DNA from: Sarcodiotheca gaudichaudii | Taxonomy: Eukaryota > Rhodophyta > Florideophyceae > Gigartinales > Solieriaceae | Direction: 5' to 3' | DNA: 64,000 nt | Assembly (NCBI GenBank): GCA_032355985.1 | Contig: JAUKVZ010000003.1 | Span: forward strand, 423,841 to 487,840 | In this document: one piece after another, positions 1 through 64,000 of the stretch | Layout of the letters: every line of letters begins with the position of its first letter | How positions within the stretch are numbered: the stretch's first letter is position 1 | Translations under genes and position numbers: made by a program | Notes under the pieces: model-generated | The model's database searches: none | What the model was told of the DNA's origin: nothing | Seen by the model: the letters and a program-made list of their open reading frames with translations, nothing else

Positions 1-1
1 A

Positions 2-1312
2 GGCCCCGAGCCCGGCGCGCCGCTTGAAAACTCCGGCATCGTCGCCCTCAGCGCCCGTCGTGATCTGGAAGATCCCGGCCTCCTTCGCATCTTTGCGCGC
101 GTGCTTAATACCCGCACCGAACCACGCACGGCCGCGCTCAGCTACACCTTCCAGGGCGAGCGCCGAGGAGGCCTGACCGTCGAAGTTCCAGCAGCCAGCC
201 CCGATGGCCCCGGCCTGGCGCCCATCGCCTTCGACCTGCGCGAAATGCGCGCCGGCGCGCTCACGCTCGCGCTCGTCACCGACGATCAACTCGAATCCGA
301 CGACGCGGCAAGCGCCATCCTCCAGCCTCCCGCCCAGTCTCGCGTCCTCATCGTCATCCCGGATGACGCCTCGCGCTCCCAGCTCGCCTACGCCCTGCTC
401 GAGCGCGTCGTCGAGATCACCACAACCATCCCCCCCATCGTCTACACACAAAGCGACTACCAGCGCAGGCTCGAAGCCGCCGCCATCGCCGAGCACGACA
501 TGCTCATCTTCCACGGCGCCGCGCCGCAGCAGCAGCCCGATCTGCCCGCGCTCTACCTCGGCGTCGCGCCGCCCGATTCCCGCGTCACTCTCCTGCGCAA
601 TGAAGACGATGCCGCCGACCAGCGCTTCAGCGCCTGGCTGCGCCGACATCCCCTGCTGCGCAACGTCAATCTCGACAGCGTCTTCACCGAAGGCGCCACG
701 CGCATCACCGTCGCCACATCAGATGACGACGATGACGACGCCGCGCAAACCACCGAACTCGCCTGGGGCGCCGAAGGCCCTCTCATCATCGAGCAGGAGC
801 ACAACGGCCTTCGCCGCGTCATCACCGCATTCACACTGGAAGAATCGAACTGGCCCCTGCTGCCAAGCTTCGTCGTCTTCACCGCCAATCTCATCGAGCG
901 CCTCAGCCCGCGCGCCGAAGCAATCGCCGGCGCCATCCACACCACAAGCGATGTCATCAGCGCCCGCGCAACGCCCGGCCAGCGACAGTTCACACTCATC
1001 GGCCCCGGCGACTACGAGCGCACACTCACGCCAACCGCGGCAAGCCGCATCACATTCGGCCCCCTCGCCCGCGCCGGCCTCTACACACTCGATCCACCCG
1101 CCGAAAACGCGCAGGAGTTCGCAGTCAATCTTCTCAGCGAGCGCGAATCATCCATCGCCGTGCGCCCGCGCGTCGATATCGCCGGCCGCGACATCCAAAG
1201 CGCCGGCATCGAAGAGTCCGCGCCGCGCGAAATCTGGCACTGGTTCGTCATCGCCGCGCTCATCCTCCTCACCATCGAGTGGATCGCCTTCGCATGGCGG
1301 ATGCGCATCTGA
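2..1312 (+). CDS. C-terminal part of a BatA/VWA-like membrane protein (5' truncated by window)
   Basis: The reading frame is open from base 2, so the gene begins outside the window and about 436 codons are visible. The last ~25 residues form one transmembrane helix (WHWFVIAALILLTIEWIAF) followed by a short basic tail. The rest is a soluble region with a segment like 'NWPLLPSFVVFTANLIERL', which resembles the C-terminal half of planctomycete and Bacteroidetes proteins that begin with a BatA membrane domain and a von Willebrand A-like fold. Those proteins usually sit beside MoxR ATPases; one is encoded about 8 kb downstream at 9585-10604. The family assignment is inference from layout because the diagnostic N-terminus is not visible. 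An Asp run near the middle of the visible part is probably a surface loop. Confidence 0.7.
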   Translation, partial: GPEPGAPLENSGIVALSARRDLEDPGLLRIFARVLNTRTEPRTAALSYTFQGERRGGLTVEVPAASPDGPGLAPIAFDLREMRAGALTLALVTDDQLESDDAASAILQPPAQSRVLIVIPDDASRSQLAYALLERVVEITTTIPPIVYTQSDYQRRLEAAAIAEHDMLIFHGAAPQQQPDLPALYLGVAPPDSRVTLLRNEDDAADQRFSAWLRRHPLLRNVNLDSVFTEGATRITVATSDDDDDDAAQTTELAWGAEGPLIIEQEHNGLRRVITAFTLEESNWPLLPSFVVFTANLIERLSPRAEAIAGAIHTTSDVISARATPGQRQFTLIGPGDYERTLTPTAASRITFGPLARAGLYTLDPPAENAQEFAVNLLSERESSIAVRPRVDIAGRDIQSAGIEESAPREIWHWFVIAALILLTIEWIAFAWRMRI

Positions 1313-1356
1313 TCCGGTAGCCTGACCCCGTCGCGTCATCGCGCGTGGAGGTCAAT

Positions 1357-2406
1357 ATGCAGCGCCGCCAGAAGCAGTTTTTCTGCCTTCCCTTCATTCT
1401 CATCATCGCGTGCGTCATCGCGCCCTTCGCCGGCGCACAAACCGATGAACAGGCGCCCCCCGACGAGCCCGAATCGGCGCAAACCGAATCAACCGAGACG
1501 CAGGACGAGCCCATCAACCGCCCCGTCGAGCCCGGCGCCATCCCCGGCGAAGCCTCCGGACTCGAACTGCCCAGACGCGGCGCCGAAGGCTCCAACATTC
1601 ACTGGGCCTTTGACACCATCTTCACCTACAACTTCGAGACCGATCTCGATGAAGCAGGCGAAGTCTCCGTCTCAAGACTCACCAATGCCCTCGCCTACTC
1701 CGCGCCCGTCGATGACACCACACAGTTCTCCATCCGCGCCAGCAGCGAATGGTCCAGCTACGACTTCTCCGGCGCCGATGAACTCGTCCCGCCATCATCC
1801 GATCCCTTCAGCGATGTCTTCATCTTCCGCGTCACGCCACAGCTCAACTTCCACATCGATGAAGAATGGTCCGTCATCGTCGGCGGCGTCATCCAGTTTG
1901 CAGGCGAGATAGACGCCGACTTCTCCAAGTCTCTCACCGGCGGCGGCTTCGCAGGCGTCGGCTACCAGTACAACCCCGACCTCTCCTTCGCACTCGGCAT
2001 CGCCGTCAGCACAAGACTCGAACGCGATCCCGTCGTCGTCCCCTACATCGCACTCGACTGGGCCATCGACGAAAAACGCAAACTCACCATCTCCGGCGCC
2101 GGCGGCGCGTACACCGAACAGATCGCCGACGACTTCGCATTCTCCATCATCGCCGACTACGCCTATCGCGAATACCGACTCAATGATGTCGATGGCGTCA
2201 ACAATCCCATCATCACCGATCAATCTTTCAACCTCGGCGGCAGACTCGTGTGGAGCAAACCACAGGCCTACCAGTTCTACATCGGCGGCGGCGCCGTCCT
2301 CTACCAGGAGTTCACGCGCCAGCGAGGCAGCGACGGCCACAAACTCAACAAGGAAAAAACCGACCCCACCGGATACCTCGAGGTCGGATTCAGTCTCTAC
2401 TTCTGA
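1357..2406 (+). CDS. Predicted outer-membrane beta-barrel protein
   Basis: A 349-residue secreted protein. The ATG at 1357 follows GGAGGT at 1347-1352 with ideal spacing, so an upstream in-frame GTG at 1345 is rejected. An n-region rich in Arg/Gln and a hydrophobic core (LPFILIIACVIAPFAGA) make a clear Sec signal peptide. An acidic, Pro/Glu-rich linker of about 45 residues follows, then a C-terminal region of alternating aromatic and polar strands ending in '...VGFSLYF', typical of outer-membrane barrels recognised by BamA. No specific family is recognised. It is followed after a 124-base gap by the epimerase gene on the same strand. Confidence 0.75.
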   Translation: MQRRQKQFFCLPFILIIACVIAPFAGAQTDEQAPPDEPESAQTESTETQDEPINRPVEPGAIPGEASGLELPRRGAEGSNIHWAFDTIFTYNFETDLDEAGEVSVSRLTNALAYSAPVDDTTQFSIRASSEWSSYDFSGADELVPPSSDPFSDVFIFRVTPQLNFHIDEEWSVIVGGVIQFAGEIDADFSKSLTGGGFAGVGYQYNPDLSFALGIAVSTRLERDPVVVPYIALDWAIDEKRKLTISGAGGAYTEQIADDFAFSIIADYAYREYRLNDVDGVNNPIITDQSFNLGGRLVWSKPQAYQFYIGGGAVLYQEFTRQRGSDGHKLNKEKTDPTGYLEVGFSLYF

Positions 2407-2530
2407 TCGCAACGCAACGCGGCGCCAGACAGGCGGTACCCACCAGCGGCGCCATCACACGCACAACGCGCGCTGCGCAGATTTCACAAGCACCGGAAAA
2501 CAGACAGCCCAGACTCACGAGGAACGACCC

Positions 2531-3721
2531 ATGCGCAGACGCGAATTCATCCAGACCTCAGCCCTCGCCGGCGCAGCCATCGGCATCGGAAGCGCCGCCA
2601 GCCTCACGCGCGCCCAGCCAGTGCGACCGGCAAACCAGAAGGTCAAGAACATCCTCGTCATGGGCGGCACCGGATTCATCGGCCCCCACATCGTCAACAA
2701 GCTCATCGAAGAAGGCCACACCGTCACCCTCTTCAACCGAGGCAAGACCAACCCCCATCTCTTCCCCCACCAGCGCAAGCTCGTCGGCGATCGTTCAACA
2801 GGCGATCTCGAAGCCCTCAAGGGCCAGAAGTTTGACGTCGTCATCGACACCAACGCCTACTTCAAACGCGCCGTCGTCGAAGCCCTCAACGTCCTCAAAG
2901 ACAACATCGATCAGTACGTCCTCATTTCAACCATCTCCGTCTATCCAAACTTCGCAAAGGTCGGCATCACCGAGGACGATCCCACAGCCACCATCGACAA
3001 CGAGGAAGTCGAAGAGATCACCGGCACGACCTACGGCCCGCTCAAAGCGCTCTGCGAGCAGGCCGCCGAAGAGATGATGCCCGGCCGCGTCACCGTCATC
3101 AGACCCGGACTCATCGTCGGACCGCGCGACAACACCGATCGCTGGACCTACTGGCCCGTCCGCATCCAGCAAGGCGGCCGCATCATCGCCCCCGGCCCCG
3201 GCACCGCGCCCCTTCAGCTCATCGATGTGCGCGACCTCGCCAACTTCGTGGCGCATACGTCATGGCAGGACATCACCGGCGTCTACAACTGCACCGGCCC
3301 GGCGCATCCCTTCCACTTCACCGAAATGCTCTTCGGTTCAAAGGGCGCCATCGGCGGCGACGCCGAGTTCGTCTGGATCGATCCCTCATTCCTCGAACAG
3401 CATCACGTCTCACCCTGGCAGAACCTCCCCCTCTGGATCCCGGCCGAAGGCGACTACAAGGGCTTCGCCAGCATCGATTGCAGCCGCGCGATCAAGCAGG
3501 GACTGCACTTCCGCCCCATCGGCGAAACCGCCCGCGCCACCATCGACTGGTGGAACACGCTCGATGAAGAACGCCGCAAGAATCCCAAGTGGCCCTGGCT
3601 CTCCCGCGAACGACAGGCCGAAGTCATTCGCGCCTGGGATGACTATCAGGCCAACGGCGGCGCCGAATCCGACGCCCATCACGGCCACGACCACAGCGGC
3701 CATGATCATCCCCACGAGTGA
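2531..3721 (+). CDS. NAD-dependent epimerase/dehydratase family protein, Tat-exported
   Basis: The ATG at 2531 lies behind GAGGAA. The protein opens with a Tat signal (MRRREFIQTSALAGAAIGIG), so a folded, cofactor-loaded enzyme is probably exported. A Rossmann fold follows at about residue 40 (VMGGTGFIGPHIVNKL, the GxxGxxG nucleotide-binding loop). 'LISTISVYP' and 'TYGPLKALCE' give Ser and the YxxxK pair of the short-chain reductase catalytic site. The family is the atypical SDRs that resemble chloroplast RNA-binding/isomerase proteins; the substrate cannot be told from sequence. Oddly, the last ~15 residues (DAHHGHDHSGHDHPHE) are His/Asp-rich and could bind a metal such as Zn or Ni. Confidence 0.85.
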   Translation: MRRREFIQTSALAGAAIGIGSAASLTRAQPVRPANQKVKNILVMGGTGFIGPHIVNKLIEEGHTVTLFNRGKTNPHLFPHQRKLVGDRSTGDLEALKGQKFDVVIDTNAYFKRAVVEALNVLKDNIDQYVLISTISVYPNFAKVGITEDDPTATIDNEEVEEITGTTYGPLKALCEQAAEEMMPGRVTVIRPGLIVGPRDNTDRWTYWPVRIQQGGRIIAPGPGTAPLQLIDVRDLANFVAHTSWQDITGVYNCTGPAHPFHFTEMLFGSKGAIGGDAEFVWIDPSFLEQHHVSPWQNLPLWIPAEGDYKGFASIDCSRAIKQGLHFRPIGETARATIDWWNTLDEERRKNPKWPWLSRERQAEVIRAWDDYQANGGAESDAHHGHDHSGHDHPHE

Positions 3722-3744
3722 CGCGCGAAACGCCCTGAACTGAA

Positions 3745-5190
3745 GTGACCGCGCAACACAACAATACAACGAACGAAAAGAGCAGCCGATCAGCGATCTG
3801 GCTGCTCTTTCAAATGCGCCGGCAGGAAATCACACCCGCCCTGTGCGCAGGCGCCCTGCTCTTCTGCCTCCTCTTCATCAACTACATCCTCCGCCCGCTG
3901 CGCGAGACCATCGGCATCAGCGGCGACGACAAAGTGCTCGAATACCTCTACTACGGCACGTTCGGCTCGATGCTCGTCCTCAATCCCATCTTCGCCCTGT
4001 TGGTCGCCCGCTATCCCCGCCGCCGCTTCATCCCCTACGCCCTGCGCTTCTTCGCGCTCAACATGCTTCTCTTCGTCGCCCTCATCCCCATCCTCGATGA
4101 GAGCGCCAAAGTCTGGCTCGGACGCGTCTTCTTCGTCTGGCTCTCCGTCTTCAACGTCTTCGTCGTCTCCCTCTTCTGGGGCTTCATGGCGGATACCTAC
4201 CGCAATGAACAGGGAAAACGACTCTTCGGCATCCTCTCCGTCGGCGGCTCACTCGGCGCCATCGCCGGCAGCGCCTTCGCGCAACACATCTCAACCGCCA
4301 TCACCGACGCCCGAGGCGCCACCTTCACGCTCGGCGTCTGCCTGCTCATCAGCGCCGTCGCCATCGAAGCCGCGGCACAACTCTCGCGCATCGTCAATCG
4401 CATGGGCGAACGCTTCGAAGCACAGAACACCGATCAGCCCGACGCGCCCGAACTGACCAAACACAAAGCCGACACAAAGATCGGCGGCAGCGCCTGGGAA
4501 GGCTTCATCGACGTCCTCAGAAGCCCCTACCTCCTCGGCATCTGCCTCTTCATGCTCTTCTACTCACTCACCTCGACCATCATTTACTTCGAAAAAGCGC
4601 ACATCGTGAAGGACGCCTTCGAGTCCGACGCCAGCCGCCAGGCCGCCTTCGCGCAAATCGACTTCTGGACCAACATCGCCACCTTCTTCATGCAGCTCTT
4701 CATCACCGGGCGCATCATGACCATGATCGGCGTCGGCGCCGCCCTTGCCGCACTCCCCCTCGTCGTCACCATCGGCCTCGGCGGCCTCGTCATCGCCCTC
4801 GGCCAACCCGCCGACAACTCAACCCTCATCCTCGGCATGGCGCCCGCCCTCTTCGTCCTGATCATCTTCGAAGCCGCACGCCGCTCCATGAACTACGGCG
4901 TCTCCCGCCCCGCCCGCGAAGTCCTCTACACCGTCGTCGCGCGCGACGAAAAGTACAAAGCCAAGAGCCTCATCGACACCGTGATCTACCGCGGCGCCGA
5001 CGTCCTCGGCGCCCGCGCATTCAACTTCATGAAGATCACACTCGAAGCCTCCCCCGCCACCATCGCCCTCGCCGCCGCCCCCATCGGCATCGCCTGGACA
5101 GCCCTGGCGATCACACTGGGCATCGTGCAGCGGAAGAAAGCGCTGCGCAATCAGGAACGAATAGAACACCTCGGACGTGGAGACGAATAG
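3745..5190 (+). CDS. NTP/NDP exchange-type transporter (ATP:ADP antiporter-like, MFS-related)
   Basis: A polytopic membrane protein of 481 residues with about 12 predicted helices. The N-terminal segment has 'INYILRPLRETIGI', and there is a conserved-looking loop with 'LFWGFMADTYRNEQGKRLFGILSVGGSLGAI'-type sequence between helices 4 and 5. This resembles the bacterial relatives of the rickettsial/chlamydial nucleotide transporters, which in free-living bacteria have unknown substrates and are often only labelled MFS. The GTG start at 3745 lacks a clear Shine-Dalgarno sequence. An ATG at 3814 (MRRQEITPALCAG) directly follows a strong hairpin and is a real alternative. The paralogue cluster begins 10 bases after the stop, so co-transcription is likely. 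Confidence 0.75.
   Translation: MTAQHNNTTNEKSSRSAIWLLFQMRRQEITPALCAGALLFCLLFINYILRPLRETIGISGDDKVLEYLYYGTFGSMLVLNPIFALLVARYPRRRFIPYALRFFALNMLLFVALIPILDESAKVWLGRVFFVWLSVFNVFVVSLFWGFMADTYRNEQGKRLFGILSVGGSLGAIAGSAFAQHISTAITDARGATFTLGVCLLISAVAIEAAAQLSRIVNRMGERFEAQNTDQPDAPELTKHKADTKIGGSAWEGFIDVLRSPYLLGICLFMLFYSLTSTIIYFEKAHIVKDAFESDASRQAAFAQIDFWTNIATFFMQLFITGRIMTMIGVGAALAALPLVVTIGLGGLVIALGQPADNSTLILGMAPALFVLIIFEAARRSMNYGVSRPAREVLYTVVARDEKYKAKSLIDTVIYRGADVLGARAFNFMKITLEASPATIALAAAPIGIAWTALAITLGIVQRKKALRNQERIEHLGRGDE
3777..3810 (+). terminator. Perfect 11-bp inverted repeat at the head of the transporter gene
   Basis: AAAGAGCAGCC at 3777-3787 pairs exactly with GGCTGCTCTTT at 3800-3810 across a 12-base loop. 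The shape is that of a weak intrinsic terminator with a three-T tail. It lies inside the first 22 codons of the annotated transporter frame and ends just before an internal ATG at 3814. It may terminate the epimerase transcript, in which case the transporter would start at 3814, or it may act as a translational hairpin. Confidence 0.45.
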
Positions 5191-5199
5191 ACACATGAC

Positions 5200-6627
5200 G
5201 TGTCCATTTCCCGAGCGACTCTGATCACGCTCCTCTTCCTCTGGTCGCTCCTCTTCTGCCCCATCATCCATCGCGCTGTACGACTCGTCATCGCCGAGGG
5301 CGAACCTCCGCCACCCGCGCCGCTGCAGGCGCCCGCGGCAGACATCATTCCGGCCGACGACAACGCAGCCATCCCCATCGCCCGTGCATGGATCGAACTC
5401 TGCCGCACGCAGGGCGTCCCCGCCGTGCCCGCCGAAGATCCATACCCGATCTCAACATGGACGCCCGCCGAACTGGACTGGGCGCGCAACAATATCGCTC
5501 AACTTCAAATCGTCTTCGACCTCACTGATCAGGCGACGCAGCGACCAGGTACGGCGTTCCACTTCAACCCCCGCGATCCACTCTTCGCCGATGTCGATCC
5601 CGACATCATCAAAATCAACTGGTACGGCGTCCTCGCCACGCTCATCGCCCATCGCGTCGCCGCCATGCGCGTCGCCGCAGCCGATGCCGATTGGAACGCC
5701 TATATCCACCACGCTCGCGGCGCCATTAACCTCGCCCGAACCGCCCGCGATGCCGAGGATGACGCCGTCTCCGCGTACAGCGTCTGGCTGCTTCGCGACA
5801 TCTCGTGGGAAATCGGCGCCCGCATTGCACAACATGACTACTCGCCGGATATCTGCGCGCAACTCATCGACATACTCCGCGATGTCCCGCAAACCAAAGG
5901 CCCGAGCCCCACTGCGCTCTTCATGCACGCTCAATACATGCGCTCCCTCCTGCGCATGGGCTATTCAAGTGATGGTCTCCCCGTCCTTTCACGCTTCACC
6001 AGCCGCCGCGCGCCGGATGCAATCAGAGAGCGCATGTTCAACCTCTTCGCACTTGATCTCGCGTCATACGATCGCGCGATCAGGCAGCTTGAGGACTACA
6101 CGGATCGCTCAATGCAGTGGTACAACCAGAACACCGCGCAATATGACACAACGCGACACATGTTCCGCAGCGCAATCGCCAATCACGACTACCTCTCCCC
6201 CGTCTACGGCCGCGCACGATCAATCAGAGGCGGTCCGTTCCGCCGCCTCGCCCGCATGACCGGATACCCATGGAGCGTCGATCCGCTGCGCACCGGTTTT
6301 GGCGACCACCCGCAGTACGGCGCCTTCTTCAAGCCGCTGTACGATTTCGACACACTGATCGCCGCCATGACCGTCGCGCTGCGCGTCGAGATATACGCGA
6401 TCGAGCACGGCAATCTGCCCCCTTGCCTCGAACTCGCCATTGAAGATCCCGAAGATCGCCTCGACCCGACTTCCGGCATGCAGTTCAACTACATCCGCAA
6501 GCTCGCAACCTACAGCCGAGGGATCTTCGGCCTCAGAGTTCCGAATAGACACAATGCCTACAGCGGCAATGACTTCGAACCCACACCACGACGCCCGCCC
6601 TTCAACGCGAACCCAACAACCAACTAA
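5200..6627 (+). CDS. Hypothetical membrane-anchored protein, tandem paralogue 1 of 3
   Basis: Not a recognised family. The GTG start gives an N-terminal signal-anchor (TLITLLFLWSLLFCPIIHRAV), with the remaining ~440 residues outside the membrane. It shares a layout with the next two genes: the anchor ends in HRAVRLVIAE; then an acidic 'DDNAAIPIARAWIEL' block; a helix-rich middle with 'RVAAADADWNAYIHHARGAI'; and a C-terminal 'LRVEIYAIEHGNLP' motif. That last pattern (L-R-x4-Y/H-x4-G-x-L-P) is common in planctomycete surface and pilin-like proteins. The middle could be a helical repeat scaffold. The function is unknown, and sitting between a transporter and a MoxR ATPase does not settle it. Confidence 0.7.
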   Translation: MSISRATLITLLFLWSLLFCPIIHRAVRLVIAEGEPPPPAPLQAPAADIIPADDNAAIPIARAWIELCRTQGVPAVPAEDPYPISTWTPAELDWARNNIAQLQIVFDLTDQATQRPGTAFHFNPRDPLFADVDPDIIKINWYGVLATLIAHRVAAMRVAAADADWNAYIHHARGAINLARTARDAEDDAVSAYSVWLLRDISWEIGARIAQHDYSPDICAQLIDILRDVPQTKGPSPTALFMHAQYMRSLLRMGYSSDGLPVLSRFTSRRAPDAIRERMFNLFALDLASYDRAIRQLEDYTDRSMQWYNQNTAQYDTTRHMFRSAIANHDYLSPVYGRARSIRGGPFRRLARMTGYPWSVDPLRTGFGDHPQYGAFFKPLYDFDTLIAAMTVALRVEIYAIEHGNLPPCLELAIEDPEDRLDPTSGMQFNYIRKLATYSRGIFGLRVPNRHNAYSGNDFEPTPRRPPFNANPTTN

Positions 6628-6676
6628 TCCACCTCCCCCACCCCTCCCCCACAACAACAACTAAACTCAAAGCGCC

Positions 6677-8086
6677 ATGCCCCTCGCGCCCAAACGAGCC
6701 GCCCCGCGCATACTCCTCATCCTCTGGGCGATCCTCTTCTTCGCGCTCACCCACCGCGCCATAAGACTCGTCATCGCCGATCGCGCCGATGTCAGCGCGC
6801 AGAAAGAAGCCCTCAACGACTTCGCCACCCGCCTCGGCCCACCCGAAGAAAACGCCCAACTCCCCCTCCTCAATGCCCACCTCGCCTTCAAACGCCTCGG
6901 CGTCAACCCCCCGCAGGATGAAGACTGGCCCGACGCGCTCGACCCATGGACTGAAGAAGACGCCGAGTTCGCCCGAGCCGTCCTGCGGGATGCGCCTGAT
7001 GTGCTCACGCATCTGAAGGAAGCCGCGAGTTGCTCGTTTCTCTTCTTTGAAGAGAATCCGGACGGCTCACTCAAGGCCGTCGAACTGCCCGTGTTCGATG
7101 CCGACGAGCACGCACATGAAATGATCGGCAAGAGCTACACGAAGTACGAAATGGTCATGAGCGCCTACTGGCATTTCCGACTCGCCCTGCGACTTGCCGC
7201 CTATGAACGAAACTGGCCGCGCTATCTCGAGTTGGTCGATCTCGGCCTCGCCATATCCGAGCTTACGCGCGAATCCCCACAAGGCATGCCAGTCGCCTCG
7301 TTCATCGTTCATGCCGAAACAATCTGCGCACAGTCAAAAAAATGCGCCGCCAGTGGCATCCTGCCTTCCGATGTCGCGCTCTCGCTCATCGAGCGCCTCA
7401 AGACGTTCGGTGTCCTCGAAGGCCCTTCGGAAATCTTCCTCGATTACAGCGCCACAAAATCGCGCATTTACTTGCGAGAGACATACAGCGAAGACGGCGT
7501 CCCCGTCCTTCGTTCGCCGCATCTTTCGCGCGAGTCCCCAGAGATCTACCACCGCCTCGGCGCCCTGCAAGGCTACGACCTCCCATCACTCGCCGCGGCA
7601 AGCAGACACCTCGATCGCTATCTCGATCGCACCCGCGCCTGGTACGCGCAATCAGATCAATTGTTTGACGAGTCGGACGAGTTCTTTGCCGATCTCGGCG
7701 ATCGCACAAATCACACAAGCCCTGTAAATGACCGGCAGAACCGCATATACGACAGAATTAGTCCGCCACCTGCAGGCAGCACATCAAAGCTCAAGAATCC
7801 ACATGCAGGCATCATGCTTCAGGTCAGAAGAGACCTCGACACCAGCATCGCCCTCACCATCGCCGGGTTGCGCATCGACCTCTTCCGCCAACAATACAAC
7901 CGTCTCCCCGAGACGATCGAAGAAGCCGTTCCTGACGATGAGCGCTTTGACCCTGTCGGCTACACCTACTTCGCGCTCGATGTTTCGGATGACTCCGTGA
8001 GCGGCATAGTCTTCTCAATCTGGTCGACCCACCCCCGCCGGGAAGAAGGCAGATGGCATCGCTTCGCACCGTACGGAGACCCCTGA
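6677..8086 (+). CDS. Hypothetical membrane-anchored protein, tandem paralogue 2 of 3
   Basis: A 469-residue protein with the same architecture as its neighbours. A signal-anchor (ILLILWAILFFALTHRAIRLVIAD) is followed by 'PPEENAQLPLLNAHLAF', a block 'RLAAYERNWPRYLELVDLGLAISELTRE' around residue 170, and the C-terminal 'LRIDLFRQQYNRLPETIEEAVP'. The gap to paralogue 1 is 49 bases and contains a C-rich tract. No catalytic motif is visible. Identity to the other two copies looks low outside the anchor and these blocks, so the duplications are old. Confidence 0.7.
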   Translation: MPLAPKRAAPRILLILWAILFFALTHRAIRLVIADRADVSAQKEALNDFATRLGPPEENAQLPLLNAHLAFKRLGVNPPQDEDWPDALDPWTEEDAEFARAVLRDAPDVLTHLKEAASCSFLFFEENPDGSLKAVELPVFDADEHAHEMIGKSYTKYEMVMSAYWHFRLALRLAAYERNWPRYLELVDLGLAISELTRESPQGMPVASFIVHAETICAQSKKCAASGILPSDVALSLIERLKTFGVLEGPSEIFLDYSATKSRIYLRETYSEDGVPVLRSPHLSRESPEIYHRLGALQGYDLPSLAAASRHLDRYLDRTRAWYAQSDQLFDESDEFFADLGDRTNHTSPVNDRQNRIYDRISPPPAGSTSKLKNPHAGIMLQVRRDLDTSIALTIAGLRIDLFRQQYNRLPETIEEAVPDDERFDPVGYTYFALDVSDDSVSGIVFSIWSTHPRREEGRWHRFAPYGDP

Positions 8087-8119
8087 CAACACGCAGCATT
8101 CTCCACCTACACTCCCCCC

Positions 8120-9517
8120 ATGCCGCCCCTCAAAACCGCATGCCGCCTGCTCCTCATCACCTGGGCCATCGCCTTCTGCTGGTTCACGCACACGTGCGTC
8201 ATGCTCGTGACAGCGACACCACGCCAGTACAAGATCGATCGCGTCGCTCTCAACGAAATCCAGCTTGAAGGCATCGCGCCAGAAGACAACGCAGCGCCGC
8301 TCTTAGTCGAAGCATGGATCGAGACGTTTCGCGTCGTCGGAGAAGTCGATTGGCCCGACCCTGATTATCGCTGGGATGACAACGATCTTGATTACGCCCG
8401 CGAGTTCGTCGACTCGATACGGCATACCTTTCCCCTGATCGAACAAGCCATTCAGCGGCCACATCTCGTATTCGAAATCGACAAACAAGGGCGCATCGCA
8501 TCTTTTGAAGACGTGCCGAAGGGCGTCGATCCAATTATCGACCGGTGGCGCAATAAGCCGGCCCGGTTTGTCACAATGGTCGGAAACCTCGGCTTCGTGC
8601 AGATCTCTGCAGCCCGAGTGGCAGTCCGCGACGAAGATTGGGACGCCTACCTTCACCACATGAACTGCGCCATTGGCCTTTTCGAACTCTCGCGCAGGTC
8701 ACCGCAGTTGTTCGAACTCTATACCGGGGTGGAGATCCTCAGCAACGTGGACACCGAAATCCGCGCGCGTGTCGCAAGCAATGACTATCCGGAGCACGTT
8801 TCCGAATCGCTGCGCAACCGCATCAGCGAGATTGAGCCATTCCGCGGCCCCAGCAGAGGCATGCTCGCCACCTACGAAGCAAACTCACGCGCCAGTCTCG
8901 CAAGCGAGTACGACGAGTACGGCTATCCGATCTTCGCCGCCACCGACGGCTTCCGTGCGCTGCCCACCGTAAGAGTGCATCTCAGTTCCCTATTGGGTTT
9001 AGGCCTTCCTCGATACACAACTGCGCTCGCGAGGCTTGAGCGGTACTTCATGAAGACGCGCGATTGGTACGCCACGGAGCGGCCCTGGCTCGATTATGAA
9101 CTGACCTTCTTCACCGGCCCACCCCTGCTCCGACAGGACACTGCTACGCCAACCAGAAATCGCGAGCGTCGGATCGAAAACCTGTGGAGACTCCGCCGTT
9201 GGACTTGGGATTGCGAACCCAGTATCGCTGGGGATCTGGCGCCTCACTACCACACCAATACGCAACGCGCCATCATGCTTACAACGTTGCGGCTGCACGA
9301 ATACAGGCTCCAACGAGGCAGACTGCCAAATTCCGTTGCAGACGCCGTTCCTATTGAAGAGCGCACTTGTCCAGATGGGGCCGGACAAATCACGTTCCCT
9401 TCAGTGAACCATAACCTTGGCACGGCCTTCACCGTCAGGGTCCCGCAATACCTGCCGACAGGATCTGGCATTACCATTCACACCTTTTCCGAGCGGATAA
9501 AGCTTCGCTTTGAGTAG
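8120..9517 (+). CDS. Hypothetical membrane-anchored protein, tandem paralogue 3 of 3
   Basis: A 465-residue protein starting at the ATG at 8120. Signal-anchor ACRLLLITWAIAFCWFTHTC, then 'PEDNAAPLLVEAWIETF', the middle block 'RVAVRDEDWDAYLHHMNCAI', and the C-terminal 'LRLHEYRLQRGRLPNSVADAVP'. It is closer to paralogue 1 than to paralogue 2 in the 'DWxAYxHH' block. Codon use is visibly less biased than in the two preceding genes (TTA and GGT codons appear), which could mean lower expression or a separate history. The stop lies 67 bases before the MoxR start. Confidence 0.7.
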   Translation: MPPLKTACRLLLITWAIAFCWFTHTCVMLVTATPRQYKIDRVALNEIQLEGIAPEDNAAPLLVEAWIETFRVVGEVDWPDPDYRWDDNDLDYAREFVDSIRHTFPLIEQAIQRPHLVFEIDKQGRIASFEDVPKGVDPIIDRWRNKPARFVTMVGNLGFVQISAARVAVRDEDWDAYLHHMNCAIGLFELSRRSPQLFELYTGVEILSNVDTEIRARVASNDYPEHVSESLRNRISEIEPFRGPSRGMLATYEANSRASLASEYDEYGYPIFAATDGFRALPTVRVHLSSLLGLGLPRYTTALARLERYFMKTRDWYATERPWLDYELTFFTGPPLLRQDTATPTRNRERRIENLWRLRRWTWDCEPSIAGDLAPHYHTNTQRAIMLTTLRLHEYRLQRGRLPNSVADAVPIEERTCPDGAGQITFPSVNHNLGTAFTVRVPQYLPTGSGITIHTFSERIKLRFE

Positions 9518-9584
9518 GTCTTCCCGAAGCTTGTTCAGACTCCGAGGCTCGCCCCTCCCCAATCCCGTACCATCCCCCAACACC

Positions 9585-10604
9585 ATGCCCCCCCAACCCA
9601 AAGACCCACAAACCCCCGAGCAAGTCCAGGCAGCCGCGCAATCCTTCCGCGATGACTACGAACGCGTCCGCGCTGAAATCGCACGCGTCATCGTCGGACA
9701 GCGCGAGATCATCGACGGCGTCCTCACATGCCTCTTCGCCGATGGACATGCACTCCTCGAAGGCGTCCCCGGCCTCGGCAAGACACTCCTCATCCGCACC
9801 CTGGCAGACGCCCTCTCGCTCTCATTCAGCCGCATCCAGTTCACGCCCGATCTCATGCCCGCCGATGTCACCGGCACCACGATCATCGTCGACTCAGATG
9901 GCCAGCGCGAGTTCCGCTTCCAACGCGGCCCCGTCTTCGCGCAGATCGTCCTCGCCGATGAAATCAATCGCGCCACACCAAAAACACAAAGCGCCATGCT
10001 TGAAGCCATGCAGGAGCGCTCCGTCACCATCGAAGGCACAACCTACGACCTCGAGCGCCCCTTCTTCGTCATGGCCACGCAGAATCCCATCGAGCAGGAA
10101 GGCACCTACCCACTGCCCGAAGCCCAGCTCGATCGATTCTTCTACAAACTCCACGTCGGCTACTCCTCACGCGAAGAGCTCGCCGAGATCCTCAATCGCA
10201 CCACCAGCGGCATCAAAAACCAGGCCCAACCCACCATCGACGGCCCAACCATCCAGGCCCACCAGCGCCTCGTCCGTCGCGTCGCCATCGCTGATCGCGT
10301 GCAGGACTACGCCGTCCGCATGACACTCGCCACCCATCCCGGCGGCCCCTTCGCCACGCCCCTCGTCAATAAGTTCATCCGCATCGGCGCCAGCCCCCGA
10401 GGCGCCCAGGCGCTCACACTCGCCGGCAAATGCCGCGCCCTTCTCGACGGCCGCGCCGCAGTCAGCATGGACGACATCCAGGACGTCGCCCTTCCATCCC
10501 TCCGCCATCGCCTCATCCTCAACTTCGAAGGCGAAGCCGAAGGCATGACCACCGACGACATCATCACCAACATCAGCGAAACGCTCCCCGTCGAAGCAAG
10601 CTGA
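9585..10604 (+). CDS. MoxR-family AAA+ ATPase
   Basis: A 339-residue protein of normal length for AAA_3 MoxR ATPases. Visible motifs are Walker A 'GVPGLGKT' near residue 60, Walker B 'VLADEINRA' near residue 122, 'MATQNPIEQEGTYPLPEAQLDRF' carrying sensor 1 and the MoxR-specific EGTYPLPEAQ loop near residue 162, and a C-terminal helical lid. MoxR proteins act as chaperones that mature metalloenzymes or secreted complexes together with VWA-domain partners. The BatA/VWA-like fragment at the left window edge is a plausible partner although six genes lie between. The ATG at 9585 is preferred over an upstream in-frame codon at 9510 that would overlap the previous gene and add a low-complexity tail. 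Confidence 0.92.
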   Translation: MPPQPKDPQTPEQVQAAAQSFRDDYERVRAEIARVIVGQREIIDGVLTCLFADGHALLEGVPGLGKTLLIRTLADALSLSFSRIQFTPDLMPADVTGTTIIVDSDGQREFRFQRGPVFAQIVLADEINRATPKTQSAMLEAMQERSVTIEGTTYDLERPFFVMATQNPIEQEGTYPLPEAQLDRFFYKLHVGYSSREELAEILNRTTSGIKNQAQPTIDGPTIQAHQRLVRRVAIADRVQDYAVRMTLATHPGGPFATPLVNKFIRIGASPRGAQALTLAGKCRALLDGRAAVSMDDIQDVALPSLRHRLILNFEGEAEGMTTDDIITNISETLPVEAS

Positions 10605-10642
10605 CCTCGTAGCCGCACACCCAATCACAGAAAGATCACGAC

Positions 10643-11782
10643 GTGACACAAGCCGCGGCAAGCGACAACGGAATCGAAGCAACCCCGTCCGCCGCATCCA
10701 AACGCTCGCTGCCGCGCCGGCTCCTTCGATGGACATTCCGCGGCTTCATCGCCATCGTCGTCCTCTTCATCCTTCTGCTCATCGCCGGATTCACATGGGA
10801 ACAGGTTGCCAGCCGCGCGTTCCACACAAAGCATCCCGCGCCCGGTGAACTCATCACCCTTCCCGATGGCCGCACGATGCACTTCGTCGTCAAAGGCGAG
10901 GGTGAACCGACACTCGTGCTCGTCGCAGGCGCCGGCGGACCATACACCGACTGGAATCCAGTCATCGACGAACTCGCGCACACCACGCGCGTCATCGCAT
11001 ACGACCGCGCCGGCTACGGCTGGAGCGATCCCGCCTCAGCGACACGCTCGTCACTCATCATCAAGGATCTGCACGACGGTCTCGAAGCGCTCGGCGAAAC
11101 CGGACCCTTCATTCTCGTCGGCCACTCCATCGGCGGCGTCTACATCCGCCACTACGCCGCGACATATCCCGATCAGGTCGCCGGACTCGTGCTCGTCGAC
11201 TCTTCACACGAAGAACAGGCAACTCGCATGCCTCCCGCGATGATCGAGATGATCAGAAGCCGCGAAGGCATGATGAAAGTGGTCGCGTTCGCCTCGCGCT
11301 TCGGCCTGCTCCGCGCGCTGGAAGCGATGAACATCAACCCCATCACCCATGACGGCATGGGCGACGCCCAACGAGCGATGATGTGCCGAAGCTCTACCAT
11401 CCGCGCACTCAAACAGGAATACGGCTCTGTCGAAATAAGCTGCAATGAAGCCGGCGCCGCCGCCCAGCCCCTCGGCGATCTTCCCGTCCTCATCCTGACA
11501 GCCACAAGCCCGCCCCAGGGCGTCCCGCCGGAGTTCGCGGAACTGATCGACACCATCACCGCCACCTGGCGCGAACTGCAGTCAGAGCTGGCGCAGCGCT
11601 CCACCAACACGCGCCATATCTTCGTCAAAGATGCAGGCCACTACATCCAGTTCGATCAACCACACATCGTCACCGACGAAACCATCGCCATGATCGACGC
11701 AGTACGCAACGGCGAACCCCTCCAGCCCGCGCCGCCACAGCCGACTTCGGATCAATCCGAAAACGATCCCGATCAGCACTGA
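10643..11782 (+). CDS. Membrane-anchored alpha/beta hydrolase
   Basis: A 379-residue protein with a GTG start. A cytoplasmic basic stretch precedes one N-terminal transmembrane helix (FIAIVVLFILLLIAGFTW, about residues 34-51). The hydrolase fold starts at about residue 70 with the oxyanion strand 'LVLVAGAGGPYTDW'. The nucleophile elbow is 'GHSIGG' near residue 158, and the catalytic His is in 'DAGHYIQFDQP' near the C-terminus. The acidic member probably lies in 'PVLILTATSP' or just after. The substrate is unknown. The Pro/Gln-rich C-terminal tail is probably disordered. It is convergent with the Kef-type gene, with a repeat cluster between them. Confidence 0.85.
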   Translation: MTQAAASDNGIEATPSAASKRSLPRRLLRWTFRGFIAIVVLFILLLIAGFTWEQVASRAFHTKHPAPGELITLPDGRTMHFVVKGEGEPTLVLVAGAGGPYTDWNPVIDELAHTTRVIAYDRAGYGWSDPASATRSSLIIKDLHDGLEALGETGPFILVGHSIGGVYIRHYAATYPDQVAGLVLVDSSHEEQATRMPPAMIEMIRSREGMMKVVAFASRFGLLRALEAMNINPITHDGMGDAQRAMMCRSSTIRALKQEYGSVEISCNEAGAAAQPLGDLPVLILTATSPPQGVPPEFAELIDTITATWRELQSELAQRSTNTRHIFVKDAGHYIQFDQPHIVTDETIAMIDAVRNGEPLQPAPPQPTSDQSENDPDQH

Positions 11783-11810
11783 AGCGCCACACCCATCATC
11801 GCTGCGCCCA

Positions 11811-12190
11811 CTCCCTCTCCCTCAACAGGCGCAGCCGAGTGAGAGAGGCCAAGTGAGGGCTCCCACATCGAAGATCCGCCCATGGCGGACCGCCACTCCA
11901 ATCCTCAACAACCAACAGCGCACGCAACAACACAAACCTCACCCAACAACGCATGCGTCCGCCTCCCTCTCCCGCGCAGGCGCAGCCGAGTGGGAGAGGC
12001 CAGGTGAGGGCTCGACCTCCTATCCCCTCCTCCATCCCTCAACAACCAAAAGCGCACGCAACAACACAAGCCTCACCCAAAAACGCATGCGTCCGCCTCC
12101 CTCTCCCGCGCAGGCGAAGCCGAGTGGGAGAGGCCAGGTGAGGGCTCGACCTCCTACCCCCTCCTCCATCCCTCAACAACCAAACGCGCA
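11811..12190. repeat. Cluster of three GC-rich palindromic intergenic repeats
   Basis: Three copies of one unit lie in the gap between convergent genes. Each has a core that begins TCCCTCTCCC, continues GCGCAGGCGCAGCCGAG and ends TGGGAGAGG, so that CCTCTCCC pairs with GGGAGAGG. The cores begin at 11812, 11964 and 12098. They are joined by a conserved spacer containing TCAACAACC, GCGCACGCAACAACA and the palindrome GCATGC. The last two units are near-identical over about 134 bases. The same element recurs at 15531-15910, near 16500 and, inverted, at 36060-36235. The structure resembles REP-type or bidirectional-terminator elements. Confidence 0.85.
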
Positions 12191-12232
12191 CGCAACAACA
12201 AGCGCCGCCCCCGCAAACAAGTCTTCCTCACT

Positions 12233-13888
12233 TCATCGATCGCCCCGCCCAAGAATCCGCCGCCGCAAACGAGCCGCCAGCCGCGCCCCCGTGATCCCCT
12301 CTTCATCCACAAGCTCATCCGCGCCGCTGATGCGAATCTCTTCGACATACCGGTGATACCGCGCGCGAGCGATGATGAAAGCATCCGGCGCCGTCGTGCG
12401 CACCAGCCGAATGACCTGGCTCGCGACAAGTGGATCAGGAATCGTCACAACCACCGTATCAGCCGCCATCACGCCCGCATGACGCAACACATCTGCATGC
12501 GTCGCATCTCCAATCTGACCAACAAGCCCCATCTCATGCGCAACCCGGATCGCCTTGAAATCAATATCAACAACGACCACATGCTCATTCCGATCAGCAA
12601 GCATGCGCCCGACAGTCTGACCCGCTGGGCCGAATCCAATGACCAGCACATGAGCGCCCGTCTCGCTCATCGATTCATCAAACGTGGCGGGAGCTGACGA
12701 CACCAGCCTCGCGCGCCGCAGCGCCCCGATCATCCGCGGCGCCAGCCATGGCGCCATCGACACCAGATACGGCGTCACAAACAGCGAAATAATCGTCGCC
12801 GAGACAATCAATCGAAGCAGGCTCTCCCCGATCAGCGTGCCCTGCGCCGACATGGCGAGAATGAATGAAAACTCGCCCACCTGCGCAAGACACATGCCCG
12901 TCATCAGCGCGCTTTCATGCGCCATGCCGAAGCAGCGCAGAAGCCCCCACACGATGATCGTCTTGACCACAATGATCGCCGCGACAACCACAAGCACAAG
13001 ATCAAGATGCTGCACAAACCATGCAGGATCGCCCAGCATGCCGATCGATCCGAAGAACAGCGTGACCAGCAGCGTTTGAATCGACGAGATATCCGCGCGA
13101 ACCTGCGTCGCAAATGGAGACGCCGCAAGCAGCATGCCCGCCACAAATGCGCCAAGCGCCGGCGAAAGTCCGAACTGATGCGAAGCCCACGCCGCGCCCA
13201 GACCAACCACGATCGCGATCAGAATCGGAAGATCCCGACTATGCCGCAGCTCCTCCATCTGTAATAGCCGCGGCGCCACATACTTCAAAATCAAATACAG
13301 CACGGCGATCAACACGATCGCCCCGCCCAGCACCCGCGCAATCGCCCATCCCGCCTCGGTCAGATCGCTCCCGCCGCCAAGCAGCGCCACCAGCACAACC
13401 AGCGGCACGACCGCGGCATCCTGAACCAGCAGAATCCCCAAAGCATGTCGCCCATGATGTGATTCAATCTCAGCGCGCGACACAAGCAGACGCAGCACAC
13501 AAGCCGTGCTGCTCAGCGCCACAATCGCCCCCAGCGCCACCGACGTCCGCACCGGCTCACCCAGCAGCACACACGCCACGGCCACAATCGCCATCGTGAC
13601 GATCACCTGAAAGAAACCACTGCCGATCGCCGTCCGCCCCAGCCCCATCAGCCGCCGCCACGAAAACTCCAGCCCGATCGTAAAAAGCAGCAGCGCAATC
13701 CCAAGCTCGGCAAGCGTCGCCACCTCATCACGAGACGACACGACCTGCAGCGCATTGGGTCCCAGCAACGTCCCCGCCGCGAGATACCCGATGATCGGGC
13801 TCTGCTTCAGACTGGCGCACACAATGCCAAGCGCCGTGGCGCCCGACAGCAAGAGCAGCACATCAAGGAGCACCGTCCATGAATCCAT
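12233..13888 (-). CDS. Kef-type monovalent cation:proton antiporter (CPA2) with TrkA-N domain
   Basis: A 551-residue inner-membrane protein. About 12 helices occupy residues 1-385, beginning LLDVLLLLSGATALGIV and including 'GYLAAGTLLGP', 'ELGIALLLFTIGLEF' and 'GFGLSPALGAFVAGMLLA'-type blocks typical of CPA2 exchangers (KefB/KefC/YbaL group). A cytoplasmic Rossmann domain follows from about residue 415 ('VLVIGFGPAGQTVGRML', 'VVVVDID', 'GDATHADVL'), which is a TrkA-N/RCK nucleotide-binding domain that gates transport. There is no clear TrkA-C domain; the protein stops soon after 'FIIARARYHRYVEEIRISGADELVDEEG'. It probably mediates K+ or Na+ efflux in exchange for H+. Confidence 0.9.
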   Translation of the reverse strand: MDSWTVLLDVLLLLSGATALGIVCASLKQSPIIGYLAAGTLLGPNALQVVSSRDEVATLAELGIALLLFTIGLEFSWRRLMGLGRTAIGSGFFQVIVTMAIVAVACVLLGEPVRTSVALGAIVALSSTACVLRLLVSRAEIESHHGRHALGILLVQDAAVVPLVVLVALLGGGSDLTEAGWAIARVLGGAIVLIAVLYLILKYVAPRLLQMEELRHSRDLPILIAIVVGLGAAWASHQFGLSPALGAFVAGMLLAASPFATQVRADISSIQTLLVTLFFGSIGMLGDPAWFVQHLDLVLVVVAAIIVVKTIIVWGLLRCFGMAHESALMTGMCLAQVGEFSFILAMSAQGTLIGESLLRLIVSATIISLFVTPYLVSMAPWLAPRMIGALRRARLVSSAPATFDESMSETGAHVLVIGFGPAGQTVGRMLADRNEHVVVVDIDFKAIRVAHEMGLVGQIGDATHADVLRHAGVMAADTVVVTIPDPLVASQVIRLVRTTAPDAFIIARARYHRYVEEIRISGADELVDEEGITGARLAARLRRRILGRGDR

Positions 13889-13969
13889 GGATCCGATTCT
13901 ACGGACGCCTCAGCCGCATGCTTCGACGGGCGACATTTCCCCCCACGCCGTCATTCCGCGCACACTACG

Positions 13970-15565
13970 ATGCACGCCATGGCAAGCGAGGATCGTCCAC
14001 CCCTGCGTGATCGGATTCCCGGTTGGCGCCGCCTGTCGCGTGTGCCCGCGCAGCTCCTTCGCCGCAATCCCTTCGAAGGCGACATCATCCCTTCGAGAGT
14101 GCCGTTGTTCACATTCGGCTCGAGCCGGCCGACGCTCCCCTTCCCGCATCCCGGCAACTACAGAAGACCGATTCGCATTCTGGAGGCGTACTTCTGGGAA
14201 GCCGAGCGCGATGAAGGACCCGCCCGCCACAATCGCTATCTCGATGTCCCCGGATTCCCGCCCGTCCTTGTGACACGCGATCCCGGTGTCATCCGCGCGA
14301 TCTCCGTCGCCACCGGCGCCAAACCCGGCCAGTTCGATCGCGACACGCTTCCCTCCAAGGGCATCGCGCGCGCGACCGGCGAGGACTCCCTCCTCTATGC
14401 AAACGGCCCCGGCTGGAAGCAGCAGAAAAAACTCGCCACCCCCGCCTTCGCGCGCACGACCCTCTTCCAGCCAGAGCGGTTCAGCGAGTTCGCCGACACC
14501 TTCCGAAAGACGGCCGTCGATCGCCTCGAAGTGCTCGATCGACTCATCGAACAACCCGGCGAAAAAGTCCGCATCACGCTCGAGCCTGAAATCAAGGCCG
14601 TCATGCTCGAGATGCTCGTCAATAACTTTTTCGGCGCCTCCATCGCTTACGAAGACATCCGCGATCGATACGTGCCCGGCCTCGATTGCGTCATCAATCA
14701 CATCGTGCGCGACACCGTCGTCAACAAGGTCGGCTGTCCGCTTCACAGGATGCCCGGCTTCACACGGAAAATCGCAGAGGCAAAACACGCCAGCGATGTC
14801 TTCGAAGAGCTCACTGACCTGGCGATCGAAGGCCGCGCCGAAGGTCGTGGCCTGTGGGCCCAGTTCAAATCCGATGCGCCAGATGACGCCCTGCGAAGCA
14901 ACATTCGCGTCTTCCTCGCCGGCGCCCTCGAAGCGACAACGTCCTATGCAAGCTGGGCCATCGCCCATCTCGCCCGCCGTCCCGATGTGCAGGAGAAGGT
15001 CTACGAAGAAGTGCGCGATGTCGAAGACTACGCGCCCGAAGCGCTCGCCGAGATGACCTACCTCGGCAACGTGCTCGACGAAACGCTGCGGCTTACCCCC
15101 TCCCTCTACTTCCACCCGCGCCGAGCGACCGTCGACACCTGGATCGAAACAACCGCCGGAAAGCGCATGCGCATCCCCGCCGGAACCCACATCCTCCTGG
15201 ATGTCTGGCACGCCAACCGCCACGATGACCACTGGGGCGTCGATGTCACGGGCTACCCCGCGCTCGACTTCGCGCCCGAACGCTGGCAGCGAATCGCAGA
15301 AAGCGATCACGACGCCGCCGACCTCCTGCACTTCGGGTTCGGCCACGGCCCGCGCTTCTGTCCCGGCAAGAGCCTCGGCCAGATGGAAGTCGCTCTCGTC
15401 GTCGGCGCCTTCGTCAAGCTCTTCCGATTCGAAGCCGCCAATGAACAGAACGCAGAACGAGCTGGCGTCTCAACAAAACCTCTCGACGGCGTCATGCTCG
15501 ACGTCACACGCCGCCCACAGGATGAAGCGCCCCCTCCCTCTCCCTCAGCAGGCGCAGCCGAATGA
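13970..15565 (+). CDS. Cytochrome P450
   Basis: A 531-residue heme monooxygenase. Motifs in order: I-helix oxygen-binding 'AGALEATTSYASW' near residue 322, K-helix ExxR in 'DETLRLTPSLYFHPRR' near residue 370, the PERF-like 'FAPERWQ', and the heme-ligand loop 'FGFGHGPRFCPGKSLGQME' near residue 460, with the axial Cys. The substrate is unknown and no redox partner gene is adjacent. Two start codons (13970 and 13979) are possible. The last ~12 residues (PPPSPSAGAAE) and the stop codon are encoded by the first copy of the intergenic repeat, so the original C-terminus has been extended or replaced. Confidence 0.93.
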   Translation: MHAMASEDRPPLRDRIPGWRRLSRVPAQLLRRNPFEGDIIPSRVPLFTFGSSRPTLPFPHPGNYRRPIRILEAYFWEAERDEGPARHNRYLDVPGFPPVLVTRDPGVIRAISVATGAKPGQFDRDTLPSKGIARATGEDSLLYANGPGWKQQKKLATPAFARTTLFQPERFSEFADTFRKTAVDRLEVLDRLIEQPGEKVRITLEPEIKAVMLEMLVNNFFGASIAYEDIRDRYVPGLDCVINHIVRDTVVNKVGCPLHRMPGFTRKIAEAKHASDVFEELTDLAIEGRAEGRGLWAQFKSDAPDDALRSNIRVFLAGALEATTSYASWAIAHLARRPDVQEKVYEEVRDVEDYAPEALAEMTYLGNVLDETLRLTPSLYFHPRRATVDTWIETTAGKRMRIPAGTHILLDVWHANRHDDHWGVDVTGYPALDFAPERWQRIAESDHDAADLLHFGFGHGPRFCPGKSLGQMEVALVVGAFVKLFRFEAANEQNAERAGVSTKPLDGVMLDVTRRPQDEAPPPSPSAGAAE

Positions 15566-15910
15566 GAGAGGGCCGGGGTATAGGCGCCAACATCGAAGAT
15601 CCGCCCTTGGCGGACATCTTCTCCAATCCTCAATAACCAACAGCGCACACAACAACACACACCTCTCCCAAAAAACGCATGCGTCCCCCTCCCTCTCCCG
15701 CGCAGGCGCAGCCGAGTGGGAGAGGGCCGGGGTGAGGGCTCGACCTCCTACCCTTCCTCCATCGCTCGACATTCAACGCCGTCGGCAAACACACACGCCA
15801 CTCCCAACAACGCCTGCGTCCGCAACCTCTCCCGCTTGCGGGAGAGGGCAGGGTGAGGACTCCCACACCTACATCTTCTCCACTCCTCAACAACCAATAG
15901 CGCACACAAC
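15531..15910. repeat. Second cluster of the palindromic intergenic repeat
   Basis: Cores begin at about 15535, 15690 and 15826. The first overlaps the 3' end of the P450 gene. Its spacer (CATCGAAGATCCGCCC, then GGCGGAC) closely matches the spacer after the first core of the 11.8 kb cluster. The third core is a simpler variant with CCTCTCCC and GGGAGAGG separated by GCTTGC. The cluster fills the gap between convergent P450 and VOC genes. Confidence 0.85.
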
Positions 15911-15970
15911 AACAGACGCAACGCCCATAGACGCCTGCGCCCCTTTCAAACAAAACTCCTCAACCTCTCC

Positions 15971-16453
15971 CTACGCCCCCACAGCCTGCTCAAGCTGCGC
16001 GCAGTCGATCTTCACCATCCCCATCATCGCCTGCATCGCCTTCGCGGCCTTCGTCTCATCCGAATCCGTAATCAAATCAAGCAACAGCTTCGGATCAATC
16101 TGCCACGACACACCGAAGTGATCCGTGATCCACCCACAAGCCTGCGGCGTCCCTCCAGCCTCCACAAACTTGCCCCAGTACTCATCCACCTCCGCCTGCG
16201 TATCACACAACGCCGCAAGCGAAATCCCCATGCTGAACTCAAACTGAGGCCCGCCATTGAGCGCCGTAAACGGCCGCCCATCCAGCGTGAACTCCACCGT
16301 CATCACGCTCCCCGCCGCCAGCGGGAACTCCGGCCCCAGATCGGGATACCGCGAGATGCGCGTGATCTCAGAGTTGGGAAACACAGACGTGTAAAAGCGA
16401 GCCGCCTCTTCCGCCTGATCATTGAACGTCAGAAATGTGGTGATGTTGGACAT
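15971..16453 (-). CDS. VOC-superfamily protein, PhnB-like / 3-demethylubiquinone-9 methyltransferase-like fold
   Basis: A 160-residue single-domain protein of the usual length for the family. It opens 'ITTFLTFNDQAEEAARFYTSVFPNSEI', the standard first beta-alpha-beta module of this vicinal-oxygen-chelate group. It contains 'FTLDGRPFTALNGGP' and ends with a 'GWITDHFGVSWQIDP' block. Many members are labelled 3-demethylubiquinone methyltransferases by homology but lack a known activity, so no reaction is assigned. It stands alone on the minus strand, flanked on both sides by repeat elements. Confidence 0.9.
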   Translation of the reverse strand: MSNITTFLTFNDQAEEAARFYTSVFPNSEITRISRYPDLGPEFPLAAGSVMTVEFTLDGRPFTALNGGPQFEFSMGISLAALCDTQAEVDEYWGKFVEAGGTPQACGWITDHFGVSWQIDPKLLLDLITDSDETKAAKAMQAMMGMVKIDCAQLEQAVGA

Positions 16454-16496
16454 ACAGAGAAATTACGAGCATCCTCCCCATCAATCAACGCTTGCG

Positions 16497-16560
16497 CTCC
16501 CCCTCCCTCTCCCTCAGCAGGCGCAGCCAAGTGGGAGAGGCCAGGTGAGGGCTCGACCCC
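16497..16560. repeat. Single copy of the palindromic intergenic repeat
   Basis: One core (CCCTCTCCCTCAGCAGGCG through GTGGGAGAGG, then CCAGGTGAGGGCTCGACC) lies 44 bases upstream of the VOC start. A degenerate relative (TGTTCCCGCGAGGCGCAGCC) follows near 16661-16690. Confidence 0.75.
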
Positions 16561-17249
16561 TACTCAAACTCCAATCCTCGTCGACCAGTGACGATCATCC
16601 AAAACGGCCACCCCCAACAACGCCTGCGTCCCCCCTCCTGTTCCCCTGCTCCCCTCCTCACCTGTTCCCGCGAGGCGCAGCCGAAGCGCGAACATGCACT
16701 TTCCATACGCGCAAAGCGCACCCACTTTTCCAAAAATCCCAACCTCGTGAAAAAAATTTGCGCCCTTGCGCCACAAGCACTTACGAAAGTCAGTGCGCAC
16801 ATACATCGCGCGCAGCGCCTACGCAGAGCGCTGATCCGTCCATAGGTAGAGGCCCGCGCGTTTTGCAACGCTCGCGAGCTTCAAGCTGATCGGCGGCAAG
16901 TCATCCGGTGGCCGAAGACGCCGGACGACAACATCGCCGAGGTGGAGCCTGAAGCGAACGACCCGCGCAAAGCGCAACGACCTCGAACTGTTCCAGCGCA
17001 CCAGCGCCCGGCCGCCTGCCGATCAGCTGCGCCCCCAAAGCGCAGTTCCACCTCAAGCATCCGCCGGCAGCCAACGCGAACAGCAGCAAGCAGCCCGCAA
17101 GGGCGAACGAAATCCCGAATCCGTTCCACGAAGCGCCGTCCCGGCGCGCACATATCGCCGCATTCCAAAACGCAGACAGGCCCTCGAACTGATCCGAAGG
17201 CCTGTCAATGCTCACGTCAATCGCGAGGAGACGTGGATGTTGTCAAATG
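16561..17249. other. Long intergenic region at the strand-skew transition; no firm gene
   Basis: Nearly 700 bases without a convincing gene. It contains a short A/T-rich patch at about 16728-16763 (TTTTCCAAAAATCCC followed by GTGAAAAAAATTTG), conspicuous in this GC-rich sequence. On the minus strand there are overlapping short frames in three phases. One encodes a 60-residue basic peptide (see 16819-17001). Another at 16901-17215 has a hydrophobic stretch (FALAGCLLLFALAAGG). A frameshifted or decayed small gene is possible. The lack of coding pressure, the A/T patch and the skew change make it one candidate location for replication-origin DNA. Confidence 0.4.
16819..17001 (-). CDS. Possible small protein or remnant of a gene
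   Basis: A 60-codon frame with a GTG start. It contains 'RFRLHLGDVVVRRLRPPD' and ends 'AGLYLWTDQRSA', whose composition looks more protein-like than neighbouring shadow frames. There is no ribosome-binding site and no family is recognised. It may be the 3' part of a frame whose 5' part lies in another phase upstream (16901-17215). Confidence 0.2.
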   Translation of the reverse strand: MRWNSSRSLRFARVVRFRLHLGDVVVRRLRPPDDLPPISLKLASVAKRAGLYLWTDQRSA

Positions 17250-17996
17250 TCAGACGCGCCGACGCCTCGCAGCGCACAGACCGGCGAGGGCAAGCAGCCC
17301 GGCGCCGCCCGGTGCGGGAATAAAGACAAGATTGTCGATGCCCGCAGAGCCATCGAACTCGAAATGCATCTGAACGACGCGCGTCGGATCAAACCCCGCA
17401 TCCTCCATGGCCGTCGCGATCGCGCCGCCCTCGCCCATCTGATCGGCGAGCGTGGTGAGATCAAGCGTGTCGTAACCATCCGGCCCGGCGACATCAATGT
17501 CCTTCGTCCACGTGCTGGGTACATCGAAGACGCGCGCAAACCCGTTGACATCGGACAGCGTGATCAGCACATCCTGGTTGTTGCCGTTGATGTCGACCAG
17601 ATCAATCGAAAGCAGCTCGACATCGAGCGTGAAGTCAAACGTGATCCAGCCCCCATGCAGATCGTCATCGGCTGTGTCGAAAATGCCCGGCACGGTCTGC
17701 GTGGGATTGTCGTTGCTCTGCAGAATCATGATGTTGCCGAGATCGACGAGCAGATCGGGATCGGGGCCGCCCATGTTCGGACCCATCGGATCCGAATCAA
17801 AGATCGCGGCGCCGAGATTCGGCCCGCCCGAACTGACATTCATGAAGTTGCCGAACTCCGGCGGGGAGGAAATATCCTGTCCATTGACCAGCGGCGCGCC
17901 GAAGTCGTCCGTCTCAAAGTCAATAGTCGTGACGCCGCCATGCGCAACGGACGCGCAAAGCGCACACGCAACAATTGCGTACTTCGTAGGTGACAT
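17250..17996 (-). CDS. Secreted protein with PEP-CTERM-like sorting tail
   Basis: A 248-residue protein. The start at 17996 is chosen because a GA-rich ribosome-binding stretch precedes it and the signal peptide (SPTKYAIVACALCASVAHG) then begins at the N-terminus. The mature part is acidic and rich in Asp, Gly and Asn ('FDTADDDLHGGWITFDFTLDVELLSIDLVDING'), consistent with a beta-sandwich. The C-terminus 'PAPGGAGLLALAGLCAARRRR' has the motif, hydrophobic helix and Arg cluster of PEP-CTERM proteins, with PAPGG in place of the classical PEP. It is probably anchored in or exported to the cell envelope. The ligand is unknown. Confidence 0.82.
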   Translation of the reverse strand: MSPTKYAIVACALCASVAHGGVTTIDFETDDFGAPLVNGQDISSPPEFGNFMNVSSGGPNLGAAIFDSDPMGPNMGGPDPDLLVDLGNIMILQSNDNPTQTVPGIFDTADDDLHGGWITFDFTLDVELLSIDLVDINGNNQDVLITLSDVNGFARVFDVPSTWTKDIDVAGPDGYDTLDLTTLADQMGEGGAIATAMEDAGFDPTRVVQMHFEFDGSAGIDNLVFIPAPGGAGLLALAGLCAARRRRV

Positions 17997-18199
17997 GTCT
18001 CTTCGTTCCTTATTCACTCGGCGCATTGCACGACCGCCGAGGCCCTCACAAATCTCTTCTCGCTCCAGTGAGCCGATTTCAGCGCAGCTTCCTCCCAGAT
18101 CGCCTTGCCGAAATCTCCTGTTCTTCCCCTATTCAAGCGACGTGGGGCGTTTGGAGCAAGACTTTTTGGGGGGCTTCCGGCCCGGGACGTGTCCCCGAG

Positions 18200-18589
18200 T
18201 CAGGCGGCGTTCGCCAGCGAGGCATGACCCTTCGCCGGAAGGCGCCGGGAAGGCGACTCCTCAACCATAGGCTCGGGCGCAGTAGTCTCCGGGGCCGCAT
18301 CCTTGACCGGCTCCGGGACATGCAACTGGCTGACCCACAGGCCGAAATCATTGCGTCGAACGCCGCTGGCCGCGTAATCCGCGATCCACGCCACGTCATC
18401 GATCAAATACTGAAACTGATAATCCCCTGGGATCATCGCCTCACGCGTCGTCCACCAGCCATCCGGGGTTCGAAGCATCTCGATCGGGCGCTCCTGCCAT
18501 CCGGTAAAGTCGCCGACCAACTGCACGCGGCGAGCATCCGGCAGGAACAGCCTGAACTCGCAACCGCCTGCCTGATCGATCGTCACCAT
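18200..18589 (-). CDS. Small protein with a glycogen-binding (CBM48 / AMPK-beta-type) domain
   Basis: A 129-residue protein. The start at 18589 puts 'CEFRLFLPDARRVQLVGDFTGWQ' at the N-terminus. This is the classical first strands of CBM48/isoamylase-N domains (x-F-x-P-x-A-x-x-V-x-L-x-G-D-F-x-x-W). It continues with 'DGWWTTREAMIPGDYQFQYLIDDVAWIADYAA', matching the domain to about residue 85. No catalytic domain follows; the tail is Pro/Glu-rich. It could target a partner to glycogen or act as a regulatory subunit, but that is inference. A longer upstream frame overlaps the divergent lipoprotein gene and is rejected. Confidence 0.85.
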   Translation of the reverse strand: MVTIDQAGGCEFRLFLPDARRVQLVGDFTGWQERPIEMLRTPDGWWTTREAMIPGDYQFQYLIDDVAWIADYAASGVRRNDFGLWVSQLHVPEPVKDAAPETTAPEPMVEESPSRRLPAKGHASLANAA

Positions 18590-18653
18590 GCCTAATCTCC
18601 GGACGCAATGGAGTTCGATGCCGCCGATCGCCACACAGACTTCCGGCGCGCTG

Positions 18654-20465
18654 ATGCGTTCGTATCGGCCTGTGGACGTCCGGCCTTTGGCGCGTCTGAC
18701 CGAAGTTGTCAGGAAAAGGCGGACGCGCCGAAGATCCCTCCGCCGCCGAGCCCCCCGGCCCCGCTGGCTCGCCCTCATCGGCCTGCTCACCCTCGCTTCC
18801 TGCGCCTCGACGGCGCCCCGACCCGTCGAACCGCCCGAGCCGGAGCCCGATGGCGAGGCCGTCGCCCTCATCGACGAGGTGCTCTTCGCATTCCCCGGTC
18901 GCACATTTGTCGCGCCCATCGGCGTCCGCGGCACGCGCCCCGCCATACCCGAAGTGCGCCTCATCACCGGCGAGCGACTCAACTGCGAACTCGTCTGGTA
19001 TCGAGGCCGCCCCGCGCCGCCCAGCGCGACACAATCGCCGAAGCATCACTGGCTGCTGCCGGGCCTGACCTGGACCGCCGAGACCCGGCGTCCTGCCGCC
19101 GGCGTGACGGATGAAGCAGGTTTCTGGGCGCTGCTCATCGACATCCCGCTCGATACCAAGGTGCAGGTCGTCCTCATCGATGGTCGCCGCGCGCCGATCC
19201 GCTGGCTGAAGGAGCCCGGCGCCGGCGAAGCCCCCGAAATGGAGCGCGCTTCGGCGCTGGAACGACTCACGCCCGATCTCATCGAACGACTGCGGCCACT
19301 GGCGCAGGATCCCACCCGGCGCTGGCGTCTGGCGCTCCTTTCCGATCGGCTCGCCTTTGATCTGGATGAACTGCTGGCGCTGCTGCAGGTCGAACCCGAC
19401 CCGCCGCACATCGCGTTCCTGTCGACGCAGATCATCGACCAATGGCGCGCCGGAATCGCGCGCCTGCGCGCCCAGAATCCGTCACTCGCCGATGCGACGC
19501 TACGGGCTCTGACGCTGATCATCGAGGCGCCCAATGGCGAGCTCCTGCCGGCGTGGCGGCCGACGGATCCCCTCCGTCGCCAGTTCCTCGCGGCCCTGCT
19601 CGATCCGGCGCGATCGGAGTTTGAGCGTGCGGGCTGGGCGCGATCGTGGCTCGAGAGCCAGCCGCAGGTCGCAACGTGGACGGTCGATGACGCCGGCGCG
19701 ACGGGTGTCGGCCAGGAGAGCGTGGTGCGGTTGGGCGTTTCGAACATGACACAGGCGGATGTCGTGGCGCAGCTTCTGCGAAGCGACGGCTGGCGCGGGC
19801 CGCGTTCGATGGTGCGCGCCGAAGCCAGCGCGCTGGTCATCGCCCGGCCCAGGCCCGACGCGCTGAGCGAGCGGATGGAGCTGCGCTTCGGCGATCAATC
19901 GCGCGCGGCGGACTTCCTGTCCGGCGCGATCCCGCTGCGGCCGCCCGGCCTTGCAATCGGTCCCCTGCTCGAAGCATGGACCTTGGCCTCCTGGCTCGTC
20001 GACGAGCCGGCGCCGACAGCGCATGCGGATACGTGCGCAGCGCTGCTGCACTTCAGCCCGGATGAGACAACGCTGCGACTCTTCATCGAAGCGAAGACGG
20101 GCGATCATCCTTCTGAAACGCCCCGGCGCGATGAGGTTGTGATCTGGCTCGGCCCGACGGGCGCCGGCGCCGAGCCGCTGGTCGTGCGATCAGACGGCGC
20201 GCTGTTTCGCGGCATTCGCACACGCGAACCGATCGGCGTCGTCGACGTGACGACTGAAGAGGATCGCTGGTCGGCGCTTGTCGATGTGCCGCTGAATCTG
20301 ATTTCCGCCGATGGCGATCTGCTGCTGGGACTGACGCGCACTGATGCGCATGGGCAGCGAAGCTCCTGGCCCAGGCCATTGATGCCGGGTCAGGTGGAGC
20401 CGGGGCGGGCGCGGATCGATTGCGGCGCCTGGGCGCGCTCGCGAGAGATTGATCAGAGCAACTGA
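18654..20465 (+). CDS. Large hypothetical lipoprotein
   Basis: About 603 residues from the ATG at 18654. A long Arg-rich n-region is followed by 'WLALIGLLTLASCAS', a type II signal with lipobox LASC, so the mature protein should be lipid-anchored. No domain is recognised; the body mixes helical Arg/Leu-rich segments (residues ~170-290) with beta-like segments. The C-terminal third has the feel of a carbohydrate-binding-like or DOMON-like fold ('DEVVIWLGPTGAGAEPLVVRSDGALFRGIRT', 'LLLGLTRTDAHGQRSSWPRPLMPGQVEPG'), but this is weak. It is divergent from the CBM48 gene (64 bases apart). Base composition changes along the gene, C-rich early and G-rich late. An earlier start at 18618 is possible. 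Confidence 0.7.
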   Translation: MRSYRPVDVRPLARLTEVVRKRRTRRRSLRRRAPRPRWLALIGLLTLASCASTAPRPVEPPEPEPDGEAVALIDEVLFAFPGRTFVAPIGVRGTRPAIPEVRLITGERLNCELVWYRGRPAPPSATQSPKHHWLLPGLTWTAETRRPAAGVTDEAGFWALLIDIPLDTKVQVVLIDGRRAPIRWLKEPGAGEAPEMERASALERLTPDLIERLRPLAQDPTRRWRLALLSDRLAFDLDELLALLQVEPDPPHIAFLSTQIIDQWRAGIARLRAQNPSLADATLRALTLIIEAPNGELLPAWRPTDPLRRQFLAALLDPARSEFERAGWARSWLESQPQVATWTVDDAGATGVGQESVVRLGVSNMTQADVVAQLLRSDGWRGPRSMVRAEASALVIARPRPDALSERMELRFGDQSRAADFLSGAIPLRPPGLAIGPLLEAWTLASWLVDEPAPTAHADTCAALLHFSPDETTLRLFIEAKTGDHPSETPRRDEVVIWLGPTGAGAEPLVVRSDGALFRGIRTREPIGVVDVTTEEDRWSALVDVPLNLISADGDLLLGLTRTDAHGQRSSWPRPLMPGQVEPGRARIDCGAWARSREIDQSN

Positions 20466-20471
20466 AGCTCG

Positions 20472-21218
20472 TTACTCGGGATCCTCGGTGAGGACTTCCA
20501 TATCCACGACGCGCACGTCGCCATTTTCCTCAGCGAGGATGACGCCCAATGCATCCAGCGCGTTGAGGGCGGCGAGCTGTTCGGCCTGCTTCTTGGACTG
20601 TCCCCAGCTTGATTCGTAGCGCTGCGCGCCGATCTGGACGCACACCTCGAAGCACTTGGCGTGATCGGGGCCTTTTTCGTCGAGCAGGATGTAGGAAGGC
20701 AGCGTTTCAAGCTGCTCCTGCGCGACGTGCTGAAGGACGGACTTGAAGTTCTGCTGATGGCCGCTGTCAGCGGCCTTGAAGACCAGCTCGGAGATCTGCG
20801 GCAGCAGGAAATCGCGTGCGGCGTCGTAGCCGCCATCGAGATAGATGGCGCCGATGACCGATTCAAGCGCGGCCGCGCGCAGGGACGAGGGCAGGTTGGT
20901 GTCCGTCTGCATGCCTTTGCCGAGGCGAAGCAGATCGCCGAGGCCCATCTCGCGTGCGATCTTGGCGCACGTTCGTCGGGAGACGGCGACGGATTTGATC
21001 TTGGTCATGTCGCCTTCAAGGAGGCTGGGGAATTCCTGGAAGAGGAACTCGCAGACGATGAGTCCGAGGACGGAATCGCCCAGGAACTCGAGCCGTTCAT
21101 TGGAGGTGACGCGAGAATCTGCGCGCGAGGCATGGGTGAGCGCTTCGTGCAGCAGGTTCTTGTCTTTAAAGGTGTAGCCGATCCGCTCTTCGGCCACCTC
21201 GATTGTGGGGTCCATCAT
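20472..21218 (-). CDS. rnc: Ribonuclease III
   Basis: A 248-residue double-strand-specific endoribonuclease for rRNA and mRNA processing. The signature 'ERLEFLGDSVLG' lies at about residues 41-52 with the catalytic acidic cluster, and 'LESVIGAIYLDGG' near residue 118 supplies the second metal-binding acidic residue. A double-stranded-RNA-binding domain follows from about residue 160 (FKSVLQHVAQEQ, and AEQLAALNALDALG at the end), then a short acidic tail. The start at 21218 (MMDPTIEVAEERIGY) fits family length; a longer frame to 21356 lacks homology-like sequence. Its stop lies 6 bases from the convergent lipoprotein stop. Confidence 0.96.
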   Translation of the reverse strand: MMDPTIEVAEERIGYTFKDKNLLHEALTHASRADSRVTSNERLEFLGDSVLGLIVCEFLFQEFPSLLEGDMTKIKSVAVSRRTCAKIAREMGLGDLLRLGKGMQTDTNLPSSLRAAALESVIGAIYLDGGYDAARDFLLPQISELVFKAADSGHQQNFKSVLQHVAQEQLETLPSYILLDEKGPDHAKCFEVCVQIGAQRYESSWGQSKKQAEQLAALNALDALGVILAEENGDVRVVDMEVLTEDPE

Positions 21219-21642
21219 CGCGAAAGATCCATCACACTCCCGATGGACCCGCCAGAGTCCAGGGAGCAGCCGAGTCCAGAGGTCGTGGGCGCCCACTGGG
21301 GAGCGGGCGCTTCGGCCCGGACGGCGAAGGGGATCGCGCCTGGGCTTTGACCTCACTGTGTGAACTCGGTCGCGCGGACTCAGAGGGCCGTCGCCAGACC
21401 GGCGGTCGCCAAGCGCGTCGGCGGGGATGCCGACATGGTCGCTCCAGGCTTCCTGTGGTCGGGACGGCCACTGAGTACACGCGGCCGAACGCCGCGAAGG
21501 CAGGCCGAGCCGCCTTCGCCTCCAGATTACTTTGAAGCGGCGTCAAGTCCATCCTGAAGCCGTCTGATTGGGGCAAAAACGCGGTTCGAGGGGCTGGGAT
21601 ACGGGGGCGGGGGTAAGTTTCAGGACCTGGCGGGCAAATGGG
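21219..21642. other. Intergenic region between divergent rnc and rpmH
   Basis: More than 400 bases with no supported gene. It is G-rich on the + strand and contains no recognisable RNase P RNA, tmRNA or SRP RNA core. It presumably carries the rnc promoter on the minus strand and the upstream part of the rpmH control region. It lies just right of the strand-skew transition, so replication-origin function is possible but no clear DnaA-box cluster is visible. Confidence 0.4.
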
Positions 21643-21643
21643 A

Positions 21644-21673
21644 TTGGCCGACAGGGGCGCGCTTGGCTATGAT
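21644..21673 (+). promoter_or_regulatory. Candidate sigma70-type promoter of rpmH
   Basis: TTGGCC at 21644-21649 and TATGAT at 21668-21673 are separated by 18 bases. Transcription would begin near 21680 and give a leader of about 60 bases before the L34 start. Confidence 0.5.
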
Positions 21674-21742
21674 CCTCGCCCCGCAGGACCGGGCGGACAC
21701 GTCCCGGCGGTTTCGTATTGTCCCCGCTCAGGTGAGCAGATC

Positions 21743-21883
21743 ATGCATTACCCACGTCGCAACAGCCGCATCAAGAGGAAGCGATCCATTGGATTTCGCG
21801 CCCGGATGCGCACGAAGAATGGCCGCAAGATCATCAATCGCAAGCGCCGCATGGGCCGCGTGATCAACGTCGCTGACAACTGA
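21743..21883 (+). CDS. rpmH: Large-subunit ribosomal protein bL34
   Basis: A 46-residue very basic protein. 'GFRARMRTKNGRKIINRKR' is the bL34 core. The start (MHYPRRNSRIKRKRS) differs from the usual MKRTYQPS beginning but keeps the length, and AGGTGA precedes it at about 8 bases. In most bacteria rpmH is followed by rnpA and yidC and lies near dnaA and oriC; here an intrinsic terminator follows directly and a UbiB-type gene comes next. The link to the composition flip just upstream supports an origin-proximal location. Confidence 0.96.
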   Translation: MHYPRRNSRIKRKRSIGFRARMRTKNGRKIINRKRRMGRVINVADN

Positions 21884-21940
21884 TCCTGCGCGTTCGCTCG
21901 ATGTGAATCGGCGCGAACAGATTGATTGAGCAAGTCGACG

Positions 21941-21969
21941 CCGCACCGGTCTGAACTGGTGCGGTTTTC
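21941..21969 (+). terminator. Intrinsic terminator of rpmH
   Basis: CCGCACCGGT at 21941-21950 pairs with ACTGGTGCGG at 21955-21964 (one G-T pair) around a CTGA loop, followed by TTTTC. Confidence 0.85.
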
Positions 21970-21981
21970 ATTGCGCGCTTC

Positions 21982-23736
21982 ATGCGGTGTATCTTGCGCC
22001 GTATGCAGGATTCCTCCGAGCGTGATGATCATTCAAATGACGACCAGGACAACGGTTCCCCGGCGAAGCCTCTGCGGGCGCCGCGTGGGATCGGTCCGCT
22101 GCGTTCGATGGAGCGCGGCGCGCAGCTGGTGCGTGTGGCGGTGGAGGTCGGCCTTGGCGATCTTCTGGCGCGGATGGGGATCGGCTCAGACGCATCCGAT
22201 GGAGCGCACTCGCGCGAGCCTTTGCCGATGCGTGTGCGGCTTGCGCTGGAGCGGCTGGGTCCGACATTCGTCAAATGCGGGCAGGTGCTGAGCACGCGTC
22301 CGGATCTCTTGTCCGAAGAGTGGATTGACGAGTTCAGCAAGTTGCAGGCAAGCGTGCCTCCGGCGCCGTGGGCCGGCGACAACGGCATCGAGGGCGTGCT
22401 GCAGGGCGAGTTCGGCGAGCGGCTGGATGAGCTATTTGAATCCATTGAAGAAGAGCCGGTGGCCGCGGCTTCGATGGCGCAGGCGCATCGAGCGCGCCTG
22501 CGCAGCGGGGATGAGGTGATCCTGAAGATTCTGCGCCCGAACATCGATTCGATGATCAGCGCTGATCTTTCGCTGATGCAATGGGTGGCGGCGCAGGCGA
22601 AGAAGCATCTGGGCGACATCGGGATGGATCCGGTGCTTGTTGTTGATGAGTTCGCCAAGCAGCTTGAGCGCGAGACGGATCTTACGATCGAAGCTACAAG
22701 CACAGAGCGGATGGGCGACGACTTCCCGCCCGATGGCGAGGTGCGCTTCAGCCGCATCTATCGCGAGGCTTCCACGAAGCGCGTGCTTGCGCAGGAGTAC
22801 ATCAAGGGCACGCTGCTTTCTGATCTTGATTCCGACTCACTCTCCGCTGAGCGGCGTGAGGAGATCACGCGGCGCGCGGCGGACATGGTGTTCAAGCAGT
22901 GCCTGCAGATCGGATTCTTCCACGCCGACCCGCATCCGGGCAACATCTTCATCCTCGAGCATGATCAGTTGTGCTTCATTGACTGCGGCATGACTGGGCT
23001 GATTGCGCCCAAGACCATGACGCAGCTTGCCGAGCTTGTGCATGGTTCACTGGAAGGCGAGCTGGACAAGGTGATTGCGCTGGCGGTGCAGATTTCCGGC
23101 GCTGATCCTGTGATCGGGCAGGAGCGCGGCTTTCAGACGGATGTGTGGGCGTTCATCGATCGGTTCCACGGCGGATCGCTGAAGTCGATCAAAATGGGCG
23201 AGCTGCTCAACGAGTTCTTCAGCGTGCTGCGCAAGCACAAGATGCGCTGTCCGGCGGACATCGTCTTTCTGATCAAGGCGCTGACGACGATCGAGGGCGT
23301 GGGCGAGAAGCTGGCGCCGGAGTTTGACATCGTCGGCCATGTGCGGCCTTACGTGGAGCGGCTGATTCGCAAGCGTTACAGCCCGCGCGCGGTGAAGAAG
23401 CGGCTGATGTCGATGATCGTGTCGTATTCAGACATGGTTGAGGCGCTGCCGCATCGCATGGGCGAGCTGATCGGGACGGTGCAGCGCGGGGAACTGACGG
23501 CGCGGATGGAGGTGAAGGATTTTCATCGGCTGTCGCGCGCGATTGATCAGGCGAGCGGCGCGATCGGGTGGGCCTTGATCGTGGCGGCGATGATCGTGGG
23601 CTCCTCGGTGGTGGTGCTGGCGGGCGCCGTGGGCAAGGAGCATCGGCTGTTTCTGCACATCGGCGGCTGGGGATTTGCGCTGGCGATGCTGATGGCGTTC
23701 TGGCGTCTGATCGTGGGGATCGTCCGCAAGCCGTGA
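21982..23736 (+). CDS. ABC1/UbiB-family atypical kinase
   Basis: A 584-residue protein with the family's diagnostic motifs. 'LGPTFVKCGQVLSTRPDLL' is the KxGQ motif near residue 95, 'VAAASMAQAHRARL' is the Ala-rich loop that replaces the kinase P-loop near residue 160, and 'FHADPHPGNIFI' is the metal-binding segment near residue 313. Two C-terminal transmembrane helices (GWALIVAAMIVGSSVVVLAGAV and a second) match UbiB membrane anchors. Such proteins support quinone or isoprenoid lipid handling by ATPase/kinase activity. No ubi or men genes are adjacent. The terminator 12 bases upstream makes a start at 22003 (MQDSSERDD) a good alternative. Confidence 0.9.
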   Translation: MRCILRRMQDSSERDDHSNDDQDNGSPAKPLRAPRGIGPLRSMERGAQLVRVAVEVGLGDLLARMGIGSDASDGAHSREPLPMRVRLALERLGPTFVKCGQVLSTRPDLLSEEWIDEFSKLQASVPPAPWAGDNGIEGVLQGEFGERLDELFESIEEEPVAAASMAQAHRARLRSGDEVILKILRPNIDSMISADLSLMQWVAAQAKKHLGDIGMDPVLVVDEFAKQLERETDLTIEATSTERMGDDFPPDGEVRFSRIYREASTKRVLAQEYIKGTLLSDLDSDSLSAERREEITRRAADMVFKQCLQIGFFHADPHPGNIFILEHDQLCFIDCGMTGLIAPKTMTQLAELVHGSLEGELDKVIALAVQISGADPVIGQERGFQTDVWAFIDRFHGGSLKSIKMGELLNEFFSVLRKHKMRCPADIVFLIKALTTIEGVGEKLAPEFDIVGHVRPYVERLIRKRYSPRAVKKRLMSMIVSYSDMVEALPHRMGELIGTVQRGELTARMEVKDFHRLSRAIDQASGAIGWALIVAAMIVGSSVVVLAGAVGKEHRLFLHIGGWGFALAMLMAFWRLIVGIVRKP

Positions 23737-23928
23737 CGCGACGCGAGGTCGCCGCGTGCGGCCGATCGCGGTAGTCTCTGGTCCGGACGCGCCCGTGGCG
23801 CGGATGGCTGATTGAAGTGACTGAATAGCGGCTGTGCGGCTTCGAGCCCCGGCCTCAACTCTCCGATAGAAGGCTGAGCGGACTGACCCGCCGACTGATT
23901 TGGCGCATCGAGCACGAAGGACACGAGC

Positions 23929-25140
23929 ATGAAGATTCACGAGTACCAGGCGCGGCAGCTTCTTTCGGATGCGGGCGTTCCCGTGCCGCCGGGTGTGATG
24001 ATCGAGAGCGTCGAGCAGGCGGCTGGCGCGTACAAGCAGGTCGTCAGCGATGCGGGGCTCGGCGATGGCGGCCTGGCGGTGGTCAAGGCTCAGGTGCATG
24101 CGGGCGGGCGCGGCAAGGCGGGATTCGTGAAACTCGTCAAGGGCGCCGACGAGGCGACTGAAGCGGCGCGATTCATGCTTTCCAATCGCATGGTTTCGGC
24201 GCAGACGGGCGCTGATGGCCTGGAAGTGCAGAAGCTGCTGATCGCGGCGGGCGTCGATATCGCCAAGGAGTATTACCTGGCCATCACGACGGATCGCGCG
24301 ACGCGGCGCAACACGCTGATCGCTTCGGCTGAGGGCGGCGTGGAGATCGAGCAGGTCGCCGCATCGAATCCTGATGCGATCATCAAGACGCCGATTCATC
24401 CGTTGATCGGTCTGCAGGCTCATCAGGCGCGCGAGGTCGCGTTCAAGCTTGGCTTTACGGGCAAGCAGGTCGGGCAGGCGGCGAAGATCATGCTTGCGCT
24501 TTCGAAGTTGTATGCGTCGAAGGACTGCACGCTTGCGGAGATCAATCCGCTGATCGTGACGCCGCCGACGGGCGATCATCCTGATGGGCAGGTGCTGGCG
24601 ATTGATGCGAAGTTCAACTTCGATGACAACGCACTTTTCCGTCAGAAGCAGATTGCGGACATGTTTGATCCTGCGGAGGAGAATCCTTCGGAGCTGCGCG
24701 CCAGCCGCATCGGGCTGTCGTATATCGCGATGGAGGGCAACATCGGCTGCCTGGTGAATGGCGCGGGCCTTGCGATGGCGACGATGGACACGATCAAGCA
24801 CTTCGGCGGCGAGCCGGCGAACTTCCTGGATGTCGGCGGCAGCGCTTCGGAGGAGGCGGTGACGGAGGGCTTCCGCATCATTCTTTCGGATGAGCATGTG
24901 GGCGGCGTGCTGGTGAACATCTTCGGCGGCATCATGCGCTGCGATGTGATTGCGCAGGCTGTGGTGAATGCCGCCAAGGAGATCGGATTCACGGTGCCGC
25001 TGGTCGTTCGCCTTGAGGGGACGAATGTGGAGCAGGGCCGCGAGATTCTGGAGGCGGCTCGTGATGAGCTTCCGACGATGCAGGCGGCGGCTGATCTTGG
25101 CGACGCTGCTGAGAAGGTGTGCGCTGCGGTGGCAGGCTGA
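23929..25140 (+). CDS. sucC: Succinyl-CoA synthetase, ADP/GDP-forming, beta subunit
   Basis: A 403-residue ATP-grasp protein with the standard start 'MKIHEYQARQLLSDAGVPVPPG'. It contains 'VVKAQVHAGGRGKAGFVKLV' (ATP-grasp Lys region), 'LAEINPLIV' metal-binding residues, 'GNIGCLVNGAGLAMATMDTIK' and 'NIFGGIMRCDVIAQ' near the C-terminus. It makes succinate plus NTP from succinyl-CoA in the TCA cycle, with the alpha subunit carrying the phospho-His. The alpha gene sucD, almost always the next gene, is absent here: the next gene encodes an unrelated secreted protein. Confidence 0.95.
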   Translation: MKIHEYQARQLLSDAGVPVPPGVMIESVEQAAGAYKQVVSDAGLGDGGLAVVKAQVHAGGRGKAGFVKLVKGADEATEAARFMLSNRMVSAQTGADGLEVQKLLIAAGVDIAKEYYLAITTDRATRRNTLIASAEGGVEIEQVAASNPDAIIKTPIHPLIGLQAHQAREVAFKLGFTGKQVGQAAKIMLALSKLYASKDCTLAEINPLIVTPPTGDHPDGQVLAIDAKFNFDDNALFRQKQIADMFDPAEENPSELRASRIGLSYIAMEGNIGCLVNGAGLAMATMDTIKHFGGEPANFLDVGGSASEEAVTEGFRIILSDEHVGGVLVNIFGGIMRCDVIAQAVVNAAKEIGFTVPLVVRLEGTNVEQGREILEAARDELPTMQAAADLGDAAEKVCAAVAG

Positions 25141-25243
25141 CCCCCCCTGCGTGAGTGAATTGCAACTCGATTCGTGGTTTTGAAGCGCTCGGAACGACTG
25201 GTGCGCGGGTTATACTGTGTCTGTGCGCAGAGGGAACACGCGT

Positions 25244-26128
25244 ATGAGGGGACTGCACATTCTTCGGTTGTTTGCGACTGGCGGCGCGATTGGCGTCTGC
25301 GCCTGCAACTGCTTTGCGCACGGCCGATATCTGCTGGATGCGGATGCATCTGGCGAGGTGTTTGAATACACGAACGCATCGCCCTTTTTCTTTGATGAAG
25401 AGACGTATGACTCGGCGACGGGCGCGCGCATCGGGCTGATGACGTTTGATTACGACACATACTCGGGTGATCCGGACGGCACGGTGGTCGCCGGGGGCGC
25501 CATTGCGGGCGGGATTCTGCTGAATCCGAATGCGACGATGCGCGATGGCTGGTCGCTGCATTTCGTGCAGACGGTGGCGGCGACGGTGACGGGCTCGGCG
25601 GCGCAGATTCGCTGGGGCCTGGGATCTTCAAACGCCGGGACGTATCCGGATGCGGGTCCGATGGATCCGGCGTATGCGTTTGAGCAGATGGGGAATGATC
25701 CGCCGGCGCTGAGCATGGTGGATCTGCCGCGGCGAGCGTTTGCGCAAGGCGATCAGAGTTGGTTTGCAGAGCTTGGGCTGGTGGCGATCGCTGATGAGGC
25801 GCTCTTTGAGGATGAGGGCATTTTCTATCGCGAGGCGCGGGTGATCGATACGTTTCAATGGGGCTTTGCGATTGACACGAGCTTTGAGCCATTCGGCGCG
25901 CAGAACGTCAGCGCTCAGCCGGCGCCTTCGATGTGGGGCTCGCCGAGCGAGACGTATCTGGAGACGTTGAACTCGTATTACGACGGGCTGGGCGGGGCGG
26001 CGGTTGTGTCGCAGCGGTTTCGATTTGTGGATCGGGATGATGTGTTTCTGCCTTCACCGGGCGGGATGATTGTGTGTGCTGCCGGTGTGTGCGTGTGGGC
26101 GCGACGGCGCACGAGGCTTGCCGCATGA
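25244..26128 (+). CDS. Secreted hypothetical protein with degenerate PEP-CTERM-like tail
   Basis: A 294-residue protein. The ATG at 25244 follows AGAGGG, and a signal peptide (LRLFATGGAIGVCACNCFAHG) comes directly after; an upstream GTG at 25217 is less likely. The middle is an Asp/Gly/Thr-rich beta-type domain ('YDTYSGDPDGTVVAGGAIAGG'). The end 'LPSPGGMIVCAAGVCVWARRRT' is a PSPGG, hydrophobic, Arg pattern like the other two PEP-CTERM-type proteins here. No ligand or enzyme motif is seen. Its stop overlaps the start of the WD40 gene by 4 bases (ATGA), so the two are probably translationally coupled. Confidence 0.75.
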   Translation: MRGLHILRLFATGGAIGVCACNCFAHGRYLLDADASGEVFEYTNASPFFFDEETYDSATGARIGLMTFDYDTYSGDPDGTVVAGGAIAGGILLNPNATMRDGWSLHFVQTVAATVTGSAAQIRWGLGSSNAGTYPDAGPMDPAYAFEQMGNDPPALSMVDLPRRAFAQGDQSWFAELGLVAIADEALFEDEGIFYREARVIDTFQWGFAIDTSFEPFGAQNVSAQPAPSMWGSPSETYLETLNSYYDGLGGAAVVSQRFRFVDRDDVFLPSPGGMIVCAAGVCVWARRRTRLAA

Positions 26129-27051
26129 GTGGATTGCTTTGCGATATGCCGGCGCATGAGGGCGGCGCGCGTGCGTGCGTGTTCTCTCCGGATAGTCAGT
26201 TGCTCGTCACGGGCGGCGCCGATCGGTTGATTCATGTGTGGTCGACGGCGGAGTGGTCGATCATTGCGACGTTCAGCGGGCATGAGCGCGGGATTATTGA
26301 TCTGTGTCTGTGCGCTGATGGGGCGCGGCTGATTTCATCGGCGGCGGATGCGGAGGCGCGCATCTGGTCTTTTCCGACGGGTGAGACGCTGGGGAGGCGG
26401 ACGAGCGTGCGCGCTTCGGTGTGCGCGCCGGATGGAGAGACGATCGCATCGTGGCGCGGGCGCAATCATGTGTCGCTGTGGAATGTGATGACGGATGAGG
26501 AGGAGCGCCGGTTCAGCGTGCGGGCGCGCCTGTGCGGCCTTGCGTTCACACCGGATGGCGAGCAGTTGCTGGTGGCGCCGGCGGGTGAGGACATCGAGGC
26601 GCTGGATCTGGAGAGCCTGGAATGCATGGAGACGGTCGCCTCGGATCCTGAGGAGGTGACGGATCTTGCGCTGAGCGCTTCGCCCAGGCGGCTGCTGGTG
26701 GCGGGCGTGGGCGGCCGCGTCGAGATGCATGAGGGCGAAGGCTGGCAGGAGGCGGGCGTGATCACGCTGCGGCCGGGTCAGACGCGGACGATGTCCCTTT
26801 CTGCGGGCGGGCGCCTGCTGGCGGTGGGCGGTGAACGGCGCGTGCGAATTTTTGATCTGGTGGAGAGTGATCTGCGGGCGGACTGGGCCGTGGCGCCGAC
26901 GGGCGTGCATGACGTGGCGATCAGCCCGAATGGGAAGTGGCTGGCGATGGTGGCTTCTGATGGGCGGCTGCGGGCGTGGAAGATTCCGGGAAGGATGGCG
27001 GCGACAGTGCAGTTGGGTCGAGAGCGGGCGCGCGAGACCGGGCCCGAATGA
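26125..27051 (+). CDS. WD40-repeat protein
   Basis: A 308-residue protein starting at the ATG that overlaps the previous stop. Repeated blades are visible: 'AHEGGARACVFSPDSQLLVTGGADRLIHVWS', 'GHERGIIDLCLCADGARLISSAADAEARIWS', then more diverged blades ending in 'VHDVAISPNGKWLAMVASDGRLRAWKI'. This makes about six to seven blades, enough for one beta-propeller, with no extra domain and no signal peptide. It is therefore probably a cytoplasmic scaffold. Coupling to a secreted PEP-CTERM-like protein is unexplained. Confidence 0.88.
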   Translation: MSGLLCDMPAHEGGARACVFSPDSQLLVTGGADRLIHVWSTAEWSIIATFSGHERGIIDLCLCADGARLISSAADAEARIWSFPTGETLGRRTSVRASVCAPDGETIASWRGRNHVSLWNVMTDEEERRFSVRARLCGLAFTPDGEQLLVAPAGEDIEALDLESLECMETVASDPEEVTDLALSASPRRLLVAGVGGRVEMHEGEGWQEAGVITLRPGQTRTMSLSAGGRLLAVGGERRVRIFDLVESDLRADWAVAPTGVHDVAISPNGKWLAMVASDGRLRAWKIPGRMAATVQLGRERARETGPE

Positions 27052-27131
27052 GGGGGCTATGATCGCCTCCGGGGCAATGGAATGTTCGTTCCGGAATCTG
27101 ACAGATGCGAGGCAGTCAGGAGGCACGGATC

Positions 27132-27674
27132 ATGGCGGTGAACACGAAGCAGGTGACGGGTCGGCGGGAACTTCGATTTGCGAATATCGACGAGGTTCTG
27201 GCGGATGTGGATCGGATCGTTGAGGCGGATCGGGCGGGGACGCTGACGCGGCTTGGCAACTGGTCGGCGGGTCAGAACTTCGAGCATGTCGGCCGGCTGA
27301 TTGAGATGTCGTACGACGGATTCGACTTCAAGGCGCCGCTGCCGATTCGAGTGCTGGGGCGGGTGTTTCGGAAGAAGTTTCTGCGCGGTCCGTTTCCTTC
27401 GGGGATTCAGCTGAAGGGCAGGTTTGCGGCGGTGCTTCCTGAGACGCGTGTGTCGACTGAGGATGGCGCCGCGTACATTCGGGATCAGTTGCTCCGGATC
27501 AAGTCAGGCCAGCGGATGGAGCATGACTCGCCGGTGATTGGCCCGATGTCGCACGAGGACTGGGTGCGGCTGCATCTGAATCATGCGAATCATCATTTCA
27601 GTTTTCTGATTCCGGGCGATCCTCGGGGGGATGCGGCGGCGGAGGTAGATCTGGCGGCGGGCGCTGCGCAGTAG
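27132..27674 (+). CDS. DUF1569-family protein (DinB-like fold)
   Basis: A 180-residue protein with AGGAGG ahead of the ATG at 27132. 'GNWSAGQNFEHVGRLIEMSYDGF' and 'HEDWVRLHLNHANHHFSFLIP' carry the His residues (HVGRL and HANHH) expected for a DinB/YfiT-type metal-binding four-helix bundle. DUF1569 members are frequent in Planctomycetes and have no established function. It is separated by about 80 bases from the WD40 gene. Confidence 0.85.
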   Translation: MAVNTKQVTGRRELRFANIDEVLADVDRIVEADRAGTLTRLGNWSAGQNFEHVGRLIEMSYDGFDFKAPLPIRVLGRVFRKKFLRGPFPSGIQLKGRFAAVLPETRVSTEDGAAYIRDQLLRIKSGQRMEHDSPVIGPMSHEDWVRLHLNHANHHFSFLIPGDPRGDAAAEVDLAAGAAQ

Positions 27675-27742
27675 CGCGTGCGTATGATGGGAGCCTTTGA
27701 ATCACAGGTGCGCGATCATGCGCGAAGGGAGTGAATCGCACG

Positions 27743-28330
27743 ATGAGTGAGTCGAGCCGTGTGCTGGCGTTTTCGGGAAGTCTGCGTGAGGGATCATTCA
27801 ATACGAAGCTTGTGAAGGCCGCGGCGGAGGGCGCGCGGGCGCAGGGCGCTGACGTGACGGTGATCGAGCTGCGTGATTATCCGCTGCCGATTTTCAATGA
27901 GGATCTGGAAGCGGCGGAAGGCACGCCGGAGAACGCGACAAAGCTGAAGGAGCTCTTGAAGTCGCATGATGGTTTTCTGATCGCATCGCCTGAGTACAAC
28001 GGTTCACTGACGGCGGCTTTGAAGAATGTGATTGACTGGTCATCGCGACCGGCGCCGAATGAGACGCCGCTGGAATGCTGGCGGGGAAAGACGGCGGGGT
28101 TGGTTGCGACTTCTCCGGGCGCGCTTGGAGGTCTGCGCGGATTGAATCATCTGCGGACGATTCTTTCGGGGATCGGGACGCATGTGATTCCGGAGCAGTG
28201 GGCGATGGGCGGCGCGACTGACAAGTTTGATGAATCGGGCGCGCTGACGGATGCGAAGCAGCGTGAGGCGGTTGAGGCGATCGGCGCGAAGCTTGCGCGG
28301 ACGAGCGCAGCTTTGAAGCACGCGAACTAA
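27743..28330 (+). CDS. NAD(P)H-dependent FMN reductase
   Basis: A 195-residue flavodoxin-like protein. 'VLAFSGSLREGSFNTKLVKAA' is the FMN phosphate-binding loop at residues ~8-28, 'SPEYNGSLTAALKNVIDW' is the isoalloxazine/dimer loop near residue 80, and 'SPGALGGLRGLNHLRTIL' comes near residue 123. Family members reduce FMN, quinones or azo dyes with NAD(P)H. The ATG at 27743 is preferred over a GTG at 27731 because of AAGGGAG spacing. It probably shares a transcript with the phosphatase gene 21 bases downstream. Confidence 0.92.
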   Translation: MSESSRVLAFSGSLREGSFNTKLVKAAAEGARAQGADVTVIELRDYPLPIFNEDLEAAEGTPENATKLKELLKSHDGFLIASPEYNGSLTAALKNVIDWSSRPAPNETPLECWRGKTAGLVATSPGALGGLRGLNHLRTILSGIGTHVIPEQWAMGGATDKFDESGALTDAKQREAVEAIGAKLARTSAALKHAN

Positions 28331-28351
28331 CGAAAAGCATGCGGAGCGAGC

Positions 28352-29656
28352 GTGGGCAAGAGTTCGACATCCATCCTGACGGGATCTGAGAAGAGCTGGG
28401 AAGAGCGGCTGGAGCTCATCGTGGCGACGATGCGCGAGATGAGCGTGCAGCGCGATCCTGAGGAGGTCGTGAATCAATACGGCCAGCGGATGCATGCGCT
28501 GCTGAAGGTCGATGGGTTCGTATCGCTTTCGAGGCGCGGGCTGGAGCATCCGAGCTACAAGGTGACACGCGGCACGGCGATCAAGGAGAAGGTGAATCCG
28601 TGGGAGGAGCCGGAGAAGCTGCCGATTTTTGAGCATGGATTGCTGGGCGAGCTGCTGTATGGCGATGAGCCCAGGGTGATCAATGATGTGCAGCTTTCGG
28701 GTGATGATCCAGGCGCGTTCTATCTGCAGGGGCATCGATCGCTGGTGGCGATTCCCGTCTATGACGAGGGGCATGCGCTGAACATGGTCGTGCAGACGCG
28801 GCGGGATGCGAATGCTTTTGATCCGGAGCAGCTTCCGGAGTCTGTGTGGCTTTCGAATCTGTTCGGGCGCGCGACGCACAATCTGGTGCTTTCGCACAAG
28901 GTGAAGCAGGCGTATGACGAGATTGATCGCGAGCTGAAGGTGGTGGCGAACATTCAGCAGTCGCTGCTTCCGAAGGAGCTGCCGGACATCTCGACGATGG
29001 AGCTTGCGACGTTTTACAAGGCGTCGAAGCAGGCGGGCGGGGATTACTTTGATTTCTTCGAGCAGCCGGATGGTCGCTGGGGGATTTTGATTGCGGATGT
29101 GAGCGGTCATGGAACGCCGGCGGCGGTGCTGATGGCGATTCTGCATAGTCTGGCGCATACGTTCAGTGCGCATCCGGGGGCGCCGCCGGATCAGCTGTTG
29201 AGTTATTTGAACGAGCATCTTTGCCGCAAGTACACGCGGGATAGTGGGACGTTTGTGACTGCGTTCTACGGCGTGTACTGCCCGAAGGATCGGACGCTGG
29301 AATATTCGGCGGCCGGTCATCCGCCGCCTCGTGTGAAGCGATGTGATGATGGATCGCTTTTTACGATTGATTGTGCGCGGGGCTTGCCGCTGGGCATCAT
29401 GCCGGATGGGGAGTATGAATCGCGTACACGTCAGCTTGCGGCGGGCGATCAGATCATTTTCTACACGGATGGCGTGACGGAGGCGATGAATCCTTCGGAT
29501 GAGCTGTTTGGTGTGGAGCGGCTGGACAAGGAGCTGGAGAACTGCGCGTTGAGCGCTGATGGGCTGATTCAGAGCGCGATGAAGGCCGTGGATGCTTTTC
29601 GTGATGGTCGTCCGGCGGATGATGATCAGACGATGATCGTGGCGCGGATTCGCTAA
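28352..29656 (+). CDS. GAF-domain PP2C (SpoIIE/RsbU-type) serine phosphatase
   Basis: A 434-residue cytoplasmic signalling enzyme. Residues ~20-180 look like a GAF sensor domain ('LLKVDGFVSLSRRGLEHPSY', 'SLVAIPVYDEGHALNMVVQTR'). A linking helix leads to the phosphatase: 'NIQQSLLPKELPDI' near 207, 'GGDYFDFFEQPDGRWGILIADVSGHG' with the metal-binding Asp residues, 'YSAAGHPPP' and 'FYTDGVTEAMNP' near 375. Such proteins dephosphorylate anti-anti-sigma factors in partner-switching stress pathways. No anti-sigma or antagonist gene lies nearby. The GTG start at 28352 has GGAG upstream. Confidence 0.93.
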   Translation: MGKSSTSILTGSEKSWEERLELIVATMREMSVQRDPEEVVNQYGQRMHALLKVDGFVSLSRRGLEHPSYKVTRGTAIKEKVNPWEEPEKLPIFEHGLLGELLYGDEPRVINDVQLSGDDPGAFYLQGHRSLVAIPVYDEGHALNMVVQTRRDANAFDPEQLPESVWLSNLFGRATHNLVLSHKVKQAYDEIDRELKVVANIQQSLLPKELPDISTMELATFYKASKQAGGDYFDFFEQPDGRWGILIADVSGHGTPAAVLMAILHSLAHTFSAHPGAPPDQLLSYLNEHLCRKYTRDSGTFVTAFYGVYCPKDRTLEYSAAGHPPPRVKRCDDGSLFTIDCARGLPLGIMPDGEYESRTRQLAAGDQIIFYTDGVTEAMNPSDELFGVERLDKELENCALSADGLIQSAMKAVDAFRDGRPADDDQTMIVARIR

Positions 29657-29704
29657 GCGTCATCGCCGGCTGCGCGTCTTGACGCGAGGCAGTAGACTTC
29701 ATTC

Positions 29705-31333
29705 GTGACGCTTGTGTGCGTGCCCATCATGGTTGAGGATCAGCGGAGCGCGCTGGATGACGCTGAGGTTGCGCGGGCGCATGGGGCGCAGCTTGTTGAG
29801 TATCGCATTGATGGTGTGTTTCATGGCGAGGGCGATGAGGCGGGGTGGAATGTTGCGCATGCGCTGTGTGCGGAGTCGTGTCTGCCTTGCATCGTGACTT
29901 GCCGCACGAGTGAGGAGGGCGGGGAGTACGACGGGGATGAGTCCTCGCGGATCTCGCTGTTTGAGTCGCTGGGGGCGAGCGATGCGCCGCCTCGGTATAT
30001 CGATCTGGAGCTTTCGAGCTGGCGGCGCTCGGCGAATCTGCAGCAGAAGGCGCTTCTGAGCGTGGAGCATGCGAAGCAGGGTCGGGAGCTTTCGACATCG
30101 CTGATTCTTTCGACGCATGACTTTTCGGGGCGGCCTCGGGATCTGTTGCAGCGGCTGGGCGCGATGCGCGAGGTGGAGGCGGCGCGGGTGATCAAGGTGG
30201 CGTTTCTTGCGCGCTCGCTGCGGGACAATCTGGAGCTGTTTGATCTGCTGAGCCATCCCGAGCGGCCGATGGTGGCGCTTGGGATGGGGATGTATGGCCT
30301 GATGTCGCGGGTGCTGGCGCCGAAGTTCGGGGCGTTTTTGACGTTCGCTTCGGTGCGGAAGTCGAGCGTGACGGCGCCGGGGCAGCCGACGATCGAGGAG
30401 TTGAAGGGGCTGTATCGGTTTGATTCGATCACGAAGGCGACGCGTGTGTATGGGGTGATCGGGTATCCGGTGGAGCATTCGCTTTCGCCGCTGGTTCACA
30501 ATGCGGGATTCGGCGCGGCGGGGGTTGAGCATGATGGCGTGTATCTGCCGCTGCCGGTGGCGCCGGAGTGGGAGCCATTCAAGGCGACGCTGGGCGCGCT
30601 TGTGGATGATGAGCAACTGGATTTCTGCGGGGCGAGCGTGACGATTCCGCACAAGTCGCATCTGATTCGATTTGCGCAGGAGCGGGCGGATGAGGGCTGG
30701 GTGATCGAGGAGGGCGCGCTTCGCGCGGGGGCGGCGAACACGATTTGCGCGGCGGATGATGGCTGGCTGGTGACGAATACGGATATGCCGGCGATCGCTT
30801 CGTGTGCGGTTGATGTGATGGATGGGCCGCTTTCGGGCAAGCGGGCGCTGGTGCTGGGTTCGGGCGGGGTGGCGCGGGCGGCGGCGCTTGCGTTTGTCGA
30901 TCATGGGATGGATGTCACGGTGTGTGCGCGGAACAGTGTGACGAGCGCGGAGCTTGTCGATGCGCTGGAGTCACATGGAACGATTGAGGCGCTGGAATGG
31001 GCGGAGCGCGATCAGGCGACGGCGGATCTTGTGATCAACTGCACGCCGATCGGGATGAGCACGGGTCCAGCGCCGGCGGAGTCGCCGATTGATATCGAGC
31101 GATTGATCGAGCGTTCGCCCAAGGCGGCGATCTTCGAGACGGTGTACAGCCCGCTGGAGACTCCCCTGCTTCGCGCGGCGCATGCGGCGGGGTTGGCGGC
31201 CATTGATGGCGCGGCTTTGTTCATCCGCCAGGCGGAGATGCAGTGTGCGCTGTGGACGGGCGGTGATGCGCCCGCGGGGCTGTTTGAAAGCCTTGTTCGC
31301 GAGCGGCTGAGCGCTGCGCCGGACGAAGACTGA
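29705..31333 (+). CDS. aroDE: Fused 3-dehydroquinate dehydratase (type I) / shikimate dehydrogenase
   Basis: A 542-residue bifunctional enzyme for steps 3 and 4 of the shikimate pathway. Residues 1-235 are type I DHQ dehydratase: 'LVEYRIDGV' and 'ITCR'-like substrate residues, 'LSTHDF' with the catalytic His, and 'RVIKVAF' with the Schiff-base Lys. From about residue 247 the shikimate dehydrogenase begins: 'VIGYPVEHSLSPLVHNAGF', 'ASVTIPHKSHLI' with the catalytic Lys, 'AANTI...NTDMPAI' with the catalytic Asp, then the NADP loop 'VLGSGGVARAAALAF'. The same fusion occurs in plants, chlamydiae and planctomycetes. Its stop codon abuts the stop of the convergent lipoprotein gene. Confidence 0.95.
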   Translation: MTLVCVPIMVEDQRSALDDAEVARAHGAQLVEYRIDGVFHGEGDEAGWNVAHALCAESCLPCIVTCRTSEEGGEYDGDESSRISLFESLGASDAPPRYIDLELSSWRRSANLQQKALLSVEHAKQGRELSTSLILSTHDFSGRPRDLLQRLGAMREVEAARVIKVAFLARSLRDNLELFDLLSHPERPMVALGMGMYGLMSRVLAPKFGAFLTFASVRKSSVTAPGQPTIEELKGLYRFDSITKATRVYGVIGYPVEHSLSPLVHNAGFGAAGVEHDGVYLPLPVAPEWEPFKATLGALVDDEQLDFCGASVTIPHKSHLIRFAQERADEGWVIEEGALRAGAANTICAADDGWLVTNTDMPAIASCAVDVMDGPLSGKRALVLGSGGVARAAALAFVDHGMDVTVCARNSVTSAELVDALESHGTIEALEWAERDQATADLVINCTPIGMSTGPAPAESPIDIERLIERSPKAAIFETVYSPLETPLLRAAHAAGLAAIDGAALFIRQAEMQCALWTGGDAPAGLFESLVRERLSAAPDED

Positions 31334-32125
31334 TCAGTTCAGGCGAAGCTTGAGGCTGAGCGGATCTTCGCGGACGAAGACGCGGATGTCGCCGCGATCG
31401 GTGCGAAGGACGACGCTGTTGGCGCCCTTGTTAAGGACGGTCTGAAAGCTGTCGTCCTGATGCTCGGTGCCTCGGATCACATCGACGGTGCGGAAGGTGA
31501 CGTAGCCATCGTGGGTGTCGGCGTCGATCTCGCCGGTTGAGCCGGGCGGCATGAGCAGCGCAATATCGCCGACGGTGGTGATGAGGGCGATGGGATCCTC
31601 CATGCGATGCGGCGTGCGCATGAGGATGGGGCCGTCCCTATTTTCGACCTGCACGGCGCCGGTGACGCCGGTGAGCTCGACCATGCCGTTTTCGTTGTTG
31701 ATGCGGGCGCCGGTGCAGCGCGGGAGCGTCACGAGGACATCGACGCGATGATCCTTACGCGTGGAATCGGGCGAGATGGCTCGCACGCGCAGGACGGGCC
31801 AGGGGCCGTCGTCATCGAGGGCGGCTGAGAACTGCACTTCGTCGGCGACGAAGGGGCGTTCCTTCTTGGCGAGCTTGGTTGAGACGCGGATCAGGGCGGT
31901 CGCGGTGATCTGGTCGGTGTCGGGATCGACGATGACGCGAACATCGCCCATGTTGTTGGCGACATCGACGGCGGCGCCGACGGGTGCGACTGATTCGGAG
32001 TAGGCGACGGTGCGCGGGAAGCTGGTCCAGCAGCCGGAGAGCATGGCGCCGATCGTGATGGCGAAGATCGCGATGGCTGCGCTGCGGCGCGGGGTTGTCT
32101 GAAGAGTCGAAGTGGCCACGTCCAT
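31334..32125 (-). CDS. Lipoprotein with DUF4097-like beta-helical domain
   Basis: A 263-residue protein. 'IAIFAITIGAMLSGC' gives a lipobox LSGC. The mature part begins by describing a derived sum pattern typical of DUF4097/adhesin-like proteins: 'DVANNMGDVRVIVDPDTDQITATALI', 'INNENGMVELTGVTGAVQVENRDGPI', 'TTVGDIALLMPPGSTGEIDADTHDGYVTF', 'LRTDRGDIRVFV'. These short G-D-I/V repeats suggest a right-handed beta-solenoid. Function is unknown. The stop directly adjoins the AroDE stop (0 bases between), so the 3' ends of the two convergent genes must overlap at the RNA level. Confidence 0.78.
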   Translation of the reverse strand: MDVATSTLQTTPRRSAAIAIFAITIGAMLSGCWTSFPRTVAYSESVAPVGAAVDVANNMGDVRVIVDPDTDQITATALIRVSTKLAKKERPFVADEVQFSAALDDDGPWPVLRVRAISPDSTRKDHRVDVLVTLPRCTGARINNENGMVELTGVTGAVQVENRDGPILMRTPHRMEDPIALITTVGDIALLMPPGSTGEIDADTHDGYVTFRTVDVIRGTEHQDDSFQTVLNKGANSVVLRTDRGDIRVFVREDPLSLKLRLN

Positions 32126-32271
32126 GCCTCTTTTCGGGTTTCCTGCCTGTTCGCATCGGCGCGCTTCAGCGCGGAGCGTCAGTGTAGGGAATCGGCGAGG
32201 TCGGGCGTCGGCTGAGAAGAGAGCGCGCGATAACGGCGTGGGACGGGCAGGTTGTGTGATTGATGGCTGAT

Positions 32272-33210
32272 TCAGCCGTCGGGAAGGAGGTCGCGCGGCG
32301 TGCCGTAGGAGCCCCAGGCGCAGATGAAGCTCTTGGGTCGATGCAGGTTTTCATCCATCCAGAATGACCATTCGGGGCTGGCGCCCTGTCCCGGATAGCT
32401 TTGAACATCGCGCGCCGAGCCATCGAGGAATGCGACGATGTAGCGGCCCTCGCCGTGCCAGTTGCCGTACTGAACGCCGCCGTAGCGATCCCATGTTTCC
32501 TGCGAAACTCGAAGTGCGGCGTAGCCTGCGGCGTCAAAGGTGAGGACGAATCGTGACGGGTTGGCGACATCAGCGGTTCGCGAGCGGCCGACAACGCCTG
32601 AGACGTAGAAGCCGGTGAGGTTTCCGGGTTCGGCCCAGATCCAGTCGTTGGCGCGATAGCTGGTGCCTCTCGTGCCGAAGACGGTGTCTCGAAGATCCTG
32701 CGCGGCGGTGGCTTCCTCGAACCAGTCTTCAGACTGGCTGACGATGCGATCGAAATCGAGATCGCTGTAGTGCATGCCGACGTCGTTGGGACAATGGAAG
32801 ATCTCAGCTCGGCCCTGCTCGTTGAGTTCGGAGCCGATGTAGGGATTGATGGGGCGATCGGGCGTGACGACGGATGATGTGTTGGCCGCATCGTCGCCAT
32901 GGCTGAAGAAATCGACGCCGCCCCAGTCCCACATGTGATGGTCGTAGTGTTTGGCGACGCGGCCATCTTCGAGTGTGACCTTCTTTTCATCGACGGGGAA
33001 TCGCTGCCAGTCGGCGACGTATGACGCCCATGCGACGCTGATCTGCCGCTGATTGGACATGCATTTGAGATCGCGGGCGGCACGTCGAGCGTTGCTGAGC
33101 GCCGGCAGCGCAAGGCCGATGAGCAGGGCGATGATCGAGATGACGATGAGAAGCTCGACGAGCGTGAAGGCTTGCGCCTTTGCTCGAACGGCTGCTGATC
33201 TGCGATTCAT
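32272..33210 (-). CDS. Type II secretion/pilin-like protein with prepilin N-terminal methylation motif
   Basis: A 312-residue protein. The start at 33210 follows GGAGGAG at good spacing. Residues ~14-31 are 'AFTLVELLIVISIIALLI', the prepilin peptidase signal, with cleavage after Ala (rather than the usual Gly), N-methyl-Phe and Glu5. The globular part has 'KCMSNQRQISVAWASYVADW', 'YIGSELNEQGRAEIFHCPND' and a C-terminal 'VAFLDGSARDV' block, typical of the H-X9-DG-type pseudopilins that are multiplied in Planctomycetes. It probably forms a pseudopilus or is a surface substrate. No secretion-machine genes are adjacent. Confidence 0.9.
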   Translation of the reverse strand: MNRRSAAVRAKAQAFTLVELLIVISIIALLIGLALPALSNARRAARDLKCMSNQRQISVAWASYVADWQRFPVDEKKVTLEDGRVAKHYDHHMWDWGGVDFFSHGDDAANTSSVVTPDRPINPYIGSELNEQGRAEIFHCPNDVGMHYSDLDFDRIVSQSEDWFEEATAAQDLRDTVFGTRGTSYRANDWIWAEPGNLTGFYVSGVVGRSRTADVANPSRFVLTFDAAGYAALRVSQETWDRYGGVQYGNWHGEGRYIVAFLDGSARDVQSYPGQGASPEWSFWMDENLHRPKSFICAWGSYGTPRDLLPDG

Positions 33211-33422
33211 AAGCTCCTCCGCCAGAAGGACATGGACGCTCGCTTTGAGTGTACGAGCGCATGGAATGCGGGTCCAAGCAATTTGTCGGCGTCCGGCGCA
33301 GAGGGGCTGAAATCCACGGAATCGGGGGCGATGGGCGCGTGGACAGGCCGCGGGCGCAGGGTGTCTTTCTTGCAAACGCGGAAATCGATTGAAAAGGGCG
33401 CACTGGATTGAGGGGGCGTTCC

Positions 33423-33458
33423 AAAAAAGGAACTCCCCGCCCAGAACAGAAGCGGGGA
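33423..33458 (-). terminator. Intrinsic terminator downstream of tRNA-Phe
   Basis: Read on the minus strand, TCCCCGC (33458-33452) pairs with GCGGGGA (33440-33434) around an 11-base loop; after GTTCC comes a run of six T. It lies about 85 bases past the tRNA 3' end. Confidence 0.6.
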
Positions 33459-33541
33459 AGCCCCATCTCCTCATCCACCAGCGAGTGTCTGCGGGTTCCA
33501 CGGGCCCAGTGAGGGGGGCTTTGACCACAGACTCGCCAGAA

Positions 33542-33614
33542 TGGGCACTCCCGGACTTGAACCGGGGACACCTGCATTTTCAGTGCAGTGCTCTACCAAC
33601 TGAGCTAAGTGCCC
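33542..33614 (-). tRNA. tRNA-Phe (anticodon GAA)
   Basis: Minus-strand sequence folds as a complete cloverleaf: acceptor GGGCACT/AGTGCCC, D arm GCTC...GAGC, anticodon stem CTGCA/TGCAG with loop CTGAAAA (anticodon GAA), T arm CCCGG-TTCAAGT-CCGGG, discriminator A. The 3' CCA is not encoded. Confidence 0.97.
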
Positions 33615-33730
33615 GACTGCCGCCCCGAGGGCGGGCGAGGGGAGACGTTAGCAAAGGGTGGTTGGGGCGGCAAGATCGCGCGGCCGTGGGCTGGATGTGT
33701 GATCGGATCGGGCGCGTCGTGCGGCCGGGA

Positions 33731-34543
33731 TCAGGCTGATCGGCGTCGGCGGCTGCCTGCGGCGCCTGCGATGGCGAAGGCCGCGATGGAGCCGGGAGCG
33801 GGCGGGACGAGGAAAGTGACGGTGTTCGAAGTGGCGCCGCCGCCCTGGGTCTGGGTGAACACGGTTATGGAACCGAAGAGAATTTCGTTCTTCCAGATAG
33901 TTGACGCGTTTCCGTTGTCGTAGCCATCGCCGGCGTCGGCGCCGGGATCGAGCCCGAGCACTGCCAGTTGCATGACGAAGACGTCCCAGGTTCCCTTTTC
34001 CGAGTTGAACGTCGAGGCGTTGGCGCCGCCCTGGAAGTTGCCGCCTCCGGAGTTGAACCAGCCTCCAAAGAGTTCGAAGGAAGTGAAATCGAAATCAGGA
34101 TCCGTGCCGGTTGTGTCGGTGACGCCGTTGAGGTTTGTTTTGTTTCCGAGGCCGACGTAGGTATCGAGCGGAAGACCGGGGACGAGGTCGACGAGGGCTG
34201 AGTTTGGCGGGAGGTTTCCGCCGCCGGCGTTCTGATAGAAGACGGGTTGCAGTGCGCCCGGTCTGTCGGTCATGTGCAGTTGGAGGTGGCCCTGATCGAT
34301 GGTCTGGCCCAGTGAGATCACGGTGTTGACGGACGCGGGGTCATTGACATCCTCGACGACCTGCTCATCGAACTTGGCGTAGATATTGAAGACGCGCAAG
34401 CCGAGGCCTTCGGGATCGGCGGCGGCGACATCGGCGGGATCGAGATTCTTGTCTTCTCTCATTTCGACGCCGATGAATTCGGCGTGGGCGAGCGATGTGA
34501 AGGCGCAGCAAGCTGCAACGACAAAAACACTTTCAGCGCGCAT
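33731..34543 (-). CDS. Secreted PEP-CTERM-like protein
   Basis: A 270-residue protein with signal peptide 'ESVFVVAACCAFTSLAHA' and mature start EFIGVEMREDKNLDP. The body has the 'LRVFNIYAKFD', 'LGLGNKTNLNGVTDTTGTDPDF' and 'GGWFNSGGGNFQGGAN' segments seen in a family of planctomycete exported proteins of unknown function. The C-terminus 'PPAPGSIAAFAIAGAAGSRRRR' is a PEP-CTERM-like tail with PAPG instead of PEP. It stands alone between tRNA-Phe and the divergent ketosynthase gene. Confidence 0.83.
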   Translation of the reverse strand: MRAESVFVVAACCAFTSLAHAEFIGVEMREDKNLDPADVAAADPEGLGLRVFNIYAKFDEQVVEDVNDPASVNTVISLGQTIDQGHLQLHMTDRPGALQPVFYQNAGGGNLPPNSALVDLVPGLPLDTYVGLGNKTNLNGVTDTTGTDPDFDFTSFELFGGWFNSGGGNFQGGANASTFNSEKGTWDVFVMQLAVLGLDPGADAGDGYDNGNASTIWKNEILFGSITVFTQTQGGGATSNTVTFLVPPAPGSIAAFAIAGAAGSRRRRSA

Positions 34544-34807
34544 GTCCGGACTCCGTGTGAATCAAGTTTTCTGACTGCACCCGCCTCATGTGCTGGAGGC
34601 AAGCGCTTGCCCGCGTGGGTCGGGCGTCCCTGTGTGCTTGTTGAAATCCTACAACGCGCCGGTTGCGCGCCAAAGCTAAAAACCGATAAGGGACGGTCAA
34701 TTCCGCTGTCATTATCGCTCGGCGCGGGGATGTGAAGGCTCGCCAGACGTTCTGAGGGCCGATCGACCCCGACGATCTGGTTCACACGGCGTTAGGATCC
34801 TCCGCCC

Positions 34808-35974
34808 ATGGGAACGAGTGGAGACAGGTTGGGCGGCGCGTGCGCGATGACGGGGTTCGGGCTGGTGACGCCGCTCGGGCACAGCGCGTGGGAGTCATTT
34901 CGGGCGCTGCTTGAGGGGCGAACGACGGCGGATCGTTTGCGCGAGATGGCGGATGAGGTTGATCCGGTGACGCTGGCGAAGGCGACGGGCGGGAATGCCT
35001 TTTCGACGTGGACGGCGAGTGATCCGGCGGTGGAGCTTGCCGAGCGCGCGGCTCGGGAGGCGCTGGGGAATGCGGGCGTCGCATCGGCGCGGGATGTGCG
35101 GCTGATCGTGGCGAGCTCCAAGGGCGCCGTGGCCGGGCTGTTTGATCATGACACGAGCGAGCGGCGAGCGGAGACGATTGCGCTTTCGCCTCATGGGTAT
35201 CTGTGCAGGCACTTGAGGGCGCGGATGGGCGCGGGTGAGACGACGGCGGTGGTGGCCGCATGCAATACGTCCATCGCGGCGCTGCATCAGGCACGGATGG
35301 AGATTCTGGAGGGTCGTGCGGAGCGTGTGCTTGTTGTGGCTGTGGAGTCGGCGCTGTTTCCGGTGTTCGTGCATTCATACAAACGGCTGGGTGTGCTGAG
35401 CCCGATGTCGCCGGCGAGCGCGTATGTGGGGCGGCCGCTGGATCGGGAGCGGGATGGTTTTACGTTGAATGAATGTGCGGCCGCGGTGGTGCTGGAGCGC
35501 GATGGGAGTGATCGAGCGGTCGGGCGGCTGCTCGGGACGGCGATGGGGACGCAGCCTTATGACATGTTGCGTGCGGCGGAGCGATTTGATGCGCTGGGAA
35601 GGCTGGTGCGCGCGGTGACGCCGCGGGATGTGCGCATCGGGCTGGTGCAGCCTCATGCGACGGGGACGGCGGGGAATGATGAGCGGGAGCTGCGGGCGAT
35701 TGAATCGGCGCTTGGTGAGCAGTCGCATGGTGCGCGTGTGTATGCGAGCAAGGGCGCGATCGGGCATCCGCTGGGGGCGGCGGGGCTGGTGAATGTTGCG
35801 CTTGGGTGTGTGATGGGTCGGGCGAAGCGGACGCCGCCGATGCCGTGGATTCGGGAGGCGGTGGAGTCGGAGATGGAGATTGGAGTTGAGGGTGGTTTGA
35901 TTGAGGGGGGCGCGCAGGTGTGCACGGCCGCGGGATTTGGGGGGCATGTGGGGGCGGTTTGTTTTGAGGTTTGA
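34808..35974 (+). CDS. Beta-ketoacyl synthase (FabF/KAS-II-like), stand-alone
   Basis: A 388-residue thiolase-fold enzyme. The full catalytic triad is visible: Cys in 'VVAACNTSIAAL' near residue 156, His in 'VQPHATGTAGNDERE' near residue 282, and His in 'SKGAIGHPLGAAG' near residue 318, with the Lys just before it. It starts 'MTGFGLVTPLGHSAWESF' after a short extension and keeps the C-terminal 'AAGFGGHVGAVCFEV' strand. It is slightly shorter than FabF (about 410) and diverged in the Cys motif (ACNTS instead of ACATS). No ACP, ketoreductase or other fatty-acid or polyketide genes lie nearby, so its carbon substrate is uncertain. Confidence 0.9.
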   Translation: MGTSGDRLGGACAMTGFGLVTPLGHSAWESFRALLEGRTTADRLREMADEVDPVTLAKATGGNAFSTWTASDPAVELAERAAREALGNAGVASARDVRLIVASSKGAVAGLFDHDTSERRAETIALSPHGYLCRHLRARMGAGETTAVVAACNTSIAALHQARMEILEGRAERVLVVAVESALFPVFVHSYKRLGVLSPMSPASAYVGRPLDRERDGFTLNECAAAVVLERDGSDRAVGRLLGTAMGTQPYDMLRAAERFDALGRLVRAVTPRDVRIGLVQPHATGTAGNDERELRAIESALGEQSHGARVYASKGAIGHPLGAAGLVNVALGCVMGRAKRTPPMPWIREAVESEMEIGVEGGLIEGGAQVCTAAGFGGHVGAVCFEV

Positions 35975-36059
35975 GTGAGGGGGACGCACGCGTTGGCTTG
36001 ATGTGTGCAGTGCTTGTCGTGCGCGGTTGGTGAGCGAGGCATGGAGAAGAGGGTAGGAG

Positions 36060-36235
36060 ATCGAGCCCTCACCCCGGCCCTCTCCCACTCGGCTGCGCCT
36101 GCGCGGGAGAGGGAGGAGAGCGCAAGTGTTGTTGGTGGCACCCTGTGCTTGTCGTGCGCGGTTGGTTTGCGAGGGTTGGAGGAGAAGTAGATTGGGGAGC
36201 CCTCTCCCTGCCCTCTCCCGCAAGCGGGAGAGGCT
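36060..36235. repeat. Inverted copies of the palindromic intergenic repeat
   Basis: Two cores in the opposite orientation to those near 12 and 15.7 kb: GAGCCCTCACC, then CCTCTCCCACTCGGCTGCG through GCGGGAGAGGG (36063-36113), and a short variant CCCTCTCCCGCAAGCGGGAG (36211-36230). The intervening DNA (GTGCTTGTCGTGCGCGGTTG, present twice) is a diverged complement of the spacer in the left clusters. The region lies between convergent ketosynthase and rsmA genes. Confidence 0.8.
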
Positions 36236-36274
36236 GCGTTTCGCCGGTGCGCTTCGAACATTCGGAGGTTCCGT

Positions 36275-37093
36275 TTACGCGAGCGCTTTGGCGAGCTCGA
36301 TGAATTGCTCGACTGTGAGTTGTTCGGCGCGCATGGTTGGTGTGATGCCTTCGGGCCAGGGGATGTCTTTGCCGAGGAGGGCGCCGAGTTGTTTTCGGCG
36401 GCTGGAGAAGGCGCGTTCGGTGCAGGCGAGGAGGGTTTGGGGGTTGTTTGTCAGGGGCTGTGCTCGGCGGGTGATGGCGAGCATGGCGCTGGTGACTTTG
36501 GGTCTGGGCCAGAAGCACTCGGGGGGCGCGGTGGCGATGCGTTTGACGTGGCAGAGGGCCTGGAGGAGGACGGAGAGTTCGCCGTAGTCGCGCGAGCCGG
36601 GGGCGGCGAGGATGCGATCGGCGACTTCCTTCTGGATGGTGACGATCATCGCGCTGCAGTTTGGATGTTTGAGCGCGAGGGTGAGCATGAGCGGCGTGGC
36701 GGCCTGATAGGGAAGGTTGGCGACGAGTTTGAAGGGGCGGCCGTCGATTGTCTGTTCGACGTCTTTATTGATGGTGCGCTTTGTGTGCAGGCAGTCGCCT
36801 CGGATGAGCGTCAACTTGCCCTGTGGCGGGTTGATGTATTCGGCTTCGATGAGATCGGCGAGGCCTTCATCGAGTTCGCAGGCGATGAGATCGCAGCCGG
36901 CTTCGAGGAGTGGCTCGGTGAGCGCGCCGGCGCCGGGGCCGACTTCGAGGATGAGTTCGCCGGGCTTGAGCTGCGCGGCATCGAGGAGTTTGCGCAGCAG
37001 GTTGTGATCGATGAGGAAGTTCTGGCCCAGGTGTTTGCGTGGGGCGAGGCTGTGCGCTTCGAGTCGCGCTTTGAGCTGGGAGAGGGTGAGCAT
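36275..37093 (-). CDS. rsmA: 16S rRNA dimethyladenosine transferase
   Basis: A 272-residue SAM-dependent enzyme that dimethylates two adjacent adenosines near the 3' end of 16S rRNA during 30S maturation. 'KHLGQNFLIDHNLLRKLL' is the family N-terminus, 'ILEVGPGAGALTEPLL' is the SAM loop near residue 50, 'KLVANLPYQAATPLML' carries the NLPY catalytic motif near residue 124, and 'FWPRPKVTSAM' follows. The C-terminal helical domain is complete. It is followed on the same strand by nothing coding; the repeat cluster lies downstream. Confidence 0.96.
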   Translation of the reverse strand: MLTLSQLKARLEAHSLAPRKHLGQNFLIDHNLLRKLLDAAQLKPGELILEVGPGAGALTEPLLEAGCDLIACELDEGLADLIEAEYINPPQGKLTLIRGDCLHTKRTINKDVEQTIDGRPFKLVANLPYQAATPLMLTLALKHPNCSAMIVTIQKEVADRILAAPGSRDYGELSVLLQALCHVKRIATAPPECFWPRPKVTSAMLAITRRAQPLTNNPQTLLACTERAFSSRRKQLGALLGKDIPWPEGITPTMRAEQLTVEQFIELAKALA

Positions 37094-37145
37094 GATTGGG
37101 CTGCGCGCGGGTGACTGAGGAGTGCGGCGCGTCAGGATAGCGGAG

Positions 37146-38360
37146 TCATGCTGTGCGGAGTGTGATCTCGACGATCTCGGGCGGGACGTTGAAGCGGACG
37201 GGGAGATCTGTCATGCCGACGCCTCGCGAGACGATGACGGGCGCGATGGGGCCCTGGACGAAGCCGCCGACGTACTTCTGGCCGTAGTTGCTCGGGACGA
37301 TTGGCGCGCCGATGAGCGGGAATCGAACCTGTCCGCCGTGGGTATGGCCGCTGACGATGAGATCGCAGCGCGGCATGGGCGGGCCGTTGTGTTTTTGGCG
37401 TTGATTGACGCTCCACTCGCTTGCGTCGGGGTTGTGACAGAGAACGATGCGCGGCATTGACTGCGGGACATCGGCGAGCGCCGTGTCGAAGTCGGCTTCG
37501 TCTTCCCAGAGGTCGCCGACGCCTGCGATGCAGAGCGAACGATCATCGGGATATCTTGTGACGATGCGCTGGGCGCTGAGGAATGCGCGATCGTTATCGA
37601 TCATGCGCACGCCAACGCGGCGCATTGCGCGGGTCATGGCCGGCGCGTTCACCCACCAGTCGTGATTGCCGAGGACGCCGAAGACGGGCGCGCCGGTCTG
37701 GACGAGGGGCGCCATGAGCTGCGCGGCTTCGTCGATGACTGTTGGATCCTTGTGGGCGTAGTCACCGGTGAGAAGGAAAACATCGGGCTTGAGCGCGATG
37801 GCGCGGTCGATTGCTTCGGCGATGAAGTGTGCGGGGATGCGCTCGCCGAGATGGGTGTCGGAGATCTGGCAGATGCGAAGTCCATCGTGGGGCGCGGGAA
37901 GGTCGGCGATGGGAACCTGGTAGCGGGCGAGGCGCAGATTCCATGGACCGACGAGTGTGGCGCCGGCCATGGCGCCGGTGAATCCAACGGTTGCGATCGC
38001 GGCGCCTCCATCGACGAGGAGTCGGCGGCGGGCGAGATTGGGAGGTGATGATTCGGCGGTCTGCGGCGCGGGCATACTCATGATGACGCGGCGCATGAGG
38101 ATGAACGTCCAGACGCCGATGGTCCAGAAGATGGCTGCGCAGATGGCGATCGGAAGCGCGGCTTCGGCCATCTCGCGGTAGTCGATCTCGAAGAGTCTGC
38201 GGGCGATCCACCAGCCGGGAAGCGAGAACGCGTGCATGAGATTGCGCACGGGTTGGCCGAAGAGACCGGTGGTCGATGTGTAGAACGCGGCGGCGAGCAG
38301 GGCGCATGCGCTGAGCGTGATTGCGCAAGGCCATCGCCATTGGTGAACGAGTCTTCCCAT
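37146..38360 (-). CDS. Membrane-anchored metallophosphoesterase (YaeI-like)
   Basis: About 404 residues from an ATG at 38360 that has GGAAG upstream; a second ATG at 38399 would add 13 residues. N-terminal transmembrane helices (AITLSACALLAAAFY, then AALPIAICAAIFWTIGVWTFIL) are followed by a hydrophobic 'AAIATVGFTGAMAGATLVGPW'. The catalytic domain then has the complete calcineurin-like set: 'CQISDTHLGERI' near residue 166, 'LLTGDYAHKD', 'GVLGNHDWWV', 'IVLCHNPDASEW' and 'VSGHTHGGQVRFP'. Relatives include UDP-diacylglucosamine or lipid phosphoesterases and plain nucleases, so the substrate is left open. Confidence 0.9.
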   Translation of the reverse strand: MGRLVHQWRWPCAITLSACALLAAAFYTSTTGLFGQPVRNLMHAFSLPGWWIARRLFEIDYREMAEAALPIAICAAIFWTIGVWTFILMRRVIMSMPAPQTAESSPPNLARRRLLVDGGAAIATVGFTGAMAGATLVGPWNLRLARYQVPIADLPAPHDGLRICQISDTHLGERIPAHFIAEAIDRAIALKPDVFLLTGDYAHKDPTVIDEAAQLMAPLVQTGAPVFGVLGNHDWWVNAPAMTRAMRRVGVRMIDNDRAFLSAQRIVTRYPDDRSLCIAGVGDLWEDEADFDTALADVPQSMPRIVLCHNPDASEWSVNQRQKHNGPPMPRCDLIVSGHTHGGQVRFPLIGAPIVPSNYGQKYVGGFVQGPIAPVIVSRGVGMTDLPVRFNVPPEIVEITLRTA

Positions 38361-38458
38361 GCCCGGTCTTCCAATCCCCCACCCGTCCTGGTTGATCATC
38401 GTGCTACGACAGGCCTGGGCACGAGTTCAACTGAATCCGGGGTATCGGTCAGATCGGG

Positions 38459-40747
38459 TTATGACTCCTGCTCGACGGGCGTGGTGGGCGTCGGGCGCTG
38501 GTTGTCGCTGTAGCGCTCGAAGAACTCGACGATGCGGAGGAGGCGATCCATGCGCTGTTTGGGGTCGCCGGAGCGGGAGAGTTCGTGCCCGGCGTTTGGG
38601 TAGCGGACGTATTCGACGGGGCGCTCGAGCTCTTTGAGGGCGCGATACATCATTTCGCTCTGGCTGACGCCGGTGCGCAGGTCGGAGCTGCCGTGCATGA
38701 TGAGGAAGGGAGTGGTGATGTTGTTGACGTAGGTGAAGGGAGATTCGCTGGTGAGGAGCTTGCGGATTTCCGGCTGCCAGGGGAAGCCGCCGAAGGCGTG
38801 TTCGACGAGGAACCATGCGTTGCCTTCGCCGAAGAAAGTCTCGAGGTCGTAGACGCCTCGTTGTGCGACGGCGGCTTTGAATCGTTCGTCATGGGCGATG
38901 ATCCATGCGGTGAGGTAGCCGGCGTAGGAGCCGCCGGTGATGAAGAGGCGGTCGGTGTCGATCCAGTTGTTGTCTGTGATGGATTGTTCGAGGCAGGCGA
39001 GGACATCGCCGGAGGGTGTGTGTCCCCAGTCGGCATGGTTGGCGTGCTGGAAGTCGCGGCCGTAGCCGCCGGAGCCGCGGGGGTTGGAGAAGACGATGCC
39101 GTAGCCGAATGAGCAGAGGAGCTGGAACTCGTGCCACATGGATGACTCGGCGGCGCCCCACATGGCCATGGGGCCGCCGTGGATTTCGAGGACGGTTGGA
39201 TACTTCACATTCGGATCGAAGTTGGTTGGCTTCATGATCCAGTACTGGATGCGGGCGCCATCTTCGCGCGTGAGCCAGTGTTCTTCGGGGATGGAGATGG
39301 CTTTGTCTTCGAGGAAGGTGGTGTTGAGATCGGTGAGGCGCGTGCGCTTGCCGTCGGGAAAGATCTCGTAGAGCTCGCAGGGGTTTTCCGGTGTGGAAAG
39401 TGCGGCGAGGATGCGGCCGCCTCCTTCATCGAACGCGAGCGTTTCGACGACATCGGGGATGATGCGGACGGGATCGTCGGCTTCGGCTTTGAAGCTGGTC
39501 AGGAAGAGTGGCGTGGCGCCCTGCCACTGGGATGCGAAGAGCAGTTTGCCGCCGGATGTGGGCACGGGCGGTGAGCATGCGGATGGCCAGTCGCCGCTGG
39601 ATTCGGCGAGTTGGAGGCGGCGGACGGCGGTGGATGCGATCTTCGCCTGTGCGTAGAGCAGATCTTCGGCGTCTGTCGTTCGGAATGAGAGGACGGCGCC
39701 GCTGACGCTGAAGCGGGGCGCATCGAGTGAGAGCGCGGAGTCCTCGAGGAATGTTCTGTCGTCGGCGCCCCCTGCTTCGATGAGGAAGAGCGCGGTGCGT
39801 CGTTTGCGATCGGTGTGTTCATCGTCGCGCGGCTTATCGACGTAGATGATGTTGGTTGCGTCGGGCGTCCATTGCGGATCGAGATGATCCTTGAAGCCTC
39901 CGGTGATCTGCGTCGTTTCGCCTCGCTGGTCGCCGGTCGTTGTGACGACGAAAAGATGGGCGAAGGTCTGCTCGTCCTGGAGTGTGAGTTCGTCCTGGAA
40001 GGCGAGGCGGTTGGTGACGACGGGGTCGTCTTCGCGGGCGTTCTCTTCGAGCCAGTGGCGGATGGCGGAGAGGTCGCCATCGGGGCGGGCTTTGATGTCC
40101 TCGAAGGTCTCGTCGGCGGGGCGTTTGATGTCGGTGTAGTCGCGGCCGGGGCGCTCGGGGTCGTAATGCGGGGCGCCCTTGATTCGGGATTTGGGGATGC
40201 GTGAGGTGACGAGGATGGCGCCGGCGTCGGGTCGCCAGACGGGCCCGGAGGCGCCGAACTCGAGGTCGGTGAGGGGGCGGGCCTCCCCGGGGGCGGTGAG
40301 GGGGAGGGTCCATATCTGCGGCTTCGGTTTGTCCGCTCCGGGGGCTTTTGCGGGTTGCGGGGTCCTGACGAAGGCGAGGAGGCGGCCATCGGGCGAGATG
40401 CGCGGCGCCGAATCGGCGCGATCGCCGAAGGTGAGCTGGACGGGCTCTGCGGCCTTGTCGGTGAGGTCGAGGGACCAGAGGTGGGTCCGGTAGCTCCAGG
40501 GCTTGTCCTCGGAATCGGGGTTGGATTCGATGGCGCGGATGGCGAAAATCGCGCGGGAACCATCGGGAGCGACATCGATCTCGGTGATGGCTCGCAGCCC
40601 GAGGAGATCTGTGGCTGTAACAGGATGGAGCGATTGATGCGGGCTGGCGGCCCGCGATTGAGCGTTGGTGGAACCAGTTGATGCGGCAATTGTCATGATG
40701 ATGATGGGCAGTGCCCGGAGCATGGGTGTGAGGCCTATTCTGTTCAT
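38459..40747 (-). CDS. S9-family serine peptidase (acylaminoacyl-peptidase type), secreted
   Basis: A 762-residue protein with a signal peptide (LRALPIIIMTIAASTGSTNA). A WD40/DPP-like beta-propeller covers about residues 45-480 ('GSRAIFAIRAIESN', 'PRISPDGRLLAFVRTP', 'PQWTPDATNIIYVDKPRDD'). The alpha/beta-hydrolase domain has Ser in 'ITGGSYAGYLTAW' near 590, Asp in 'HGSSDLRTGVSQSEMMY' near 680 and His in 'YPNAGHELSRSG' near 720, so the triad is intact. It cleaves short peptides in the periplasm. An ATG eight codons downstream (40723) is an alternative start. Confidence 0.95.
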   Translation of the reverse strand: MNRIGLTPMLRALPIIIMTIAASTGSTNAQSRAASPHQSLHPVTATDLLGLRAITEIDVAPDGSRAIFAIRAIESNPDSEDKPWSYRTHLWSLDLTDKAAEPVQLTFGDRADSAPRISPDGRLLAFVRTPQPAKAPGADKPKPQIWTLPLTAPGEARPLTDLEFGASGPVWRPDAGAILVTSRIPKSRIKGAPHYDPERPGRDYTDIKRPADETFEDIKARPDGDLSAIRHWLEENAREDDPVVTNRLAFQDELTLQDEQTFAHLFVVTTTGDQRGETTQITGGFKDHLDPQWTPDATNIIYVDKPRDDEHTDRKRRTALFLIEAGGADDRTFLEDSALSLDAPRFSVSGAVLSFRTTDAEDLLYAQAKIASTAVRRLQLAESSGDWPSACSPPVPTSGGKLLFASQWQGATPLFLTSFKAEADDPVRIIPDVVETLAFDEGGGRILAALSTPENPCELYEIFPDGKRTRLTDLNTTFLEDKAISIPEEHWLTREDGARIQYWIMKPTNFDPNVKYPTVLEIHGGPMAMWGAAESSMWHEFQLLCSFGYGIVFSNPRGSGGYGRDFQHANHADWGHTPSGDVLACLEQSITDNNWIDTDRLFITGGSYAGYLTAWIIAHDERFKAAVAQRGVYDLETFFGEGNAWFLVEHAFGGFPWQPEIRKLLTSESPFTYVNNITTPFLIMHGSSDLRTGVSQSEMMYRALKELERPVEYVRYPNAGHELSRSGDPKQRMDRLLRIVEFFERYSDNQRPTPTTPVEQES

Positions 40748-40834
40748 GGGAAGTGTCGGTGGATGAGAGTGGTGATGCTGTCGCTAACCGGTGATGAGGC
40801 GGGCGGTTGCCGCCCGTGAGGGGTTCGGCCCGCT

Positions 40835-40865
40835 TTGGAAGCGGGGTTGACCCTGCTGATAGTAT
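40835..40865 (+). promoter_or_regulatory. Candidate promoter of the DUF1573 operon
   Basis: TTGGAA at 40835-40840 and TAGTAT at 40860-40865 with a 19-base spacer. The spacing is long, so support is weak. A perfect GGGCGG/CCGCCC hairpin lies just upstream at 40801-40815. Confidence 0.3.
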
Positions 40866-40941
40866 GGGCCCTTGCGTCCGGGTCCGGGGCGATGTGGAGC
40901 GTCAAAGCACAGGCGCTGGAAGCTTGGAGACGAATCGAGCC

Positions 40942-42354
40942 ATGAGATTGAATGGAACAACCCTCGGAGCGGGTCGCCTTTGGGCGCTGGCCGCTGTCGT
41001 ACTGGGCGTCTGCCTTGTGATTTCGAGCCCTGCCCGGGCTCAGGCCAACATTGTTGTTGAGCCTGAGGTTCTGGAGATGGGCGAAGTCAAGGCCGGGACG
41101 ACGGTGACGACGGAAGTGAAGCTTCGCAACAAGGGCCGCGAGCCTGTGACGTTCGTCCGGATGAACACGAGCTGCAGCTGCATCAATGGTGTGGTTGATG
41201 GCAAGGAAGTTCGTCGGGGCAGCGCGGCGACGGTGGCCGTGACGCTGGATGTGCCGGAGGTGAATGGTCCTCAGCACAAGACGCTGTATGCGTTTTATCA
41301 GCAGGGCAAGCCGCCGATCAATATTCCGGTGACGTTTACGGTTGTGGGCGCGGCGCCGCTGCCGGATGGGAATCCGCCCGGCGATGAGCCTCGGATTCCG
41401 ATTCGCAAGGAGCTGAATGTCTCGATGGAGATCGAGGGCATTGAGGATCCGACGGAGGTTGCGTTCGGATTTCTGCTGCCGGATTCGACGACGGAGCGTC
41501 GCGTGCTGCTTCGCAACAATGGCGATGAGCCGGTTGAGTTCACGCGCGTGTCGACGGGATGCTCCTGCGCGACGGGCGTCGTGGAGAAGCGTCCGATCTC
41601 TCCGGGCGATGCGGCTGAGCTGGTCGTGACATTCAAGGCGAACTCAAATCCGGGCATTCAGAATCGAAATCTTTCAGTGTGGGCGAAGGGCAGCCCGCGT
41701 CCCTTTGATGTGAAGGTGACGGCGGAGGTGACGAATCAGCTTCGCGCTGATCCCTTCTTCATCAACATGCTGAAGGACAAGGCTGGAACGATTCAGATCG
41801 ATGCGGTCGACGGGCGTCCCTTCCAGGTGCTTTCCGTGGATGGAAAGGCGCCGAAGTTCGTCGATGACGATCAGGGCGGCGCGGCGACATCGCACACGAT
41901 TCGCTGGGACATGACGGAGACGAAGCCCGATGACGTGCCGTCATTCCTGATCGTGGAGACGGATCATCCTGACGTGCCGATTCTTGATCTGCGTGTGATT
42001 CATATGGGATTGATCGCGGCGGCGTCGCCTGAGGAGAATCCGAAGTGGGTTCTGGGCAATGATCGCGTGCTGCTGGGTCTTGTTTCGCCGGATGAGCCGG
42101 TGACGCGCACGTTCAAGCTTGTGAAGCTGACGAATCTTGAGGCGCTGGAGAGCGTGGAGTCTGCGGACGGCCTGTTTGATGTGAAGATCGTCGACGTGAA
42201 GCCGGCGGCGCGAGGCCTGGAGGCGACGATCGAGTTTCGTCCGACGAAGCAGGCGAACGGCAAGAAGCGGACGGGTGTGCTTCAGGGCGAGGTGGTCTTC
42301 CACGCGCTTGATGAGGAGCACAGCTGCCTCGTGCTGGCGAAGGCCGCGGACTGA
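40942..42354 (+). CDS. Secreted protein with two DUF1573 (Ig-like) domains
   Basis: About 470 residues from the ATG at 40942 behind GGAG. Signal peptide LWALAAVVLGVCLVISSPARA. Two DUF1573 repeats are visible: 'LEMGEVKAGTTVTTEVKLRNKGREPV' with 'TSCSCINGVV' near residue 75, and 'VAFGFLLPDSTTERRVLLRNNGDEPV' with 'TGCSCATGVV' near residue 210. Each has the hallmark CSC pair after a short strand. The C-terminal ~200 residues are less conserved beta-rich sequence. The paired Cys residues suggest a disulfide or metal site. The next gene starts 3 bases after the stop and encodes a thioredoxin-like membrane protein, so a shared redox function is likely. Confidence 0.88.
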   Translation: MRLNGTTLGAGRLWALAAVVLGVCLVISSPARAQANIVVEPEVLEMGEVKAGTTVTTEVKLRNKGREPVTFVRMNTSCSCINGVVDGKEVRRGSAATVAVTLDVPEVNGPQHKTLYAFYQQGKPPINIPVTFTVVGAAPLPDGNPPGDEPRIPIRKELNVSMEIEGIEDPTEVAFGFLLPDSTTERRVLLRNNGDEPVEFTRVSTGCSCATGVVEKRPISPGDAAELVVTFKANSNPGIQNRNLSVWAKGSPRPFDVKVTAEVTNQLRADPFFINMLKDKAGTIQIDAVDGRPFQVLSVDGKAPKFVDDDQGGAATSHTIRWDMTETKPDDVPSFLIVETDHPDVPILDLRVIHMGLIAAASPEENPKWVLGNDRVLLGLVSPDEPVTRTFKLVKLTNLEALESVESADGLFDVKIVDVKPAARGLEATIEFRPTKQANGKKRTGVLQGEVVFHALDEEHSCLVLAKAAD

Positions 42355-42357
42355 TTG

Positions 42358-43596
42358 ATGACAGCTATCCCTGCAGATGCACGGCTGGCCGGCGAGGCGA
42401 AGATTGATCGCGACGCCTGGCCTGCGTGGGTGACGTTATTCGCTTCGCTTTTCGTGGCGGCGGTGTTGTTGACGGCTTCGCTGGCGAAACTTGTGCCGCA
42501 GTCAGGCGGCGGCGGTTTCCCGAGCGGCGAGGCGTTCAGTGCGCATTTCGGATATCTGAAGTGGCATCACTTCGTGATCATCATCGCGCAGGTGTTGATC
42601 TCGATTGCGGTGATTCGATGGCATCGGCGCCAGCTGACATGGATCGGCGTGATGGCGCTGTTTGCGGCGTTCGCCGGATACAGCGGGTATGCGCATGTGC
42701 GCGGGATCAGTTGCGGATGCTTCGGCACGTGGCTGGAATCGGGCACGGTGGTGCGGCTGGATCTGTTTGCGATTCTGCTGGGCGGCGTGCTTGCATGGCG
42801 GCCGGGGAAGGCGACGGCTTCGTTCGCTTCGCTGGCGACGATCGCGATGGGGATCGGAACGGCGGGCGCGGCGAGCGCGGTGGTGTTTTTGCCGCCGCCT
42901 CCGGTGTCGGACACGGCCGAGCGATTCATGGCGCTTCCGATCATGGAGGAAGTGCGGAACGCGGGCGCTGATGATCCGGCGTATCTGCTGTACATCTACA
43001 GCGAGGAGTGCCCTGTGTGTCAGGAGCATCTGCCTCCGATGCAGGCGTACATGGATGCGCACACCAACGATGACACGCTGCGTTTGAAGACGATCTCGAT
43101 GGAGATGCTGAACGAGGAATACGGCATTCAGATCTGGGAGTGGGATGCGAAGCCGACGACGCTGCTGGTGCAGGGCGGGGCGATCACGAAGTCCTATTCG
43201 CTGAATGATCTGCCTGTGCCGGAGACCCTTCGATCCTCGCTTTCGGGCGAGATGGATCCCTTCGCGATGCTGCTCGAGCTGGATCTGATGAATGATCTGA
43301 CGCAGCCTTCGGGATCGGATCCGGCGACGCTGGTGTATCTCTACAACCCGAACTGCCCGACGTGCATCGAGCATCTGGTTCACTTCGAGGATTACCAGGC
43401 GCAGCGGCCGGATGATCGGGTGATGCGTGTGCGGATGATCTCGATGCTGGATCTGGAGAGCGATCACGGGATTCCGCTGTATCTGTGGACGCCGCCTCAG
43501 ACGATTCTGATGCAGGGCGGGCGGATCACGGAGCGCTTTGACGAGCACAGCACGCCTGATCCCTATGAGGTTGTTGATTCGCTTTCGGGGATGTGA
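42358..43596 (+). CDS. MauE/DoxX-like membrane protein fused to two thioredoxin-like domains
   Basis: A 412-residue protein. Residues 1-185 hold about five helices with a conserved loop 'GISCGCFGTW' (a CGCFG motif near residue 117), as in MauE-type redox membrane proteins. Two extracytoplasmic thioredoxin-like domains follow: the first with 'YIYSEECPVCQEHLPPM' near residue 218, the second with 'YLYNPNCPTCIEHLVHF' near residue 328. Each has a CPxC active site and a later cis-Pro region ('AKPTTLLVQGG', 'TPPQTILMQGG'). This looks like a membrane relay that passes electrons to or from a periplasmic partner, the neighbouring DUF1573 protein being the obvious candidate. Start at 42358; a TTG one codon earlier is unlikely. 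Confidence 0.85.
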   Translation: MTAIPADARLAGEAKIDRDAWPAWVTLFASLFVAAVLLTASLAKLVPQSGGGGFPSGEAFSAHFGYLKWHHFVIIIAQVLISIAVIRWHRRQLTWIGVMALFAAFAGYSGYAHVRGISCGCFGTWLESGTVVRLDLFAILLGGVLAWRPGKATASFASLATIAMGIGTAGAASAVVFLPPPPVSDTAERFMALPIMEEVRNAGADDPAYLLYIYSEECPVCQEHLPPMQAYMDAHTNDDTLRLKTISMEMLNEEYGIQIWEWDAKPTTLLVQGGAITKSYSLNDLPVPETLRSSLSGEMDPFAMLLELDLMNDLTQPSGSDPATLVYLYNPNCPTCIEHLVHFEDYQAQRPDDRVMRVRMISMLDLESDHGIPLYLWTPPQTILMQGGRITERFDEHSTPDPYEVVDSLSGM

Positions 43597-43629
43597 CGCT
43601 GGCGCGCAGCGATCGGGAGTGCATCCGGC

Positions 43630-44055
43630 GTGAATGCGGCCGTGGTCGTTGGAATCGTTCTATTCGTTTCGTTTGATCTGCTGTTCATGTGGCTTCTGGT
43701 GCGCACGATCGTGCGAAGCACATGGAACGGGATCGCCGCGCGATATCCGGGGAAGCCGGCGAAGGAAGATGCGGTGCGGAAGAACTTTCAGAGCTTTCGC
43801 ATCGGGTTGTGCAATCTTGGCGGGTGCGTGCATGTGGAGGTGGATGAGGAGCACTTGCATATGTCGCCGGCGAAGATGATTCGCTGGCTGGGCGCGAAGC
43901 GGATGAGCGTGCCTTGGGATGCGATCACATTTAAGAAGCGATCGCGGCTGGGCGGCCAGATCGAGGTGAAGATCGGGACGCAGACGGTGCAGGGGCCGGC
44001 ATGGTGCCTTGGACTGGTGGCGCCGGAGGCGCCTGATGAGACGGGGAAGGGCTGA
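43630..44055 (+). CDS. Hypothetical small membrane protein
   Basis: A 141-residue protein from a GTG start. One N-terminal helix (VVVGIVLFVSFDLLFMWLLV) precedes a soluble ~110-residue domain with 'FRIGLCNLGGCVHVEVDEEHLHM' and 'KRMSVPWDAITFKKRSRLGGQIEVKIG', which resembles PH-like/bPH domains found next to membrane segments. No family is firmly recognised. It lies 33 bases after the thioredoxin-fusion gene and may share its transcript. Confidence 0.7.
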   Translation: MNAAVVVGIVLFVSFDLLFMWLLVRTIVRSTWNGIAARYPGKPAKEDAVRKNFQSFRIGLCNLGGCVHVEVDEEHLHMSPAKMIRWLGAKRMSVPWDAITFKKRSRLGGQIEVKIGTQTVQGPAWCLGLVAPEAPDETGKG

Positions 44056-44177
44056 ATCGAGCTCTCCCCTGAAATGGGCCTAGAGTGATCCCGAAGAAAT
44101 TGGGCGAGGGCGCGGCGATCGCGCCCTGATCAGAGTGCGGATCCCGCGCGTCCGGCGCGGGAGAAGGAGCGATCAAT

Positions 44178-44744
44178 ATGAAGCTTTGTCAATGCGGACC
44201 GATCAAAATGGGCGCGGTGGCGGCGTCGTCTGCCCTGGCTGTCTCGGTTCTGCTGACGGCCGCCCATGGCGCGAAGGAAGATGGCGCGAAGGCGGCTGAC
44301 ACGGCGCCGGCGCAGCAGGAGCGCTCGGGCGGTCCGTTTGGAGACATTGATCTTGTCGGCGCGATGCTTGAGGTGGATGGGTGCCTTGGTGTTGAGGCGG
44401 CGCGGACGATGAGCGGTAAGCAGGTGCTCTTTGCGTGGTTTGAGGACAAGGATGCGCTGATGCGGTGGTATTACCATCCGACGCATCAGGGCGCGATGCG
44501 CGGCTTCTTCCCGGATAGCGGTGAGGGCAAGCCGATGGCGGACATTCCCAATGACGGGCGTCCGATCATGGCGATCGCTTCGGTGACGATGGCGGAAGAA
44601 GGATCAGTCGATGGAACGGAGGCGCCGATTTCGCAGATCGCGATCGAGCTGTACACGCCGCTCAATGGCGGCATCTTCATCGGCGGCCGATTTGCGCCTG
44701 AGGATATGGATGTGCCGGCGCTGAAGGATCTGATGACGCAGTAA
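44178..44744 (+). CDS. Secreted hypothetical protein
   Basis: A 188-residue protein with AAGGAG before the ATG. The signal peptide (VAASSALAVSVLLTAAHG) leads to a low-complexity Ala/Gly/Glu linker and then a compact domain containing 'GKQVLFAWFEDKDALMRWYYHPTHQ', a pattern like the dimeric alpha/beta barrel fold (ABM/EthD-type). The assignment is only suggestive. A strong terminator follows the stop. Confidence 0.65.
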   Translation: MKLCQCGPIKMGAVAASSALAVSVLLTAAHGAKEDGAKAADTAPAQQERSGGPFGDIDLVGAMLEVDGCLGVEAARTMSGKQVLFAWFEDKDALMRWYYHPTHQGAMRGFFPDSGEGKPMADIPNDGRPIMAIASVTMAEEGSVDGTEAPISQIAIELYTPLNGGIFIGGRFAPEDMDVPALKDLMTQ

Positions 44745-44793
44745 GCGCATCAGACATTCGCACTGCACTCCAGACGCGAGACATCATGAATTA

Positions 44794-44824
44794 AGGGGAC
44801 GCCATCCGGGGGCGTCCCCTTTTT
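44794..44824. terminator. Strong intrinsic terminator between convergent genes
   Basis: AGGGGACGCC (44794-44803) pairs with GGCGTCCCCT (44811-44820) with a TTTTT tail on the + strand. The complementary A-rich flank is short, so it mainly serves the + strand gene ending at 44744; it lies 27 bases from the end of the convergent rho gene. Confidence 0.9.
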
Positions 44825-44850
44825 CATTTGAATCGGATGTTGAAAGGCTA

Positions 44851-45089
44851 TCAGCCGAGGTTCATCGTCATGAGGAACTCGGCGTTGGTCTTGGTCTTCT
44901 GGAGCCTGCTCTTGACGAGCTCCATGGCCTCGACCACGTTCATATCGCTGAGCACCTTGCGCAGTCGGTAGACGAGTTCGAGCTCCTTGGGATCGAGCAG
45001 CAGCTCCTCGCGGCGGGTGCCGGATGCGGAGATGTCGATCGCGGGATAGACGCGCTTCTCGACAAGCTTGCGATCGAGATGCAGCTCGC

Positions 45090-45123
<34 letters not shown>

Positions 45124-46566
45124 TTCATCGGCCTTGGAGCCGGTGTCGACGAGGGCGGTGCCGAGGATGGTGAGCGAGCCGCCCTTTTCGATGGCTCGTG
45201 CGGCGCCGAAGAACTTCTTGGGTCGCTGGAGGGCGCCGGAGTCGATGCCGCCGGTCATGATCTTGCCGGAGTGGGGCATTTCGTTGTTGTAGGCGCGGGC
45301 GAGACGGGTGATGGAGTCGAGGAGGATGACGACATCGTCGCCGAACTCGACGGCTCGCTTGGCCTTTTCGATGACCATCTCGGTGACCTGCACGTGTCGC
45401 GATGACTGTTCATCGAACGTGCTGGCGACGACCTCGACGGATGGAGGCGAGTTTCGCTTGAAGTCGGTGACTTCCTCGGGGCGCTCGTCGATGAGCAGGA
45501 CCATGACCTTCGCGTTGGGCGAGTTGGTGACGATGGCCTGCGTCATCTTCTGCAGGAGGACGGTCTTACCGGTGCGGGGCGGGGCGACGATGAGTGCGCG
45601 CTGTCCCTTGCCGATTGGAGCGACGAGATCGACCACGCGCATCTCGACCTGATCGGCTGTGGTTTCGAGGACGAAACGCTCTTCCGGATGGAGGGGCGTG
45701 AGGGCTTCGAAGCGTGAGATGTCATGGACGGAAGAGGGTTCGCGGCCGTTGACCTTGTCGACGGTGAGGAGCGCGAAGTACTTCTCGGAGTCCTTGGGCG
45801 CACGAATGGCGCCGTTGATGACCATGCCGGGAAGGATGCTGCTTCGGCGGATCTGCGAGGGTGAGACGTAGACATCGTCGGGGCCGGCGAGGTAGCTGTA
45901 TTCGGCGCTGCGAAGGAAGCCGTAGCCATCGGGCAGGATTTCGAGCGTGCCTTCGCAGAGGATGAGGCCGCCGGCATCGGCGCGATGCTTGACGATGCGG
46001 TAGATGAGTTCCTGTCGTGAGAGGTGGTGGTACTCTTCGAGTTTTTCTTTTTCGGCGAGCTTGAAGAGATCGTCGAGCTCCATCTTCTGGAGTTCATCGA
46101 CGTGCAGGGCGTCTTTCTCGGCGCTCTTGTAGCTGGCGCCGCCTCGTGCCTTTTCGAGTTCAGCGGCTTCGCGCTCGATGTCCTCTTCTGAGGGCAGGTG
46201 ATGCGCGGGGATGCTGGGCTTGTGGGGGTGTCCGCCGGGGCCCTTCTTGCGCTTCTTCTTGCGTCGGCCGCCGCCGCCACCGCCGCCGCCACCTTGCTTG
46301 TTGCGGTTCTGATTCTGCTGCTGCCGGCCGGTGCCGCCACCACCACCGCCGCCGGACTGGCGTTGCTGTCCCTGCCCTCCCTGCTGCTGTGGCTGCTGGG
46401 CTTTTTCCTCGCGGGGCGCGTCCTTTTGCGCGGCGTCGGTTTTCTGCTCGGCGGCGCCGGATGAGGACTTCCTGGATGAGGAGCGGGAGCGTCCCCGTCC
46501 TCGTCCGGTGGATCCGGATTCGGCGGGCGCCTGGGTTTCTTCAACGGTTGCTGATGACTTGGCCAT
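44851..46566 (-). CDS. rho: Transcription termination factor Rho with long low-complexity N-terminal extension
   Basis: A 571-residue protein; typical Rho is about 420. Residues 1-150 are low complexity: Ser/Arg/Gly-rich, then Gln-rich ([16 protein letters not shown]), two poly-Gly runs and a Lys/Arg block ([17 protein letters not shown]). The Rho domains follow: an N-terminal helix bundle ('[26 protein letters not shown]'), the RNA-binding OSB domain ('[16 protein letters not shown]'), then the hexameric motor with Walker A 'APPRTGKT', Walker B '[13 protein letters not shown]', '[12 protein letters not shown]' and R-loop region '[13 protein letters not shown]'. It unwinds RNA-DNA hybrids and ends transcription. 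The extension probably adds RNA binding or condensate formation. Confidence 0.97.
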
Positions 46567-46996
46567 AAGTGTTGCTCTGCGCTTCGCGGCGTTTCACCCC
46601 GGAGTCTCCTTTGGCGGGCTGGTGAGATGCGTTCCTGATGGAGACGTGTTCACCGGCGCTGCGATGGAAAACGCGTGAAGCGGCGCTTGCTCTTCTTTCG
46701 AGGAAGGTTGAGTCCGTTCAAATGATGAAAAGGTTGGAAAGACTGCTTTCAAGGGCGCTCATCGTCGCGGCGCGGGCTCGATTGAGAGGCTGAAGAAAGG
46801 AAGCTCAGCGATCGAGCGCGCACCATACATGGGGCCTGCACAGGCCTGGGAGAGTTCACGCCGTTGGTGGTTCAGTTAAACAGTGCGATGAGAAGTGGCG
46901 CGGTGGCCAGAATCTCCGTCACATGGACTTGTTCAATCAGGATCCGAGGGGCGGCACACGCATTCACACGTATTGGTGAAACCGACCACGGCCGGG
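46567..46996. other. Intergenic region upstream of rho
   Basis: 430 bases without a supported gene on either strand. On the minus strand it forms the rho leader, and rho genes are commonly autoregulated through long leaders, but no hairpin-plus-T-run attenuator is obvious. A perfect GGCCTG-CA-CAGGCC palindrome lies at about 46832-46845. Confidence 0.4.
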
Positions 46997-47656
46997 TCAA
47001 GGCCGACTTCGTCCCTGCTTTGACATTATAGCGGCAAAGACGTCGCGGATCTGCGCCTTGAGTTCGGCGAAATCCACGTCATTCCTGACTCCATAGTGGG
47101 ATCTTGCGCGCTTTATTTCAAGTGGCATCTGGGACTTTTCACGTCGATCGAGCTCCTCGGGCCCCCAGCCCCTGGAATCCCGCACGCGGGCCTCGCGGAT
47201 ATCGCGGGGCGTATCGATGAAGATCACGGCGTCGCAGAGGGCGTCGACGCCGGCCTCAAAAAGGAGGGGCGCGTCGATGATGACGGCAGGGATGTTCTGC
47301 TCGCGCGCCTCTTCGATAGCGCGGCGGTGGGCATCGATGACTTCCGGATGAAGCAGCTTTTCGAGGCGGGAGCGCTCTTGGGGTGCGTTGAAAATGACTG
47401 TCGCGACGGCGCTTCGATTGAGGGCGCCGTCTTCTGTGAGGATCTGATCCCCCCACCACTCGACGAGCGTATTGCGGATGTTCTCCTGTTGAAGGAGGCG
47501 CGCGACTTCGCGGTCGGCATTCGTGATGAGGCAGCCGAGTTCGGCGAAGGCGTCGGCGACGGCGGACTTGCCAGCGCCGACGCCGCCGGCGAGGCCGATG
47601 ACGACGGGGCTTTCGTTCCGGTCAGGCTGTTTCGATGCGCTCGTCATGGGAGGCAT
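46997..47656 (-). CDS. coaE: Dephospho-CoA kinase
   Basis: A 219-residue enzyme for the last step of coenzyme A synthesis (ATP plus dephospho-CoA). P-loop 'GLAGGVGAGKSAVADAF' near residues 21-37, 'LITNADREVARLL' with the substrate-binding Asp, 'LHPEVIDAHRRAIEEA' and 'VIIDAPLLFEAGVD' in the middle, then the lid 'SRGWGPEELDRREKSQMPLEIKR'-type region. Two closely spaced Met codons (47656 and 47647) are possible starts. It is divergent from the HAD phosphatase gene, 53 bases apart. Confidence 0.95.
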   Translation of the reverse strand: MPPMTSASKQPDRNESPVVIGLAGGVGAGKSAVADAFAELGCLITNADREVARLLQQENIRNTLVEWWGDQILTEDGALNRSAVATVIFNAPQERSRLEKLLHPEVIDAHRRAIEEAREQNIPAVIIDAPLLFEAGVDALCDAVIFIDTPRDIREARVRDSRGWGPEELDRREKSQMPLEIKRARSHYGVRNDVDFAELKAQIRDVFAAIMSKQGRSRP

Positions 47657-47709
47657 CCATTGTATCGGCGCGATGTCGATCGCCGGGACTGCGACGGTAT
47701 GCTCGCGGC

Positions 47710-48363
47710 ATGCCGATTCGCCTGGTGGTTTTTGATCTTGACGGGACGCTTGCGGACACGATGGAGGACATCGCCGAGTCGATGGACGCGATGCTTCGCG
47801 CGGAGGGTCTCGCGACGCCGGAGCGCTCGGCGTATGCGCAGATCGTCGGTGATGGAGCGCGTGTGGCGGTGCAACGCGCGACGGCGGGCGCCGTCAACGA
47901 CGAAGCGGAGATTGATCGGCTAACGGAGGCGTATCTGGAGGAGTACCGGGCGCGCGGGCCGCGGAGCGCACGGCTGTATCCGGGTGTTGCGGAGTTGCTT
48001 GCATCTCTGGAGGGGCGCGTCGAGATGGCGGTGCTGACGAACAAGCCGCACGATCTCGCGCAGGTGACGATCGAGGCGGTTGCGGCGAGCACGCGATTTG
48101 CGCGGATCGAGGGCGTGCGCGTGGGCGGCGTGCGCAAGCCGGATCCTTCGGTGCTGATCGATATTGTTGAGTCGTGCGGCGTGCAGCGCGCCGAGGTGGT
48201 GATGGTGGGCGATACGAATACGGATATGCGCACGGGCGAGGCGGCGGGCGTGGCGACGATCGGGGTCACGTGGGGGTTTCGCGATGAGGCGGAGCTTGCG
48301 GCCAATGGCGCGACGTGGATCGCGCGGACGCCGGCGGATGTGCTGGAATCGTTGGGCTTGTGA
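47710..48363 (+). CDS. HAD-superfamily hydrolase, phosphoglycolate-phosphatase-like
   Basis: A 217-residue protein starting at the ATG at 47710. Motif I 'VVFDLDGTLADTMEDI' supplies the nucleophile and acid Asp at about residues 8-10; a helical cap follows; motif II is in 'MAVLTNKPHDL', motif III in 'GVRKPDPSVL', and motif IV 'VMVGDTNTDMRTG' near residue 160. The closest named group is Gph (phosphoglycolate phosphatase), but HAD specificity is poorly predicted by sequence. Confidence 0.9.
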   Translation: MPIRLVVFDLDGTLADTMEDIAESMDAMLRAEGLATPERSAYAQIVGDGARVAVQRATAGAVNDEAEIDRLTEAYLEEYRARGPRSARLYPGVAELLASLEGRVEMAVLTNKPHDLAQVTIEAVAASTRFARIEGVRVGGVRKPDPSVLIDIVESCGVQRAEVVMVGDTNTDMRTGEAAGVATIGVTWGFRDEAELAANGATWIARTPADVLESLGL

Positions 48364-48519
48364 GGGCATTGCTCCGGTCAGAATGATCATTCTGCCGATG
48401 GTCATGTGCATCGCCCGCTGCCATCGGCGGTGTCCCTGGTTACAATGCGGTGGGCAACGAACTGAAGCCGCACGAGCGCTTTCGCGATCGCGAGGCTTCG
48501 TCATCGGCAGGAGTGTCGG

Positions 48520-48936
48520 ATGATGATGTCGACGACTGAGACTGGATCGTCACGACCGCTTGCGACGAAGCGCGTGTTGCTTGTCGAAGATAATTTTCTG
48601 GTTGGGCTTTCGATCAAGCAGCAGCTCGAAGAGTTTGGCTGTGATGTGACGGGTCCGATCGCATCCGTTGAAGATGCTCTTGCGACGGTGCAGGCAGTTG
48701 GGCATGACTGCGCGGTGCTGGACATCAACATCAAGGGCGGATCGAGCCAGGAAGTGGCGCGAGAGCTTCGCGAGCGCAGCACGCCCTTTTTCTTCATCAG
48801 TGGTTATCGAAGTCCGCCGATGCTGGAGCAGGAGTTCCGGGAAGTCCGCCGCCTGAGCAAGCCTGTAGAAGAGCAGGGACTGCGCGATGCGCTGCTGGTG
48901 GCATGCGGCCAGGAACCTCGCCCGCCTCGGGCATGA
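48520..48936 (+). CDS. Receiver-only response regulator
   Basis: A 138-residue single-domain protein with AGGAG upstream. 'RVLLVEDNFLVGLSIKQQL' contains the acidic pocket, 'CAVLDINIKGGS' the phospho-accepting Asp near residue 67, 'TPFFFISGY' the switch Ser and 'LSKPV' the Lys. There is no output domain, so it must act by protein contact or as a phosphate shuttle. No histidine kinase is encoded nearby. Confidence 0.93.
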   Translation: MMMSTTETGSSRPLATKRVLLVEDNFLVGLSIKQQLEEFGCDVTGPIASVEDALATVQAVGHDCAVLDINIKGGSSQEVARELRERSTPFFFISGYRSPPMLEQEFREVRRLSKPVEEQGLRDALLVACGQEPRPPRA

Positions 48937-49061
48937 GCGCTTTCGATCCCGGCGGTTTTACGCAAATCTCAAGATCGGGGCGTTTGCCTGCGCGGCTTGC
49001 GTGAGCGCGATCGCGTTACCATATCTGCGTTCATTTTTGACCGGCTGAGGGAGGTGTTTGT

Positions 49062-50471
49062 ATGAGCAGCGCGACGCGCCTGGAGCATGATCTGCTCGGC
49101 GAAAAGGAAGTTCCGGCGGAAGCGTACTACGGCGTGCAGACTGCACGCGCGATGGAGAACTTTCACATCACGGGTGTGCCGATCTGCCTGTATTCGCCGC
49201 TGATCAAGGCGCTGGCGATCGTGAAGCTCAGCGCAGCGCGGGCGAACCATGAAGTCGGCCAGCTTGATGCGAAGATTCTCGAGGGCATCGAGGGCGCATG
49301 TCTTGAGTTGATGGAAGGCAAGCTGCACGATCAGTTTCAGGTCGATGTGATCCAGGGCGGAGCGGGCACATCGACGAATATGAACGCCAACGAGGTGATC
49401 GCGAATCGCGCGCTGGAGCTGATGGGTCACAAAAAAGGCGAGTATGCCCATTGCGATCCGCATGATCATGTGAACATGGCGCAGTCGACGAATGATGCGT
49501 ATCCGACAGCGCTGCATCTGGCGACGGCGCTTCGCAATCAGGATCTGGTCGCGGAGCTGCGGCTGCTGGTTGAGGCGTTTCGGAACAAGGGCGTGGAGTT
49601 TGAAAGCGTGCTGAAGATGGGACGCACGCAGCTTCAGGATGCGGTGCCGATGTCGCTTGGGCAGGAGTTCATCGCATGGGCGAACAGTCTGAGCGATGAG
49701 ATTCGGCCGCTGGATCAACTGGCCGAGCGTGTGCTGACTGAAATCAACATGGGTGGCACGGCGATCGGGACGGGGCTGAACTCGACGCCGGGCTACTCAG
49801 AGGCGTGCGCCAAGCACATGGCGCAGATCTCGGGGATGTCGATTCATCTGGCGCCTGATCTTGTTGAAGCGACGCAGGATACGCAGGCGTTCGTGTTGTA
49901 TTCGAGCGCACTGAAGAGTCTGGCGATCAAGCTTTCGAAGGTGTGCAATGATCTTCGTTTGCTGGCGTCGGGGCCGCGAGCGGGGCTGCATGAGATCAAT
50001 CTGCCGGCGAAGCAGCCGGGCTCGTCGATCATGCCGGGCAAGGTGAATCCGGTGATTCCTGAGGTGGTGAATCAGGTGTGTTTCCGGGCGATCGGGAATG
50101 ATCTGACGGTGACGCTTGCGGCGGAGGCGGGTCAGCTTCAGTTGAATGTGATGGAGCCGGTGATCATTTATCCGATTCTGGAATCACAGACGATGTTCAT
50201 GAATGCCGCTCGCACGCTTCGAGAGCATTGCATCGATGGGATTACGGCGAATCGGGATGTGTGTGCGGCGTACATTGAGCGGAGCATTGGCGTCGTGACG
50301 GCGTTGAATCCTGTGCTGGGGTATGACAAATGCACGGAGCTTGCCGCGGAGGCGCTGCAGACGAACAAGGGCATCGTCGAGCTGATTCGCGAGAAGAAGA
50401 TTCTGACGGAGGAGCAGATTCAGGAACTGCTTGATCCTCGCCGGATGACTGCCTTGCCTGCGACCACCTGA
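49062..50471 (+). CDS. aspA: Aspartate ammonia-lyase
   Basis: A 469-residue enzyme that reversibly splits L-aspartate into fumarate and ammonia. It opens 'RLEHDLLGEKEVPAEAYYGVQTARAMENF', close to known aspartases, and has 'GGAGTSTNMNANEVIANRALEL' near 105, 'NMAQSTNDAYPTALHLA' near 140 and the superfamily signature 'GSSIMPGKVNPVIPEVVNQV' near 320 with the catalytic Ser loop. The first gene of an operon with the C4-dicarboxylate transporter (28 bases after) and a porin; together they import aspartate and export fumarate or succinate. Confidence 0.95.
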   Translation: MSSATRLEHDLLGEKEVPAEAYYGVQTARAMENFHITGVPICLYSPLIKALAIVKLSAARANHEVGQLDAKILEGIEGACLELMEGKLHDQFQVDVIQGGAGTSTNMNANEVIANRALELMGHKKGEYAHCDPHDHVNMAQSTNDAYPTALHLATALRNQDLVAELRLLVEAFRNKGVEFESVLKMGRTQLQDAVPMSLGQEFIAWANSLSDEIRPLDQLAERVLTEINMGGTAIGTGLNSTPGYSEACAKHMAQISGMSIHLAPDLVEATQDTQAFVLYSSALKSLAIKLSKVCNDLRLLASGPRAGLHEINLPAKQPGSSIMPGKVNPVIPEVVNQVCFRAIGNDLTVTLAAEAGQLQLNVMEPVIIYPILESQTMFMNAARTLREHCIDGITANRDVCAAYIERSIGVVTALNPVLGYDKCTELAAEALQTNKGIVELIREKKILTEEQIQELLDPRRMTALPATT

Positions 50472-50498
50472 CCCCCCTTCTCGTTCGGAGCTTTGCGC

Positions 50499-52085
50499 AT
50501 GCTTTGGATTGAATTCGCGCTTGTCCTGGCGTGCATTTACTTCGGCGCCCGCATCGGCGGCGTCGCGCTTGGCACGGTGGCGGCGCTTGGGCTGGCGATT
50601 CTTGTGCTGGTGTTTCGCAAGCCGCCGGGCGATCTTCCGGTTGATGTGCTGCTGATCATCGTGGCGGTGGTCACGGCGGCTTCAGCGCTGCAGGCGGCGC
50701 ATGGGCTGGATCTGCTGGTGAAAGTCGCCGAGCGGATGCTGCGGGCCAAGCCAGGGGCAGTGACGTTTGTCTCGCCGATCGTGACGTGGATGTTTACGTT
50801 CTTCGCGGGGACGGGGCACGTCGCATATTCCGTGCTGCCAGTGATCGCGGAAGTGGCGCGTAAAGCGGGCGTGCGGCCGGAGCGGCCGATGTCCATCGCG
50901 GTGATCGCTTCGCAGCAATCGATTACCGCAAGTCCGATCTCGGCGGCGACGGCGGGGATGATTGCGATCTTCGCGGTCAACGACACGGGGCTTGGATTGG
51001 CGCAGATACTGATGGTGTGCGTGCCGGCGACGCTGGGCGGCAGCATGCTGGGCGCGCTTGCCGTCGCGGGTAAAGGCAAGCGGCTGGCGGATGATCCGAT
51101 TTATCAGGATCGGCTTGCCAGGGGTCTGGTGACGGATCACGAGGCGGGCACCGAGTTGACACCGGAGCAGGTGCGACCGGCGAAGCTTGCGGTGTTCATC
51201 TTTCTGGCCGCGGCGATCGGCGTGGTGCTCTTTGGCGTCTTTCAGGCGGCGCGTCCGGTGACGGGTTGGAAGGCGAGCGTGGACATCGACGCCGTGCGGC
51301 TCGTCCATGATGATCCGTATTGCTTCACTGTGTCGCGATCGACCGGGGACATCACATGGGAGCCGGTGCAGGCGCAGCTTGCGCGGCAGACGGGCTGGGT
51401 GGATGTTCGCGGTCTGAACGAAGACACGGGCATTGTCGAGATCGAATCGGATGCTGATCGCGAGCATCTGCTGACGGGAAACACTGCGGGGCTTCGGGAG
51501 CGCATCGATTCGGGTGATCTAAAGGTTGTGTGGCCGTCGGCGACGCATGTCGGCATGGCGCACACGATTGAGATCATCATGCTCTCGGCGGCCGGCCTGA
51601 TCATGCTGCTGTGCGGGGCGAAGCCATCTGATCTTGTCACGGGATCGGTGGCGCGAGCCGGCGTGGTTGCGGTGGTGGCGATCATGGGCATCGCGTGGCT
51701 GGGCAGCACATTCTTTGAGAACAACAGCGGGCCGATTCTGGGGGCGCTATCTGAGAGCGTGAAGGCGCAGCCGTGGACGTTCTCGATCGCGCTCTTTGCG
51801 CTTTCCATCCTTCTCTACAGCCAGGCGGCGACTGTGGCGGCTCTGATGCAGGTTGGCATCAATCTCGGCATTGATCCGAAGTTGCTGATAGCGATGTACC
51901 CGGCGGTGAACGGGTATTTCTTCCTGCCGACGTACGGCACGATCATCGCGGCGATTCAGTTCGATCAGACAGGGACGACGCGTATCGGCAAGTATGTCCT
52001 TAATCACAGCTTCATGCTTCCGGGTCTGGTCGCAACGATCGGCTCGGTGGGCATTGGCTTTGCGCTGGTAGCTGTATTCCTCTAA
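50499..52085 (+). CDS. Anaerobic C4-dicarboxylate transporter (Dcu family) with an internal soluble insert
   Basis: A 528-residue inner-membrane antiporter; family members are usually about 430-450. The ATG at 50499 follows CGGAG. N-terminal half: 'LACIYFGARIGGVALGTVAALGLAILVLVF', 'FFAGTGHVAYSVLPVIAEVARKAGVRPERP' and 'SQQSITASPISAATAG', all close to DcuA/DcuB. Between residues ~250 and ~340 there is an extra hydrophilic stretch ('VDIDAVRLVHDDPYCFTVSRSTGDITWEPVQ...') absent from typical Dcu proteins. The C-terminal half resumes with helices to 'YPAVNGYFFLPTYGTIIAAIQFD'. It exchanges aspartate, fumarate, malate and succinate. Confidence 0.92.
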   Translation: MLWIEFALVLACIYFGARIGGVALGTVAALGLAILVLVFRKPPGDLPVDVLLIIVAVVTAASALQAAHGLDLLVKVAERMLRAKPGAVTFVSPIVTWMFTFFAGTGHVAYSVLPVIAEVARKAGVRPERPMSIAVIASQQSITASPISAATAGMIAIFAVNDTGLGLAQILMVCVPATLGGSMLGALAVAGKGKRLADDPIYQDRLARGLVTDHEAGTELTPEQVRPAKLAVFIFLAAAIGVVLFGVFQAARPVTGWKASVDIDAVRLVHDDPYCFTVSRSTGDITWEPVQAQLARQTGWVDVRGLNEDTGIVEIESDADREHLLTGNTAGLRERIDSGDLKVVWPSATHVGMAHTIEIIMLSAAGLIMLLCGAKPSDLVTGSVARAGVVAVVAIMGIAWLGSTFFENNSGPILGALSESVKAQPWTFSIALFALSILLYSQAATVAALMQVGINLGIDPKLLIAMYPAVNGYFFLPTYGTIIAAIQFDQTGTTRIGKYVLNHSFMLPGLVATIGSVGIGFALVAVFL

Positions 52086-52095
52086 GGGAGATCGC

Positions 52096-53400
52096 ATGCG
52101 TTTATTGAGCCGTGGAAGGATGCTGGCGCTCTTCGTGCTTCTCGGGCTCGCGCCGGTTGCAGGCGCATCCGGTCAGGCCGAGGAAACGTCGGATGCGGCG
52201 TACCTTCAGGCGGACGAGACGCGCGCGCTGGTCGCGGAGATGCTTGCGGATGCGGACAGCCGCAGCAGCCTGCTTCAGAACGGTTCAGGCGGCGGACATG
52301 ATGGCGCCTTCTATCTTTCGAGCGAGGATGGCGCATTTACGCTGAGTACGAGCGGTCTGATCATATTCCGCTACACGTACAACCATCGGGAAGACAACTC
52401 ACCTGATATCGACAAGGACACGCTCGGATTCAGCGTCGCGCGTGCGCGGCTGTGGTTTCGCGGCAAGGTCTTCGACGAGTTTGATTACTTCATCCGCATG
52501 CAGTTCAGCGGGCGTCGTCCGGCGCGTGATTTCGAGGATGAGGAAACCGGCGGCGTCGCGATCGTCGATCGCGCCTGGGTGGGATACTCATTTGATGAGC
52601 ACTGGTCATTGCGCTGGGGCCAGCAGGTTTCCGAGTTGACGATTGAGAACGAGCACAGCCCGGATGCGCAGCTTGGCGTTGCGGCCTCGCCGACGGACTC
52701 CGTCTTCGGCGGCGGTGGATTTCAGGGCGTGCAACTCCACGGCCGCTGGGATGATCATCGTTTCTGGCTGACGTTCAGCGACGGACTTCGAACGATCAAT
52801 ACGGATTTCGGCAGCCCGGATGATGCGGACTACTCGTTCACGTTCAAAGGCGATTACAAGTTCGCCGGCGAATGGTCGCAGTTCACGAAGTTCACATCTT
52901 TTCCGGGCAGTGAGTTCGCGGCGATGCTTGGCCTGGGTGCGCATTATGAATATGGCGCCGAAACAGGCGATCCGGAAGAGACGCTTGATCTCTTCCTGGC
53001 GGTGCTTGAGTTCAGCATCGCAGCCGATGGATGGAACTTCTATTCATCTTTGAACTACGCGTATGACAACTTCGAGTCGGATACGAAGCGAAATGACTTC
53101 GGCGTGGTTGTGCAGGGCGGCGCGTTCGTGAATGAACACGTCGAGTTGTATGGCCGATTCGACGCCGTCATTCCCGACAGTGATCGGGAGGCTGAGAACG
53201 ATGAGTTCCGCACGCTGACGGCCGGGTTCAACTATTACCCGTTCCCCGGGACGATTGGCGCGAAGTTCAGCTTTGCCGCACTGTGGTTTCTGGATTCGGA
53301 AGAAGGATCGCTTGTCAATCCGAGCGGCAACACCGGTGTGCTCGAAAGCGCGGATGACAACCAGCTGGCGTTTCAGGTTCAGTTTTCGCTGAACTTCTGA
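52096..53400 (+). CDS. Outer-membrane porin, OprP/OprO-like family
   Basis: A 434-residue protein with signal peptide MLALFVLLGLAPVAGASG and a helical segment (DETRALVAEMLADADSRSSL) before the barrel. Strand-rich sequence runs from 'FTLSTSGLIIFRYTYNHRED' through 'GFSVARARLWFRGKVFDEFDYFIRMQFSG' to the terminal '...LAFQVQFSLNF', ending in Phe as required for barrel assembly. This matches phosphate-selective-porin-type proteins that are widely used by planctomycetes for anions in general. Only 10 bases separate it from the transporter stop, so it probably lets C4-dicarboxylates through the outer membrane. Confidence 0.9.
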   Translation: MRLLSRGRMLALFVLLGLAPVAGASGQAEETSDAAYLQADETRALVAEMLADADSRSSLLQNGSGGGHDGAFYLSSEDGAFTLSTSGLIIFRYTYNHREDNSPDIDKDTLGFSVARARLWFRGKVFDEFDYFIRMQFSGRRPARDFEDEETGGVAIVDRAWVGYSFDEHWSLRWGQQVSELTIENEHSPDAQLGVAASPTDSVFGGGGFQGVQLHGRWDDHRFWLTFSDGLRTINTDFGSPDDADYSFTFKGDYKFAGEWSQFTKFTSFPGSEFAAMLGLGAHYEYGAETGDPEETLDLFLAVLEFSIAADGWNFYSSLNYAYDNFESDTKRNDFGVVVQGGAFVNEHVELYGRFDAVIPDSDREAENDEFRTLTAGFNYYPFPGTIGAKFSFAALWFLDSEEGSLVNPSGNTGVLESADDNQLAFQVQFSLNF

Positions 53401-53422
53401 CGTTCATATGTCAACGACTGCA

Positions 53423-53845
53423 TCATTCTGAGACGCGTCGCCATTGCATGACGGGATTGATGCGTGCGCTGACAAAGACGCTTTCCTGGGGCAGATACAC
53501 ACCTGCAAAAAGTCCATCACGCACAACGAGCAGCGCGTCATATCGCCTGCCCGTCCACACGCTGAGCGGCTGATCGGCGGAGTCAAAGACATGACCGAAG
53601 TTGATCTCTCCCACGCGTGTCCATCGCGTGTCGGCGTTGATCTTGCGCATGTCGTAGCCGTTGCGCAGGTGGGGTGAGATCTGTTCGACCAGAACGTAGG
53701 TATCCTCGGGCGCCATGGAAGAGATCGTCTGCAGCCGGGCGGGCGCGGAGTTGCGGGGGATATTGGTGGCGCATGCCGAAAGGACGGCGATCGCGATTGC
53801 GGCCGGGATCAAACGTGGCCAATGGTGCGGCCTGGTCGTCGTCAT
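53423..53845 (-). CDS. Small lipoprotein
   Basis: A 140-residue protein. The start at 53845 places 'LIPAAIAIAVLSACAT' as a type II signal with lipobox LSAC. The mature part includes 'DTYVLVEQISPHLRNGYDMRKINADTRW' and 'RYDALLVVRDGLFAGVYLPQESVFV'. No family is recognised. It is convergent with the porin, 22 bases apart. Confidence 0.75.
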   Translation of the reverse strand: MTTTRPHHWPRLIPAAIAIAVLSACATNIPRNSAPARLQTISSMAPEDTYVLVEQISPHLRNGYDMRKINADTRWTRVGEINFGHVFDSADQPLSVWTGRRYDALLVVRDGLFAGVYLPQESVFVSARINPVMQWRRVSE

Positions 53846-54099
53846 TTCAGAGATCGCTCCGTTTGAAGATTGATCGCGATTGTCCCGGCGCAGCGTACAA
53901 GGATGAATGACTCTGCGGGTGTTCCTTCGCCGTCGCCTCCCGGGAGTTTGATGCATGATCCTCACCCAGGTGACCCGGACACGTCTGGGTGCGGGGTGGA
54001 TCGCCGGTCAGAGCCGCGCCGGAATGATCGGGAGCGTCTTCGGATAAACGTGCCGGAAACTCATCTTACGAGCGCTTGAGAAACGGTAATCTCGCTGAG

Positions 54100-56283
54100 A
54101 TGACAAACACACTCAGCCGCACGATGCATCTTGCGACGATCGCCTCGGTGGTCTTCTGTTCGGCGGCGCATTGCTCCGGGCAGCCGGAGACGATGGCTGA
54201 TCCGCCGCACGTGGACCAGCGCCCTGTTCGCACGACGCTCTTCGGCGACGAGCGCACGGACGAGTACGCATGGATGCGGAACGTCGAGGATCCGGCGGTT
54301 ATCGAACATCTTCGACGCGAGAATGCTTACACGGACGCCGTGCTTGAGCCGCTCGAACCCTTGCGGGACAGGATCCACCGGGAGATGCTGGATCGTTTGC
54401 CGCCGATCGACCAACGTCCACCGATCCGATACGGCTCGTGGGAATACTACGAACGGTTTGAAGCGGGGCTCGATTATCCCACATTCTGCCGTCGACCAAT
54501 CGGGCACACTGATGAACACGTGCTGCTTGATGTCAATGCGCTTGCGCATGGTGCGGAGTACTACGCGGTCACCGCCAAAGATGTGAGTCCTGATCATCGA
54601 ACGGTGGCGTTTATCGAAGAGCGCAACGGGGACGATGTCGGCGCCCTGCGATTCCGAAGCCTGGACGGCCGAACGACGTCGCCGGATGTGTCCATCGAGG
54701 GTGTCTGGGCGCACTGTCTCGCGTGGGATGCTGCCGCGGACGCTGTGTATTACGTTCGAACCGATGACACTCAGCGGCCGGCGACCGCGTGGAGACATCG
54801 AATCGGGACAGACCCTGCCGACGACGAACTGCTCTATGAATCAAGCGACGGCCGATTCGCAGTTGATGTCTACCGATGTCGCTCGGATGAGTTCGTCATC
54901 ATTCACTCCTACTCGGACGACGCGTCCCATGTGCTTGCGGTCGATGCGAGGGATCCAGACGCGCCAGCCCGGACTATTTTTCCCCATCGTGAGTGCGTGT
55001 CTGCGAAACAGATCGAGCATCGCCGGGGCGACGACGGGGGCTGGTTTTACGCGATCGACAACGCGAATGGCGCCGTGGACGGCCGCCTCGTTCGCCGGGA
55101 GATCGGCGGCGATGCGGATTCGCCCTGGAAAGTCGTGCTTCCGGAAGAGCCGGGCGTAAGCCTGAGGAATCTGGTGATTCTGGAAGAATGGCTCGCTCTG
55201 GAGGAGCGACGGAACGGGTATCGCGTGATCCGGGTGATGCGACACGATCGATCAGATGAACATGTGATCGACGTTTGTCCAACGCCCGGCTGGACCACGC
55301 TCGAGCAAGGGCCGGAGTATGGAGCATCGACCATTCGAGTAGAGACCTCGGCGCCGCTCGAAGAGCTGACAACATACGAGTATGACCCGGAACGTCGCGC
55401 GGCGAAGTTTGTGTATCAGCGCGCGAGCGACTTCGACGCTTCGTCATTTTCAGTGGAGACGATCTTCGGCGTCGCTCCCGATGGCGTCCGCATCCCGATG
55501 ACGGTGATATTCCGTCGTGACAATCCGAGGGATGGGTCGTCTCCGGCGCTCCTCACTGGGTACGGCGCGGTGGGCGCGGTCATGGAGCCCGGCTTCTACC
55601 CGACACGCACCTATGCGAGTTTGCTCGAGCGTGGCGTCACCATCGCTGTCGCACATGTTCGCGGCGGCGGCTTCTACGGACCGCGATGGCATCATCAAGG
55701 CAGGCTCGAACGCAAGCCTGTCACGTTCTCCGATTTCGTCGCGTGCGCTGAAGCGCTATTCAAGGAGGGTCTTGCGACTCCGGATCGGCTTGCGCTGACG
55801 GGTGGGAGCGCTGGAGGCCTTCTCGTTGCCGCGGCGATCAATTTGCGGCCCGACATTGCACGAGTTGTCGTGGCAGAGGTTCCGTTTGTCGACTGTCTCA
55901 ACTCGATGCTCGATCCGACTCTCCCGGCAACGACGCTTGATTACCCTGAGATGGGCAACCCCGATGAGGAACGCTATTACCGAGCGATCCGGTCGTATGC
56001 GCCGTATGAGAACGTTGGCCCGCGAGACTATCCGGACATTCTGGCGACGGGAGGGATCAGCGATGCTCGGGTCGCGTTCTGGGAGCCGGCGAAGTGGGTG
56101 GCGAGGCTGCGGGAACGACGGCTCGATGCCGACGATGGATTGACTTTGCTCCGCATGAATCTCGGGGCCGGCCACGGAGGCTCGAGCGGTCGACGAGATG
56201 CGCTGCTCGATCGGGCTGAACTGCAGGCGTTCATGCTTGACCGGCTCGGACTGGGCGACGCCGACCCGCGAGCGTTCGAGTAA
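54100..56283 (+). CDS. Prolyl oligopeptidase family protein (S9A, oligopeptidase B-like)
   Basis: About 727 residues from the ATG at 54100. A cleavable signal (LATIASVVFCSAAHCSGQ) suggests export. The seven-bladed propeller region contains 'DEYAWMRNVEDPAVIEHLRRENAYTD' at its start, as in prolyl oligopeptidases. The hydrolase domain has 'AHVRGGGFYGPRWHHQGRLE', nucleophile Ser in 'LTGGSAGGLLVAAAIN' near residue 575, Asp in 'ISDARVAFWEPAKWV' near 660 and His in 'GAGHGGSSGR' near 690. 'HHQGRL' with basic residues is closer to oligopeptidase B than to proline-specific enzymes. Base composition is less G-skewed than in neighbours. Confidence 0.93.
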   Translation: MTNTLSRTMHLATIASVVFCSAAHCSGQPETMADPPHVDQRPVRTTLFGDERTDEYAWMRNVEDPAVIEHLRRENAYTDAVLEPLEPLRDRIHREMLDRLPPIDQRPPIRYGSWEYYERFEAGLDYPTFCRRPIGHTDEHVLLDVNALAHGAEYYAVTAKDVSPDHRTVAFIEERNGDDVGALRFRSLDGRTTSPDVSIEGVWAHCLAWDAAADAVYYVRTDDTQRPATAWRHRIGTDPADDELLYESSDGRFAVDVYRCRSDEFVIIHSYSDDASHVLAVDARDPDAPARTIFPHRECVSAKQIEHRRGDDGGWFYAIDNANGAVDGRLVRREIGGDADSPWKVVLPEEPGVSLRNLVILEEWLALEERRNGYRVIRVMRHDRSDEHVIDVCPTPGWTTLEQGPEYGASTIRVETSAPLEELTTYEYDPERRAAKFVYQRASDFDASSFSVETIFGVAPDGVRIPMTVIFRRDNPRDGSSPALLTGYGAVGAVMEPGFYPTRTYASLLERGVTIAVAHVRGGGFYGPRWHHQGRLERKPVTFSDFVACAEALFKEGLATPDRLALTGGSAGGLLVAAAINLRPDIARVVVAEVPFVDCLNSMLDPTLPATTLDYPEMGNPDEERYYRAIRSYAPYENVGPRDYPDILATGGISDARVAFWEPAKWVARLRERRLDADDGLTLLRMNLGAGHGGSSGRRDALLDRAELQAFMLDRLGLGDADPRAFE

Positions 56284-56354
56284 ACGCCGGGGGCGCGCCT
56301 TCACTGAAAGCGCCCAGCCTTTCAAGCTGACGTTCCCGTGGCTGGTCAGCGGTT

Positions 56355-56385
56355 TTGGACCGCACGGGGTGGTCTTGCGTATACT
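56355..56385 (+). promoter_or_regulatory. Candidate promoter of tRNA-Gly
   Basis: TTGGAC at 56355-56360 and TATACT at 56380-56385, spacer 19 bases, about 100 bases upstream of the tRNA. Confidence 0.4.
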
Positions 56386-56488
56386 CCGGACGTCAGTCCG
56401 CGAAGTTGGATGTCGTGCAGATTGAGTTGCGATCGCACGGGCATAGCGCGGAGTGACGACGCCGCAGCACTTTTAGTTGCGGTGACTT

Positions 56489-56560
56489 GCGGGTGTAGTT
56501 CAGTGGTAGAACGTCAGCTTCCCAAGCTGAATGTCGCCGGTTCGAGTCCGGTCACCCGCT
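56489..56560 (+). tRNA. tRNA-Gly (anticodon CCC)
   Basis: Complete cloverleaf: acceptor GCGGGTG/CACCCGC, D arm GTTC...GAAC, anticodon stem TCAGC/GCTGA with loop TTCCCAA (anticodon CCC), T arm GCCGG-TTCGAGT-CCGGT, discriminator T. The 3' CCA is not encoded. A run of T follows. It serves as the chromosomal target of the integrated element that starts immediately downstream. Confidence 0.97.
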
Positions 56561-56575
56561 TTTTTCGTAAGTCTG
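56535..56575. mobile_element. Putative attachment site (left end) at the 3' part of tRNA-Gly
   Basis: The integrase gene begins 120 bases after the tRNA and points away from it, the standard layout for elements that insert into tRNA 3' ends. The crossover would lie within the T arm and acceptor (56535-56560). The second copy was looked for to 64000 and not found, so the right end lies outside the window. Confidence 0.55.
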
Positions 56576-56637
56576 GCTGATTCCGGGGGTTACGGAAACC
56601 TACCTTTGACAGGTGGTGCAGCCTGAAGCGCAAAACC

Positions 56638-56656
56638 GCGCGGTCATTAACCGCGC
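56638..56656. promoter_or_regulatory. Inverted repeat upstream of the integrase
   Basis: GCGCGGT (56638-56644) pairs with ACCGCGC (56650-56656) around CATTA; AACCGCGC also occurs twice as a direct repeat here. It could be an integrase arm site or an operator just ahead of the integrase start. Confidence 0.4.
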
Positions 56657-56679
56657 TGGGCGATTCAGGAGCACGACCG

Positions 56680-58020
56680 ATGTCAAGAGGACCTTCCTAT
56701 CGAAAACGCAAGGGCTACTCGCAGGCGCTGGTGACGCTGACCGACAGCGTGACGAAGCGCAGGCGGGATTACTGGCTCGGTGAATACGACACGCCGAAGA
56801 GCCGGGAGAAGTACCACCGGGTGATCGCTGCGTGGTACGCCTGCGGCAAGCGCTGGCCGGAGCTTGAAGACGAGCGGGACACAGAGCCCGACGCGCCCAA
56901 AGGCGGCCTGACGATCACGATTCTGATCGAGGCGTACTGGAGGCATGCGGAAGAGTACTACCAGCCGAACGAATCCGGCACGTTGCGTGTGGCGCTGCGG
57001 CTGTTGCGCGCACACTTCGGCTCACTTCCTGCCGAGGATTTCGGTCCGAAGCGGCTTCGGGACTTGCGCGAGGCCATGATCACCGGCGATCCGAATGCAA
57101 CGCCGCCGCGACCTACATGGTCGAGGAAGTACACCAACCAGCAGGTGCAGCGGATCAGGCGCATGTTCCGCTGGGCCGCGTCGCACGAGATGATTGCGGC
57201 GGACGTGCATCGGGCGCTGGAGACGGTTGAGTCGCTCAAGCGCGGGCGAACCCGTGCGCGGGAAGGGAAACGCGTCTTGCCCGCGCCGCCGGAGTTGATT
57301 GAAGCGGTGCGACCGTTCCTGAGCCGCCAAGTCAATGCGCTGATCGACCTGCAGTTGCTGACAGGCGCCCGGCCGGGGGAACTGATGCAGATGCGCCCTG
57401 TCGATCTGGAGCGGGACATCCCGTCTGACGTGTTGATGTACCGGCCGCGGGAGCACAAGAATCAGTTTCGCGGAATCGAACGAGTGATCTACCTGGGGCC
57501 GCGGGCGCAGGAGGTGATCGAGCCATTCCTGACGGGTCGCGCGGCGGACGCGTACCTGTTTAGCCCGACAGAAGCAGAGGCCGAGCGCCGGGCGGCAATC
57601 CATGCGGCGCGAAAGACGCCGCTGTCATGCGGAAACCGGCCGGGGACGAATCGTGTGGAGCGCGCGGCACGGAGCGCTGGCGATCACTACACGACACCGA
57701 GTTACTACGTGGCGATCCGTCGGGCGTGCGATCGGGCGTTTCCGCCGCCGGGAGCGCTGGCCAGACGGGACGATGAAACGGTCGCGGCGTGGCGGGCTCG
57801 GCTCACTTCCAAGCAGAGGGAAGAACTGAAGGAGTGGCAACGAGAGCATCGCTGGCATCCGCATCAGCTTCGGCACAACGCAGCGACGAGCATTCGCAGC
57901 GCGTTCGGACTGGAAGAATCGGCGCTTGTTCTTGGGCATTCGAGCGCGGTGTTGACGGACGCGGTGTATGCGGAGCGGGACGAGCGGAGGGTGTTGGAGG
58001 TGATGAGGGAAGTGGGGTGA
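56680..58020 (+). CDS. Tyrosine-type site-specific integrase
   Basis: A 446-residue recombinase with AGGAG upstream of the ATG. Residues 1-75 form a basic N-terminal arm-binding-type region (SYRKRKGYSQALVTLTDSVTKRRRDYWLGEY). A SAM-like core-binding domain lies at about 80-200. The catalytic domain has Arg I in 'LLTGARPGELMQMRPVDL' near residue 228, 'HPHQLRHNAATSIRSAFG' with His and Arg II near 393, and 'LGHSSAVLTDAVYAERD' with the final His and the nucleophilic Tyr near 430. All catalytic residues are present, so it should be active. It integrates the element into the adjacent tRNA-Gly. Confidence 0.95.
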   Translation: MSRGPSYRKRKGYSQALVTLTDSVTKRRRDYWLGEYDTPKSREKYHRVIAAWYACGKRWPELEDERDTEPDAPKGGLTITILIEAYWRHAEEYYQPNESGTLRVALRLLRAHFGSLPAEDFGPKRLRDLREAMITGDPNATPPRPTWSRKYTNQQVQRIRRMFRWAASHEMIAADVHRALETVESLKRGRTRAREGKRVLPAPPELIEAVRPFLSRQVNALIDLQLLTGARPGELMQMRPVDLERDIPSDVLMYRPREHKNQFRGIERVIYLGPRAQEVIEPFLTGRAADAYLFSPTEAEAERRAAIHAARKTPLSCGNRPGTNRVERAARSAGDHYTTPSYYVAIRRACDRAFPPPGALARRDDETVAAWRARLTSKQREELKEWQREHRWHPHQLRHNAATSIRSAFGLEESALVLGHSSAVLTDAVYAERDERRVLEVMREVG

Positions 58021-58271
58021 CACCTGCCATGGGCGCCACTTGAGGGTCTACGGCGTCAGATTTCGCGCCCGGTTGTTGCACTTTCCCGTGATTTGGCGGC
58101 GCCCGTACACAAAGTCGCTGGCACAGTCCGTCTGGAAATACCCATTGCGCCGGCGATGTGCGCGGCCGGCTCGCAGAGGACGACATGTAACTACGAGATT
58201 CTCGTTGCAAGCTCAAAAGTTGCGGGAGTTTAAGGACCTTCAAACCGGCACAGAGTGCCATGGAGGTCCAA
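58021..58271. promoter_or_regulatory. Spacer between integrase and the replication module, with possible promoter
   Basis: No gene is supported here. TTGCAA at 58205-58210 and TTTAAG at 58229-58234 (spacer 18) are a weak promoter candidate reading into the DUF1580-like and PrimPol genes. Confidence 0.35.
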
Positions 58272-58643
58272 ATGGATCAGCAGAAGTTAAACCAGAACGA
58301 GTACTTGACGCTTACGCAAGCGGCGAAGCGGGCGCCTGGGCGGCCGTCGCCGAGTTGCCTTTGGCGCTGGTGCCGCGACGGCGTGAAGGCCAAGACGGGC
58401 GAGCGCGTGCGTTTGATGCATACGCGCTTTGGCGGGCGGATCTTCACAACCGTGGAATGGCTGGATGCGTTCGGGCAAGAGTTGGCGGCCGCGGACGCGA
58501 AGCACTTTGAGCGGCGTCGGGAGACGGCTGATCGATGTCGCGATGAGCCGCGAAGTCGACGCGGTGGGCGGCGCGATTCCGAGAAGCGAATGCGCGATCG
58601 GCATGAGTGTGCGGCGCGTGAGCTTGAGGCGAAGGGTTTGTGA
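58272..58643 (+). CDS. DUF1580-like small DNA-binding protein (excisionase-like)
   Basis: A 123-residue protein. The ATG at 58272 is chosen because GGAGGT precedes it at the right distance. 'YLTLTQAAKRAPGRPSPSCLWRWCRDGVKAKTGERV' and 'TRFGGRIFTTVEWLDAF' match the DUF1580 pattern: a MerR/excisionase-like winged helix seen mainly in Planctomycetes next to integrases. The C-terminal half is highly charged (Arg/Glu/Asp) and probably helical or disordered. It overlaps the next start (TGATG), so translation is coupled. Likely roles are excision directionality or control of the replication gene. Confidence 0.85.
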   Translation: MDQQKLNQNEYLTLTQAAKRAPGRPSPSCLWRWCRDGVKAKTGERVRLMHTRFGGRIFTTVEWLDAFGQELAAADAKHFERRRETADRCRDEPRSRRGGRRDSEKRMRDRHECAARELEAKGL

Positions 58644-61219
58644 TGACTGATCAGCCCAAGCTCCACCCCGAAAACCTTCCGGCATATCAACGCGAACGCG
58701 ATCAATGGGTCTGTTGGGGCGGTCGCATGCCCGACGGCGCTATGAGCAAGATGCCGATCAATGTCATGACCAACCTGGCGGCAGACTCCACTGATTCATC
58801 CACGTGGTCAGACTTCGATTTGGCGCTCCAGATGGCTCAGGTGGATTCGACGGTCGGGGGTGTGGGATATGTGTTCAGCGCAGATGACTTCCTTACGGGA
58901 CTCGATCTCGACAACTGCGTCAATGAGCAAGGTGAGATTCATCCGGACGCCCGAGCGCTTGTTGATCGCTTCGCCAGTTACACCGAGTTCTCTCCCAGCG
59001 GCCGCGGTGTGCACATCATCATCAGGGCGGTGAAGCGAAGTAGCCGCTGCAAGTTCATGAATGTCTATGGCGCCGCAGCCGTGGAGGTTTATGACCAGGC
59101 GCGATACTTCACGATGACTGGTCGACATGTTGAAGGCACGCCGCGGACGATCGAGGACCGCCAGGATGTGTTGGATGAGCTGTTCGATGAGTTGGAGCCA
59201 CCGACACCGCGAGAGTCCAAGCGAACGACGCACACTGGCAAAGGCTTCGACGGCGATGACGACGCACTCATTGAGGCCGCGAGCAACGCGAAACGCGGCG
59301 ATATGTTTCGACGGCTTTGGGAAGGCGATACATCCGAGCATAACGATGATGACAGCGCTGCCGATCTTGGCCTTTGCAACCACTTGGCTTTCTGGACGGG
59401 GAGTGATGCGGATCGCATGGACAGGCTCTTCCGCCGGTCCGGCCTCTATCGAGAAAAGTGGGATGAAATGCGCGGCGATCAGACATACGGACAGATGACA
59501 ATTGAAAAAGCAATCAAAGGAACACGAGAGGCGTATTCACCGCCTCGAACGCGAGCGGCGCGCTGCAAGTCTGATGGGACCTGGTCTGTGCTCATTGGTG
59601 TTGATGAGCATCGTGTGATTGATGAGGTCGTGGAGGCTCTGAGTGCAGACAAGGAGCTCTTCTCGCGCGGCGGCGCGCTCGTCCGCGTGATCGACGACAA
59701 GACCAACCACAACGCGGAGACTAACCCGGCAGGTGCAGCGCGGATCTCGCTCGTCCCCACAGCCAATCTTCGAGATCGCCTGACACGGGCGGTCGAACTG
59801 ATGCGTCTCGACAAGCAAGACAATGAACATCCATCGCACCCGCCTGATTGGCTTGTCAAAGGCGTAGAGTCGCGAGGCGTTTGGCCGTCGATTCGAGGCC
59901 TTTCCGGCATCTCTGAAGCCCCCTTTCTGCGACCGGACGGCACAATCTGCCAAGCGCCCGGATATGACGAATCGACAGGCGTGCTCTTGCTGCCGTCGAT
60001 TGAGTTGGAGCTGATACCCGATCGCCCAACGCGTCAGGATGCCATCGAAGCGCGGGATGCGCTGCTTCATATTGTTGACGACTACCTCTTCGAAGGAGCT
60101 GAACACAAGGCCGCGTGGCTCGCAGCGCTCCTGACCCCGTTGGCACGACACGCTTTCACGGGTCCGGCGCCACTCTTTCTCGTGGATGCCAACGTCCGCG
60201 GCGCGGGCAAGGGAATCCTATGTCAAGTGATCGGCGAGATCGTTCAGGGCAGACCGATGCCAGTGTCGAGCTACTCCACTGATAGCCAAGAGATGAGGAA
60301 GAAGATTACGGCGATCGCAATCGCGGGCGATCCCCTCGTGCTGCTGGACAACGTTGATGGTGTGCTCGGCCACGACGCCATAGATCGAGCGCTAACGACC
60401 ACGCGCTGGCGAGATCGCATTCTTGGCAAGAGTGAACAGATCGATCTGCCGCTCACTTCCGTGTGGTATGCCACAGGCAATAACGTGCAGGTTGGCGCTG
60501 ACACCCTGCGCCGCATCATCCACATACGTCTCGATGTGCTTCACGAACGGCCGGAGGATCGCCGTGACTTCCAGCATCCTGACTTGGTGAACTGGACGCG
60601 CAGAAACCGAGCCCGCTTGCTTCGAAGCGCTCTGACAATCCTCGCTGCGTACAGCGCCGCGGGCCGTCCTCGGCAGGATGTGAGACCGATGGGCAGCTTC
60701 GAGGGCTGGTCACACCTTGTTCGCCAGGCTGTCCTGTGGCTTGACCTGACCGATCCATGCGCCGGTCGACAGCGCCTCGAAGACTTCGTCGACACATCGC
60801 GCGAGATGTTGGGCGACCTGCTCGAGGCAATCGAAGAGTATGACCCGGAGAATGAGGGATTTGTTCTCGGCGATTTGATCGCACAGCTCTATGGATCGGA
60901 GGATCACGGACACCGCATCCGGCCCCAGGCCAGTCGCCTCCGAACCGCGCTCGAACAGGTTGCCGGCGTTTCTCCTGGCAAGGTTCCATCCTCGCGATCG
61001 GTCGGCGCAAAGCTCAAGAGCTATAAGCGCCGCGTGGTCAGTAGCCGCTTCCTGGATATTGATCCGCATGCGCCGCGCCGGGGAGGCAGGCTTTGGCGGA
61101 TCTACTACATGGATGCGGGCTCTCAGCAGCGCGACGAGGCGACGCTCAAACCACAGTTCACAGCGCCGCCTGTGACGCCACCGCATGAAGAGCACGATTC
61201 GGATCGGGGCGCCGCGTGA
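58643..61219 (+). CDS. PrimPol-helicase fusion, NrS-1-polymerase-like
   Basis: An 858-residue replication protein. Residues ~10-165 look like an archaeo-eukaryotic-type primase/polymerase: 'FSADDFLTGLDLDNC' with the D-x-D metal motif near 88-90, 'YTEFSPSGRGVHIII' near 115-130 and 'ARYFTMTGRHV' near 155. A helical segment near 225-290 ('NHLAFWTGSDADRMDRLFRRS', 'YREKWDE') resembles the helical domain of phage NrS-1 polymerase. After a linker, residues ~510-680 form an ATPase: 'NVRGAGKGILCQVIGE', 'DPLVLLDNVDG', 'VWYATGNNVQVG'. The P-loop has Gly after Lys, where Ser/Thr is usual. It probably primes and unwinds DNA at the iteron region just downstream. Confidence 0.88.
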   Translation: MTDQPKLHPENLPAYQRERDQWVCWGGRMPDGAMSKMPINVMTNLAADSTDSSTWSDFDLALQMAQVDSTVGGVGYVFSADDFLTGLDLDNCVNEQGEIHPDARALVDRFASYTEFSPSGRGVHIIIRAVKRSSRCKFMNVYGAAAVEVYDQARYFTMTGRHVEGTPRTIEDRQDVLDELFDELEPPTPRESKRTTHTGKGFDGDDDALIEAASNAKRGDMFRRLWEGDTSEHNDDDSAADLGLCNHLAFWTGSDADRMDRLFRRSGLYREKWDEMRGDQTYGQMTIEKAIKGTREAYSPPRTRAARCKSDGTWSVLIGVDEHRVIDEVVEALSADKELFSRGGALVRVIDDKTNHNAETNPAGAARISLVPTANLRDRLTRAVELMRLDKQDNEHPSHPPDWLVKGVESRGVWPSIRGLSGISEAPFLRPDGTICQAPGYDESTGVLLLPSIELELIPDRPTRQDAIEARDALLHIVDDYLFEGAEHKAAWLAALLTPLARHAFTGPAPLFLVDANVRGAGKGILCQVIGEIVQGRPMPVSSYSTDSQEMRKKITAIAIAGDPLVLLDNVDGVLGHDAIDRALTTTRWRDRILGKSEQIDLPLTSVWYATGNNVQVGADTLRRIIHIRLDVLHERPEDRRDFQHPDLVNWTRRNRARLLRSALTILAAYSAAGRPRQDVRPMGSFEGWSHLVRQAVLWLDLTDPCAGRQRLEDFVDTSREMLGDLLEAIEEYDPENEGFVLGDLIAQLYGSEDHGHRIRPQASRLRTALEQVAGVSPGKVPSSRSVGAKLKSYKRRVVSSRFLDIDPHAPRRGGRLWRIYYMDAGSQQRDEATLKPQFTAPPVTPPHEEHDSDRGAA

Positions 61220-61220
61220 A

Positions 61221-61411
61221 TCACACAATCACAGAGTCACACCGAACCCCTCCTCAAAGCTCAGGAATGGCGATCCGCGTGATTCTGTGACTGTGTGACT
61301 GTGTGACTCTGATTCCAGCCCATCTCGAAATCGATTCGCGCGCTCCGAGCACGGCCGAATCGATTCTCGCATGGGGGGAAAAGTGAGTCACAGAATCACA
61401 GAGTCACACAA
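61221..61411. repeat. Iteron array with central inverted repeat, candidate replication origin of the element
   Basis: Three blocks of an 8-base repeat (consensus TCACA[CG]A[AG]). Forward units at 61221-61244 (TCACACAA, TCACAGAG, TCACACCG). Inverted units at 61279-61316 (on the minus strand TCACACAG twice, then TCACAGAA). Forward units again at 61388-61411 (TCACAGAA, TCACAGAG, TCACACAA). Between the last two blocks a perfect 10-base inverted repeat, AATCGATTCG at 61329-61338 and CGAATCGATT at 61356-61365. No frame is open through the region. Directly repeated 8-mers in phase beside a primase-helicase gene are the usual sign of an iteron-type origin. Confidence 0.7.
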
Positions 61412-61482
61412 CAGGACAGGCAAAGGCGCATCGCAGAGAGCGAGCATGCACGAGAGAGATCGATCCAAGGAAGGACAACACC

Positions 61483-62817
61483 ATGAAGATTGAAACGAGA
61501 CCGATTGACAAGATCACGCCCTACGAGGGTAATCCACGCGACAACGACGCCGCCACAGACGCTGTGGCCGAGAGCATGCGACGGTTCGGCATGCGGCAGC
61601 CGCTGGTTGTCGACGACATGGGCGTGATCGTCGCCGGTCACACGCGATGGAAGGCAGCGCAGTCGCTTGGGCTGGAGGAACTGCCCGTGCATGTCGCGAA
61701 GGATCTGACGCCTGAGGAGATTCGGGCGTATCGCATCGCTGACAACAAGACGGCTGAGCTTGCGCGCTGGAACCCCGATCTGCTTGAGTGCGAGCTTCAG
61801 GCGCTTGCCGAAGTCGGCATGGAGATCCCGGAGTGGGTGAAGCTCGGATTTGATGAGTCTGAGGTCGCGGCGCTGATCAACCCGGGATGCGCTACCGGCA
61901 TGACCGACCCTGACGAGGTTCCCGAACCTCCGGATGATCCGACGACGAAGCCTGGCGACCTGTGGGTCCTCGGCGAGCATCGTCTGCTCTGCGGCGACAG
62001 CGCGCTTGAAAGTGATGTCGATCGTTTGCTCGATTGCGAGCGCGTGCAAGTTGTGAGCACCGATCCGCCATACAACGTCTCGGTCGAGCCGCGAAGCAAC
62101 AACGCGATCGCGTCCGGCAAGTCGTCATTCCGCAAGTCAGGCGGCAAGGGCGGTCATCATCAGAAGTTCGATCTCGCTCGTGACCCCGAGAAGGCCAAGC
62201 CCACCGACAAGAAGATGCGCGCCAAAGACAGGCCGCTCGTCAATGACTTCGTGTCCGATGAGGAGTTCCAGCGACTGCTGCTGGCGTGGTTCGGCAATCT
62301 GGCGCGCGTGCTCGAACCTGGCCGTGCGTTCTACATCTGGGGCGGCTATGCGAACGTCGGCAACTATCCCCCTGCTCTCAAGTCGTGCAAACTCTACTTC
62401 AGCCAGGCGATCATCTGGCACAAGCTGCACCCGGTCCTGACGCGCAAGGACTTCATGGGCGATCACGAATGGTGCTTCTACGGCTGGCGCGAGGGCGCCG
62501 CACACAAGTTCTACGGGCCGAACAATGTGCCTGATGTATGGCCGGTGAAGAAGATCAATCCGCAAAGCATGGTCCATCTGACGGAGAAGCCCGTCGAACT
62601 GGCGACGCGCGCGATGGAGTACTCATCGAAGCCCGGCGAGGTTGTGCTGGATCTCTTTGGCGGGTCAGGCTCGACACTGATCGCCGCTGAGAAGGCTGGT
62701 CGCCGCGCGCGGCTGATGGAGATCGATCCTGCGTATTGCGATGTGATTGTGGAGCGGTGGGAGAAGTTCACGGGGAGGAAGGCGGAGCGGCCTTCTGGGG
62801 GTGTCCCGAACACATAG
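61483..62817 (+). CDS. ParB-like domain / DNA methyltransferase fusion
   Basis: A 444-residue protein with AGGAAGGA before the ATG. Residues 1-90 are a ParB/Srx-type domain: 'ITPYEGNPRDNDAATDAVAESMRRFGMRQPLVV', 'VIVAGHTRWKAAQSLGLEELPV'. A methyltransferase follows: 'STDPPYNVSVEPRS' with the DPPY catalytic motif near residue 192, a charged insert, and 'VLDLFGGSGSTLIAAEKAGRRARLMEIDPAYCDVIVERWEKFTG' as the SAM pocket near residue 390. The order (catalytic motif before SAM loop) is that of beta-class N4-cytosine or N6-adenine enzymes. Such fusions are common on phages and serve anti-restriction or regulation. No restriction gene is near. Confidence 0.93.
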   Translation: MKIETRPIDKITPYEGNPRDNDAATDAVAESMRRFGMRQPLVVDDMGVIVAGHTRWKAAQSLGLEELPVHVAKDLTPEEIRAYRIADNKTAELARWNPDLLECELQALAEVGMEIPEWVKLGFDESEVAALINPGCATGMTDPDEVPEPPDDPTTKPGDLWVLGEHRLLCGDSALESDVDRLLDCERVQVVSTDPPYNVSVEPRSNNAIASGKSSFRKSGGKGGHHQKFDLARDPEKAKPTDKKMRAKDRPLVNDFVSDEEFQRLLLAWFGNLARVLEPGRAFYIWGGYANVGNYPPALKSCKLYFSQAIIWHKLHPVLTRKDFMGDHEWCFYGWREGAAHKFYGPNNVPDVWPVKKINPQSMVHLTEKPVELATRAMEYSSKPGEVVLDLFGGSGSTLIAAEKAGRRARLMEIDPAYCDVIVERWEKFTGRKAERPSGGVPNT

Positions 62818-62822
62818 ACCCG

Positions 62823-62877
62823 CACTAAGAAAGGGTCCTTTCTTAGCGAGCATCACTAAGAAACGATCGTTTTCTAG
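62823..62877. promoter_or_regulatory. Two related palindromes, possible operators
   Basis: CACTAAGAAA occurs at 62823-62832 and 62854-62863. Each copy starts a palindrome: CTAAGAAAGG-GT-CCTTTCTTAG (62825-62846), and CTAAGAAACGATCGTTTTCTAG (62856-62877), centred on CGATCG and imperfect by one base. They lie between convergent genes. Confidence 0.55.
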
Positions 62878-62901
62878 AGCGGCCGCTGTGCGCCCTGAGA
62901 A

Positions 62902-62927
62902 AGACCCCGGATCTCACCGGGGCCTTT
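62902..62927. terminator. Terminator-like hairpin between convergent genes
   Basis: CCCCGG (62905-62910) pairs with CCGGGG (62917-62922) around ATCTCA and is followed by CCTTT; it can end the methyltransferase transcript. Confidence 0.6.
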
Positions 62928-62948
62928 GCGATCGAAAGGAGATCGCCC

Positions 62949-63425
62949 TCAGTGGGCGCTAGGGTCGTCGTCAGACCAATCCGACAATGTGACCCATGTA
63001 TCCAAGCACGCGCCGGATCGGGCCGCATAGTGCCGCCGCTTCACATCCCCTAGCCACCCCCTATCACGCATGAACATCAGCGCCACCGCCGCCCTCGACC
63101 ACGGCACGCTCGCGCTCCGCCGGATGTCCTCGAAGGTGAACGCCCGCCCCTCCAACTCATCAATGCAGCGGACGACCTGCTCGAAGTCCTCTCGCGAGCA
63201 TCGCTGCTCGTACGGCTCGCCGTGATTCGGTGTAACGCGGCGGATGAGTTCATCGTCCTCGATCGTGTATGAGGCGTCACCAGACGCCTGCGGCTCTTTC
63301 GCGCTGGCCACCACATGCTCCAGCGCATCCCACTCGTCCGTGGTCAGCATGTCGACCTCGCGCGCAGCGAGCAGTTCCTCCGCGGCACCGAGGACGGCCT
63401 TGAGTCGATCATCATGCGTGGCCAT
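62949..63425 (-). CDS. Hypothetical protein of the mobile element
   Basis: A 158-residue acidic protein; the start at 63425 overlaps the stop of the upstream gene (TGATG). The N-terminal half is helical ('LKAVLGAAEELLAAREVDMLTTDEWDALEHVV'). The C-terminal part ('FTFEDIRRSASVPWSRAAVALMFMRDRGWL') looks like a winged-helix module. No family is recognised. Its coupling to the HARE-HTH gene suggests that the two act together on DNA. Confidence 0.7.
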   Translation of the reverse strand: MATHDDRLKAVLGAAEELLAAREVDMLTTDEWDALEHVVASAKEPQASGDASYTIEDDELIRRVTPNHGEPYEQRCSREDFEQVVRCIDELEGRAFTFEDIRRSASVPWSRAAVALMFMRDRGWLGDVKRRHYAARSGACLDTWVTLSDWSDDDPSAH

Positions 63426-63832
63426 CACTGCGCCACCTTCCGTGCAATGAAGCGGCCGCGGTCGACCTTCTCGAAGCGCGCCTGTTTCCCCTTGCGCTCG
63501 ATCTCGCGAACGATGGCCGCGTACAGCGTGGCCTGCGGCGTCTTGCCTTTCGTCGTCCACATCCCTCCCGCGATCGCCTTCTGGACGATCTGCTTGCAGG
63601 ACATCGGCTCGGCTGACTTGGCGAGGATGTCGGCAGCGGCGTCAAGGATGCCTCGCTTCTTCGCCTTCGGTTTGCGGGCGCCCTGTTTGGCCCGTGTGGC
63701 GCCGGAGCGCTTCTTCGGCGTTGTGGCCGCGGACTTGGCGCCCTTGGGCCCACGGGCGGACGACGCGGCCCGTGTTGCGCGCTTGCGCGTTGACTTCTTC
63801 TTTGATGCTGCTGATTGCGTTCGCTTCGCCAT
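63425..63832 (-). CDS. HARE-HTH domain protein with histone H1-like Lys/Ala tail
   Basis: A 135-residue basic protein. The start at 63832 follows GGAG at 9 bases; an ATG at 63847 is an alternative. Residues 1-55 are Lys/Arg/Ala/Ser-rich ('AASKKKSTRKRATRAASSARG'), like bacterial H1-type or topoisomerase tails. The C-terminal ~75 residues match a HARE-HTH (HB1/ASXL/restriction-endonuclease HTH) domain: 'GILDAAADILAKSAEPMSCKQIVQKAIAGGMW', 'TPQATLYAAIVREIERKG' and 'FEKVDRGRFIARK'. It probably binds and compacts DNA or regulates the element. The pair reads toward the methyltransferase gene. Confidence 0.88.
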   Translation of the reverse strand: MAKRTQSAASKKKSTRKRATRAASSARGPKGAKSAATTPKKRSGATRAKQGARKPKAKKRGILDAAADILAKSAEPMSCKQIVQKAIAGGMWTTKGKTPQATLYAAIVREIERKGKQARFEKVDRGRFIARKVAQ

Positions 63833-63977
63833 GTTGCGTATCTCCATGTGAGTGTTGTGAACAGCCGCCTGCCTTCGGCGGCGCGAGTCACATGAAGGGG
63901 TCATGTCGCGCAGTCATCAAGGTGATTCTGCGCACATGCGCGGATAAAATGCGGCATGTCGACACGGAGGTCGGACC

Positions 63978-64000
63978 ATGCCCGGGCCAACAGTTGATGG
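63978..64000 (+). CDS. Start of a further gene, truncated by the window end
   Basis: An ATG at 63978 with GGAGGT at 63966-63971 opens a frame MPGPTVDG that runs off the window. The strong ribosome-binding site makes it credible. It is divergent from the HARE-HTH gene; the 145-base gap should hold both promoters (a TAAAAT box lies at 63945-63950). Product unknown. Confidence 0.5.

Follow-up and report, generated by a model that had tools for sequence, protein, structure and literature searches.

Genes and repeats at the tRNA-Gly(CCC) locus

The stretch of 64,000 nucleotides analysed here, which we call the window, ends where contig C3 (487,840 bp) ends, in a genome assembled as 61 contigs (4.54 Mb). 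Close to this end lies an intact tRNA-Gly(CCC) gene (56489-56560, + strand, called with ARAGORN), the apparent target of integration, and from it starts a real module that is cut off by the end of the contig. A tyrosine integrase of 446 aa comes first (56680-58020, +; PF00589, phrog_1), followed by a DUF1580 protein (58260-58643, +; PF07618, with a weak match to phrog_66, E 0.009), possibly an excisionase or a regulator, the start of which may be at 58272 according to a simple codon-usage gene caller. Next is an NrS-1-type primase-polymerase (PrimPol) of 859 aa with a helicase-like C-terminal part (58640-61219, +; PF22763, E 8e-32; PHROG primases). Primases of solved structure match positions 1-315 of its profile, and D89, D91 and the pair G523-K524 are invariant across 36 aligned sequences. 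We take the two aspartates to be catalytic and the pair to be Walker residues; the name of helicase for the C-terminal part, presumably apt, is that of the PHROG label.

Behind the PrimPol gene, iteron-like repeats spaced in 8-bp steps (61216-61417) make a probable origin. The commonest 7-mer, both strands counted, is present six times in 263 bases, a number reached in none of 200 shuffles; in a second run, of 500 shuffles, the maximum for the commonest 7-mer was also six. There follow a ParB N-terminal domain fused to an N6/N4 DNA methyltransferase (61483-62817, +; PF02195, PF01555, phrog_498), two palindromic repeats placed between convergent genes (62823-62877) and a pair of minus-strand genes. 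One of these codes for a conserved small protein of about 158 aa (62949-63425, -) that is without a match in Pfam or PHROG at E 0.1 and has homologues adjoining HARE genes in other elements. The other codes for a HARE-HTH protein with a K/A-rich N terminus and, by alignment, an architecture of the island type described below (63425-63832, -; PF05066); its start at 63832 is that of the codon-usage caller, the longest ORF beginning at 63904.

All these Pfam matches lie above the cut-off of the database, which bears out the integrase, the DUF1580-like protein, the PrimPol-helicase and the ParB-methyltransferase of an earlier, sequence-only reading of this DNA, and the repeats that it called iterons are real. 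Its 'HARE-HTH pair' stands for one partner, the other having matched no family. It had also seen no capsid, terminase or conjugation gene in the first 7.4 kb; likewise, Pfam and PHROG gave no structural or conjugative gene among the six ORFs scanned there, TerL, portal and head genes included, and no match to a repressor family.

The minus-strand pair had further been thought foreign, as being C-rich on the + strand, unlike the chromosome. As a mark of origin this had to be abandoned. Among 14 chromosomal minus-strand calls, some of which may be wrong-stranded, GC skew runs from -0.26 to 0.33 (mean 0.07, four of them negative), and both genes of the pair (-0.16 and -0.03) fall between these limits. 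GC3 is mostly chromosomal too: 0.73-0.82 in five out of six element genes, against 0.76 +/- 0.04 in the chromosome, a low value (0.66) appearing only in the PrimPol gene.

Attachment sites

The core of attL (44 nt, 56519-56562, +) runs from the anticodon loop to 2 bases beyond the end of the tRNA gene. The same letters surround C8:149419-149439 (-), a second att copy, identical to the tRNA over these 44 nt and present in the same genome as the window. Indeed, the 21-mer from the 3' end of the tRNA occurs three times in this genome, once in the tRNA itself and twice on C8 (both on the minus strand) at places devoid of a tRNA; the other C8 copy, at C8:145731 (-), has 36 nt in common with the tRNA, shifted to its 3' side.

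Beyond the core, the element arm of attL (56563-56656, +) consists of a block like CGTAAG..CTGA..ACC and an inverted repeat, GCGCGGT (56638-56644) / ACCGCGC (56650-56656). Block and repeat are common to eight sites aligned downstream of att and belonging to five tRNA species, Gly(CCC), Gly(TCC), Pro(CGG), Pro(TGG) and Ala(CGC); two of the eight come from a single genome (G002, see below), one of these being its internal copy. On the opposite side, a GTGGTTT-like right-arm motif, recognised by eye, stands upstream of att in five out of five aligned copies, including both on C8. Arms of this type are the sites bound by integrases. Because a second att of 44 nt exists, because the integrase-arm sequences are alike and because the same module is found at other tRNAs, the presence of an integrative element at tRNA-Gly(CCC), as first proposed, is strongly supported by sequence comparison. 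The second att copy that the proposal called for is thus at hand, and gene order, compared across genomes, places the module beside different tRNA genes rather than in a synteny conserved in all relatives.

Relatives of the module

Relatives of the PrimPol were collected at 49 genome loci and at 20 loci of viral contigs, the latter by an alignment scan; a single-sequence scan of the viral contigs with the PrimPol gave none, nor did a scan with the integrase, and the second recombinase (see below) matched two loci there, where no other marker did. The 69 loci are not all independent, L030 and L072 being identical. None of 499 matching phage records and none of 150 matching plasmid records covered more than 80% of the PrimPol; they matched parts of it only. 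Mapping the markers on the 69 loci displayed one early module with two kinds of continuation. TerL probes match 15 loci, and in nine of these a portal is matched too, completing module, TerL and portal. A TerS-like probe matches L008, L009, L010, L012, L014, L034, L054 and, weakly, L027. The TerL and TerS-like probes are found together at none of the 69 loci, though many contigs are short.

The elements exceed the fetched flanks in length, so that no single locus contains att repeats; complete elements came from two genomes. In G001 (the genome of L014, CP053450.1) a repeat of 49 nt has its copies 33.6 kb apart. In G002 (the genome of L009, JAHBWV010000001.1) a repeat of 46 nt recurs at 34.7 kb and one of 42 nt a further 30.8 kb on; by their sequence, these repeats delimit two elements in tandem (G002-A and G002-B) at one tRNA-Pro. 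All three elements, read through to att, contain the whole plan: after the HARE gene come a TerS-like gene, small Cys-rich genes, variable genes, a second recombinase and a cargo. G001 has frame breaks in its integrase and TerS-like genes, and the primase of G002-B is of another type. As cargo, G002-B carries type I restriction and an Abi protein, G002-A carries MmeI-type restriction, and SRAP is present in each of the two; the translations of G001 point to outer-membrane efflux (OEP). The 50 proteins pooled from the three elements also include matches to Drt4, of the reverse-transcriptase type, and to Fic. TerL and portal probes match none of the three, and the families listed for the 50 proteins (25 of 39 in PHROG, 25 of 27 in Pfam) include none for capsid, portal, tail, TerL or conjugation.

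PHROG places the TerS-like protein of these relatives among small terminases, at E about 1e-8. It may nevertheless be a plain HTH protein, since Pfam offers only HTH_Tnp_1_2, just under its cut-off. Compared with solved structures, the profiles of the TerS-like family and of the 159-aa family gave best E values of 0.8 and 0.16, respectively. Repeats behind the PrimPol gene were considered as a mark of islands and discarded as such, significant repeats being present in some TerL-bearing loci as well; the GAGTC-like type of repeat is absent from one island (L090) and from several untyped loci.

Contig C8, the probable remainder of the element

Genes of C8, like those of the complete relatives, were called with the codon-usage caller; another ORF set used in the analysis was greedy and includes shadow ORFs. 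Followed from its end inward, in the direction required by att, C8 begins with a 195-aa tyrosine recombinase, a divergent MvaI/BcnI endonuclease and a C5 methylase that also matches DrmMII; then come Vsr, a UvrD-like protein, DrmA, DrmB and further genes, and finally att. The last 9 kb before att, with a sigma factor, a kinase and large surface-like proteins, look host-like. This order of recombinase, cargo and att is that of G001 and of the two tandem elements of G002. We infer a layout in which the window is followed by an unassembled gap and then by C8, bearing the recombinase, restriction and DISARM-like genes and attR, so that genes of defence against viruses are probably carried on this separate contig. 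With 24.5 kb on C8 and 7.5 kb in the window, the element would measure at least 32 kb plus the gap.

The second recombinase keeps the same residues, presumably those usual in tyrosine recombinases, invariant in 13 of 13 aligned copies. C24 and C25 each have another copy of it at an end (86-88% identical), and a type I restriction gene follows the one on C25. The first 77 bases of C8 and C25 are identical, as in de Bruijn branches, and for this reason C3 is not joinable to C8 by sequence; the last 40 bases of C3 occur nowhere else in the assembly. A conserved site preceding the second recombinase was sought and rejected: clear upstream similarity is limited to the G001 and G004 copies among themselves and to the G002 copies among themselves.

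It might then be asked whether two tandem elements share the tRNA, one in C3 (a prophage or an island) and another, a recombinase-defence island of its own, that ends at the C8 att. G002 sets a precedent with its two elements at one tRNA-Pro, C8 bears two att copies, and the genome has three copies of the recombinase against a single PrimPol match (a primase as divergent as that of G002-B would escape). Yet the att 21-mer occurs only three times in the assembly and the left arm follows neither C8 copy, which makes such an arrangement distinctly improbable. An integrated plasmid or an integrative conjugative element, with which the iterons, the ParB domain and the replication gene would agree, is barely plausible: relaxase and type IV secretion families are absent from the six window ORFs, from the C8 genes scanned and from the families listed for the 50 proteins of relatives, and none of the 150 matching plasmid records covers 80% of the PrimPol.

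Island or prophage

In a quick PrimPol tree (56 rows, SH-aLRT only, the G002-B primase left out) the window falls in a group of eight (SH-aLRT 97) that holds all four island PrimPols of the tree (L008, L009, L010 and L014), together with L012, matched by the TerS probe, and the untyped L013 and L018. A TerL locus, L057, branches just outside this group; it is also the nearest PrimPol by plain identity (52%). In the methyltransferase tree the window lies near L018, L013 and L014, with an unsettled placement, and the methyltransferase does not separate the types. In the HARE protein, an extra N-terminal domain is present in 11 of 12 TerL-bearing loci (seven called by motif search and four by eye, L063 being the one without it, while L064, L065 and L068, with an identical methyltransferase, are not independent) and in none of five islands, and the window protein has no such domain. 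Judged by the PrimPol tree and by HARE architecture, the window is island-like.

The sequence-only reading had left a choice between a satellite, a plasmid and the early region of a prophage. The last, in which TerL, portal and head genes would come after the module and C50 would continue it, finds its models in the nine loci that combine module, TerL and portal. Besides, the only TerL of this family in the genome, a phage-type one 44% identical to the prophage type, is on the unlinked C50, and it could come after the HARE gene of C3, the sole HARE match of the genome, as it does in prophages. Against this, the PrimPol groups with those of islands and the HARE architecture is of their type, the stretch between the end of C8 and att has the recombinase and defence genes in place of head genes, and a portal probe of the genome returned nothing, an empty result that weighs little. 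A TerS probe of the genome was empty too. We consider a prophage unlikely.

The option of a satellite fits best. We place at roughly 70% the probability that the module of the window forms the left end of a satellite-like, non-conjugative, replication-competent integrative defence island. From its genes, this island looks able to copy itself with an enzyme of phage type, and it would resemble a parasite of phages, packaged by a helper.

Proposed working and significance

The att pair, the arms, the gene content and the complete relatives are observed, and the sequence gives good support to integration at the tRNA. The link between C3 and C8 is inferred, and the steps after integration, namely excision, replication and packaging by a helper, are drawn from homology. 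The integrase would recombine at the 3' half of tRNA-Gly(CCC) and act together with the DUF1580 protein in excision. Once the element is free, the PrimPol-helicase would begin to copy it from the iterons just behind its own gene, and the ParB-methyltransferase would serve to protect the DNA or to partition it. Regulation would fall to the HARE protein and the small protein, the HARE protein perhaps protecting together with the methylase. The island would go on in C8 with the catalytic-domain-only tyrosine recombinase, the restriction enzyme, the DISARM-like genes and the tRNA-Gly att end. A TerS-like protein, seen only in relatives, may steer DNA into the heads of a helper, the particles of which would be the most likely means of travel. 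The helper need not be one of the TerL-bearing loci, because the TerS-like protein is unrelated to anything there with the probes used.

A more ambitious scenario, which we hold to be doubtful, would see in these islands a family of satellites of planctomycetes that arose from resident prophages: the phage replication module would have been kept, a TerS-like gene would replace the head genes, and the catalytic-domain-only recombinase would be a docking point where islands exchange defence operons, several of them coexisting per genome.

Well-studied satellites stem from few bacterial groups. A full-text search for 'phage satellite' with 'planctomycet' returned no paper, and, in searches on planctomycete satellites, tRNA prophages and DISARM islands that left most of the subscription literature outside, the titles and abstract starts among the matches listed showed no such elements. 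If our reading is true, there would be in Planctomycetota a satellite-helper system and a route for the movement of defence genes. This significance rests on a replication module shared with prophages from a host of like kind, on several tRNA sites and on a cargo of restriction, DISARM-like, reverse-transcriptase-type or efflux genes.

Comparison with known systems

Known satellite families are named in a review of hitcher elements (PMC11389934, available part). PICIs, as described in the available part of PMC6092414, have att, an integrase, a primase gene followed by an origin, TerS in some cases and usually a size of about one-third of that of the helper. The window offers a specific att, an integrase, a candidate excisionase and a primase-type gene followed by a putative origin, its PrimPol and iteron-like repeats matching the succession of primase or rep gene and origin, and relatives add the TerS-like gene. 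TerS without TerL or a full structural set is also a mark of PICIs, and, with the probes and families used, it is the pattern of the G001 and G002 elements; in the element of the window, the corresponding segment would fall in the unassembled gap. The size departs from that of PICIs, with 30.8-34.7 kb in relatives and at least 32 kb deduced for the window element, kb alone being compared. The repressor of PICIs has int to one side of it, xis-pri-rep being in divergent orientation. Here the + strand carries int, DUF1580 and PrimPol alike, and no master repressor is recognised in the element. The NrS-1-type PrimPol, the ParB-methylase, the HARE protein, the second recombinase and the large defence cargo set it further apart.

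Close in organisation are also prophages and phage contigs (L050, L057, L058 and L066 among others), which have the PrimPol, the ParB-methyltransferase and HARE in the same order and on the same strands. They differ in that TerL and portal follow, in the extra HARE domain, as counted above, and in that the island TerS probe matches none of them in the DNA fetched. Tycheposons, compared by description (PMC10872708 and PMC11389934, available parts), share a tRNA border, a tyrosine recombinase and cargo, but belong to other lineages and carry other cargo.

The Pseudomonas defence islands I55, I44 and I23 belong to a class described as lacking transfer genes of their own, having direct repeats and tyrosine recombinases, and using a tRNA or tmRNA gene as the site of insertion; a jumbo phage mobilises I55, which acts as a satellite, and I44 carries DISARM (PMC12595487, available part). 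If C8 is the right end, then insertion at a tRNA, direct repeats, tyrosine recombinases and defence cargo would be common to both, architecture alone being compared; by contrast with the PrimPol found here, the word 'primase' is absent from the main text, as available, of PMC12595487. Satellite-like defence islands, inserted at tRNAs and non-conjugative, are of a kind already known, and our best reading is that the element of the window is a variant of it.

Cargo and second recombinases

Small tyrosine recombinases occur three times in the 4.54-Mb planctomycete genome that holds the window, each time at a contig end, and share 86-88% identity, while the genes downstream of them differ from copy to copy: restriction and DISARM-like genes follow the one at C8:173264-173851 and type I restriction the one at C25:22734-23306, and no match was found after that at C24:88-654. 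Another genome, G004, has five strong matches to this small recombinase (53-56% identity; L109, L112, L116, L120 and G004:C7:15098-15661), a type I restriction-like gene following one of the five, as judged by eye.

Also on C8, a 3.7-kb segment (C8:145731-149439; L005, L006) has a copy of the 3' end of tRNA-Gly on either side and contains a gene that by eye resembles a tricorn-type protease. The segment bears the arm motif at its right end and so has the look of a leftover from another island.

Yet another contig, C50, carries a phage-type large terminase (C50:6517-8181, -). HARE genes had no match on this contig, nor did a portal probe find one anywhere in the genome; it is possible that C50 represents a helper prophage, or a continuation of the window's element.

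Related islands in other genomes

With its integrase split over two frames (L014:5806-7276) and a frame change within its TerS-like gene (L014:16012-16401), the G001 island may be decaying or mis-sequenced. Finally, in G002 (L088-L093), islands stand in tandem at a single tRNA-Pro: behind the recombinase both have a similar SRAP and a similar cluster of small genes, but the cargo differs, with MmeI-type restriction in one and type I restriction in the other.
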